35,196 nt of DNA, taken from the IMG/VR virus record IMGVR_UViG_3300035180_002101, positions 1 through 35,196 of that record; one strand, 5' to 3'. How positions within the stretch are numbered: position 1 is the stretch's first letter; each line of letters begins with the position of its first letter. Made by a program: the position numbers and the translations under genes. Under the pieces are notes generated by a model, which did not search any database, was not told where the DNA came from, and was given only the letters and a program-made list of their open reading frames with translations. This DNA comes from a virus. Positions 1 to 35,196 of this stretch are shown piece by piece.

Positions 1-663
1 CTCTTCTAATTGACCTTTTGTATTATTTCTTACACCATATATACTATGAAATTTTGTATGACATTCTTTACAAAGAGTTATTCCATTACTTGGTTTATAT
101 CTCAACTCTTTAAATTCAGAAAAGTTATTAATGTGGTGAACATTTAATTTGCCACCTTTTTTGCCACACGCTTGACAAGTAAAATTATCTCTTACTAAAC
201 ATTTCTTACGCCAATTTTTATATTTTGTTCTATTTCTTTCTAATTTATTTTTAGAGCTTTTGGTTTTACTATTATATTTCAATGTAAGCGCTTCGCTACC
301 CGTTCTAATAGGAATATCATATTGTATTAATCTTTTTAATATAGTTTTGTGATTTACATTGAACAATTTTGCTATTTCGTTAGATGATTTACCATCTACA
401 ACATACATTTGATAAAGGACTTCTTTTGTTATCTTACCATATTTATCCTTATATCTTTCGGTTCCAGCATCACTCAAACTTCGTGTCGGAATACTGTATT
501 TTTTTAAATAACTATAAACAGTGCTAATAGAAATCCCTAATTCTTTGCTTATAGTTATTGAAGATTTTTTTTCTTCAACATATAAACGATATAAAGTATT
601 TTTATCTAATTTTATCTTTTTAGTAGTTTTAACAGGTAATATTTTTAAATTACTTCTTCTCAT
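1..663 (-). CDS. HNH homing endonuclease with two HTH modules, 3' end cut by the window edge
   Basis: The reading frame is open from an ATG at 663 to the left edge (221 codons, no stop). Residues about 20-60 and 78-120 are two related helix-turn-helix modules (TISKELGISISTVY and EIAKLFNVNHKTIL). Residues 160-210 form an HNH nuclease with zinc ligands C163/C166 and C198/C201, the catalytic HH pair at 176-177, and H202/H206. The C-terminus (NNTKGQLEE) aligns with the last residues of the HNH protein at 22131-22847 (NNTRSQIDEFIKH), so only a few residues should be missing. It overlaps the end of the portal gene by 14 bases. Enzymes of this type are usually selfish site-specific endonucleases inserted between phage genes. 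Its role here is inferred from domains only. Confidence 0.88.
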   Translation of the reverse strand, partial: MRRSNLKILPVKTTKKIKLDKNTLYRLYVEEKKSSITISKELGISISTVYSYLKKYSIPTRSLSDAGTERYKDKYGKITKEVLYQMYVVDGKSSNEIAKLFNVNHKTILKRLIQYDIPIRTGSEALTLKYNSKTKSSKNKLERNRTKYKNWRKKCLVRDNFTCQACGKKGGKLNVHHINNFSEFKELRYKPSNGITLCKECHTKFHSIYGVRNNTKGQLEE

Positions 664-2320
664 CTTTCTTTGCCTTCCCTTGCTCTTTTGCCTCTTCCAT
701 ATGTTGCTGCGACATTGCCATTGCTTGTTGTTCCATTTCTTGTTTTTTAAGATATGCCAAAATTCTGTCTTTAAACGGTAAATCCAAAACCTCTACTAAA
801 ATCTCTTTTGGTATTATACCCATATCTGCTAATTGCATTAACAACATTTGATTTTGCTCTTCTATAATTGGGCTTGTTGAATGTGCATATACGCAAATTC
901 TACCCCAGTTAATCAAACTTAAATTAGAAAAATTGAATGTAAGTGTTTCGCCTTTTAACAGCATTTTGTATTTTATAGTTGAGGCTTGTATATATATTTC
1001 AGCGAGAGTGTTAAACATATCCTCAACCTGTTTTTCTATTTTAACGGCAATCTTCTTAATTGGTGCCGATGAAAACTGACTTAAGATTTGTGCATAGCTT
1101 GCTGACCTTACGTTCTTTGCAGGAACACCCTGCATTATGCTTGTCATACTTAAGACTTTTTGTGCATCTTGTTCAAGTGTCTGCTTTTCTTCCATTGCAA
1201 CCTGTGGTTGTATTTTGGATTCGTATGTGTCAATTTTAACGCCTTGTGCATCAACAGTTTCTACGCTACCTGGTGTTTTAATTGCTCTTTCTATTTCGTC
1301 TTTTACTTCAGGGTTAATACCAAATCCTGATATTAAGACTGGTGGGTTAATTAGCCTTTTTCGTGCGCTTTGAACATCTTCGTATATATCTTCCATTGCG
1401 TCTTGAATACTTTCAATTAAGCTAATAACGGAATATCCATATTCATCTGTTGCGTAATCCAGTGTTATTATTGAGAAGAATGGATTGGTCATATGATATC
1501 TTGTTTCCAAAACTAAATCATCAACAACAATGTTTTCAACCCACTTGTTTTTGTGTTCAATGTTATCATCGTCAAGATTGTAATACCATAACTCAACCAT
1601 TTCAACTAAATCAAATACTGGCTGTCTGTTAACTACTCCAGTCTGATCTGGTTTAAGCTGGTAAGGAATTTGACCACCTGTTGGTGTTGGTGTAGCTGGT
1701 AAAAGCTTAATTGCTAAATCTTGGTTAATGTCTTCAGATGTTTGTTCTGCCATTTCTTTTCTCTGTTTTGCTTTAAGTTTCTTGTAAGCATCAGGATACC
1801 TAACCTCAAATTCTCTTGCTGTCATATAAGTTCGGTGCATAATAATTTGAGATATGTCTCGTATATTAAAGCTATCATAACCGACAGCCACATTGTAGGG
1901 GTTCAATCGGATTACCTTTGGTGTCTCCCAAAACCCTTCAGAGTTATATATAATTTTACCAAATCCATTTTTAGTGATTAAAGCATCAAGAATAATTTTG
2001 CTTAACTCGTCGTCTGATTTTGTGTTTCTAAAGTCTTCACTAATAACATCGGCTAATTTGCTAACAATTTTCTCAACGAACTCTTTTCCTTCTGTCTCAT
2101 CAAGACTATCGTCCAATCTGGGTTCCAAAATCAAATGATCTGCACTGAAGATTAAACTCTCAAGCTGGTTAACGGTTGAGAAAATATTATTTACTTTAGC
2201 AGGAAATTCAGTAGGACCGCCAAAAAAATAGTATGAATACTTTCGGCGTATATACTCTTTGTTATATGCTAACTTTGAACGCAATCTTGATATGGCTTCA
2301 AGCATCTCTTGTTTGTTCAT
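650..2320 (-). CDS. Portal protein (podovirus type)
   Basis: This 556-aa protein would form the dodecameric ring at the capsid vertex through which DNA is packaged and ejected. The call rests on length, position in the virion operon and portal-like segments. These include an N-terminal helical stretch, the RDISQIIMHRTYMTAREFE region in the middle, and a long helix (SLIESIQDAMEDIYEDVQS) followed by RKRLINPPVLIS, as in clip/stem regions. The C-terminal part contains MLLMQLADMGIIPKEILVEV and ends in a Q/E/K-rich tail with QQAMAMSQQHMEEAKEQ. It starts with an ATGA overlap with the upstream 132-aa gene. An HNH gene overlaps its 3' end, where a capsid or scaffold gene would normally follow. I did not recognise a single diagnostic motif, so this is a family-level call. 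Confidence 0.85.
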   Translation of the reverse strand: MNKQEMLEAISRLRSKLAYNKEYIRRKYSYYFFGGPTEFPAKVNNIFSTVNQLESLIFSADHLILEPRLDDSLDETEGKEFVEKIVSKLADVISEDFRNTKSDDELSKIILDALITKNGFGKIIYNSEGFWETPKVIRLNPYNVAVGYDSFNIRDISQIIMHRTYMTAREFEVRYPDAYKKLKAKQRKEMAEQTSEDINQDLAIKLLPATPTPTGGQIPYQLKPDQTGVVNRQPVFDLVEMVELWYYNLDDDNIEHKNKWVENIVVDDLVLETRYHMTNPFFSIITLDYATDEYGYSVISLIESIQDAMEDIYEDVQSARKRLINPPVLISGFGINPEVKDEIERAIKTPGSVETVDAQGVKIDTYESKIQPQVAMEEKQTLEQDAQKVLSMTSIMQGVPAKNVRSASYAQILSQFSSAPIKKIAVKIEKQVEDMFNTLAEIYIQASTIKYKMLLKGETLTFNFSNLSLINWGRICVYAHSTSPIIEEQNQMLLMQLADMGIIPKEILVEVLDLPFKDRILAYLKKQEMEQQAMAMSQQHMEEAKEQGKAKKDEKK

Positions 2321-2715
2321 AGAGTTCTCTCACCTTGCGTTATTATTTCGTTGCCGTTTTTATCGTAGTTTACACCAGTAACCTTGACCTTCTGCGGTTG
2401 AATTTTATTAACAACATCTTCAAGGCTTATATCAATCGGCATTTTAGGGGTTTTATCTCTATACTGAATAACTTCTTGCTCTGATGCCCAATGCCCTTTT
2501 AACTCTTCTTGAAGTTTTTTGTCTTTTTGCATATTCAGATACTTCATTCTTTTGGTTACAGGCATCTTTCTTAAAATCATTTCTTCGGTTTGCTGCATGG
2601 CTTTTTGTCTTTCCTGCTTGCGTTCTTTTTCTTCCTCAAACACTTTGTAGTTGCTCTCAAGTATGTTGTCAATTGTTTTAACAACCTTTTGGTCAAGAAT
2701 CTTAATAGCCGACAT
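2317..2715 (-). CDS. Charged helical protein upstream of portal, unknown function
   Basis: The 132-aa product is very rich in Lys, Glu and Gln, with a predicted helical or coiled-coil stretch over residues about 15-80 (EEEKERKQERQKAMQQTEEM and KYLNMQKDKKLQEELKG). A beta-prone C-terminus contains KVKVTGVNYDKNGNEI. There is no signal peptide or membrane segment. Its TGA overlaps the portal ATG (ATGA), so the two are probably translationally coupled. Position next to the portal would fit a packaging or head-assembly accessory, but I see no terminase-small-subunit HTH. Function unknown. Confidence 0.75.
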   Translation of the reverse strand: MSAIKILDQKVVKTIDNILESNYKVFEEEKERKQERQKAMQQTEEMILRKMPVTKRMKYLNMQKDKKLQEELKGHWASEQEVIQYRDKTPKMPIDISLEDVVNKIQPQKVKVTGVNYDKNGNEIITQGERTL

Positions 2716-2729
2716 TTATGCCTCCCTGA

Positions 2730-2993
2730 TTATTTTATATTAACGCTTTTTAAAGCGGATTGTTTTTTACTTTGCCAATATTTATACATCTCTTCGCTTG
2801 CTGTTTTGTCTCTATCTCGCGTCTCTATTCCAAATTTTTTCAAAGTCCTATAAACTGTCATAGCAGAAATACCCAATTTCTTTGAAATTTTTGATATGGA
2901 CCAACCCTCATCTTCATACAGACTTTGAATAACAATTTCAGGTATTAATCCTTCTTCTGTCAATTCTTGAAATTTTTGATTTTTATATTTCAT
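2730..2993 (-). CDS. Small helix-turn-helix protein, first gene of the virion operon
   Basis: I chose the ATG at 2993 (87 aa) because AGGAG lies 7 bases upstream of it. The longer frame reaching 3065 would run through the promoter. Residues about 15-60 form an HTH (WSISKISKKLGISAMTVYRT) followed by LKKFGIETRD. This is the same module, including its KxxGIxxR tail, as at the N-termini of the HNH endonucleases at 1-663, 18325-19008 and 22131-22847. No nuclease domain follows. It is either a regulator of the leftward operon or the leftover DNA-binding part of a homing endonuclease. DNA binding is well supported; the regulatory role is inferred from its position. Confidence 0.8.
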   Translation of the reverse strand: MKYKNQKFQELTEEGLIPEIVIQSLYEDEGWSISKISKKLGISAMTVYRTLKKFGIETRDRDKTASEEMYKYWQSKKQSALKSVNIK

Positions 2994-3035
2994 TTCACGG
3001 CTCCTGCATTGCACCCTTCTTCTCCCCATATATAT

Positions 3036-3065
3036 AGTATAGCACAAAAGTAGTTGTATTGTCAA
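3036..3065 (-). promoter_or_regulatory. Sigma-70-type promoter for the leftward virion operon
   Basis: Reading leftward there is a perfect TTGACA (3065-3060), an 18-base spacer and TATACT (3041-3036), with TG one base upstream of the -10 box (extended -10). Transcription would start near 3029, about 35 bases before the ATG at 2993. It differs in spacer and -10 from the four rightward promoters, which may allow separate timing. Confidence 0.75.
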
Positions 3066-3254
3066 GAGAGGCAGTTATTACTGTTATGGCGGTAACAACC
3101 ACTTAAAACTGCTTATAAAAAAAAGTATATATTTTTATTAGCAAAATTAGAAAAAAATGTTGCCCCTTAAAAACAATCCTATTTTTTTACAAATATAGCA
3201 CAAGATATAACAACTAACTAACAATAAAAACAACAGTGTCTATATACTTCTAAC

Positions 3255-3439
3255 AGAGACCTTTAGGTCTCTAATTCAGGGGATTTTAAGGGAAGAAAAA
3301 AAAGTAACCTAGTCCAGCCCGTTAGGGCTGGGTGTCTATGCTCGCCCTAAAGGCGAGCACATAACCGCGCGTTAGCGCGGGTGGTAATGCCCCGCCTAAA
3401 GCGGGGCAAAACCCCAGCCCTTGCTTCGCAACGGGCTGG
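3255..3439. repeat. Array of six GC-rich hairpins with TTA/TAA loops
   Basis: Six perfect or near-perfect inverted repeats follow one another. AGAGACC/GGTCTCT (3255-3272) has loop TTTA. CCAGCCC/GGGCTGG (3314-3331) has loop GTTA. TGCTCGCC/GGCGAGCA (3339-3359) has loop CTAAA. CCGCGC/GCGCGG (3365-3380) has loop GTTA. TGCCCCGC/GCGGGGCA (3388-3408) has loop CTAAA. CCAGCCC/GGGCTGG (3414-3439) has an inner TTGC/GCAA stem. Stems differ but loops are nearly constant. No gene lies here. They could act as transcription insulators or terminators between the divergent operons, or as part of a replication region. Confidence 0.85.
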
Positions 3440-3444
3440 AACAC

Positions 3445-3617
3445 TTTTTGCTACGCGCGCGTGCGTGCGCGCGCGATAAGATATATTTATTATTATATTA
3501 TATATCTATCCCCCTTTAGGGGATAGGTTTTCTTTTCTTTTCTTTTTCTTTTATTTCTTTTTTCTTTTGATTCTTTTCTTTTTTCTTGTTTTTCTTTTTC
3601 TTTTCTTTTCTTTTTTG
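3445..3617 (+). repeat. Composite element A: CG-alternating block, AT block, hairpin, polypyrimidine tract
   Basis: The order is TTTTTGCTA, then 22 bases of alternating CG/TG (3454-3475, potential Z-DNA or hairpin), an AT-only stretch (about 3481-3504), a hairpin CTATCCCC/GGGGATAG (3506-3526, loop CTTTA), and about 90 bases of nearly pure C/T (3527-3617, TTTTC-like units). The same order occurs on the opposite strand at 7965-8090. No coding gene is credible here. The frame on the minus strand is just the complement of the T/C tract, giving Lys/Glu runs. Confidence 0.8.
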
Positions 3618-3752
3618 CAGTAGCACAAGTGTTGCTGAAAGCCCACTACTTTCGTAGTGTAACTGTGACCCTATGTTTGCGGGGGAAAGCAATGAGGGGC
3701 TCGCGCGTAACAGTCTACGCGCCAAGCCCATTTAAAGTTCACACAATCACTC
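3618..3752. other. Non-coding stretch with short inverted repeats
   Basis: Between the polypyrimidine tract and the repeat-rich region I see only short imperfect pairings: CACTAC/GTAGTG around 3642-3660, and GGGCTCGCGCG paired imperfectly with CGCGCCAAGCCC around 3695-3730. No gene and no promoter are visible. Confidence 0.5.
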
Positions 3753-3921
3753 ATCGCTCAAATAGTTAGTTAGTTACTCACTAATTAATCAATCGCTTAA
3801 ATAATTCGTTAGTTAGCTACTTGCTATACAATTGCTATACAGGATTGTTAGCCTTGTCTAACATTGTAAGACATTGTAATACATTGTTATCGTTTGCTAA
3901 CATTTGTTATCAAGTGATAAC
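3753..3921. repeat. Nested direct repeats and an operator-like palindrome, origin or control region candidate
   Basis: Two imperfect copies of a 26-30 base unit (ATCGCTCAAATAGTTAG at 3753-3778 and ATCGCTTAAATAATTCG at 3792-3821) lead into two tandem 11-mers (TTGCTATACAA/G, 3821-3842). Three tandem 10-mers follow (ACATTGTAAG, ACATTGTAAT, ACATTGTTAT; 3861-3890), and then a perfect palindrome GTTATCA-AG-TGATAAC (3906-3921). Repeat periods of 10-11 bases place binding sites on one face of the helix, as in replication origins and operators. The protein that binds is unknown. Confidence 0.75.
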
Positions 3922-4055
3922 TTGACAAGAGTGGTTAGGTTATGTGGTTATAACTGAATAGGTTAGTGGAACGGCTACCTAATGTATATGATTGAGTTAT
4001 AATATTACTAAGTATAGAGATGTTAAGTTGTTAAGTTGGGAAGGTTAACAAGTAT

Positions 4056-4100
4056 ACTTAGTAAACTTAGTAAACTTAGTGAACTAAGTAAACTTAGTTG
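4056..4100. repeat. Five tandem 9-bp iterons
   Basis: There are five consecutive 9-base units without gaps: ACTTAGTAA, ACTTAGTAA, ACTTAGTGA, ACTAAGTAA, ACTTAGTTG. The third and fourth units also form ACTTAGT-GA-ACTAAGT, an inverted repeat. Iteron arrays beside an AT-rich stretch (4150-4285 here) are typical of initiator-dependent origins. I infer a replication or regulatory role; no initiator protein is recognisable beyond small unknown genes. Confidence 0.8.
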
Positions 4101-4285
4101 GTATTACCCCCGTCCATTATCCCACAAGTTAGTTACTCACTCACTATCCTTTTTTGGTAAAAAATCCCCTATTTGGTATTTTCAATTTTATAGAAAAAAA
4201 TGACTAATTTTTACTTTTATTTTTTATGGCTTGATTTTGCTATTATAACAATTTTATTTGAATTATATATAATTTATAAAAAAAC
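4101..4285. other. AT-rich non-coding stretch between iterons and promoter P1
   Basis: There is no gene. The stretch from about 4150 is almost entirely A/T, including long runs at 4175-4260, and could serve as an unwinding region beside the iterons. No second promoter with acceptable spacing is visible. Confidence 0.5.
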
Positions 4286-4313
4286 TTGACTTTTTTAAAA
4301 AAGTATGTATATT
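4286..4313 (+). promoter_or_regulatory. Promoter P1 for the first rightward genes
   Basis: TTGACT (4286-4291), 16-base spacer ending in ATG, TATATT (4308-4313). It belongs to a family of four promoters with identical layout (also at 5243, 8488 and 15475). Start of transcription is expected near 4320, at the foot of the hairpin at 4321-4342. Confidence 0.85.
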
Positions 4314-4320
4314 ATAATCA

Positions 4321-4342
4321 AGCAAGCTTGAAAAAGCTTGCT
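4321..4342 (+). promoter_or_regulatory. 5'-terminal mRNA hairpin with GAAA loop
   Basis: AGCAAGCTT/AAGCTTGCT forms a perfect 9-bp stem closed by a GAAA tetraloop. It lies exactly where the P1 transcript should begin, leaving almost no unpaired 5' end. Such 5' hairpins are known to protect phage and bacterial mRNA from 5'-end-dependent decay. That function is inferred here. Confidence 0.65.
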
Positions 4343-4367
4343 AAAAAATTTTTTTATGGGGGTGTCT

Positions 4368-4565
4368 ATGTTAAATAGAATTATTTGCAGGGGTAAAGTT
4401 AGATTCACAGTCTTTACTTGTGATGGTAAGCAAGAATTATTCTTGCTTACTAACAATGGTCAAATTTTATTAATTAAGCACAATGTCTATCGACACTATA
4501 TCGATAGACTAGAAAAATTTGGCAGGTGTCAAAATGGATTACTTATATTAAAAAAACAAAATTAG
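4368..4565 (+). CDS. Small protein, unknown function (first rightward gene)
   Basis: The 65-aa start at 4368 is preferred because GGGGGTG precedes it by a few bases. An in-frame upstream ATG at 4356 overlaps that ribosome binding site. The product (MLNRIICRGKVRFTVFTCDG...) is basic and beta-strand-rich with no domain I recognise. It is transcribed from P1 and begins an operon of three small genes closed by the terminator at 5055-5080. Early promoter, small size and basic character fit a host-takeover protein, but that is a guess. Confidence 0.65.
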   Translation: MLNRIICRGKVRFTVFTCDGKQELFLLTNNGQILLIKHNVYRHYIDRLEKFGRCQNGLLILKKQN

Positions 4566-4579
4566 TTAGGTGGTGTTTT

Positions 4580-4825
4580 ATGATTGAGTTATATAGAAAA
4601 AAATTTGCTATTAATCAACTATTTGAGAGTGAGAAAATAGCTAACTTATTTAGTTTAAAACTAAACTCTATTGGCTTTAAAAATCATATTGAAAAAAGAA
4701 ATAATTATTATTTTGTTATATCTAACAAAATAGATAAAAGTTTTTTAGAAAAGGCTAAAAAATTAGTTTTAATTTATTGTAAATTAGAGCGACAAAAAAA
4801 AATAAAGTTAGGTGGTGCAATATGA
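4580..4825 (+). CDS. Small basic protein, unknown function
   Basis: This 81-aa product starts at 4580 (MIELYRKKFAINQLFESEKI). I chose this start because AGGTGG lies just upstream; an earlier in-frame ATG at 4526 would overlap the preceding gene without a binding site. The protein is Lys/Asn/Ile-rich with an alpha/beta pattern and no membrane segment or known motif. Its stop overlaps the next gene's ATG (ATGA). Second gene of the P1 operon. Confidence 0.65.
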   Translation: MIELYRKKFAINQLFESEKIANLFSLKLNSIGFKNHIEKRNNYYFVISNKIDKSFLEKAKKLVLIYCKLERQKKIKLGGAI

Positions 4826-5067
4826 CAGTAAAAGAATTAAAAAACAAGTATAAAGAGTTTTTTAGTAAAGCAAACAAGCGATTGTTTGGTGACAAAAAAT
4901 ATAGAGTTTATAAGGATTTTTTAGTGATAGAATTTGACAAAAAAATTGGTAATTATCAATTTAAAGGATTTAATGTCTATGAAATCACAAGCGATAATTT
5001 ACGATATTTAAAGACTGTAAACAATTATAAAGAGTATATCAATAGCTTAAAAACAAGCGCGCAATAA
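4822..5067 (+). CDS. Small basic protein, unknown function (last gene of P1 operon)
   Basis: The 81-aa product (MTVKELKNKYKEFFSKANKR...) has a positively charged N-terminal helix followed by strands (YRVYKDFLVIEFDK). No family is recognised. It follows AGGTGG and overlaps the previous gene by four bases. Its TAA stop (5065-5067) sits inside the loop of the terminator hairpin, so gene end and operon end coincide. Confidence 0.7.
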   Translation: MTVKELKNKYKEFFSKANKRLFGDKKYRVYKDFLVIEFDKKIGNYQFKGFNVYEITSDNLRYLKTVNNYKEYINSLKTSAQ

Positions 5068-5080
5068 AGCGCGCTTTTTT
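5055..5080 (+). terminator. Intrinsic terminator of the P1 operon
   Basis: Perfect 8-bp stem AAGCGCGC (5055-5062)/GCGCGCTT (5069-5076), loop AATAAA, ending in six T (5075-5080). The loop contains the stop codon of the preceding gene. Confidence 0.9.
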
Positions 5081-5242
5081 ATTTATATAATTTAGTAATG
5101 TATATTTGTAAATAATATATATTACCAAGTTATACAAGTAGTAATTGCTTTATAACTAATTTATTAAAAGCGGAGTTTCTAAATGACAAAAACAAATACA
5201 AAAACACAAACAAAAAAAATACAAAAAAATGCAAAAAAACAC

Positions 5243-5270
5243 TTGACAAATTATAAAAATTGTGTATATT
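5243..5270 (+). promoter_or_regulatory. Promoter P2 for the sliding clamp gene
   Basis: TTGACA (5243-5248), 16-base spacer ending in GTG, TATATT (5265-5270). Transcription should begin near 5277, giving a 30-base leader with GGGGG just ahead of the clamp ATG. The A-rich 5183-5242 stretch upstream could act as an UP element. Confidence 0.87.
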
Positions 5271-5306
5271 ACTTAATAAGAAAAAACTTTTTTAGGGGGT
5301 TGTCTT

Positions 5307-6407
5307 ATGTTAAGTTTTACTTTAAACAAGCAAGCTTTAAAAGACTTGCAATCGGTAAAGGTCGGTCTATCTAAAGACAGGTATTTAGTAACAAGGCATT
5401 ATTACTGCAAAGTAGGTATGGGATACTTAAGAGTTTATACTTTTAACAATGATTATTATTTAACAAGGCTTGTTAAAATTGACAATGCAAGTAATAACAC
5501 AAGTGAAAAAGAATTTTTAGCACCTGCAGACTTTTTTGATTTCAAAAGCGATTGTCAATATAATATTGATATTGATAATCAAACGGCTTTAATCACTTCA
5601 AACAATATTAAAAGCACTAAACAAGTGTTTAAAGATGTTAGTGGATTTCCACTGTTTACAAATGACAGTATGGATTTAATAGCTGTAATAAATGCTAATG
5701 ATTTATTGCAGTTGTTAAAAGTAAAGAACGCGGTATACAAAGATAAATATGAGAATTATGAAGTATTTAAAGGCGTTTTGTTTGATATCAAAGATAATGT
5801 ATTTAATGCAGTAGCGACAAATAGGTCGCAGCTATACTGGTATTATTTAAACGGCGTTGAATCTAACTATTTAAAGAATTTTTACAGTATTATAAATGAA
5901 AAATCTATTAATGCACTAATTAAAATTATAGGTAAATATAACGGCGATATTTACATTAATAGCAATAATGAGTATATTAGCTTTGCATTTAATAATGATA
6001 AAGTAAAGTTAATAACAAAACTAGTTGAAGGTAATTTCCCACAATACCAAGCGGTATTATTAGAGAATGGTAGCAATGTAAACTCAATTATACTAAACAA
6101 AACACAATTGATAAATGCAATATCAGGACTAATAACGAAAGAAATAATCGCGATAAATGTAAAGTTTACAAGCGACAAAATGATGCTATATACTGACAAT
6201 GCTGAAGCTAATATTAACTATCAAAATAATACTAACAATGATATTACAAGCTATAATTTAGCAATCAATGGTAAATATACTTTAGATTTCTTAAAAACAC
6301 TTCCCGACAATATCAATGATATTACTTTCTATTTTAAAGAACCCATAAAACCTTTAGAAATAAGAGCAAATAACTTTATACTTGTAATGACACCTATACG
6401 ACAATAG
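5307..6407 (+). CDS. dnaN: DNA polymerase III beta sliding clamp homologue
   Basis: At 366 aa the protein matches the usual length of bacterial beta clamps. It shows their landmarks. FKGVLFDIKDNVFNAVATNRSQL corresponds to the conserved 'GVxxxxxxxxxxxxATDxxRL' strand pair of domain 2. KLITKLVEGNFPQYQAVL corresponds to the 'xRLIEGxFPDY' segment. The extreme C-terminus VMTPIRQ matches the 'yLvMPmRL' end that forms part of the protein-binding pocket. The clamp encircles DNA and tethers polymerase and repair enzymes. It is expressed from its own promoter P2. No DNA polymerase gene is visible in the window, so the phage clamp probably loads with host clamp loader and recruits the host replicase, or replaces the host clamp during infection. 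The first inference rests on established clamp biology; the second is speculative. Confidence 0.92.
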   Translation: MLSFTLNKQALKDLQSVKVGLSKDRYLVTRHYYCKVGMGYLRVYTFNNDYYLTRLVKIDNASNNTSEKEFLAPADFFDFKSDCQYNIDIDNQTALITSNNIKSTKQVFKDVSGFPLFTNDSMDLIAVINANDLLQLLKVKNAVYKDKYENYEVFKGVLFDIKDNVFNAVATNRSQLYWYYLNGVESNYLKNFYSIINEKSINALIKIIGKYNGDIYINSNNEYISFAFNNDKVKLITKLVEGNFPQYQAVLLENGSNVNSIILNKTQLINAISGLITKEIIAINVKFTSDKMMLYTDNAEANINYQNNTNNDITSYNLAINGKYTLDFLKTLPDNINDITFYFKEPIKPLEIRANNFILVMTPIRQ

Positions 6408-6420
6408 CAAGCTTTTATTG

Positions 6421-6446
6421 AGCAGGGCTAAATGCCCTGCTTTATT
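6421..6446 (+). terminator. Probable terminator after the clamp gene
   Basis: Perfect 8-bp stem AGCAGGGC (6421-6428)/GCCCTGCT (6434-6441), loop TAAAT, then TTTATT. The U-tract is interrupted, so termination may be partial. A second small hairpin AGCTTG/CAAGCT (6484-6499) follows ahead of the next gene. Confidence 0.65.
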
Positions 6447-6522
6447 AAGAGCTTGGCATTTGCAAGCGATTGCAACAGCAAAGAGCTTGCTTGCAAGCTA
6501 CTTTATTTATGGAGGTATTTTT

Positions 6523-6780
6523 ATGGAACTAAAACAGTTTAAAAGCATTGATGAAATGCAAAGCTTTTTCAAGGTTGTGGGCTACACAAAAACAGTTGAA
6601 AGGATTATTACACAAATACTAAACAAACACAAAGACCCACAAGTTGACTGGTTAGTGTTTATGCATATTTGGAATAAAACAATGGAATACGACAAAGATT
6701 TTTTAACCTTTAAAAAGTTTCCTGTGAGTTGGATAGTAATTAATGAATTAAGAAAAGAAATCAAACAGAAGGAGGCATAA
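6523..6780 (+). CDS. Small helical protein, unknown function (paralogue of 15608 gene)
   Basis: An 85-aa product, starting at 6523 behind GGAGG. An in-frame upstream extension to 6418 would run through the terminator and is rejected. The protein (MELKQFKSIDEMQSFFKVVG) is helical and ends in a charged helix (ELRKEIKQKE). It shares the pattern MEL-F-...-FF--GYT--...-WN---E-D...-S--IV--ELKE with the 105-aa product at 15608-15925, suggesting paralogues. Function unknown. Confidence 0.7.
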   Translation: MELKQFKSIDEMQSFFKVVGYTKTVERIITQILNKHKDPQVDWLVFMHIWNKTMEYDKDFLTFKKFPVSWIVINELRKEIKQKEA

Positions 6781-6782
6781 GT

Positions 6783-6983
6783 ATGGAAAAGAGATACTAC
6801 TTTAACACTTATGAAAAGGCTGTAGAAGCTGAAAAGTGGTATAAGGAGCAGTATAAAGCTGCTCCATATATGGCAAATATTTATTTGCAGGACGGCAGGG
6901 ATACTTGGAAAATCACACCAGAAAACAAAAACGATGTTAATCACGGCTGGTATGTTGTGGTTGATATCGCAAGTTTAGATTAG
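6783..6983 (+). CDS. Small aromatic-rich protein, unknown function
   Basis: This 66-aa product (MEKRYYFNTYEKAVEAEKWY...) is rich in Tyr and Trp, with a helix followed by strands ending GWYVVVDIASLD. It starts behind GGAGG, two bases after the previous stop. No family recognised. The beta-alpha-beta pattern could suit a small single-domain binding protein; nothing in the sequence says what it binds. Confidence 0.65.
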   Translation: MEKRYYFNTYEKAVEAEKWYKEQYKAAPYMANIYLQDGRDTWKITPENKNDVNHGWYVVVDIASLD

Positions 6984-6994
6984 GGGTTGAAAAA

Positions 6995-7150
6995 ATGATT
7001 GATTACAAAAACTATTATGAAAAAGAAATTAGCTATTGGAAAGGCAGGACTTATAAATGCGAAGCTAAAAACAAACCGATATACTGGATTGTTTTTGGTA
7101 TAATAGTGGCTACACTATGGGGCGTAGCCATAGAAATCTTGTTTAGATAA
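6995..7150 (+). CDS. 51-aa single-span membrane protein
   Basis: A short gene with ATG at 6995 behind AGGGG and stop at 7148-7150. The N-terminal 28 residues are hydrophilic (MIDYKNYYEKEISYWKGRTY). Residues about 29-50 are one hydrophobic span (YWIVFGIIVATLWGVAIEIL). It sits in a run of small genes between the clamp and the terminator at 7777. An inner-membrane role is inferred; no family recognised. Confidence 0.6.
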   Translation: MIDYKNYYEKEISYWKGRTYKCEAKNKPIYWIVFGIIVATLWGVAIEILFR

Positions 7151-7194
7151 TTTTATCTTAATTTTGTGTAATTTTTAAAAAAAGGAGGTTTTTT

Positions 7195-7548
7195 ATGAAT
7201 GAGACAGTAAGCATTGCTAAATTACAATCACAAATTGATAAGTTAATTGAAACAATGACAACCACAGAAACGGGTAAAAAAATGTGGGAGGAAATAAAAA
7301 GAAAACAAAAACAACAAAGCTACAAAGAGGCTGAAGTAATTTTAAACAGTTTGAAAAGGGATATAGAAGAAAACATTGAAAAACTTCAGACTTGCAATAG
7401 GATTTTGAATACTATTAAGATAGGAAACGCAGATGAAATGACAGAGTATTCTTTTGATAGGCTTGAGGAATTGTTTAGCATTATGCAGGACACATTAAAA
7501 ACAAACGATATTATGCTACGAGAATTAGAACTTAATTTAAAATATTAG
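7195..7548 (+). CDS. Coiled-coil protein, unknown function
   Basis: The 117-aa product starts behind a strong AAAGGAGG. It is almost entirely helical with heptad-like Leu/Ile spacing (IAKLQSQIDKLIETM and DIEENIEKLQTCNRIL). It has no membrane segment and no catalytic motif. It precedes the AT-hook/RHH-like gene by ten bases and is likely co-transcribed with it. Confidence 0.7.
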   Translation: MNETVSIAKLQSQIDKLIETMTTTETGKKMWEEIKRKQKQQSYKEAEVILNSLKRDIEENIEKLQTCNRILNTIKIGNADEMTEYSFDRLEELFSIMQDTLKTNDIMLRELELNLKY

Positions 7549-7558
7549 GAGGTGCAAT

Positions 7559-7774
7559 ATGGATATGGTTGAGATTATCAAAGAAAAATACGAAAGGAAA
7601 GGTGTAGGTAGACCCAAAAAGACACCCAAGAAAATGGTAGCTTTCCAGACAACAGAAGAAGGGTATGAGAAATGGAAACGATTTGCTGAAAAGCAAGGAT
7701 ATAAAATGTCCGAGTTGTTTAGAATTGCAATGATAGAATACTACCGCAATCACAAAGATGATGAACTACTATAA
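7559..7774 (+). CDS. Small DNA-binding protein: AT-hook plus ribbon-helix-helix-like domain
   Basis: The 71-aa product contains an AT-hook-like core (GVGRPKKTPKK, residues about 15-25) followed by a strand-helix-helix pattern. The strand is KMVAFQTTEEGYEKWKRFAE and the second helix is MSELFRIAMIEYYRNH, as in Arc/CopG-type repressors. It follows AGGAGG and ends three bases before a strong terminator, closing this operon. AT-hooks bind AT-rich minor grooves, and AT-rich repeats lie on both sides of this module (3753-4285 and 7800-8487). It is a plausible autoregulator or origin-binding protein; the target is inferred, not seen. Confidence 0.72.
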   Translation: MDMVEIIKEKYERKGVGRPKKTPKKMVAFQTTEEGYEKWKRFAEKQGYKMSELFRIAMIEYYRNHKDDELL

Positions 7775-7776
7775 CA

Positions 7777-7796
7777 GGGGCGTAAGCCCCTTTTTT
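7777..7796 (+). terminator. Intrinsic terminator after the clamp module
   Basis: GGGGC (7777-7781)/GCCCC (7786-7790) with loop GTAA, followed by six T (7791-7796). A compact, classic Rho-independent terminator two bases after the preceding stop codon. Confidence 0.92.
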
Positions 7797-7868
7797 GTTT
7801 ACGCTATTCTTTAAAATACCGTATGCAAATTTATTTGTGTATACCAAACGATACGCAAATTATCTTCC

Positions 7869-7894
7869 GTAAAGTAAAAACGATTTTACTTTAC
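7869..7894. repeat. 11-bp perfect AT-rich inverted repeat
   Basis: GTAAAGTAAAA (7869-7879)/TTTTACTTTAC (7884-7894) with a four-base centre. It lies in a non-coding stretch with scattered related words (ATACGCAAAT, GTATGCAAAT at about 7821-7852). Operator-like, or half of a cruciform in an origin. Confidence 0.7.
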
Positions 7895-7964
7895 ACAAAA
7901 AAACACAAAAATAAGTAACCAAGTTATTAACTTATAACAAAAGTTATCCGAAGTTTTAAGTTTT

Positions 7965-8090
7965 AAGAAAGAAAAGAAAAGTAGCAAAAGAAAAGAAAGA
8001 ATATATCTCTCTCTAAAGAGAGAGGTATATAATAATAAATATAATAATCGCGCGCGTGCGCGCGTAGCAAAATCCGTTCCAGAGGAACGG
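7965..8090 (-). repeat. Composite element B, inverted counterpart of element A
   Basis: Read on the minus strand, the order is hairpin CCGTTCC/GGAACGG (8090-8074), ATTTTGCTA, 16 bases of alternating CG (8064-8049), the AT stretch ATTATTATATTTATTATTATAT, hairpin CTCTCTCT/AGAGAGAG (8024-8007) flanked by TATA, then a polypyrimidine tract (8001-7965). This is the same order as 3414-3617, with the words TTTTGCTACGCGCGC and ATTTATTATTATAT conserved and the hairpin stems replaced. No gene lies here. Confidence 0.8.
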
Positions 8091-8123
8091 GTATTATTAT
8101 TATTAATAATTATTATTATATAT

Positions 8124-8224
8124 CTGCAAGCTAAAAGCTTGCAGGCTTCCCCAGCCTAACGGCTGGGCTGGTATGTGTTTTCTTTTCTTTTGTTAAAATC
8201 TTTAGCGGTGCCTAAAGCACCGCT
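8124..8224. repeat. Second array of GC-rich hairpins with TAA loops
   Basis: CTGCAAGC/GCTTGCAG (8124-8144) has loop TAAAA. CCCAGCC/GGCTGGG (8150-8167) has loop TAAC. AGCGGTGC/GCACCGCT (8204-8224) has loop CTAAA. Between the last two lies another T/C-rich run (8178-8191). Loops are like those at 3314-3408, and the CCAGCC stem recurs there. Non-coding. Confidence 0.8.
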
Positions 8225-8487
8225 TGAAAAAGAGAAGCAGCGCGCTATATATTTCTCTACATATCGTTAGATAAATCTAAAAAAGTTAGACTAACCTAAC
8301 ATTTTTAAACTTGTCTAATCTACATCTAAATAAAGGGCTAATTTTAGGGGTGTTTTTATCTCATAGGGCAATTATACTATAGAGGGCTCTAAACACTCTC
8401 TACGCTAAAATAAATAGCCTTGTAGGCGATTTTTAGAGTGGTATCTTATAGTGATTTTTAGGTTGTATTTTTTTGTGAATTTTTTTC
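8225..8487. other. Non-coding leader region upstream of promoter P3
   Basis: No convincing gene. The stretch holds short inverted words built on TTAGA/TCTAA (TTAGATAAATCTAA at about 8269-8282 and AGTTAGACTAACCTAAC shortly after) and several AGGGCTAATT/AGGGCAATT-like words (about 8334-8374). These could be binding sites regulating P3. Confidence 0.5.
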
Positions 8488-8515
8488 TTGACTTTTTGAA
8501 AAAAATGTGTATATT
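8488..8515 (+). promoter_or_regulatory. Promoter P3 for the DNA metabolism block
   Basis: TTGACT (8488-8493), 16-base spacer ending in GTG, TATATT (8510-8515). Transcription would start near 8522, immediately at the AAGGAGG binding site of the 8536 gene, giving a leader of only about 14 bases. Confidence 0.87.
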
Positions 8516-8535
8516 ATATTTTAAGGAGGTGTAAA

Positions 8536-8997
8536 ATGAGTGCCTTAACTCTTTTGAAAAAAGTTTTACTTGAGGAAGATAAGTATCCCAACTACATAAC
8601 ATCAGAGGATTTAGTTGAGGATACTTTGGAGTTGGTCAAGGCGGATATTTCAAGTATCCGAATGGTGTTGTTTGAGATAGTGGAAAAATACCCAAAGACT
8701 ATTATCAGGGATTTTAACCATTGGCATTTTGCATTGTATCATATCAATCTGCCGAAGTTTATAGCGAAAATACTTATAAGTGGAAATTCACCACAGGAAG
8801 GAAGTTGTAGAGTATTAACGCAATGCAATATGTTTAAAAACGAAAACTTTAAAGACCCTGTGTGGTTAAAACGGGAATATTTAATTAAGAACAGGAGTGC
8901 CAATGATATAGCTAAAGAATGTGGTTGTATCAAAGAAACGATTTGGCATTATGCTTGGAAATATGGTTTTAAGAAATACAAAAAGGAGGTGAAATGA
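8536..8997 (+). CDS. Protein with a phage-specific N-terminal domain fused to an HTH
   Basis: The 153-aa product has an N-terminal domain (residues about 1-85: YPNYITSEDLVEDTLELVK ... YPKTI ... LYHINLPKFIAKIL) that recurs alone in the 99-aa product at 14533-14832. Residues about 108-150 are a helix-turn-helix (LKREYLIKNRSANDIAKECG, then TIWHYAWKYGFK), similar to the module in the homing endonucleases. It is the first gene behind P3, so it is probably a transcription regulator or DNA-binding replication accessory. The N-terminal domain is not one I recognise. Confidence 0.72.
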   Translation: MSALTLLKKVLLEEDKYPNYITSEDLVEDTLELVKADISSIRMVLFEIVEKYPKTIIRDFNHWHFALYHINLPKFIAKILISGNSPQEGSCRVLTQCNMFKNENFKDPVWLKREYLIKNRSANDIAKECGCIKETIWHYAWKYGFKKYKKEVK

Positions 8998-9161
8998 AAC
9001 AATACAAGTGTCCTATTTGTGGTGAGAATTCTAACAAGCTTGATTGGAAGGTTACAGACAAGCTTGATGATGGTTGTATTGTAGTAAGATGTCCAAAATG
9101 CAAGGTATTGGTATTCAAACATCACTTGGAAGAGTATCAGAAAAAAGGGGAGGATAGATGA
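8994..9161 (+). CDS. 55-aa zinc-ribbon protein
   Basis: A short gene (ATG 8994, stop 9159-9161) overlapping both neighbours by four bases (ATGA each side), with GGAGG upstream. Two knuckles, CPIC (residues 6-9) and CPKC (about 33-36), are separated by about 25 residues. That is the spacing of a treble-clef or ribbon zinc site. Such small ribbons often bind nucleic acid or partner proteins. Its immediate neighbour is the RuvC-like resolvase. Specific role unknown. Confidence 0.72.
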   Translation: MKQYKCPICGENSNKLDWKVTDKLDDGCIVVRCPKCKVLVFKHHLEEYQKKGEDR

Positions 9162-9637
9162 GTATCACAATTTACGACCTTATAAGTGTTGACCCAGGCA
9201 AGCGTTTGGGAATCGCCCTATGGAAAGACAAGACTTTAAGATATTGCAACACATTTGATTATTCTTTTAATGCTATGTGGCAATTTTTGCTTAAAAATCC
9301 TGCTAAACATCTTGCAATTGAGTTGCAGTATTATTACAACAATGCAAAAGTTCTAATGGATTTAGTAGCATTACGGGCGGAAGTAACGACACTTTACAGA
9401 GTTTGTAACCCGATGGGTAGTATAATTAGAGTGTCAGCATCAGAGTGGCAAAAGATATTAGAGTTAGGTGCAAAAGCACCCAGAAGGGAAAGAAAGCAGG
9501 CATCATTGGCTTACGCAGAGAAAATGACAGGGCAAATTATGAGGTCTTTTGACACAGCCGATGCTGTATGTATAGGAATTTATACAATTAATTTTTTACT
9601 TGACAAATATCCAAAAAGGGATATAATAGAAAATTAG
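9158..9637 (+). CDS. RuvC-like Holliday junction resolvase
   Basis: The 159-aa product fits the RuvC length and shows the RNase H-fold acidic set. D12 lies in SVDPGKRLGIAL, E55 in HLAIELQ, and the C-terminal D132/D135 pair lies in SFDTADAVCIG; a Lys-rich helix (RRERKQASLAYA) precedes them as in RuvC. It would cut four-way junctions and resolve branched replication or packaging intermediates, acting as a dimer. It lies in the DNA metabolism block between a zinc ribbon and an unknown conserved phage gene. A related phage-type RNase H-fold nuclease is the only serious alternative. Confidence 0.85.
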   Translation: MSITIYDLISVDPGKRLGIALWKDKTLRYCNTFDYSFNAMWQFLLKNPAKHLAIELQYYYNNAKVLMDLVALRAEVTTLYRVCNPMGSIIRVSASEWQKILELGAKAPRRERKQASLAYAEKMTGQIMRSFDTADAVCIGIYTINFLLDKYPKRDIIEN

Positions 9638-9649
9638 GAGGTGTGAATT

Positions 9650-10099
9650 ATGTTAAGAGTGTCTGATGAACTTGGTAAAAGGCACGCAAGGGATTTTGGG
9701 AATGAGAGTTGCAAGGTTTTGGAGTGGAACGAGGACGGTGTTCAAAGGTTGATATTAAATGTTAGGGGTAGCCATTTTACACAGTATTTGGGTGTACCAG
9801 AAGACCACCCATTGGCGGGGTTTAGTGATTATGAGTTGCCTTTAAGATGTCACGGTGGTTTAACTTTTAGCGAGGAAGGTGATGATAGGTATTATCCAAA
9901 GGGATTTTATTGGTATGGTTGGGATTATATGCACGCAGATGATTATTTCACTTTGGGAAGTTTCATAGAGGAAGGTAAGGATTGGACATTAAGAGAGGTT
10001 ATTGAAGATGGATACCAAGCTTTTTGTGATTTTAAATTATTAAAAGAGTTAGCAGAAAAGATAGCTGACAAAATATTAAATAAAAACGAGGAGGAATAA
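9650..10099 (+). CDS. Conserved phage protein with HGGLTF-type signature
   Basis: The 149-aa product contains YLGVPEDHPLAGFSDYEL, then RCHGGLTFSEEGDDRYYPKG and YWYGWDYMHADDY. I recognise this arrangement (a G-P-xHPL segment, HGGLTF, then a W-G-x-D-x-x-H-A-x-D segment) from uncharacterised proteins common in phages and prophages of varied hosts. The conserved His/Asp residues suggest a metal- or nucleotide-dependent enzyme, but no activity is established to my knowledge. It follows AGGAGG. Confidence 0.7.
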   Translation: MLRVSDELGKRHARDFGNESCKVLEWNEDGVQRLILNVRGSHFTQYLGVPEDHPLAGFSDYELPLRCHGGLTFSEEGDDRYYPKGFYWYGWDYMHADDYFTLGSFIEEGKDWTLREVIEDGYQAFCDFKLLKELAEKIADKILNKNEEE

Positions 10100-10102
10100 T
10101 TT

Positions 10103-10612
10103 ATGCAACAAATTACTGTGTCAAAGGTTGAGAAAAAAACAACCAAAAGCGGTAAAAGTTATACGATGGTAAACGGGAAATATTACTGCTGGAATGAAAA
10201 ACTGGTGTTTGAACAAGGTGGAACATACGAGGTTGAGATTGAGGAAGGGCAATATCCGAAGGTTTTAAAAGCAACAAAGTTAAACACCCAACCCGCTACA
10301 TCGCAAAATGGTTTTTCAAGGGGTAATGGTAGCGACAGCAGAGACAGAACTATGTTATTGGCATACGCCAAAGATATAGCTTTGCAGATTATTGAAAAAA
10401 GTGAAGAGAAAAACACATATCAACTTATGATTGATGGGCTTAAAGTAACCGCTTTTAGCTATCACGCATTGTTAAAATTGTTGGATAATTTAGAAAAGGG
10501 ATACGATTTTTTAGCAGACTTACAGTTAGGTCAAAGCATATGGGAACTAAAGGATATTCAAAGCGTAGTAACGGGAAAAAAAGAGGAACCTGACCCAGAG
10601 GAGGAAATGTGA
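10103..10612 (+). CDS. OB-fold, SSB-like single-stranded DNA-binding protein candidate
   Basis: Residues about 1-60 of this 169-aa product alternate strands and turns as in a small OB fold (ITVSKVEKKTTKSGKSYTM, NGKYYCWNEKLVFEQG, YEVEIEEGQYPKVLKATK). A flexible Gly/Ser/Gln linker (about 62-78), a helical region (residues about 80-150) and a strongly acidic end (KKEEPDPEEEM) follow. An acidic tail after a linker is the hallmark of SSB proteins that recruit partners, although the usual terminal Phe is missing here. It sits next to a RecB-type nuclease and upstream of the primase-helicase. SSB-like function is inferred from architecture and context. Confidence 0.55.
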   Translation: MQQITVSKVEKKTTKSGKSYTMVNGKYYCWNEKLVFEQGGTYEVEIEEGQYPKVLKATKLNTQPATSQNGFSRGNGSDSRDRTMLLAYAKDIALQIIEKSEEKNTYQLMIDGLKVTAFSYHALLKLLDNLEKGYDFLADLQLGQSIWELKDIQSVVTGKKEEPDPEEEM

Positions 10613-11580
10613 TGACAAAATATTTGGATGATTTATACGAGTCAATAAGCAATTTACACCCACAAAATAAAGACCCCCGCACTGTGGGGGTCACTGATAT
10701 TATAGGTTCTTTAAAGGCGACAGCCCTAAAAAAGAAAGTAAATCTACCCACAAATAAAAGAGATACTTTTCGTGCTTTTAAAGGAACGGCATTACACAAC
10801 CAAATAGCAATGCTTTACGCTACAACAAAAATTAAAAATGAGTTTTATTCCGATTACTTAAGGGCAATCCTCAATGGCGATTATGTGGACATTAAGCCTG
10901 AATTTTTAAGAGAGATAACAAAAGAAGAGGATTATTTGGTTGAGTATCCTGTTAAATTGACAATTGATGATATTACAATAAAAGGCGTTATTGACCTTGT
11001 TTCGTTCCCAGATGAAAAGCTTGTAGATTGGAAGACAGCAAGCACATATAAGTATGTCTTTGGAACTTATGCAAATTATGAAAAGCAATTATCAATCTAT
11101 CGCTATTTAGGAGCAAATACAGAAGAAAGATTAACTCAAATAGTAAAGGCTGATATAACATTCTTCTGGGACGGTTGGCAACAATCAAAAACAAGTCAAA
11201 GCGATTACCCCCAAGAAAACGTTACGGTGGTGCCTGTTAATGTAATGCCTATGGAAGATGTAGAGAAATATTTGTCGGAGCGTATTTACTTGTATAAAAA
11301 GTTAATAGAGTTACCACCACAAGATTTGTATGAGTTGGATATCTGTTCTGATGATGAGAAGATGTTAAGACCTACAACCTATGCTATAAAACAACCAAAA
11401 CGAAAAAGTGCGGTAAAAGTATTTAATACCAAGCTTGAGGCTGAAATATTTGTTAGGGATAATCCAGACAAAAAATATACAATTGAGGAAAGAGAAGGTG
11501 TTATGAATTGTGCTTTATATTGTAAAGCCGCACCATTTTGCAGGCAGGCACAGGAGCAATTATTTAAGCTGGAGAGGTAA
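10612..11580 (+). CDS. PD-(D/E)XK nuclease of the Cas4/RecB family
   Basis: I chose ATG 10612, seven bases after AGGAGG; an in-frame GTG three bases earlier is possible. The 322-aa protein shows GTALH near residue 60. It also has the nuclease core GVIDLVSF with the metal-binding Asp, followed by KLVDWKTAS carrying D-x-K (about residues 125-145) and a later helix with Q-x-x-x-Y (KQLSIYRY). Three cysteines cluster at the end (CALYCKAAPFC), as in the iron-sulphur clusters of Cas4/AddB-type nucleases; the fourth ligand is not certain. It likely processes DNA ends in recombination or replication with the SSB-like protein upstream. There are no cas genes here, so it is not a CRISPR component. Confidence 0.85.
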   Translation: MTKYLDDLYESISNLHPQNKDPRTVGVTDIIGSLKATALKKKVNLPTNKRDTFRAFKGTALHNQIAMLYATTKIKNEFYSDYLRAILNGDYVDIKPEFLREITKEEDYLVEYPVKLTIDDITIKGVIDLVSFPDEKLVDWKTASTYKYVFGTYANYEKQLSIYRYLGANTEERLTQIVKADITFFWDGWQQSKTSQSDYPQENVTVVPVNVMPMEDVEKYLSERIYLYKKLIELPPQDLYELDICSDDEKMLRPTTYAIKQPKRKSAVKVFNTKLEAEIFVRDNPDKKYTIEEREGVMNCALYCKAAPFCRQAQEQLFKLER

Positions 11581-11582
11581 GT

Positions 11583-12527
11583 ATGGAAGTAAATAAGATA
11601 ATACAAGGTGATTGTTTAGAAGTGTTAAAGACAATTCCAGACGAGAGTATAAATTGTATAGTAACAAGTCCACCCTATTGGTCTTTAAGAGATTATGGAG
11701 TTGAAGGGCAGTTGGGACAAGAAAAAACATTTCAAGAATATATAAACAAGCTTTGTGATATTTTTGATGAAGTCAAAAGGGTATTAAGAAAAGATGGAAC
11801 TTGTTTTATTAATATAGGAGATACTTATATTGGTAATAGAGCAACAAGGCATAAAGGCTATGTTGACCCAAAATATCCAAACGGCAGAATTGGAGGAGAT
11901 TGTGAACCAATCGGATTAAAACAAACCATAGAAAGTAAAAATCTTACACTTATACCTTTTAGATTTGCAATTGAGATGCAAAACAGAGGCTGGATAGTTA
12001 GAAACACAATCATATGGCATAAGCCAAGTAGTATGCCTGAAAGTGTTAAAGATAGATTTACTGTAGATTTTGAATATGTGTTTTTCTTTGTTAAAAGTCA
12101 AAAATATTACTTTGAGCAACAATTAGATGAGTTTGCTTTATCAACCATAAAAAAAGCAAAACGTGGTGTTTATTTTTCTAAAAACAGCAAGATAATGTCT
12201 GGTAATTATGCAATGCACGGTGATAAGACGGTAAAACTTTATCAAAAAATAAAGAGTGGTGAAATTAAAGGTAGAAATAAGAGATGTGTGTGGTCAATTG
12301 CATCTAAACCGTTTAGAGGGGCACATTTTGCTATTTTCCCACCAGACTTAATTGAACCGATGATAAAAGCTGGTTGTCCTAAAGATGGAATAGTTTTAGA
12401 CCCCTTTATAGGTAGTGGCACTACCGCAGTAGTAGCGAAGAAGCTTTTTAGAAACTATGTAGGGATAGAATTGAATCCAAAATATATTAAAATGGCAGAA
12501 GAAAGACTAACAAGGATATTATTATGA
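11583..12527 (+). CDS. Site-specific DNA methyltransferase (class beta, SPPY)
   Basis: The 314-aa enzyme carries the catalytic motif IV TSPPYW at residues 28-33 near the N-terminus. The S-adenosylmethionine-binding motif LDPFIGSGTT is at about 272-281 near the C-terminus, which is the class beta order. A final GIELNPKYI segment matches motif II/III. SPPY occurs in N4-cytosine and some N6-adenine enzymes, so base and site cannot be told. The region between (about 95-250) would hold target recognition. No restriction endonuclease is adjacent, so it is an orphan. Its probable job is to protect phage DNA from host restriction or to mark DNA for replication or packaging. Confidence 0.94.
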   Translation: MEVNKIIQGDCLEVLKTIPDESINCIVTSPPYWSLRDYGVEGQLGQEKTFQEYINKLCDIFDEVKRVLRKDGTCFINIGDTYIGNRATRHKGYVDPKYPNGRIGGDCEPIGLKQTIESKNLTLIPFRFAIEMQNRGWIVRNTIIWHKPSSMPESVKDRFTVDFEYVFFFVKSQKYYFEQQLDEFALSTIKKAKRGVYFSKNSKIMSGNYAMHGDKTVKLYQKIKSGEIKGRNKRCVWSIASKPFRGAHFAIFPPDLIEPMIKAGCPKDGIVLDPFIGSGTTAVVAKKLFRNYVGIELNPKYIKMAEERLTRILL

Positions 12528-13072
12528 TTAGAAACAGCATAAAAGGATATAACATACGAATAAGGAAGATGCTTACAAAGGCTAACAAAGCCCAAGTTAA
12601 ATATCCTGACTTTGTTCAAAACAGAGCATACCTTCAGGTTTTGCCTATCTCTGGTTATGTATTTAATCCGCGTAAATTTAAGGAGTTTATTTCTTTTACT
12701 TTGGTAGGTGCTGATTTTGTTTTAAATTGCTACTATAGCTTTAAAGTATTCGGGGATTTCTTTTTTGAGAATAAGGTTAAATATTATTTTCTTGGTTATA
12801 TAACCGTTAGGTATGACCAATCAATCAAGATTTTAGTAAGACCTATTAGTAGGGATTTCTACTTATTTGCAAGAGGTTATTGGAATTTGTTTAGAACGGT
12901 TGTGGGTATTGGGTATAATGTAGATGAAAAAATAAATTGGGATAAAGCGTTTAATGATGTAGAAGAATGTGTAAGGCACAATATAATCGGAAAGGACTTG
13001 ACAAAATCACACTATTGGAATACAATATTTAAAAAGGGTGAAGAAAATGAATTTAGCATTAGTAAAACCTGA
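12524..13072 (+). CDS. Unknown protein between methyltransferase and primase-helicase
   Basis: The 182-aa product is basic and aromatic-rich (GYNIRIRKMLTKANKAQVKY, then many Phe/Tyr strands such as FISFTLVGADFVLNCYYSF and YYFLGYITVRYDQSI). It starts in ATGA overlap with the methyltransferase and its end overlaps the primase-helicase start. No motif recognised. Tight coupling to the primase-helicase suggests a replication accessory. Confidence 0.7.
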   Translation: MIRNSIKGYNIRIRKMLTKANKAQVKYPDFVQNRAYLQVLPISGYVFNPRKFKEFISFTLVGADFVLNCYYSFKVFGDFFFENKVKYYFLGYITVRYDQSIKILVRPISRDFYLFARGYWNLFRTVVGIGYNVDEKINWDKAFNDVEECVRHNIIGKDLTKSHYWNTIFKKGEENEFSISKT

Positions 13073-14531
13073 TTATCTTGAACTTTATAGCAAGTATTTG
13101 GATATAAAAAAAGTAGGAAACAACTATCTTGCAACCTGCCCTTTTCACGAAGACCACAACCCAAGTTTAGGTATTAATCCAGAGTCTGGAGCATTCCACT
13201 GCTTTGGCTGTGGTGTTCACGGTAATTACAAACGATTTTTAGAATTAATGGGGGTTAAAGAAATGGGTGAATTTAAGAACAGCAATCTTGATTTAAACAA
13301 TGTGGATAATGTTGTTGTGTATGTTTACAAAGATTTGGATGGTAATGAGTTATATAAGAAATATCGCTATGAAAAAGATGGCAAGAAAACTTTTAAAATA
13401 GAACCAAAAGGCGCAACTCAAGTGTTGTATAATTTGCAACAGTTGCCACAAAAGCGTAGTATGGATACTGAAATATGGTTATCCGAAGGTGAAAAGTGTG
13501 TTGAAGCACTAAAGCCGTTTGCTATTGATGCGAATGCAATAGTGCTTGGTTTTAACAGCTTTGAGGTTCAATATCAAGAGTATTTGGAAGAATACTTTAG
13601 GCAAGCCAATATAGTTATCTTTGAAGACAATGATGACACTGGATATCGTAATACAAAAGCTATTCAAAAGATACTTGAACCCATAGTGAATACAATAAGA
13701 GTTGTAAGATTTAGGGGTAACCCTAAAAAAGGTTACGACATTGCTGACTTTATTCAAGAGTCCTCCGAAGAAGACTTTTGGGTATTGCTTGACAATGCTG
13801 ATTACTTATATAAAAATGTGGAAACCCAAAAGTATGTAATTGATATAGAAGCTTTAACTCAACCAATACCAGAGCCTCAAATATTATTACCTGAACTCTT
13901 AAATATACCAAAGGGTGTTATAGGTATATTAGCAAGTAGAGGTGGTGAAGGTAAGTCTATGTTTAGCTTGTATTGTGCTGTATATGGTGCAATTAACGAG
14001 GGATTAAAGACTACTTTTATAAGTCTTGAAGATAGTTATTATATTATACTATACAGGATTAAACACCTAATTGACACATATTTTAACAGTAACTACGAAG
14101 CAATAGCAGGGAAAATAGTAGTTGAAAGAATAAATCATATCAACCTATTGAAAGATGGTGAATGGACAAGGCGTGGTAATTATTTCTTTGAGAAAGTTGA
14201 AGAGCATTTAACCAACAGTGATTTGGTTTTTATAGACCCAGTTGGTATGTTGTTTTCCGATGAAAACAACAATGAAATAGTAGAAGCTATATTCCAAAGG
14301 TTAATGAGGTTAACAGAAAGAACCAATAGCAACATTGTAATGATACATCACTTAAGAAAAAAGGACAATGATAGTAAAGAGGGTTTAAGGGGTGCAGCAG
14401 CATTGTTTGATAACTCAAGATGGGTTGCACTGTTGCATAGGTATTATAACGGGGTTAAGGTTAGGATAATAAAAAACAATTATTTACCTATGACTAATAA
14501 TAACGAAATAACGGTAGAGATGTTTAATTGA
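13047..14531 (+). CDS. Primase-helicase: CHC2 zinc finger, TOPRIM and RecA-like ATPase
   Basis: A start at ATG 13047 (494 aa) is preferred, behind GGGTGAAG. The N-terminal zinc-binding domain has C31, H34, C52 and C55 (CPFHEDHNPS, FHCFGC), the CHC2 fold of DnaG-type primases. The TOPRIM domain has SEGEK at 146-150 and the acidic FEDNDDTG at 192-199. The RecA-like motor has Walker A ASRGGEGKS at about 296-304 and a Walker B-like VFIDPVG, followed by IVMIHHLRK as in RepA/DnaB-like hexameric ATPases. It would unwind DNA at the fork and lay primers, like T7 gp4. The motor resembles RepA-type plasmid helicases more than T7 gp4, which is an impression only. This is the main replication enzyme in the window. 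Confidence 0.93.
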   Translation: MNLALVKPDYLELYSKYLDIKKVGNNYLATCPFHEDHNPSLGINPESGAFHCFGCGVHGNYKRFLELMGVKEMGEFKNSNLDLNNVDNVVVYVYKDLDGNELYKKYRYEKDGKKTFKIEPKGATQVLYNLQQLPQKRSMDTEIWLSEGEKCVEALKPFAIDANAIVLGFNSFEVQYQEYLEEYFRQANIVIFEDNDDTGYRNTKAIQKILEPIVNTIRVVRFRGNPKKGYDIADFIQESSEEDFWVLLDNADYLYKNVETQKYVIDIEALTQPIPEPQILLPELLNIPKGVIGILASRGGEGKSMFSLYCAVYGAINEGLKTTFISLEDSYYIILYRIKHLIDTYFNSNYEAIAGKIVVERINHINLLKDGEWTRRGNYFFEKVEEHLTNSDLVFIDPVGMLFSDENNNEIVEAIFQRLMRLTERTNSNIVMIHHLRKKDNDSKEGLRGAAALFDNSRWVALLHRYYNGVKVRIIKNNYLPMTNNNEITVEMFN

Positions 14532-14532
14532 T

Positions 14533-14832
14533 ATGTATGAGTTAGAAGGTTACACAAAGCTGATTATAGCGGTTATAGCCCAAAGGGATTATTACCCGAA
14601 CTACATCTTTTTAGAGGATTTAATTGAAGATGTTAGGGAAATATTACCAGAGGCACAAGTAGTTGACATACTACTTGAATCCGCAGATTTGGCTGTTAAG
14701 TATCCAAAGTCTACTGTGAAATATCTGGGTGAAAGGCTTTATCAAATAAATACAGCAAAGTATATAGCCAAAATATTGGAGGGAAAGTATGGCAAAAAAG
14801 CTAATAACGATAGAAGAAAAAGTCAAATCTGA
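14533..14832 (+). CDS. Paralogue of the 8536 N-terminal domain, without HTH
   Basis: The 99-aa product (YYPNYIFLEDLIEDVREILP ... KYPKSTVKYLGERLYQIN, then KYIAKIL) aligns along its length with the first 85 residues of the 8536-8997 product and ends in a basic tail (KKANNDRRKSQI). It starts one base after the primase-helicase stop, with no clear ribosome binding site, so it is probably translated by coupling. Function unknown. Two copies in one genome suggest they bind each other or the same partner. Confidence 0.68.
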   Translation: MYELEGYTKLIIAVIAQRDYYPNYIFLEDLIEDVREILPEAQVVDILLESADLAVKYPKSTVKYLGERLYQINTAKYIAKILEGKYGKKANNDRRKSQI

Positions 14833-14995
14833 AGTTGATGACATTATCTCATCTTACAAGGACAAGGATATAGAGGAACTAAACAGGGCTGAAATAGCAG
14901 TGAATATCGCACTTAATTATTTAAAGGTTAATAAAGAACTTAAAAAATACGATGGTTTTGGAACGGAGCTTGGGGGTGAAAATGAGAATGAGTAA
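14789..14995 (+). CDS. Small acidic helical protein, unknown function
   Basis: The 68-aa product (MAKKLITIEEKVKSEVDDII...) is helical and acidic, ending GGENENE. It begins behind GGAGG inside the end of the preceding gene (44-base overlap) and overlaps the start of the next one. No family recognised. The long overlap is unusual, but its strong ribosome binding site supports translation. Confidence 0.6.
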   Translation: MAKKLITIEEKVKSEVDDIISSYKDKDIEELNRAEIAVNIALNYLKVNKELKKYDGFGTELGGENENE

Positions 14996-15269
14996 AGAAG
15001 AAATGATGAAGCAAGAAGAGCAAAAGCGTATTCAAGAACTACAACAGTATTTAGTAAGAGTGCAACAGATAAGGTTATTCATAGAGAAAATGGCAATACC
15101 TGTTTTGCTTTTAATTGTTAATACAGTATTGCTTATTATTACTGTTATCAATATAAGTTGGCAGAGGATAATAGTAATGAGCATTTTTGCGGTATTTTCG
15201 CTTATATTTTATATTTTAACAATTTATTTAGGAGGTTTTAAAGATGGCAGATCAAGAGATTCTCAATAA
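14982..15269 (+). CDS. Two-span membrane protein with cytoplasmic coiled coil
   Basis: A start at 14982 (95 aa) follows GGGGGTG. The first 35 residues are charged and helical (MSKEEMMKQEEQKRIQELQQ). Two hydrophobic spans follow (about 38-57, AIPVLLLIVNTVLLIITVIN; about 61-82, IIVMSIFAVFSLIFYILTI), with a short polar tail. The topology suits a small inner-membrane protein. Its position before the RNA gene and lysis block makes a holin or antiholin possible, but nothing diagnostic is visible. Confidence 0.65.
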   Translation: MRMSKEEMMKQEEQKRIQELQQYLVRVQQIRLFIEKMAIPVLLLIVNTVLLIITVINISWQRIIVMSIFAVFSLIFYILTIYLGGFKDGRSRDSQ

Positions 15270-15471
15270 AGACAACGAACACTTAATTGATATTGTTCTT
15301 GAGGCTAAACTGGGTTCAAAGTTTAGTGCATTAGAGAAGGATATTAAGGAAATAAAGGTTGAAGTAGGATATCTCAATTGTGCATTTAAAGATTTAAGAA
15401 AAGTTGGCATATTGTTGTTTGTGGGAGTAGCAACAGAAATTATTATAAAAGTATTACAAATCATACATTAA
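15244..15471 (+). CDS. Coiled-coil protein with C-terminal membrane anchor (XhlA-like)
   Basis: The 75-aa product has an N-terminal amphipathic coiled coil (about 10-50, FSALEKDIKEIKVEVGYLN) and one hydrophobic span near the end (about 54-72, VGILLFVGVATEIIIKVLQI). That is the layout of XhlA/BhlA-type lysis accessory proteins. It starts behind AGGAGG and overlaps the previous gene by 26 bases. Its stop is only three bases before promoter P4. Similarity to XhlA is in topology only. Confidence 0.6.
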   Translation: MADQEILNKDNEHLIDIVLEAKLGSKFSALEKDIKEIKVEVGYLNCAFKDLRKVGILLFVGVATEIIIKVLQIIH

Positions 15472-15474
15472 CAC

Positions 15475-15502
15475 TTGACTTTTTGTTAAAAGTGTGTATA
15501 TT
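15475..15502 (+). promoter_or_regulatory. Promoter P4 for the tmRNA-like RNA and lysis genes
   Basis: TTGACT (15475-15480), 16-base spacer ending in GTG, TATATT (15497-15502), the same layout as P1-P3. The expected start (7-8 bases past the -10) is 15509-15510, which coincides with the first base of the tmRNA-like acceptor stem. The RNA would need little or no 5' processing. Confidence 0.88.
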
Positions 15503-15509
15503 ATTATGT

Positions 15510-15590
15510 GGGGGAGCGAATGGTTTCGACAACAGGTAAAAGCCAAAGTGCATCTGTTGGATACGGGTTCAATTCCCGTTTCCTCCACCA
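15510..15590 (+). ncRNA. Miniature tmRNA: tRNA-like domain of tmRNA without tag reading frame or pseudoknots
   Basis: The 81-nt RNA folds as the tRNA-like end of tmRNA. The acceptor stem GGGGGAG (15510-15516) pairs with TTCCTCC (15580-15586); its third pair is G3-U70, the identity element read by alanyl-tRNA synthetase. The D-like segment (15517-15530) ends in GGTTTCGAC, matching the tmRNA 5' signature GGnUUCGAC. The T arm is ACGGG-TTCAATT-CCCGT (15563-15579), then A and an encoded CCA (15588-15590). Where a normal tmRNA has about 250-300 nt of tag frame and pseudoknots, there is only a 7-bp helix (15531-15537 with 15552-15558) and a 14-nt loop. No resume codon followed by a stop is present. 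Predicted to bind SmpB and EF-Tu and be alanylated; consequences for trans-translation are inferred. A relic of recombination at host ssrA is possible, but both ends are intact. Confidence 0.88.
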
Positions 15591-15607
15591 AGTAAAAAGA
15601 GGTGTTT

Positions 15608-15925
15608 ATGGAGTTGCAGAAGTTTGAAGAATATTCACATTTAGAAGATTTTCTAATTGATTATGGTTTTACAGAGCTAATATTGGAAAGTATTTTATCT
15701 TTGATAGAAAAGGAAGATTGGAAGGTTAATGATGTTGTAATAGATGGAATTTGTGTGAATGATAGAGAACTGGCATCGCAGCAAGTATTTGTAGAGACTT
15801 GGAACGAGCTTATAGAAACAGATATTGATGATGAAATGACACATTTATCGAACTACTTTTATTCGTTGTCTTACTTTTTGATTGTTATGATAGTGAAGGA
15901 ATTGAAAGAAAGGAATAATGATTGA
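15608..15925 (+). CDS. Unknown protein directly behind the tmRNA-like RNA
   Basis: A start at ATG 15608 (105 aa) lies behind AGAGGTG, 17 bases after the RNA's CCA. With no terminator between them it is transcribed from P4 with the RNA as its leader. The protein is acidic and helical (MELQKFEEYSHLEDFLIDYG, later ETWNELIETDIDDEM and a hydrophobic helix SYFLIVMIVKEL). It resembles the 85-aa product at 6523-6780. Function unknown. Its position makes it the best candidate partner of the RNA, though that is context only. Confidence 0.68.
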   Translation: MELQKFEEYSHLEDFLIDYGFTELILESILSLIEKEDWKVNDVVIDGICVNDRELASQQVFVETWNELIETDIDDEMTHLSNYFYSLSYFLIVMIVKELKERNND

Positions 15926-15947
15926 CTTTTTGCACAAGGAGGTGTTT

Positions 15948-16430
15948 ATGGATTGGAGTGAGTTTCAAAAGAATACCATAGAAGAGTGGATTTTAGCGGA
16001 AGAAGGTGGTTATGTGAATAATCCAAAAGACCCTGGTGGTGAAACAAAATACGGTATAAGTAAAAGGGCATATCCCAACATTGATATTGCAAAGCTGACT
16101 TTAGACCAAGCGTTGAATATTTATTACAATGCTTATTGGCAACCGTTAGGGTTAAGTAACTACCCGTTTCCTGTAGGGTTTGTATGCCTTGATTGTGCTA
16201 TACTATGTGGTCCGAGATGGATATCAAATGTAATGAAAAATGCTTATCTTGACCTTAAAAGTCAAGTTAAGAACTGGGATATATACACAATGTATATACT
16301 ACAGAAGAGGATTAGCTATCACACGGCTGATACTAATTTTAAAACATTTGGACAGGGTTGGTTAAATAGGGTTGCTAATTTAATGCAAGAGTATATTAGA
16401 TTAAAACCAATATTTGTGAAGGAGGGTTAG
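15948..16430 (+). CDS. Endolysin, GH108-type N-acetylmuramidase
   Basis: A start at ATG 15948 (160 aa) follows AGGAGG. Residues 19-39 hold the GH108 hallmark EGGY...DPGGETKYGIS, in which the Glu before GGY (E19) is the catalytic residue. The rest (QALNIYYNAYWQPLGLSNYP, then CLDCAILCGPRWISNVM) matches the helical body and the peptidoglycan-binding C-terminal part of this family. It cleaves the glycan backbone of peptidoglycan at lysis. There is no signal peptide, so release would depend on a holin. It is the centre of the lysis block that follows P4. The usual 'NSG'-type substrate motif appears changed (ILCGPRWIS). Confidence 0.9.
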   Translation: MDWSEFQKNTIEEWILAEEGGYVNNPKDPGGETKYGISKRAYPNIDIAKLTLDQALNIYYNAYWQPLGLSNYPFPVGFVCLDCAILCGPRWISNVMKNAYLDLKSQVKNWDIYTMYILQKRISYHTADTNFKTFGQGWLNRVANLMQEYIRLKPIFVKEG

Positions 16431-16622
16431 ATGAATTGGTTGAAAAAGTTTTGGCATAGGATAGTAGATGTGCCTGATTATGATTATGATTTTTCTAAAG
16501 CGTGGTTAGCAATTCCACAGGATTATATAGAGTCTATTGAATTGCAACCACGACAAATAATTATTAATTTAAATCACGACTTGTTAATTAAAACATCAAT
16601 CAGAGAAGAAAAGGATGTTTAA
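16431..16622 (+). CDS. Small protein in the lysis block, unknown function
   Basis: The 63-aa product (MNWLKKFWHRIVDVPDYDYD...) starts immediately after the muramidase stop, behind GGAGGG. It has an amphipathic basic N-terminal helix (WLKKFWHRIV) that could lie on a membrane, then strands. No family recognised. Confidence 0.62.
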   Translation: MNWLKKFWHRIVDVPDYDYDFSKAWLAIPQDYIESIELQPRQIIINLNHDLLIKTSIREEKDV

Positions 16623-16910
16623 ATGGATATATTAGAGATTTGGAAAGAGGCTGTTGACAATCCTGACAAGCCAGAGGGGTGGGGTTTAGAGTTTATCAAT
16701 TACATCAATGAAGACCACATACAAGACATCAAGGATAGAAAAATAAGTTTTGTTATTCTTCCTGCTAAAATTGAAGATTTTGTAGAAAACGAGGAGGAAC
16801 GAAAGATAGAATTAAAAGAGATGGAAGAAACATTGCAATTGGAAGGTTATGATGTAATTGATGTTAGAAAATTAGTATTTGTATATATTAAGAAAAAGGA
16901 GGTTGTATGA
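16623..16910 (+). CDS. Small acidic protein in the lysis block, unknown function
   Basis: The 95-aa product (MDILEIWKEAVDNPDKPEGW...) is acidic with a charged helix (EDFVENEEERKIELKEMEET) and a C-terminal strand (LVFVYIKKKEVV). It abuts the previous stop and its own stop overlaps the lipoprotein start (ATGA). No transmembrane segment or motif recognised. Confidence 0.62.
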   Translation: MDILEIWKEAVDNPDKPEGWGLEFINYINEDHIQDIKDRKISFVILPAKIEDFVENEEERKIELKEMEETLQLEGYDVIDVRKLVFVYIKKKEVV

Positions 16911-17266
16911 AGAGATTTTTCACAGTATTTCTTGGAGTGTTATTTCTCTTTACAGTTGTAAGTTGTTCACAGGTTAAAACTGTTACACCAACAACACCGC
17001 TACAGAAGATTGCTTATGTTGATGCAACAATTAAGGTGTTAGGGCAAACTACTATTAATGCCTACAACGCAGGGAAATTAACACAGGCAGATGTGAAATA
17101 TGTCTATGAAGCATTGTCAACAGCAGCAACATTAGCCGACAATGCACAAAAGGCATATCAGGCAAGCAACGGAACGCAGGTGAATAATGCGGATTTGATT
17201 TTAACGGAAGCAATTAGCACTCTACAAAAGGTGCAAACGTTTTTAAGTTCAAAGGGGGTTGAGTGA
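16907..17266 (+). CDS. Phage lipoprotein, possible outer-membrane spanin
   Basis: The 119-aa product has a classic lipoprotein signal: basic start MKRFF, hydrophobic core (VFLGVLFLFTV) and lipobox VVSC with the lipidated Cys at residue 20. The mature part starts with a Thr/Pro stretch and is otherwise helical and Ala/Gln-rich. Lying in the lysis block, it may be an o-spanin-like protein that disrupts the outer membrane. No matching separate i-spanin is evident, and its length exceeds typical o-spanins. A superinfection-exclusion lipoprotein is the main alternative. The lipobox is clear; the role is inferred. It suggests an envelope with an outer membrane. Confidence 0.8.
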   Translation: MKRFFTVFLGVLFLFTVVSCSQVKTVTPTTPLQKIAYVDATIKVLGQTTINAYNAGKLTQADVKYVYEALSTAATLADNAQKAYQASNGTQVNNADLILTEAISTLQKVQTFLSSKGVE

Positions 17267-17454
17267 TGAACAATGTAGAATTGGCAATGGATATTTTAGT
17301 TGATTTAATTACAACAGCAAGTAAGGTTGGAGGATTAATTAAAGAGGCAAAGGAAACTGGAAAAGATATTGACCAACGGGATTTACAACAGATTGTATAT
17401 GATAGGAATTCAGTTTTAGACCAATTAAAAATCATTGCTTATGGAGGTAAGTAA
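17266..17454 (+). CDS. Small helical protein, unknown function
   Basis: A start at ATG 17266 (62 aa) overlaps the lipoprotein TGA by one base and is seven bases behind GGGGG; a GTG at 17263 is possible. The product (MNNVELAMDILVDLITTASK) is helical with a mildly hydrophobic first helix and an acidic middle (KEAKETGKDIDQRDLQQI). No family recognised. It could be a small lysis regulator given its neighbours. Confidence 0.6.
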   Translation: MNNVELAMDILVDLITTASKVGGLIKEAKETGKDIDQRDLQQIVYDRNSVLDQLKIIAYGGK

Positions 17455-17455
17455 A

Positions 17456-17722
17456 ATGGATTTAGACCATCTTAAAACAACATTGTCAGGCACAATATCG
17501 GGGTTGGCGATTATTCTATTATCGGCAACAGGCGTAATAATAAATCACAATACACAGGAATTAATCACAGCAATTACCACAGGTGTAGTTGGAATAGGTA
17601 TAGCGTTAGTAGGCTACTTCAGTGCAGACCACGATAAGGTAATTAAAAAAATAGAACAGGGTGAGAATATATTGGATAAGGTAGCTGAAGTAGCCAAAGC
17701 AGTAGAGGAGGTGAAGAAATGA
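17456..17722 (+). CDS. Holin candidate
   Basis: A start at ATG 17456 (88 aa) follows GGAGG. There are two hydrophobic helices (about 12-29, ISGLAIILLSATGVIINH; about 36-54, LITAITTGVVGIGIALVGYF) separated by a short turn. A charged C-terminal helix ends in Lys (AKAVEEVKK). This is the layout of class II holins, which form membrane lesions that release endolysin. It lies three genes after the GH108 endolysin. Sequence-level family membership is not certain; the two other small membrane genes at 14982 and 15244 are rival candidates. Confidence 0.65.
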   Translation: MDLDHLKTTLSGTISGLAIILLSATGVIINHNTQELITAITTGVVGIGIALVGYFSADHDKVIKKIEQGENILDKVAEVAKAVEEVKK

Positions 17723-17997
17723 AATTAGCTAATGGTTTTATGTATGTAATAGAAGATGATGAACAACCGCCTGAAAATGGAATGATTAGTTATGTTTCAA
17801 ATGTTGTTGTTATTGACTACGATGAATCAAATGATTATTTACAGAGTTTAGGAATTAAAAAATGGAAAAGGATACAAGTATTACCGAACGGTTTGATAAC
17901 AACAGGGTTAACATATAACAAAAGAGAAGGTTTTAGTAAAAAGGTATATCATGTTGTTTTAGCGAAGTCTTCTGATATAGTAGGCGTATGCGATTAG
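17719..17997 (+). CDS. Possible GroES-fold protein, first of a tandem pair
   Basis: The 92-aa product starts with MKLANGFMYVIEDDEQPPEN and ends with KVYHVVLAKSSDIVGVCD, whose pattern (strand, then 'xxDIxGV') is like the C-terminal strand of co-chaperonin 10 proteins and of the next gene (INVDNIIGVYE). The middle is divergent (DYDESNDYLQSLGIKKWK). It is behind GAGGAGG and overlaps the holin candidate by four bases. Similarity is weak; it may simply be an unknown beta-rich protein. Confidence 0.4.
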   Translation: MKLANGFMYVIEDDEQPPENGMISYVSNVVVIDYDESNDYLQSLGIKKWKRIQVLPNGLITTGLTYNKREGFSKKVYHVVLAKSSDIVGVCD

Positions 17998-18007
17998 GAG
18001 GTGAGAA

Positions 18008-18271
18008 ATGAAATTAAGACCAGTGAATAATTGGATTATAGTTGAGGCTAAAGATTTAACGTATATTAATCATAGTGTAAAAGCTGACCTTTTAGAGGTG
18101 CCAGAGTATTTGGAATATGAATTCAAAAAGGGTGATAAGGTTTTAGTAGATTTAGTAGAGGCTATCTTATTAGAGGTTACTGAAAATAATAGTTATATTT
18201 TTGCAATTAATGTTGATAATATAATAGGCGTATACGAAAAAGAAGGAACCAAGCCACATATAGTAAACTAA
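18008..18271 (+). CDS. GroES-like co-chaperonin candidate
   Basis: The 87-aa product has the order of landmarks of a 10-kDa chaperonin. It starts MKLRPVNNWIIVEAKD (compare 'MxxRPLxDRVxVxxxE'), has a short possible mobile loop, then KKGDKVLVDLVEAILLEV (compare 'xxGDxVxF') and SYIFAINVDNIIGVYE (compare the terminal 'DILAxVE' strand). Phage co-chaperonins such as T4 gp31 replace host GroES to fold the capsid protein in GroEL. The loop is short and the classic Ile-Val-Leu-type tripeptide is not obvious. A strong terminator follows directly. Confidence 0.6.
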   Translation: MKLRPVNNWIIVEAKDLTYINHSVKADLLEVPEYLEYEFKKGDKVLVDLVEAILLEVTENNSYIFAINVDNIIGVYEKEGTKPHIVN

Positions 18272-18273
18272 TG

Positions 18274-18296
18274 GGCGACTATATGTCGCCTTTTTT
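18274..18296 (+). terminator. Intrinsic terminator after the GroES-like gene
   Basis: Stem GGCGAC (18274-18279)/GTCGCC (18285-18290), loop TATAT, then six T (18291-18296). It separates the lysis/chaperonin block from the packaging block. I see no promoter matching the P1-P4 family behind it, so packaging genes may rely on read-through. Confidence 0.9.
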
Positions 18297-18324
18297 ATTC
18301 TACTGAATTCGGGGGAATTAGAGG

Positions 18325-19008
18325 GTGGGCAAAATAATTATAGATAAAAAAATATTGGAAGATTTGTATATTGTTAAAAAGATGACTATAGAAAAAATTT
18401 CTAAAAGTTTAGGAGTAAGTGGTTTCACTATTTATGAACGATTAAAAGAGTTTAATATAAAAATAAGACCAAAAACCGAAGCTTTTAAGGGTAAACATCA
18501 TTCTGAAGAAACTAAAAGAAAAATTAGTGAGTCCGAAAAAGGTAAGTATGTTTCAGAAGAGACCAGAGTGAAGATAAGTAAGTCAAGAAAAGGTAAAATG
18601 ACAGGCGAAAAAAATCACAATTATGGAAAACATTTGTCTGAAGAAGCCAGAAAGAAAATTAGTGAAGCCAAAAAAGGAACCTATCTTTCAGAAGAAACCA
18701 AAGCGAAAATGAGTAGGATACGAAAAGGTAAATTTAAAGGAGAAAAAAGTCCATATTGGAAAGGTGGTAAAAGGCTTGCAGAAGCAAGAATGAAATCAAA
18801 GAGGCGAAAATTAGGGTTTAACCCTTTAAATAAACCATTTAAAAATTCTGAAGGGCATCATTTACAAGATAAGGAAACGGTTGTTTATATTCCTAAAGAA
18901 ATACATCAAAGAATTTCTCATAATAATTGGAGAAATATTAATATGAATACAATAGATGCTTTAGCATTGTATTATTTAGAATTACAAATATTGGGAGAGG
19001 TGGTATGA
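18325..19008 (+). CDS. Homing endonuclease with NUMOD3-like repeats and His-rich nuclease end
   Basis: This 227-aa protein uses GTG at 18325. Residues 8-48 are an HTH (TIEKISKSLGVSGFTIYERL). Residues about 55-140 hold several copies of a 'HLSEETKxKISExxKGK' repeat, the NUMOD3 DNA-binding motif typical of phage homing endonucleases. The C-terminal domain has GHHL (177-180) and VVYIPKEIHQRISHN (186-200), a His-containing nuclease-like end seen in phage endonucleases of the HNH superfamily. It sits directly upstream of, and overlaps, the terminase gene. Such free-standing genes spread by cutting alleles lacking them. It is intact, with no frameshift. Confidence 0.85.
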   Translation: MGKIIIDKKILEDLYIVKKMTIEKISKSLGVSGFTIYERLKEFNIKIRPKTEAFKGKHHSEETKRKISESEKGKYVSEETRVKISKSRKGKMTGEKNHNYGKHLSEEARKKISEAKKGTYLSEETKAKMSRIRKGKFKGEKSPYWKGGKRLAEARMKSKRRKLGFNPLNKPFKNSEGHHLQDKETVVYIPKEIHQRISHNNWRNINMNTIDALALYYLELQILGEVV

Positions 19009-20864
19009 TTGTTAAAATTGATTTAAGCAATGATATGAATTACAATAGTCCTTTGCTTAATAATTTTATTAATTGGAGTAAAGATGTAACAATACTTTCA
19101 AAAGAAAAGGGTAAAATTAGTTTTGATAGTAGACACTGGTATATGGGGCAACGAATTCTTTTTAAAACATTATTTGAGTTACTATCAGAAAAAGATGTCA
19201 GAACTTTAGTCATATTAAAAGCACGCCAACTCGGCGTAACGACTTCGCTATCCCTATTTGACCTATACTATGCAATGTCATTTAAGAATACCAAAGCCGC
19301 TATAGTGGCTCACGATGAAGCTACCATAAGAGAAGTTAGGGCTATCATAACAAAATACTATTGGAAGTCTTTACCGTTAAATAAGAAAAGACCAATGGTT
19401 AGAAACAACGCAGAACACACTACATTTACTTGGACTGACGCTGGAACATTTGACAGCGATATAGCTTACTATCATCCCAAAACAAGAAATAAGGCAACAG
19501 GTAATATGGGTAGAGGTCAAGCTACTACATTTGCTCATTTAACAGAGGTTGCTTACTATCCCTCTGTAGATGATATTAACAACTTTGAAGCTACTTTTTC
19601 AGAGACTAACCCTAAAAGATTATTTGTCTATGAGTCAACAGCAAACGGTTTTAACTTTTACTATGACACTTGGGAAGCAGCCAAAGAGTCAAACACTATG
19701 GCTGCACTATTTATCGGCTGGTGGTTAAAAGATGAGTATAGAGTAAACAATGAAGCTGATTTAATTAAATACGGATATGAGCCAACCCCAGATGAAAAAG
19801 AAAGACTTGACGAAGTTAAGCGTGTGTATAACTATGAAATAAGTATGGAACAGTTAGCTTGGTGGCGTAAGGTATTAAAAGAGAAAATAAAAGACAGTTA
19901 TGAAACAAGTAAAACGAAATTAGACCAAATGTATGAGATGTATCCGTTTGTTCCCGAAGATGCCTTTAGGGCAAGTGGTAGTAACTATTTTGTTCCTACT
20001 ACATTAAGGAACGCACAGGAAGAAGTAAGGGAGCCTATTAAGAGATTTGAACCTGTATTTTTTGACAAGCCCTCTAAAACACAATTAGCACCAAGTCAAA
20101 CGGGTCATTTAAAGATATGGGAATACCCACCAGATTTATCTTACAATGGATATATATTATCATTTGACCCAGCTTACTCTACTAACCCTGAAAGCGATAG
20201 GGCTGTTATTCAGGTATGGAAAGCATTTAGAGACAAAATATTCCAGGTAGCAGAGTGGGCAAGTCCTACCACCGATACTATTCAATCGGCTTACTTGTTT
20301 CTTAAAATAGGTTCTATGTTTAATGCATACTTGTCTATGTATGAGATAGATGGTGCTGGTAGGGCAGTAGCACAGATTATCCAATTGTTAAGAAGAACAA
20401 TAATTGAAGAGAATGTTAAAGATAGAACCCTATATGAATATGCAAGAAAAATGAAAGATTATGTTTACAGAAGAGTTGATAGCTTAATGCCCGGTAGTGC
20501 AATACAGTGGATAACAGGTGGTAACAAGCATAAGATTATGGCACAGCTAAAAGCAGCGGTAGCTGATGGCAGTTGTATTATTAGAAGTTCCGATTTAATG
20601 CAAGAGTTAAAATATATCATTGTAGACAACGGAGATATAGGTGCTATACAATCAAAGCACGATGATAGAGTTATGTGTGCGGCATTTGCAATAGAGGCTT
20701 GGGAAGCGATACTCCAGCCGAATTTACCGTTTTACGAAGAGTATTTACAAAAGTTAACCAAGCAAGAAGAGATAAGAAAAATAGCCAAAGAAAATCCTCA
20801 ACAGCTTCTTATTCAAAATGTTGTAAAACAAGAATTTAATAATGCGGGGTATAAGATAAAGTGA
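19005..20864 (+). CDS. terL: Terminase large subunit (packaging ATPase and nuclease)
   Basis: The 619-aa motor protein has the expected landmarks in order. The ATP-binding loop is KARQLGVTT (72-80) and the Walker B-like segment is FAHLTEVAYY, with its acidic residue at about 181. The coupling-type motif VYESTANGF is at 208-216. In the nuclease domain, D388 lies in SFDPAYS, E447/D449 in YEIDGAG and D553/D554 in KHDDRVM. It packages DNA through the portal into the prohead and cuts the concatemer. It lies on the opposite strand from the portal and virion genes, an uncommon arrangement. No convincing small subunit is adjacent, though the next gene has an HTH. Confidence 0.97.
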   Translation: MIVKIDLSNDMNYNSPLLNNFINWSKDVTILSKEKGKISFDSRHWYMGQRILFKTLFELLSEKDVRTLVILKARQLGVTTSLSLFDLYYAMSFKNTKAAIVAHDEATIREVRAIITKYYWKSLPLNKKRPMVRNNAEHTTFTWTDAGTFDSDIAYYHPKTRNKATGNMGRGQATTFAHLTEVAYYPSVDDINNFEATFSETNPKRLFVYESTANGFNFYYDTWEAAKESNTMAALFIGWWLKDEYRVNNEADLIKYGYEPTPDEKERLDEVKRVYNYEISMEQLAWWRKVLKEKIKDSYETSKTKLDQMYEMYPFVPEDAFRASGSNYFVPTTLRNAQEEVREPIKRFEPVFFDKPSKTQLAPSQTGHLKIWEYPPDLSYNGYILSFDPAYSTNPESDRAVIQVWKAFRDKIFQVAEWASPTTDTIQSAYLFLKIGSMFNAYLSMYEIDGAGRAVAQIIQLLRRTIIEENVKDRTLYEYARKMKDYVYRRVDSLMPGSAIQWITGGNKHKIMAQLKAAVADGSCIIRSSDLMQELKYIIVDNGDIGAIQSKHDDRVMCAAFAIEAWEAILQPNLPFYEEYLQKLTKQEEIRKIAKENPQQLLIQNVVKQEFNNAGYKIK

Positions 20865-21412
20865 TTACAAATGGCATATTGCTTGATGTAATAGAATACG
20901 CCCACAATAACGGCTACACCTATAAAGAGATAGCTGAAAGGTTAGGAGTTGGTCTCCAAACATTACGCGACTTTAAAACAACGAAGTATTTAACCAAAGC
21001 AACTGAAATAGCTATTCTTGAAAAGCTGCAAAGAGATGGTAAAAAAGTAGATGGCTTAAAGTCTTATTTTCCCAAAAAGCATAAGCCTATTCAACTATCA
21101 AGAAATCAAACTCAAGTTATAATAACCCGCTGGTTTTTAACACGAAAGAGAAATTGGTTAAAATTATGCAATTTACTTAACACGATAAGTAAGGAATATC
21201 CAAGTGAATATGATTTAGCTGTTTACAATTTTTCTCTATGGAAGAAATATAAGATGGAGAAAAGGGATTTGAGTAAATTACCAATAGGATTTCCTGTATT
21301 TTTTATTAATTATATAAGCCCAGCAGAAGAGATAGAAATGATAGAGATAGAACAACCAAAAGAAGTTAAGAAAAGTTTATATCAAAAGTTTTTAAAAAAG
21401 GAGGCGAAGTGA
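20861..21412 (+). CDS. HTH protein coupled to terminase, possible small terminase subunit
   Basis: The 183-aa product starts with GTG in GTGA overlap with the terminase stop. Residues about 12-45 form an HTH (YTYKEIAERLGVGLQTLRDF). A basic middle follows (SYFPKKHKPIQLSRNQTQVI and FLTRKRNWLKLCNLLN), then an acidic stretch and a basic tail (KKSLYQKFLKKEAK). The HTH, size and terminase coupling would suit a small terminase subunit that recognises the packaging site, although that subunit usually precedes terL. A transcription regulator is the alternative. Confidence 0.6.
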   Translation: MITNGILLDVIEYAHNNGYTYKEIAERLGVGLQTLRDFKTTKYLTKATEIAILEKLQRDGKKVDGLKSYFPKKHKPIQLSRNQTQVIITRWFLTRKRNWLKLCNLLNTISKEYPSEYDLAVYNFSLWKKYKMEKRDLSKLPIGFPVFFINYISPAEEIEMIEIEQPKEVKKSLYQKFLKKEAK

Positions 21413-22131
21413 TAGAATTATTTATTGCTGATGTTCACCTGCCGTATCTTAATGAAAATGCGGTTGACATAATGATTGATTACATCAAGAAACAACGCAT
21501 TTACATTGAGACATTGGTATTAGGTGGGGATATAATGGATTTTGAGAGTGTCAGCTCATTCACGCATGACCCTGATAATTGGTCTTTGCAATCTGAAATT
21601 CCATTCTTATCGCAGTTTATAGAAAAGCTTGACAAAGCTTTCCACCCTATGAAAATCTATTACATTGAAGGTAATCACGAAAGAAGGTTAGAAAACTACA
21701 TCATCACCAAAGCACCTGCTTTGTATGGTATGATTACTATTCAAGATATGCTTGATAAGAAATATCAGATTGAGTATGTAGATAATTGGAAGTTAATGAC
21801 AAGTGGTTTAGCACCGTTAAAAATCAGGAAGCTATATCACCTTCATGGGCATGAATTGAAAATCGGCGGAAGAAAGAATATTGCTGAAAGAATATTAGGT
21901 GCAACACACGAAAATACCATTGTTGGTCATTGGCATAAGACCGATGAATATTTCTTTAGAACCATAGGCAATAAGGTTAAAGGGACTTGGGTTGTTGGTT
22001 GTATGGGACAAACATTTGTTAGCTATGACCCACACACAAACTGGAACAATGGTTTTGCAGTAATAGACTATCTTGAAAATGGGAATTTTAGAGTGGAGAA
22101 TTTGAAGATTATTGAGGGAGAAGTAATGTAA
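21409..22131 (+). CDS. Calcineurin-like metallophosphoesterase
   Basis: The 240-aa enzyme has the full metal-binding set: D8-x-H10 (ADVHLP), GGD with D41, GNHE with N89/H90, HGH at 146-148 and GHWH at 173-176. This gives two metal sites as in MPP-family phosphoesterases. It starts with GTG behind GGAGG and overlaps the previous gene by four bases. Related phage enzymes act on nucleic-acid ends or small phosphodiesters. The substrate here is unknown; its place after terminase suggests a role in DNA maturation or nucleotide handling. Confidence 0.92.
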   Translation: MIELFIADVHLPYLNENAVDIMIDYIKKQRIYIETLVLGGDIMDFESVSSFTHDPDNWSLQSEIPFLSQFIEKLDKAFHPMKIYYIEGNHERRLENYIITKAPALYGMITIQDMLDKKYQIEYVDNWKLMTSGLAPLKIRKLYHLHGHELKIGGRKNIAERILGATHENTIVGHWHKTDEYFFRTIGNKVKGTWVVGCMGQTFVSYDPHTNWNNGFAVIDYLENGNFRVENLKIIEGEVM

Positions 22132-22847
22132 TGAAAAAAATTAATATTAGTAAAGAAATATTAGAAAATTTATATATTAATAAAAAACTATCTTTAAAAG
22201 AAGTTGCTGAAAAATTCGGGGTAAGCTATCAAACTATTTCAAACAAATTAAAAGAATATGGTATACAAAGTAGAACTATAAGTGAAGCATTAAAAGGTGA
22301 AAAAAATGGTTTTTATGGGAAAAAACACACAGAGAATACTAAAATAAAAATAAGTGAAGCAAATTTAGGTAGACATCATTCAGAAGAAGCTAAAAGAAAA
22401 ATAAGTGAAGTATTAAAAGGTGAAAAACATCCAATGTATGGCAAACATCATTCTAAAGAAACTAAAAAGAAAATAAGTGAAACTAAATCGGGTAAACATT
22501 TATCTGAAGAAACTAAAAGAAAATTAAGTGAAGTAAAAAAAGGCAAAAAACACCCTAATTGGAAAGGATGTATCACACCAAAAAATACAAAAATAAGAAG
22601 TAGTTTAGAAATGAGATTATGGAAAAAAGCGGTTTTTGAAAGAGATAATTTTACTTGTCAAAAGTGTGGAAAAAAAGGTGGTGATTTACACGCTCACCAT
22701 ATAAATAATTTTGCCGATTTTCCTGAATTACGAGTAGCTATAGACAATGGAATTACTTTGTGTAAAGAATGTCATAAAGAATTTCACCGTTTATATGGAA
22801 AGAAGAATAATACAAGGAGTCAAATAGATGAATTTATTAAACATTAA
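22131..22847 (+). CDS. HNH homing endonuclease with HTH and NUMOD3-like repeats
   Basis: A 238-aa intact protein. Residues 8-48 are an HTH (SLKEVAEKFGVSYQTISNKL). Residues about 52-140 hold at least four 'HHSEExKxKISE' NUMOD3-type repeats. Residues 172-220 form the HNH domain with C176/C179, the catalytic HH at 189-190, C211/C214 and H215/H219. The nuclease part is closely similar to the one cut by the left window edge, and the HTH and repeats to the 18325 gene. It overlaps the metallophosphoesterase stop by one base. With the 18325 gene it brackets the packaging genes. Confidence 0.92.
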   Translation: MKKINISKEILENLYINKKLSLKEVAEKFGVSYQTISNKLKEYGIQSRTISEALKGEKNGFYGKKHTENTKIKISEANLGRHHSEEAKRKISEVLKGEKHPMYGKHHSKETKKKISETKSGKHLSEETKRKLSEVKKGKKHPNWKGCITPKNTKIRSSLEMRLWKKAVFERDNFTCQKCGKKGGDLHAHHINNFADFPELRVAIDNGITLCKECHKEFHRLYGKKNNTRSQIDEFIKH

Positions 22848-23009
22848 CTATTACTTTATTATGCAGACTTTGGTTAACCCACATTTTATAATCCTATTAT
22901 GACAAGGTTTATTGCACTCAAAGGTATAATTATATTGCCGAGTGGTCTAATGAAGCTTGTAGACCCATTAGCATAGCGTATAGAGGATTTTTTTTTAGGA
23001 GGTATAGAT
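22848..23009 (+). promoter_or_regulatory. Non-coding stretch with two mutually exclusive hairpins
   Basis: No gene. GGTCTA (22944-22949) pairs with TAGACC (22960-22965), and CTAATG (22947-22952) pairs with CATTAG (22966-22971). They share bases 22947-22949, so only one can form. A run of nine T (about 22989-22997) and the AGGAGG of the next gene follow. The 5' words GCCGAGTGGTCTAATG look like a tRNA D arm, but no T arm or acceptor stem follows. It could be a switch or attenuator, or a tRNA-derived remnant. Confidence 0.45.
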
Positions 23010-23195
23010 ATGAAATCAGTTGGAGAACCACTGACCGATGAAGAGATTGAGAGGAGGAAAAAGAAATTCCGAGAAAAGCACGGTAACAAAAAAGTTGAGG
23101 AAAGTAATGTGTGTCCTGTGTGTGGAAGCAAAAGTCTAATGTATGCTGAAGGCTGTATGACTTGTTTGAGTTGCGGGTGGTCTAAATGTTCGTAA
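23010..23195 (+). CDS. Stand-alone zinc ribbon like the C-terminus of class II ribonucleotide reductase
   Basis: The 61-aa product has a charged N-terminal helix (EEIERRKKKFREKHGNKK), then CPVCG (about 35-39), EGC (47-49) and CLSCGWSKC (52-60). The pattern 'CPxCGxxxxxxxEGCxxCxxCGxSKC' is what I know from the extreme C-terminus of B12-dependent (class II) ribonucleotide reductases, where it helps re-reduce the active site. No reductase gene is in the window. It is either a remnant of one or an independent metal-binding adaptor. It has its own AGGAGG. Confidence 0.75.
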   Translation: MKSVGEPLTDEEIERRKKKFREKHGNKKVEESNVCPVCGSKSLMYAEGCMTCLSCGWSKCS

Positions 23196-23362
23196 GCAAC
23201 GAAAACAGAGAAAAGATTATTATGATTGCAATGGAGAAAATTCGTTTTCTCCCTTGCAAGACATTAAAGAGAATGGGGCTAAATTGCACAAGAGTAAGGC
23301 AAGGAAAAAAAGTAAGGTATAAAACAGCGGTAAGGATTTTGGAATGGTTATCAAGAAAATGA
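23186..23362 (+). CDS. 58-aa basic protein, unknown function
   Basis: A short frame from ATG 23186 to TGA 23360-23362, with GGGTGGT upstream. It overlaps the zinc-ribbon gene by 10 bases and the next start by 19. The product (MFVSNENREKIIMIAMEKIR ... RVRQGKKVRYKTAVRILEWL) is basic and helical and could bind DNA. The frame fills an otherwise empty gap in a densely packed region, which supports it; still tentative. Confidence 0.5.
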   Translation: MFVSNENREKIIMIAMEKIRFLPCKTLKRMGLNCTRVRQGKKVRYKTAVRILEWLSRK

Positions 23363-23706
23363 AATTAGAAGAGTTAACCAAGAAAGATATATTTGAAATA
23401 TTATCTTTATACAAGGAATATGATGAAGAAACGGTAGCCAGAATACTTAATATTCCTACTCCTATAATAAAACAAATAGTAACTAACTATATATTGGCTC
23501 AAAGAGGAGTGTCGTATATTAAAAGCTATTTGTCGTTTTATTTATTTGAGTTGGGCTATGATATAGAAGAGATAGCCCGTAGGTTAAAAATAAATACTAA
23601 CTCTGTGTTTGCTTTTCTCAAGGAACCATTCATTAAAAAAATATCCTCTCCGCTATTTTACAAAATGCTTAAAATAGCTTGGAGAGAACAAAGGAAGCAA
23701 TATTAG
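23344..23706 (+). CDS. HTH-containing protein, last gene of the rightward unit
   Basis: The 120-aa product starts at 23344 behind AAGGA; a second ATG at 23359 overlaps the preceding stop. It appears to contain two helix-turn-helix-like segments: DEETVARILNIPTPIIKQIV (about 27-47) and YDIEEIARRLKINTNSVFAF (about 73-93). The end is basic. Its stop overlaps the stop of the converging 1665-aa virion gene by three bases, so the two transcripts must collide or overlap. Probably a regulator; target unknown. Confidence 0.68.
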   Translation: MVIKKMKLEELTKKDIFEILSLYKEYDEETVARILNIPTPIIKQIVTNYILAQRGVSYIKSYLSFYLFELGYDIEEIARRLKINTNSVFAFLKEPFIKKISSPLFYKMLKIAWREQRKQY

Positions 23707-26700
23707 GAATTATTATAAATACCGGCAACTCTATTAATGTAGTCAATTGTTTCTCCATTTGGTGGAACTCCTCCGTATTTGTCTACTGCGTTTGGTCCTG
23801 CATTGTAAGCTGCTAAAGCAAGAACAAAATCACCGTTGTATTTTTTAATTAGGTAGCTTAAGTATTTTGCACCCCCCATAATATTTTGTTGAGGGTCATT
23901 TATATCTGTTACACCTAATTCCTGTGCTGTGCTTGGTTCAAGCTGCATTAGTCCAACAGCACCCTTTGGTGATACTGCATCAGGGTTACCACTGGATTCA
24001 GCTTGTATAACCGCTTTAATCAGTTTTTCGGGAACTCCGTAAGTCTGGGAAGCTTGTTTAATTATAGTGCCAATGTCTTGTGAATTGCTTTGTTGCTGTG
24101 GTTGTGGTTGTTCTTGCTGTATTGGTTGTTGTGTTTGCTGTGTTTGTGTTTGTTGTTGTTTTTCTTCATCAGGAAATATTTGTGATTTCTGATCTTTTGT
24201 TGATTGTTGTCTTGCTCGCATATAAGCGTAGTTCATTACGTTTGCTACTATGTTAGCTATGTATTCGTTAGCATTTTTCTCACCCATTTGAGATTGTATT
24301 ATTTTGTAGAATAGGCTGTGTCTCATTTTTTCATACATTTGCTTTGCTGTTTTGTTTGTGTATTCTTGCATTCTGTTTGCAATTTCTTGTTGTTTTTTTG
24401 CATCATTTGTTGATTTGTATTGATTTAAATATGATTTATATTGGGGTATAACACTATAAAATCCTCTATTAAGTATATTGTGATATAAATTATATTCATA
24501 TGACCTTGTAGGGTCTTGTTTACTCTCTTCAAGTTTTTGTAAGTAATGATTAACATACTTACTCATTTTTTCGTATGTCTGTGGTGTAAGCTTTTGACCA
24601 CTTGTCATTATGTTAGCAAGTGGTTGTGTTTCGGTTTCTGCTTTGGTTCTAACACCAATTGTTGATATTAACGAAGCTGCACCGCTTGCTACCCAATTGG
24701 AGTATGCTCCAGGAAAAACAAATCCTTTTAGGAAATAAGGCATAAATGGTTTAAATATTGCTTCTATTAAATCTTTGTCTTCTTTTGATGGTGTGTTAAT
24801 ATAATTATAAATAGATGATATTTCTTGAATTCCAGGATTTGCTTTTGTAGAAAAATGATAGAAAAAGTTATTAAGTGCTACCGTTAATGTTCCTCTGTCT
24901 ATTGCTCCTGATTGTAGTATTGGTTGAAAGAATGAGTAAAATAATGTCCACATCTCACTCTCATATCCAAGTATATCTATGTCAATAGGAATGCCATTTA
25001 CTGTTACTGTTTGTGTAAATAACCTTCCTACATCATTGTTTTTAACAGCATTAAAAACTTTGTGCCAGTCTGTTGAGTCAGGTTGTATTCCTCTTGTTGC
25101 ATTTATTGCACTATTAAGATATAAGTTAAAAGCAAGTATGTTGTAAAAGTATCTAACCCTGTCTTCGTCTAAACCTAATACACCACCAAATAATTGTTTT
25201 ACAAGAGATAGCTCCCAGTCGGGTGCAAAGAAAAACCATCTCAATGCTTGTCTTACTCTTGGGTTAAGATTTGCAAGTTCTGGTAAACCACCAAAAAATA
25301 TGTTAACATTTTTAATCATTTGTTCTGCTTGTTCTCTTGTTATTTTACCTGCCACTAAATCATCGTATATATTTGCAAATGAGTGAACTTTGTAGTAGTT
25401 ATACATTCTGTTCCATAGTCTATCGTCCATAAATCGTAGGTATCCTAATTTCTCTGTCCATTGTCCTTTTTTAAATGGTGCTTCTGTTGTTCCACTTAAA
25501 ATAGTAGATGTCTTTGGAAACATTCTTAACAGTTCACTTGTTTTTCTCAACAATGGACTCATTTTATCTGCAAATGCTTTTTTATCCATAAAAGTATTTT
25601 TAATACCTTCAAAACCAGTTCTTAAGCTACCGTCGTTGTATATGGAAGAAAATGTTAAAGACTTTTGGTGAAAGAATGGAACCAAACCTATTGATATTCT
25701 TTTTAAGGTAGTGAAAAACTTATCAAATGTTCCTGCACTATATTGTCCACCGCCGTAATATTCACTTGGCATTAAGTATTCACTAATTGTTTTTACAATG
25801 TTACCATTAAATCCTTCACGCAAGAAGTAATAGCTTTGTGGTTGTATCCTGTCTATTTCTTTTACTAAATTATGAATGTCATTTATTACTTCGTTAATAG
25901 GTAAGCCAGGAACTAACTTATTTTCTACGATATCACTTGCACCAAGATTGTGTAGTGCCATTGCTATATCTTGATAAAACTGCATTTGTTTTGCAACGCT
26001 TAATTTACCAATATCTTCTTGTTCTAATAATTCATCTGCTTTTAGAAATAAATTTTTTAGTGCATTTGCTTCTTGTTCTGTTGTCATTCCTCTTATTTCA
26101 GGAACATCATACAGCCTGTGCAATATCTTTTGTATATTAGTAATTTGTTCTTTTCTAATTTTACCTGCGTTTTTTAAAATTTCTTTTAATTTTTCTTTAT
26201 ATTCTCCTCTTAAGTATTTTATGTTATCTAACAGTTCCTTTTTCTTTGCTTGTTCTTCAGCTTTCATTTTTTCAATGATTTCTTCTTTTTGTTTTGTGTA
26301 AGCTTCTTTGTGCTGTTGTTTTTTTGTTGAGTATTGAGATTTAAGATAATCAATTTCTTCTTGTAGTGATTTTTGATAATCTTTTTTTATTGTTGGTTTT
26401 TCACCTAATAAGGTTTGTGTTTTGGTTTTTGCTTCTTCTTTGTATCTTTTGCCTAATTCTGCTTTTAGATTTTTTAAGCTTGTATATAATTCTTTGTATT
26501 TTGTTTGTCTGTATTGTTCTATTAATTCGTTAACTCTATTCTTTAATGCCTCTATCTGCTGATTATATGATTGTTTTACACCTTTTGTTTGTGTTAGTAA
26601 TTCTTTGTCTTTTATTTGTTTTGATATTGTATTTACTTTGGTGATTAATTCTTGTAATTGTTGATTATACTCCGTTTGGTATTTTTGATTTAAGTCAGTT

Positions 26701-28700
26701 TTAAATTGTCTTAATTTTTCATATAATTCTTTGTTTTTTGTTTGTTCTGCTTGCGATAATAATTCATCAATCTTTGTATTTAAATGTTGAATTTGTTGGC
26801 TGTATTCTAATTTTATATTGTTTATTTTTTTATTAAGATTATTAATATCAAAAGCATAGTTTTGTTTGTATTGAGTTTTTACATCTTCTATATCCTGTGA
26901 AAAGTTTTTATTGATATGTTCTCTTCCTGCACTATATTCTTGTCGTAATTGTTTATTAATATTTTTTATTTGTTGTTTATAGTTTGCTCTTATATTTTTT
27001 ATTTCTTCTTTAAAAGTATTAATGTTTTTATATAAATTATCTTTATATTGTGTATCAAACTCTTTTTTTATAACTTCATAATCTGGTAGTTTGCCAACTG
27101 AATTTTCCACTAAATTATATATTTCTTTATAAAGTTCAGAGTAACTACCAGCAACTGGCATAGTTTGTAGTTTTTGTTTTATTATTTCTTTTACTTCAGT
27201 TAATGTTTCTTTTGAAATATGTGGCTTTAGGATTTCTGTTACCTTTTCAGATAGATTAACAGCTTCTTTTTCATTTATGGTATAAACATATTTGCCCTTA
27301 AGTTTAGCAGATAAACCTCTTCCTATTCTAAAAAATTGGTCTAATATTACTGGATAAGATATACTTCCATAATAAGACTTCCAAAAGTCTTCCGCTGTTT
27401 TATAGTTATCCGCGATTTCTTTTAACAATGGTGTATCTTTTTCAAGTAAAGCAAAATTAGGACCTTTTGCTGTTGTTAAGTAGTTTTCCCAATCCATTTC
27501 ATTTGCTGTTTTACCCTGCATTGTTCTTTTGATTTTTAATGCTTGTCTGTTTCTTAAATAAGGTTCTTTTGCACCAACTACATTTGTTTTATACTCTACT
27601 AATTTATCTTTTGTAAGTTTTATTAGGTCTTTAAATTCAGGATTTAATTCCATTAACGCTTTTAAGTCATTCTCTGGAAGTCTTAAAATATATGCTGTTG
27701 CCTGGTATCTATTTAGATTATTGATGTTTAATTGAGAACTTAATTTATCTGCAAATGCATCTAATTGTGGACCAATTTCTTTGCTGTCAATAAAGTTAAT
27801 GGCATTAGAAGCTGCTACTTGTGCTTCATTGTGTATTCCTCTTGCTTTATTAACGGCGTATAAAAAGAATTGTGTTGGTTTTTCTACTAAAGCATATTTT
27901 GGATTAAACCATCTTGAGGCTTTTGCAAAAGAATAATTTAATGATTGTTTTGTTGTTTGAGGAAACATACTATATATTGCTTTTGCAAGATTAGACACTT
28001 GAGACCTAATGAATTTAGAAGCATATGGATAAGTTTTTGCCAAAGCTGTTCCACCAGCACCAAATATACCACCACTTAAAAGTGCTTCTCCAGCACCTGT
28101 TCCTAATTTCTCACCACTTGTTAGGTTGTATGTTTCATTAATAGCTTCATTTGCAACACCAAATTTAGCAGTGTTTAAGGCAGTAGATTTTATAAATCCA
28201 CCAACGCCTGGTGCTATTTTACCTATGGAAGGTGTTATAGCCCACAGTGCTGCTTCTGGTATACTTGCTGGTGTTATATCAGTAAGGGCTATTGTGCCAC
28301 CTATGATAGGAACATCATATCTTTTTTTAAAAGCTCTTGTGTCCTGTAGATTACTTAATATATCGTAATTTTGTTCAAATTCAACCGCTTTTTCAATTGG
28401 TTTAGAAAATGGTCGTCTTATATTTTGTTTTATGTCAGCTAAACCTAATAGTTTAGTAGCGGGTATTTTATTTATTTCCTCTATTGAGCGTGGTTTACCA
28501 ACATTAATATTTTTAATTTCATACATTTCAGGAGGTTTTTTGTTTAATGGTTCTGTTATATTAACTGGTTTGCTTTTTTCAACAGGCTTTGGTTTTACAT
28601 TAGTTACAAGTTGTGATAGTTTACTTGTTGTTGTGGCTGGTTCTAATTCTTCTTTACCCTTCCTTGCTTTGTTCATAATATCATAAATGTTTTCAAACAT
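23703..28700 (-). CDS. Giant internal virion protein with C-terminal lytic transglycosylase
   Basis: The product has 1665 aa. The N-terminal 120 residues are Pro/Lys-rich and residues about 130-230 are Gly/Ala-rich and hydrophobic, suited to membrane insertion. The middle holds a long coiled coil with imperfect repeats (YSQQIQHLNTKIDELL, YNQQLQELITKVNTI, YNQQIEALKNRVNELI). A Gln/Pro linker with repeated QQTQ precedes an SLT domain at about 1546-1665. That domain has the catalytic Glu at about 1568 (QAESSGNP), GAVGLMQLEPSTAQELG and AYNAGP. It is likely ejected to build the DNA channel across the envelope while cutting peptidoglycan, like T7 gp16. In T7 the transglycosylase is at the N-terminus; here it is at the end. 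It is last in the virion operon. Confidence 0.9.
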   Translation of the reverse strand: MFENIYDIMNKARKGKEELEPATTTSKLSQLVTNVKPKPVEKSKPVNITEPLNKKPPEMYEIKNINVGKPRSIEEINKIPATKLLGLADIKQNIRRPFSKPIEKAVEFEQNYDILSNLQDTRAFKKRYDVPIIGGTIALTDITPASIPEAALWAITPSIGKIAPGVGGFIKSTALNTAKFGVANEAINETYNLTSGEKLGTGAGEALLSGGIFGAGGTALAKTYPYASKFIRSQVSNLAKAIYSMFPQTTKQSLNYSFAKASRWFNPKYALVEKPTQFFLYAVNKARGIHNEAQVAASNAINFIDSKEIGPQLDAFADKLSSQLNINNLNRYQATAYILRLPENDLKALMELNPEFKDLIKLTKDKLVEYKTNVVGAKEPYLRNRQALKIKRTMQGKTANEMDWENYLTTAKGPNFALLEKDTPLLKEIADNYKTAEDFWKSYYGSISYPVILDQFFRIGRGLSAKLKGKYVYTINEKEAVNLSEKVTEILKPHISKETLTEVKEIIKQKLQTMPVAGSYSELYKEIYNLVENSVGKLPDYEVIKKEFDTQYKDNLYKNINTFKEEIKNIRANYKQQIKNINKQLRQEYSAGREHINKNFSQDIEDVKTQYKQNYAFDINNLNKKINNIKLEYSQQIQHLNTKIDELLSQAEQTKNKELYEKLRQFKTDLNQKYQTEYNQQLQELITKVNTISKQIKDKELLTQTKGVKQSYNQQIEALKNRVNELIEQYRQTKYKELYTSLKNLKAELGKRYKEEAKTKTQTLLGEKPTIKKDYQKSLQEEIDYLKSQYSTKKQQHKEAYTKQKEEIIEKMKAEEQAKKKELLDNIKYLRGEYKEKLKEILKNAGKIRKEQITNIQKILHRLYDVPEIRGMTTEQEANALKNLFLKADELLEQEDIGKLSVAKQMQFYQDIAMALHNLGASDIVENKLVPGLPINEVINDIHNLVKEIDRIQPQSYYFLREGFNGNIVKTISEYLMPSEYYGGGQYSAGTFDKFFTTLKRISIGLVPFFHQKSLTFSSIYNDGSLRTGFEGIKNTFMDKKAFADKMSPLLRKTSELLRMFPKTSTILSGTTEAPFKKGQWTEKLGYLRFMDDRLWNRMYNYYKVHSFANIYDDLVAGKITREQAEQMIKNVNIFFGGLPELANLNPRVRQALRWFFFAPDWELSLVKQLFGGVLGLDEDRVRYFYNILAFNLYLNSAINATRGIQPDSTDWHKVFNAVKNNDVGRLFTQTVTVNGIPIDIDILGYESEMWTLFYSFFQPILQSGAIDRGTLTVALNNFFYHFSTKANPGIQEISSIYNYINTPSKEDKDLIEAIFKPFMPYFLKGFVFPGAYSNWVASGAASLISTIGVRTKAETETQPLANIMTSGQKLTPQTYEKMSKYVNHYLQKLEESKQDPTRSYEYNLYHNILNRGFYSVIPQYKSYLNQYKSTNDAKKQQEIANRMQEYTNKTAKQMYEKMRHSLFYKIIQSQMGEKNANEYIANIVANVMNYAYMRARQQSTKDQKSQIFPDEEKQQQTQTQQTQQPIQQEQPQPQQQSNSQDIGTIIKQASQTYGVPEKLIKAVIQAESSGNPDAVSPKGAVGLMQLEPSTAQELGVTDINDPQQNIMGGAKYLSYLIKKYNGDFVLALAAYNAGPNAVDKYGGVPPNGETIDYINRVAGIYNNS

Positions 28701-29831
28701 TTATTTCCCCTGTGTTAATATTTTTGGGTCAACATTTATACTTGGAGCACCTATTATATTTTTAGTATTTTTTGCTTGTGGAGGATAATGACCAGTTATT
28801 TCGTGATATGCTTTAGACCACTTGTCTGCCTCTTTTTCATTACCATCAACATATGCAGATAGAAATCTTGTAAGTGCATAATTAGCTTTTTGTTCTTTAT
28901 CTGTTTGTTGTTGTGTTTTTTCGGTTTTTGATTGTTTTTCTTTAGAATAAGCTACACCTTTTATATATTCTATATCATTTCTTTGTTTCATTAAACCAAG
29001 TTGCATTGCTTTAAATTGTGCATTCATTTGCATTTGTTCTATTGATTTTAACATATCTGTAGTAGTTTTATATAGTGCAAGAACATTGTTTAAGTTGGTA
29101 GTGGCAAAATCAACCTTAAACTTTGCTAATTCATCATCTATCTTTTCTCCAAGCATTAATTTTTGCATCATTAGGTTTACTCTGTTATATATGTTTTCGC
29201 TTTTAGCTTTCCACTGTTGTAATTTAAGTTTGAATTCTTCAGTCGCTGTTTTCCAATCAGTTAGGCTTTTTTCTTTTAACGCACCAAACATAGCATTCAT
29301 TTTATCAGCCATTGTTGTTCCGTCTTTGTTACCAAATATAGCTGTGCCCAATGCAATAACACCAACCATTAAAGGCATAAGTTTATTGTTTTCTTCTACT
29401 ATTTCCTTGTATGTTTTAATTGCTGGAACATCATTTGCTTGTTGTAACTGTTTGTCTATTTGTTCATATGCTTTTTCTAACATACCTTTTTCATTACTTA
29501 TTTGTGCTAATACTTCTTGCTGTGTTTTTTTAACATTTGCGTCTTCTTCTTTTATTTTTTCTGATAAACCTGTTAAACTCTCATTTAAACTATCAAAATA
29601 TTTTTTTAGATTTAACGTATCAAAAGGGGATTGAAAAGTATTAGCTTCACCAAGCACTTCTTGTTTATTAATCTTTTTTATTTTGCCTGGTGCTGGTATG
29701 TTTGTAGTTGGTGGTTTTTTTTCTGGTTCTTTTTTTTGTGATATTTGTAGTTTTTTTTCGGGTGGTTTATTTGTGGTTGGTTTTTTCTGTTCTGGTTTTG
29801 GTTCAAGTAATTCGTTTATTGTCTCTAACAT
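28701..29831 (-). CDS. Internal virion (ejection) protein candidate with Pro-rich N-terminus
   Basis: The 376-aa product has a Lys/Pro-rich N-terminus (KPEQKKPTTNKPPEKK) and a coiled coil (about 85-140, GLSEKIKEEDANVKK). One hydrophobic segment (about 150-170, LMPLMVGVIALGTAIFG) and a long Gln/Lys-rich helical region follow. It sits between another ejection-type gene and the giant transglycosylase, starting behind AGGAGG. This resembles the three- or four-gene ejection cassettes of podoviruses, in which such proteins leave the capsid ahead of the DNA. The assignment is from position and architecture, not from a family match. Confidence 0.58.
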   Translation of the reverse strand: MLETINELLEPKPEQKKPTTNKPPEKKLQISQKKEPEKKPPTTNIPAPGKIKKINKQEVLGEANTFQSPFDTLNLKKYFDSLNESLTGLSEKIKEEDANVKKTQQEVLAQISNEKGMLEKAYEQIDKQLQQANDVPAIKTYKEIVEENNKLMPLMVGVIALGTAIFGNKDGTTMADKMNAMFGALKEKSLTDWKTATEEFKLKLQQWKAKSENIYNRVNLMMQKLMLGEKIDDELAKFKVDFATTNLNNVLALYKTTTDMLKSIEQMQMNAQFKAMQLGLMKQRNDIEYIKGVAYSKEKQSKTEKTQQQTDKEQKANYALTRFLSAYVDGNEKEADKWSKAYHEITGHYPPQAKNTKNIIGAPSINVDPKILTQGK

Positions 29832-29832
29832 A

Positions 29833-31047
29833 TTATCCTCCTACCCAAGAATATCTATTTTGTTGCCATAGGTCAACATCTTGCTGACTTGTTGGTGCTT
29901 GACCATTAGCTTGTATATACGCCTGCCAATCCGTTGGTGATAAGCCAAAGTGTGTATCAGCAAATTGTATATCTTGTATTCCTTCATTGGCCCAATTTTG
30001 TGCTTTTTGTGCTTTAATAGCTGAATTCATGTCTGTTACTACATTTGGCACAGATGGAGCACGCATTCCATATAATGGTTCACTTATTTGTTTAATATAT
30101 TCGTCTTTTGACATCGGTTGTTGCCATTTACCTAAACTCTTAACATAATCGTTATATGACAAATCTTGGTATTGTTGTAATGAGTTTTGTGCACCTTGTT
30201 GCATACCGCTAAATGTATTTGATTGAACTTGTTTTAGTATATCAATTAGATTTGCATTCATACCTAAATAGTTTTGGAATAATTGGTTATAACTGGTAGC
30301 AAACTGTTGGTCTTTTGAATATATGTCTTGCATCTGTTGAGTTAACTGTTGATAGCTTTTTTGGTCTAAATAAGGAGATATTCTATTATAAACATTCTGT
30401 AAATATGTTGCTGTTGAACCCAATATCAATGCTCTTGCTGTATCAGGATTTGCTAATTGTTGTAATGAATTTTGTATGTTGGTTCTCATTGTATCTAATT
30501 GGCTTAAATAGTTTTGTTTTTGTGTGTCTAATTGCTGTTGCATCTCGTTATACTTGCCTTCATATTGTTGCATTATTTTGTTTTTAGGTTGGTTACCTGC
30601 TAACGATAAGCTAATTGAACTTGTGTCTTTGTTTGGTGTTTCCCAAGTGTTAGCAAATAGACTTGGAGCAAGATTTTGTTGGTTTGAAATATAACCTTGT
30701 AGTGCAGATTGTCCTTGTTTTGATAAATTAGATAGCATATTTGTTAACTCTGGATAATTAGAAGGATTTATCATTTCTTGTATTTGCGAAGGCACTTTAC
30801 CACTTAAGTAAGTAGCTACTACTTTACCGTGTTTATGTTTACTTGATGTAGGGTCTTCTGTCATAAGAGTATTATATTGAGATACTTCAAATGGACTTAA
30901 TACCATATCACTTGGTAATTGCTGACTACCAGTTGTTTGTTGGTTTTGGCTTTGCCCCAATATACTCTGTAGTTGTTGATTTGCTTGTTGTATATTAGTT
31001 ATATTGTTTACAGATTGCTTTATTATATCATTAATAGCGTTAGCCAT
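29833..31047 (-). CDS. Q-rich internal virion (ejection) protein candidate
   Basis: A start at ATG 31047 (404 aa, MANAINDIIKQSVNN) follows GGGGGTC; longer in-frame starts up to 31095 lie inside the upstream gene. The protein is exceptionally rich in Gln, Asn and Ser and mainly helical (NITNIQQANQQLQSILGQSQ; YEGKYNEMQQQLDTQKQNYL), with no signal or membrane segment. It overlaps the upstream gene by eight bases. Composition and place in the ejection cassette suggest an internal virion protein. A capsid role is unlikely given the composition. Confidence 0.55.
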   Translation of the reverse strand: MANAINDIIKQSVNNITNIQQANQQLQSILGQSQNQQTTGSQQLPSDMVLSPFEVSQYNTLMTEDPTSSKHKHGKVVATYLSGKVPSQIQEMINPSNYPELTNMLSNLSKQGQSALQGYISNQQNLAPSLFANTWETPNKDTSSISLSLAGNQPKNKIMQQYEGKYNEMQQQLDTQKQNYLSQLDTMRTNIQNSLQQLANPDTARALILGSTATYLQNVYNRISPYLDQKSYQQLTQQMQDIYSKDQQFATSYNQLFQNYLGMNANLIDILKQVQSNTFSGMQQGAQNSLQQYQDLSYNDYVKSLGKWQQPMSKDEYIKQISEPLYGMRAPSVPNVVTDMNSAIKAQKAQNWANEGIQDIQFADTHFGLSPTDWQAYIQANGQAPTSQQDVDLWQQNRYSWVGG

Positions 31048-31873
31048 TTTTTTGACCCCCGAATATATCACCAAATGTTGGAAGACCTGCAGCACCCATT
31101 GGGTTAGATTGAGGTGTTTGATAACCTACAGGATTTGAAGAAAATTTTCCACCTATATCACCTGTGCTTGCTATTGAACCACTATTTGTTCCGCCAAAAG
31201 CACCCCCTATTTTTCCAAGCGTTCCACCAAGCCCTTGAACAGCATTCGCTATATTACCGTATTTTTGTTGTTGTAGTTGTTGATTTAACATTTGTGCTTG
31301 TGTTTGCCCCAATTGTGCTTGATTGTAAGCATTTGTGCCTTCAATATTAGCGGCATTATTTTGTGCATTAATACCACTTTGCGTTTGCCAAGAACTCTCC
31401 AAGTCTTTTATAGCATTATCAGATAAACCAGCTAACCTTAATCCGTCATCTAACTGCTTTTGTAACAGCTGTGATTTTAGGTTTGCAGCCCAAGTCTCAA
31501 GGTTTTGCATAGCATTAGTATACTGTGTGCTGCCAGTTGTAAATCCCTGTGCTGCTAACTGCTGTAGTATTTGCTGTTTTGCTTTGTTATATTGGTCTTG
31601 ATACATACCAGCATAAGCTTCTGAAAGCTGTCCTTGGTTATAGCCGTTAATAGCCTGCATAGCGGCTTGTCTTGCTTGGTCTGATAGTTGTGTATTTTGT
31701 GCTATTTGTTGATTTAATTGTTGTAAATCTGTTTGTGGTATTTTAAAATTTTGAATCTGTGGCATTTGTAGTTTTGGCATACTAATGCTACTTCCACCGA
31801 ATAAACTCTCCCCTATACCAAATACAGTTCCTACAACCGATGCTATAGCTCCAACTGTCGCTGGGTCTGACAT
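31040..31873 (-). CDS. Internal virion (ejection) protein candidate with hydrophobic N-terminus
   Basis: The 277-aa product begins with a Gly/Ala-rich hydrophobic segment (MSDPATVGAIASVVGTVFGI), as in podovirus DNA-transfer proteins that insert in the host membrane. A Gln/Ala-rich helical body follows (QQLNQQIAQNTQLSDQARQA) and then a Gly/Asn/Ser-rich flexible end (GGAFGGTNSGSIASTGDIGG). It starts behind AGGAGG. It resembles the P22 gp7 / T7 gp14 class in layout; no sequence-level match is claimed. Confidence 0.6.
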   Translation of the reverse strand: MSDPATVGAIASVVGTVFGIGESLFGGSSISMPKLQMPQIQNFKIPQTDLQQLNQQIAQNTQLSDQARQAAMQAINGYNQGQLSEAYAGMYQDQYNKAKQQILQQLAAQGFTTGSTQYTNAMQNLETWAANLKSQLLQKQLDDGLRLAGLSDNAIKDLESSWQTQSGINAQNNAANIEGTNAYNQAQLGQTQAQMLNQQLQQQKYGNIANAVQGLGGTLGKIGGAFGGTNSGSIASTGDIGGKFSSNPVGYQTPQSNPMGAAGLPTFGDIFGGQKNG

Positions 31874-31891
31874 ATTATTATCCTCCTTTTG

Positions 31892-32248
31892 TCAATGTTT
31901 TATATGATAACAAAAAAACCTTCTTTTCTTAATTCTATAATAACATACCATAACAAAGTAATATCCTTTTGTCAATAGTAGGTTGTATAGTTCCTTTTTA
32001 ATATTAACCTTTTTACTTGCACAAGCTACGCTTAAATAGTGAATATAAACCATTAAAGTATCTGGCTTATACACAAAACTTACAAATCCTATTTCCTCAT
32101 TGTCTTTGTATATCAAGTAATTCTCTGCGTCTTTTACATTTGACTTAAAAATATCATAATTGATTAACCAACCGTTATGATATTTATCATATATCTTTCT
32201 AAATATATGTCCTCTTGGAATATATTTAACTTCTCTAAACTCAATCAT
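31892..32248 (-). CDS. Small protein, possibly GNAT-like
   Basis: I chose ATG 32248 (118 aa), preceded by GGGAG and one base after the upstream stop; the longer frame to 32296 lies inside the previous gene. The pattern ENYLIYKDNEEIGFVSFVYK, then YIHYLSVACASKKVNIKKEL and an aromatic C-terminal strand (YYFVMVCYYRI), is like the central strands and helix of acetyltransferase folds. Small GNAT-like proteins occur among podovirus virion genes such as the T7 gp13 family. The usual acetyl-CoA loop (Q/R-x-x-G-x-G/A) is not visible, so activity is doubtful. Confidence 0.5.
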   Translation of the reverse strand: MIEFREVKYIPRGHIFRKIYDKYHNGWLINYDIFKSNVKDAENYLIYKDNEEIGFVSFVYKPDTLMVYIHYLSVACASKKVNIKKELYNLLLTKGYYFVMVCYYRIKKRRFFCYHIKH

Positions 32249-32249
32249 T

Positions 32250-32756
32250 TTAACTCCCACCCGCCAATGGAATTGGCGTTTTATTAAGAGTGTCAATCAA
32301 TATTTCCAAATATCTCATAAAAGCGTTATGTATTGAAACCTCTTGTTGTATAAATTTATCAATTGTCAAATAGTTATATTCATTTGTTGATTGAACTAAA
32401 TTCTCATTGAAGTTAATAAGTGTAGGTGTGACACCATAACCCTTTGCCACCAATTCTTGTGCTATTTGAGTTGTTGCTTGATAAAACAATGCGTGGTCTG
32501 TTCTGTTGTTGGTTAGAAATATATTAAAACTTGGTGCGTCATTAAAGAATAAGTTTGGTAATGGAACTTGTATTTGTGGCATATTTAAACCCTTATACAA
32601 GTTATTGATAACAGAGTAAATAGTAGAATGGTCAGTATAGTGCTGTTGTTGAAAGTCATTTAGTATATTAATAGTTTTATTTTCAGGGAATTTACTTTGT
32701 ATATCTGGTAAACCTGTTATAGTAATATAACTAACAGGTGTTGTTTGATTACTCAT
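32250..32756 (-). CDS. Virion operon protein, unknown function
   Basis: The 168-aa product (MSNQTTPVSYITITGLPDIQ...) mixes strands and helices and is Asn/Gln/Thr-rich like its virion neighbours. It contains PQIQVPLPNLFFNDAPSFNI and a C-terminal helix (AFMRYLEILIDTLNK). It starts in ATGA overlap with the propeller gene. A tail or head-completion role is inferred from position only. Confidence 0.6.
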   Translation of the reverse strand: MSNQTTPVSYITITGLPDIQSKFPENKTINILNDFQQQHYTDHSTIYSVINNLYKGLNMPQIQVPLPNLFFNDAPSFNIFLTNNRTDHALFYQATTQIAQELVAKGYGVTPTLINFNENLVQSTNEYNYLTIDKFIQQEVSIHNAFMRYLEILIDTLNKTPIPLAGGS

Positions 32757-34327
32757 ACTACAGACCTTCCTAAATGTGCTCTTATATAAGTTTGGACTAT
32801 ATCAAATGAAGCATTACTGTTATCTGTTATATCAAAGCTAAACGCATTACCACTTACATTTAAGTAGAATATAGGTAAATAAGATGTAGGAATTGCAGTA
32901 TTAATATTTATTAACAATGGTATATTAACACCGTTTTGTGGTAGTATATAAAGAGGTGAGGTAGAGGTTGAAGCCGCGATAGCTAAATTGCTTATATAGT
33001 TTAAGCTGTTCATATTTGTTCCAGATTGGCTTGGAGATGTTCCTGTAAGAGATTGTAAGTTTACTGTTAAAGACATATTAGGTGTTCCACTGTAGGGTAT
33101 AACATTAAAGCTTGTATTTCTTACTGTCTTGTATAAGAATGGGTAACCAAAATCAAAGTTTTTGGTTCTTATTAAACCTTTAATTTTTGATGTTCCACCG
33201 CCTAATTTATATATACTTTTCTGTGCTAATATGTAAATACTGTGATCTGTTATACTTCTTGTTGCATAAACTCCAGTAATATTAAATCCTAAATCTATTT
33301 GAAAATACTGCTGTAAGTCTACACAGTAAGCTAATAACAGATTATAGTTTTGTGAGTATAATATGCTGTATTTTTGAATAGGTAAAAGGTAAAAGTTAAG
33401 GTTATTAATCTGTGCTAAATCTGCCTGACCTAAAGTCCAACTGAATTTTGTTATATCTATTGAATAATCAATTTTTTGTGATTGACTGCTTATTATCTGA
33501 TATATACCGTATTCATTTACAAGATATATTGTATTGTTAAAGTTAATAACGCTGTTAGAGTAAATACTACCAGTTGTGTTAAATATCTCTTGTATATACC
33601 ATAAGCTTGGGTCATTGTTAATTGTAGTTCCTGTAATAGCTATTACTGCGTGGTCTCCTACTACATATATGTTGTTCATATATGCAATAAGCTTTACTAT
33701 TTGCTGTTTTAAGTTAGGCGATGAAATCATAAATGTTCCACCACCATTTGTGGTTGTGAAATCTGTATAGCTTGTAGGTGCTGAATACTGTATATTTCTA
33801 CCGCCACCAATAAACACTCTACCTTGATAAACTATTATTGTATTACCTTTTATACCTGAATTTATCAGAGTCAAACCACTACTTGGAGAATATGAAAAAT
33901 ATCCCTTTATATTATCAATAATTAAAAAAACCTGATTTTGCCAGTTGGTTATTTGAATATAACTTGCAACTGTGCTGAATGTATTTGCAGTAGCAACCTG
34001 TGTGTAAGTTCCACCAGTAATAGTTCCAGCACTACCGTCATCAAGTATAACAAACATTACAAGGCTACCGTTTAAAATATCATTAACCATTACAATTGGA
34101 TTATATGGAAGAGTAGCTACAAGTGATGGTGGTTGTAGTTTTCTAACTGTGCCGTTGCCTATTGGTAAAAAATTATATATATCTTGGACAGCATTATCAG
34201 GTATTAAATCTGGTGGTTGTGTATTGTTAATACCAGAGTATCCTTGAATTGTTATCGTAAGACCCTTCATTGGGTCTTTTTTGTTCATCTGTATATTAGA
34301 TACTTTTGGCTGTCCTTGTTGTGTCAT
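32753..34327 (-). CDS. Tail nozzle or DNA-stabilisation protein candidate, beta-propeller-like
   Basis: A start at ATG 34327 (524 aa) follows AGGTGG and overlaps the adaptor stop by one base. The protein is almost all beta strand with repeated blades ending in short aromatic strands (QVFLIIDNIKGYFSYSPSS, GRVFIGGGRNIQYSAPTSYT, NNTIYLVNEYGIYQIISSQS, SIYILAQKSIYKLGGG). Such arrangements occur in podovirus tail proteins that follow the adaptor, namely the T7 gp12 nozzle and P22 gp10-type stabilisers, which plug the packaged DNA. An early 'NAVQDIYNFLP' segment (about residues 47-57) suits this group ('xAxxxxNxxP'). Family-level call. Confidence 0.62.
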   Translation of the reverse strand: MTQQGQPKVSNIQMNKKDPMKGLTITIQGYSGINNTQPPDLIPDNAVQDIYNFLPIGNGTVRKLQPPSLVATLPYNPIVMVNDILNGSLVMFVILDDGSAGTITGGTYTQVATANTFSTVASYIQITNWQNQVFLIIDNIKGYFSYSPSSGLTLINSGIKGNTIIVYQGRVFIGGGRNIQYSAPTSYTDFTTTNGGGTFMISSPNLKQQIVKLIAYMNNIYVVGDHAVIAITGTTINNDPSLWYIQEIFNTTGSIYSNSVINFNNTIYLVNEYGIYQIISSQSQKIDYSIDITKFSWTLGQADLAQINNLNFYLLPIQKYSILYSQNYNLLLAYCVDLQQYFQIDLGFNITGVYATRSITDHSIYILAQKSIYKLGGGTSKIKGLIRTKNFDFGYPFLYKTVRNTSFNVIPYSGTPNMSLTVNLQSLTGTSPSQSGTNMNSLNYISNLAIAASTSTSPLYILPQNGVNIPLLININTAIPTSYLPIFYLNVSGNAFSFDITDNSNASFDIVQTYIRAHLGRSVV

Positions 34328-34902
34328 TACCACCTACCTATATGATTGCCTTCAGCTTGCTTTTGTGCCATTTGTTCGTATAGTTGACCCAACTGTGCAT
34401 TACCGTCTGCAATAGCAGTGTAAGATGAAGCAAGAAAACCTACTGTTTGATAAAATGCTTGCGGTATATCATTGTCAACGTCAGTTTGATATATTAACGC
34501 AGTTGGTTGATAAGTGTAATATATTTCAAGTGGATAGTTGCTTGATGGCGTTGGGTATACTCTTAAAGAATGTGATATTATCCAATATGTGGTAGGATAC
34601 TGCTGATAATCCCAATTGTAATTACCTATACTACCCTTTTGTAATGGATATTTAAATGTTCCTATCCAAAGCCATATTGATATTATACCTGTCAATACTT
34701 GATTACCAAATATACTGCTTAATGGATATGTATTTGTCCCTTGTGTTAAATTAAATGTTGTATATGTTTTAGTGCAACCATTCCACAAAGCTACTTGGTT
34801 TCGTGCATCGTTAACTGCATTAATAACAGTAGCTTGTGGAATGGCTGAATATGTTGGTATTTTACTACTAACAAACGTTAAATAATCATTTAGGGTTGCC
34901 AT
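34327..34902 (-). CDS. Head-to-tail adaptor candidate
   Basis: The 191-aa product begins with a helical part (ATVINAVNDARNQVALWNGC). It continues with paired strands (YPLSSIFGNQVLTGIISIWL; SLRVYPTPSSNYPLEIYYTY) and ends in helices (DIPQAFYQTVGFLASSYTAI, then LGQLYEQMAQKQAEG). This helix-strand-helix order with a 'YP...LEIYYTYQP' strand and a 'D-IP-F' helix is what I know from podovirus adaptor (gp11/gp6-like) proteins that sit beneath the portal. It overlaps the upstream gene by 17 bases. Confidence 0.6.
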   Translation of the reverse strand: MATLNDYLTFVSSKIPTYSAIPQATVINAVNDARNQVALWNGCTKTYTTFNLTQGTNTYPLSSIFGNQVLTGIISIWLWIGTFKYPLQKGSIGNYNWDYQQYPTTYWIISHSLRVYPTPSSNYPLEIYYTYQPTALIYQTDVDNDIPQAFYQTVGFLASSYTAIADGNAQLGQLYEQMAQKQAEGNHIGRW

Positions 34903-35164
34903 TTATCGATTTTCCCTTTTGTGTTTCGGGTTGTAGCATATTAATTATTTCATCGTGGCTATCAGATATAAGCCACTTGCTATCTGGTTCATTAAACTCA
35001 AGCCAGCTGTCGTCTTTTATTTCAACACCTGCCAATGCCCATCTTTGCTTGATAATGTCTACAAGTCTTTGTGCTTCTTTTTCTGCATCTTTTGGGTCAT
35101 TGTTGTATATATCTACATTATAACCAAAAAATGCTTTTGCTATTTCATCTTCTATTTCATTCAT
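34886..35164 (-). CDS. Small acidic virion operon protein, start uncertain at the window edge
   Basis: From the ATG at 35164 the product is 92 aa and acidic (MNEIEDEIAKAFFGYNVDIY ... DDSWLEFNEPDSKWLISDSH). No ribosome binding site precedes this ATG, and the same frame stays open to the right edge at 35196 (GSKYYKLQPK before the Met). It may therefore be the C-terminal part of a longer gene cut by the window. In another frame the last 36 bases encode the tail of an upstream gene ending in ATGA overlap with this start. No family recognised. Confidence 0.55.
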   Translation of the reverse strand: MNEIEDEIAKAFFGYNVDIYNNDPKDAEKEAQRLVDIIKQRWALAGVEIKDDSWLEFNEPDSKWLISDSHDEIINMLQPETQKGKSINGNPK

Positions 35165-35196
35165 TTTTGGTTGTAGTTTGTAATATTTAGAACCCC

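Follow-up and report, generated by a model that had tools for sequence, protein, structure and literature searches.

The 35,196-base virus record that we analyzed (the window, meaning this whole stretch of DNA) carries a free-standing gene for a TLD-only tmRNA, that is, a tmRNA in which the tRNA-like domain (TLD) is complete and the message and pseudoknots are missing. TLD-only RNAs of this type, which we call mini-tmRNAs, form a widespread, structure-conserved class of over a hundred clusters that share their structure and alanine identity, some of them in phages that can be propagated on Streptomyces hosts in the laboratory. The kind is already known from mycobacteriophage DS6A; what is new is the breadth of the class and its conserved charging signal. 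The initial annotation of the window had proposed a TLD-only tmRNA that has alanine identity and lacks a tag reading frame, and on this assignment the covariance model, the homologues and the covariation described below agree.

The window RNA spans 81 nt on the plus strand (15510–15590), and a direct reading located every element that the initial annotation had described there: acceptor stem, G3-U70, signature, T arm, helix 2, 14-nt loop and CCA. The 5′ strand of the acceptor stem, GGGGGAG (15510–15516), supplies G3 of the G3-U70 pair and is recovered by direct reading, by Rfam and by our pairing scanner. It pairs over 7 bp with TTCCTCC (15580–15586; Rfam and pairing scanner), in which U70 lies at 15584, and the stem includes a second wobble, G7-U66. 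The D-loop-like region that follows, CGAATGGTTTCGAC (15517–15530), aligns to the 5′ part of the Rfam tmRNA model RF00023 and includes the tmRNA signature GGTTTCGAC (15522–15530). Helix 2 is a 7-bp stub of AACAGGT (15531–15537) and ATCTGTT (15552–15558), both strands being assigned by Rfam and by covariation in relatives, and it is capped by a 14-nt apical loop, AAAAGCCAAAGTGC (15538–15551), at the place where the pseudoknots and tag frame would be. A linker, GGAT (15559–15562; GGAC in most relatives), leads into the T arm, ACGGG-TTCAATT-CCCGT (15563–15579), identified by Rfam and by folding, and the RNA closes with the discriminator A73 and an encoded CCA tail (15587–15590; direct reading and Rfam). 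Thus, the GGNTTCGAC signature and a 5-bp T arm with a 7-nt loop are both present, and the acceptor, helix 2 and the T stem all reappear when the single strand is folded (z −2.43). A tag reading frame with a resume codon and a stop is absent from the window RNA, as are pseudoknots (at least PK1) in the RF00023 alignment; with only 14 nt separating the strands of helix 2, there is no room for either.

The RF00023 match covers exactly 15510–15590 and scores 55.8 bits against a cut-off of 47 (E 1.9e-19), with the alignment running over model positions 1–374 and nearly the whole mRNA-like part deleted. No other Rfam family was found in the window by the Rfam scan. ARAGORN reports 0 tRNA and 0 tmRNA genes in the window, presumably because the program expects a full tmRNA, and this silence is why mini-tmRNAs go unannotated. 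A plain tRNA was rejected, as the RNA has no anticodon arm with D stem and its best Rfam family within the clan is tmRNA. A permuted two-piece tmRNA (mitochondrial tmRNAs are of the permuted form) was likewise ruled out, because the window RNA is continuous and has its halves in the normal order.

The RNA lies on the strand of the window that encodes replication and lysis functions (beta clamp, exonuclease, primase-helicase and a GH108 endolysin), whereas the minus strand encodes structural proteins (a head-tail adaptor, a 1665-aa transglycosylase-domain protein and a tail protein). By consensus match, a predicted sigma-70-like promoter precedes it on the plus strand (15475–15502), with TTGACT (15475–15480) separated by 16 nt from TATATT (15497–15502) or, alternatively, with TATTAT (15499–15504) as the −10 element. 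This promoter matches 10 of 12 consensus positions and ends 5–7 nt upstream of the mature 5′ end; no terminator was found near the window copy of the RNA. Upstream on the same strand is an ORF of 75 aa (15244–15471) with a hydrophobic C-terminus and no family match, possibly lysis-related as judged by its position. Downstream are an ORF of 107 aa, also with no family match, and then the endolysin (15918–16430, plus strand; glycosyl hydrolase 108, PF05838 8.7e-22; phrog_315 endolysin 3.4e-31). The 107-aa ORF is called from a GTG (15602–15925, plus strand), and an ATG at 15609 following an AGAGG-type ribosome-binding site is the likelier start. Elsewhere, the window encodes two NUMOD3 proteins (18325–19008 and 22131–22847), which are free-standing homing-type endonucleases, one with a clear HNH domain.

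The closest homologue of the window RNA resides at the same genomic place in a related phage, IMGVR_UViG_3300035182_000918, whose primase is 97% identical to that of the window. This copy (L002:8473–8553; RF00023 66.0 bits) differs at 5 of 81 positions, all of them transitions that keep every pair, including one that converts G7-U66 to G7-C66, and both promoter hexamers are identical. Because its flanks are also 85–95% identical, this homologue on its own argues only weakly for selection. Its 63,998-base contig contains two copies of the same primase region (L002 and L003), probably because the assembly overran a circular or redundant genome.

More distant relatives required a different approach, as BLASTN of the 81-nt window RNA against phage records gave no match, and short RNAs with a free helix 2 call for pattern or model searches. 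Our first viral pattern used TTCGAC and the T loop as anchors, left position 70 free and matched at least 119 viral stretches. Many of the matches were tRNAs, which were removed by demanding acceptor and T-stem pairing; among the matches listed, the pairing scanner kept 56 distinct sequences, including those of the window and its close homologue. All scans together gave at least 167 distinct scanner hits. Two of the three hits in one tRNA-rich locus (L194; 99 and 74 nt) were discarded as chance, and with these set aside, the TLD-only RNAs form at least 107 clusters at 85% identity from viral contigs and some Nostocales genomes, with lengths of 60–91 nt without CCA among the matches listed. About half of the longer relatives share the apical loop word AA(n)CC. 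An independent Rfam search of 49 sampled records recovers an RNA as long as a mini-tmRNA in each, and 45 of them have a match above the cut-off. A reversed control pattern gave 0 hits in 149 bacterial genomes. The survey of genome contigs used a pattern that covered long D-loops only and is biased to the Nostocales type.

Helix 2 provides the clearest view of structural conservation, as it had no part in the selection of sequences. When scored in one fixed register on the 107 cluster representatives, its first six pairs are formed in 98, 97, 94, 86, 79 and 78%, compared with 41–52% when partners are shuffled and 27–48% in registers slid by one or two. In the acceptor stem, pairing was demanded by the scanner and only the variety of pair types counts as evidence; here, pairs 4-69, 5-68 and 6-67 each show five or six pair types. 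Relatives folded one at a time give modest z-scores, which were not counted as evidence. Taken with the pair-keeping close homologue, the strong covariation of helix 2 across the 107 clusters excludes chance for the window RNA, and homologues that preserve G3-U70 and the stems, on which the initial annotation had staked its proposal, do exist. Among the first-pattern matches listed, where position 70 was free, G3-U70 occurs in all 56 distinct sequences (45 clusters), and A73 is invariant over the same 45 clusters. Later patterns fixed U70 and were left out of this count; in the full set of 167, G3-U70 is missing from a single sequence, which is one of the two discarded hits. The established role of G3-U70 is recognition by AlaRS, and an invariant wobble beside freely co-varying pairs points to such recognition. 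The invariance of G3-U70 and A73 thus suggests that charging is under selection, unless the same bases also contribute to SmpB binding.

Several mini-tmRNAs belong to cultured phages. The Streptomyces phages LuckySocke, GiJojo, pSt2308 and BRock carry unannotated 78-nt copies (RF00023 57.1, 57.4, 61.0 and 64.5 bits, respectively) at a shared position within a tRNA array near an RNA ligase gene; in LuckySocke (OR725497), the RNA occupies 17977–18054. The sequence of helix 2 differs among LuckySocke, pSt2308 and BRock, the GiJojo copy lies within a predicted ORF, and a copy in phage Alone3 appears to have decayed. In Microbacterium phage Dismas and relatives, an unannotated element (L279, approximately 2420–2527) with acceptor GGGCCTG...CAGGTCC, G3-U70 and GGTTCGCC in place of GGTTTCGAC is a possible degenerate relative.

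Some genomes carry a mini-tmRNA and a full tmRNA together. The 123.6-kb viral contig G006 has, in addition to its mini-tmRNA, a 392-nt tmRNA match (L282:1501–1892; 94.2 bits) whose ARAGORN-predicted tag, SPEYRIRLLTNTKW, is atypical. In Nostocales genomes (L133–L158), a separate 81-nt mini-tmRNA accompanies full ssrA. At many of these loci, a tRNA that ARAGORN assigns the anticodon CTA (amber) follows within approximately 75–170 nt downstream, and at one (L140), the mini-tmRNA lies within a tRNA array. Its occurrence in the order is sporadic: with a strict pattern, 1 of 149 Nostocales genomes has it, which is the seed genome itself.

Some look-alikes found by BLAST proved to be different RNAs. 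Those of the cyanophages S-CAM1, S-SSM7 and S-CRM01 and of the crAss-like phages cr7_1, cr50_1 and cr130_1 are permuted tmRNAs, which in the three Synechococcus phages are unannotated (RF01851/RF04321; L290:1459–1727, L291:1461–1763 and L292:1463–1684, respectively). Approximately 450 nt upstream of the permuted tmRNA of cr50_1 is a RAGATH-22 RNA (L296:865–1031; 155.6 bits). Salinibacter phage M31CR41-3 was also rejected, its candidate being a full-length tmRNA match (L278:2657–3032; 80 bits) that lacks an annotation and runs antisense to a predicted hypothetical protein.

The genomic surroundings of the relatives are diverse, and comparison of neighboring genes gave local recurrences and no universal partner. 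A tRNA gene lies within 500 nt in 37 of 194 viral loci, and none is present in the fetched DNA of 143. Several mini-tmRNAs are embedded in late head operons, where they separate the prohead protease gene from the major capsid gene; upstream neighbors include prohead protease and terminase, while 7 of 54 next-downstream proteins match phrog_10, the major head protein family. In five cyanophage-like loci, the downstream proteins belong to one family, of which five members match phrog_2554.

What such an RNA might do follows from the partners of the TLD, to which AlaRS, EF-Tu and SmpB bind (PMC3929946, PMC3022190). The likeliest reading, to which we give an even chance, is that the window RNA acts during infection as a charged, dominant-negative decoy that competes with trans-translation through host SmpB. 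RNase P and the encoded CCA would yield the mature 81-nt RNA, AlaRS would charge it via G3-U70, and with host SmpB and EF-Tu-GTP bound, it would be carried to ribosomes that have stalled where a broken mRNA ends. There, it would vie with host tmRNA both for SmpB and for these ribosomes, and as it offers no resume codon, the stalled chain would escape tagging for proteolysis. SmpB (PF01668) was found in 0 of the 49 mini-bearing records, many of which are fragments, and in 10 of 10 bacteria in a control search, so a decoy of this kind would depend on the SmpB of the host.

A decoy or titrator role, raised already in the initial annotation, is plausible given the published precedent of a TLD-like molecule that is a strong inhibitor of tmRNA whether or not it can be charged, perhaps via titration of SmpB (Mao et al. 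2009, as cited in PMC4131195). The same precedent would suit an RNA that merely depletes the free pool of SmpB (or AlaRS) by binding, with alanine unneeded. We consider this version improbable in view of the invariant G3-U70 and A73, unless they serve SmpB binding, and the conserved charging signal favors entry into the ribosome over plain SmpB titration. Moreover, because inhibition in the cited work did not require alanylation, pure interference alone leaves the invariant G3-U70 unexplained, and the presence of both a mini-tmRNA and a full tmRNA in G006 and the Nostocales would be odd if the former only blocked trans-translation. As the main rival to the decoy, it is possible, if doubtful, that the RNA is instead a translation helper: once charged, it would take the stalled peptide with the aid of host SmpB, and repeated rounds would add one or more alanines without mRNA, such that the ribosome is freed without an SsrA tag or an alanine tail is left. 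The conserved charging signal is consistent with such rescue, as are the tRNA genes near 37 of the viral loci, the translation-repair setting of the Streptomyces phage copies and the frameless mitochondrial tmRNA, which co-occurs with SmpB and is thought to aid incomplete mRNAs (PMC11915505). This proposal is opposed by the absence of an encoded release route and by the in vivo inhibition of host tmRNA by TLD-like molecules, as summarized in PMC4131195. The outcome may be a block, an untagged release or the addition of alanine.

Two further explanations would dispense with ribosome rescue. The element could serve the processing or packaging of phage mRNA, with an RNase P site that fixes the 5′ end of the following gene; aminoacylation would then be incidental. 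The copies inside late head operons and the lack of a detectable terminator near the window copy would fit; we nonetheless hold this to be quite improbable, as it leaves the invariant G3-U70 and the helix 2 stub unexplained and as other copies belong to tRNA arrays or are isolated and have a promoter-like site of their own. The initial annotation had also named a frozen, attP-like copy of host ssrA as an alternative. Such a functionless relic is conceivable since ssrA genes are common integration targets, and yet the evidence makes it very improbable: an attP usually corresponds to the 3′ part only, whereas here both halves and all stems are present with compensatory changes. Furthermore, the window record has no integrase (PF00589), and of the 49 sampled records, six have a tyrosine integrase of this family, the nearest being approximately 3.3 kb from the mini-tmRNA and none within 3 kb.

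Beyond the window, our results suggest that many phages use TLD-only RNAs either to disturb ribosome rescue or to commandeer it. If mini-tmRNAs do block or bypass trans-translation, ribosome rescue would be a common target in phage-host conflict. We think it rather unlikely that the class has a function apart from tagging and inhibition altogether, with phages widely encoding charged, message-free tmRNAs for mRNA-independent rescue or C-terminal alanine addition with host SmpB, kept by selection on AlaRS identity.

When compared to known systems, the window RNA is of the same kind as the tmRNA of mycobacteriophage DS6A, which is given as "TLD only" (PMC4131195; repeated in PMC11915505), so the statement in the initial annotation that known phage tmRNAs are full-length was incorrect. 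Both are phage genes with little beyond the TLD and the same proposed effect on tmRNA, and the window RNA, like the DS6A kind, is continuous and lacks the mRNA-like domain. The comparison with DS6A is by description and concerns a single published phage, whereas the present class comprises at least 107 clusters in many unrelated phages; we found no other TLD-only phage tmRNA in the open-access literature, and a report elsewhere is possible. With full-length tmRNAs (RF00023), including those of phages, the window RNA shares the G3-U70 acceptor, GGTTTCGAC, the T arm, the start of helix 2 and CCA, but it lacks the pseudoknots and tag frame and has 81 rather than about 350–400 nt. Mitochondrial tmRNAs and the CDS-less plastid tmRNAs of Mallomonadaceae (approximately 65 bp) similarly keep the TLD without a tag frame (PMC11915505); these are organelle genes, whereas the window RNA is viral and forms one continuous piece in normal order. 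Finally, the mini-tmRNAs have the same design as an engineered TLD RNA, a laboratory construct of 25 nt from the 5′ end and 34 nt from the 3′ end closed by UUCG, which was crystallized bound to SmpB (PMC3929946). A tmRNA fragment with SmpB and EF-Tu has also been solved on the ribosome (PMC3929946), and polyalanine can be made without mRNA when SmpB is combined with a TLD fragment (PMC3929946, PMC3022190). The window RNA differs from the construct in its 7-bp helix 2 and 14-nt loop, whereas one natural mini-tmRNA (L017) has helix 2 capped by UUCG itself (ATTAT-TTCG-ATAAT).
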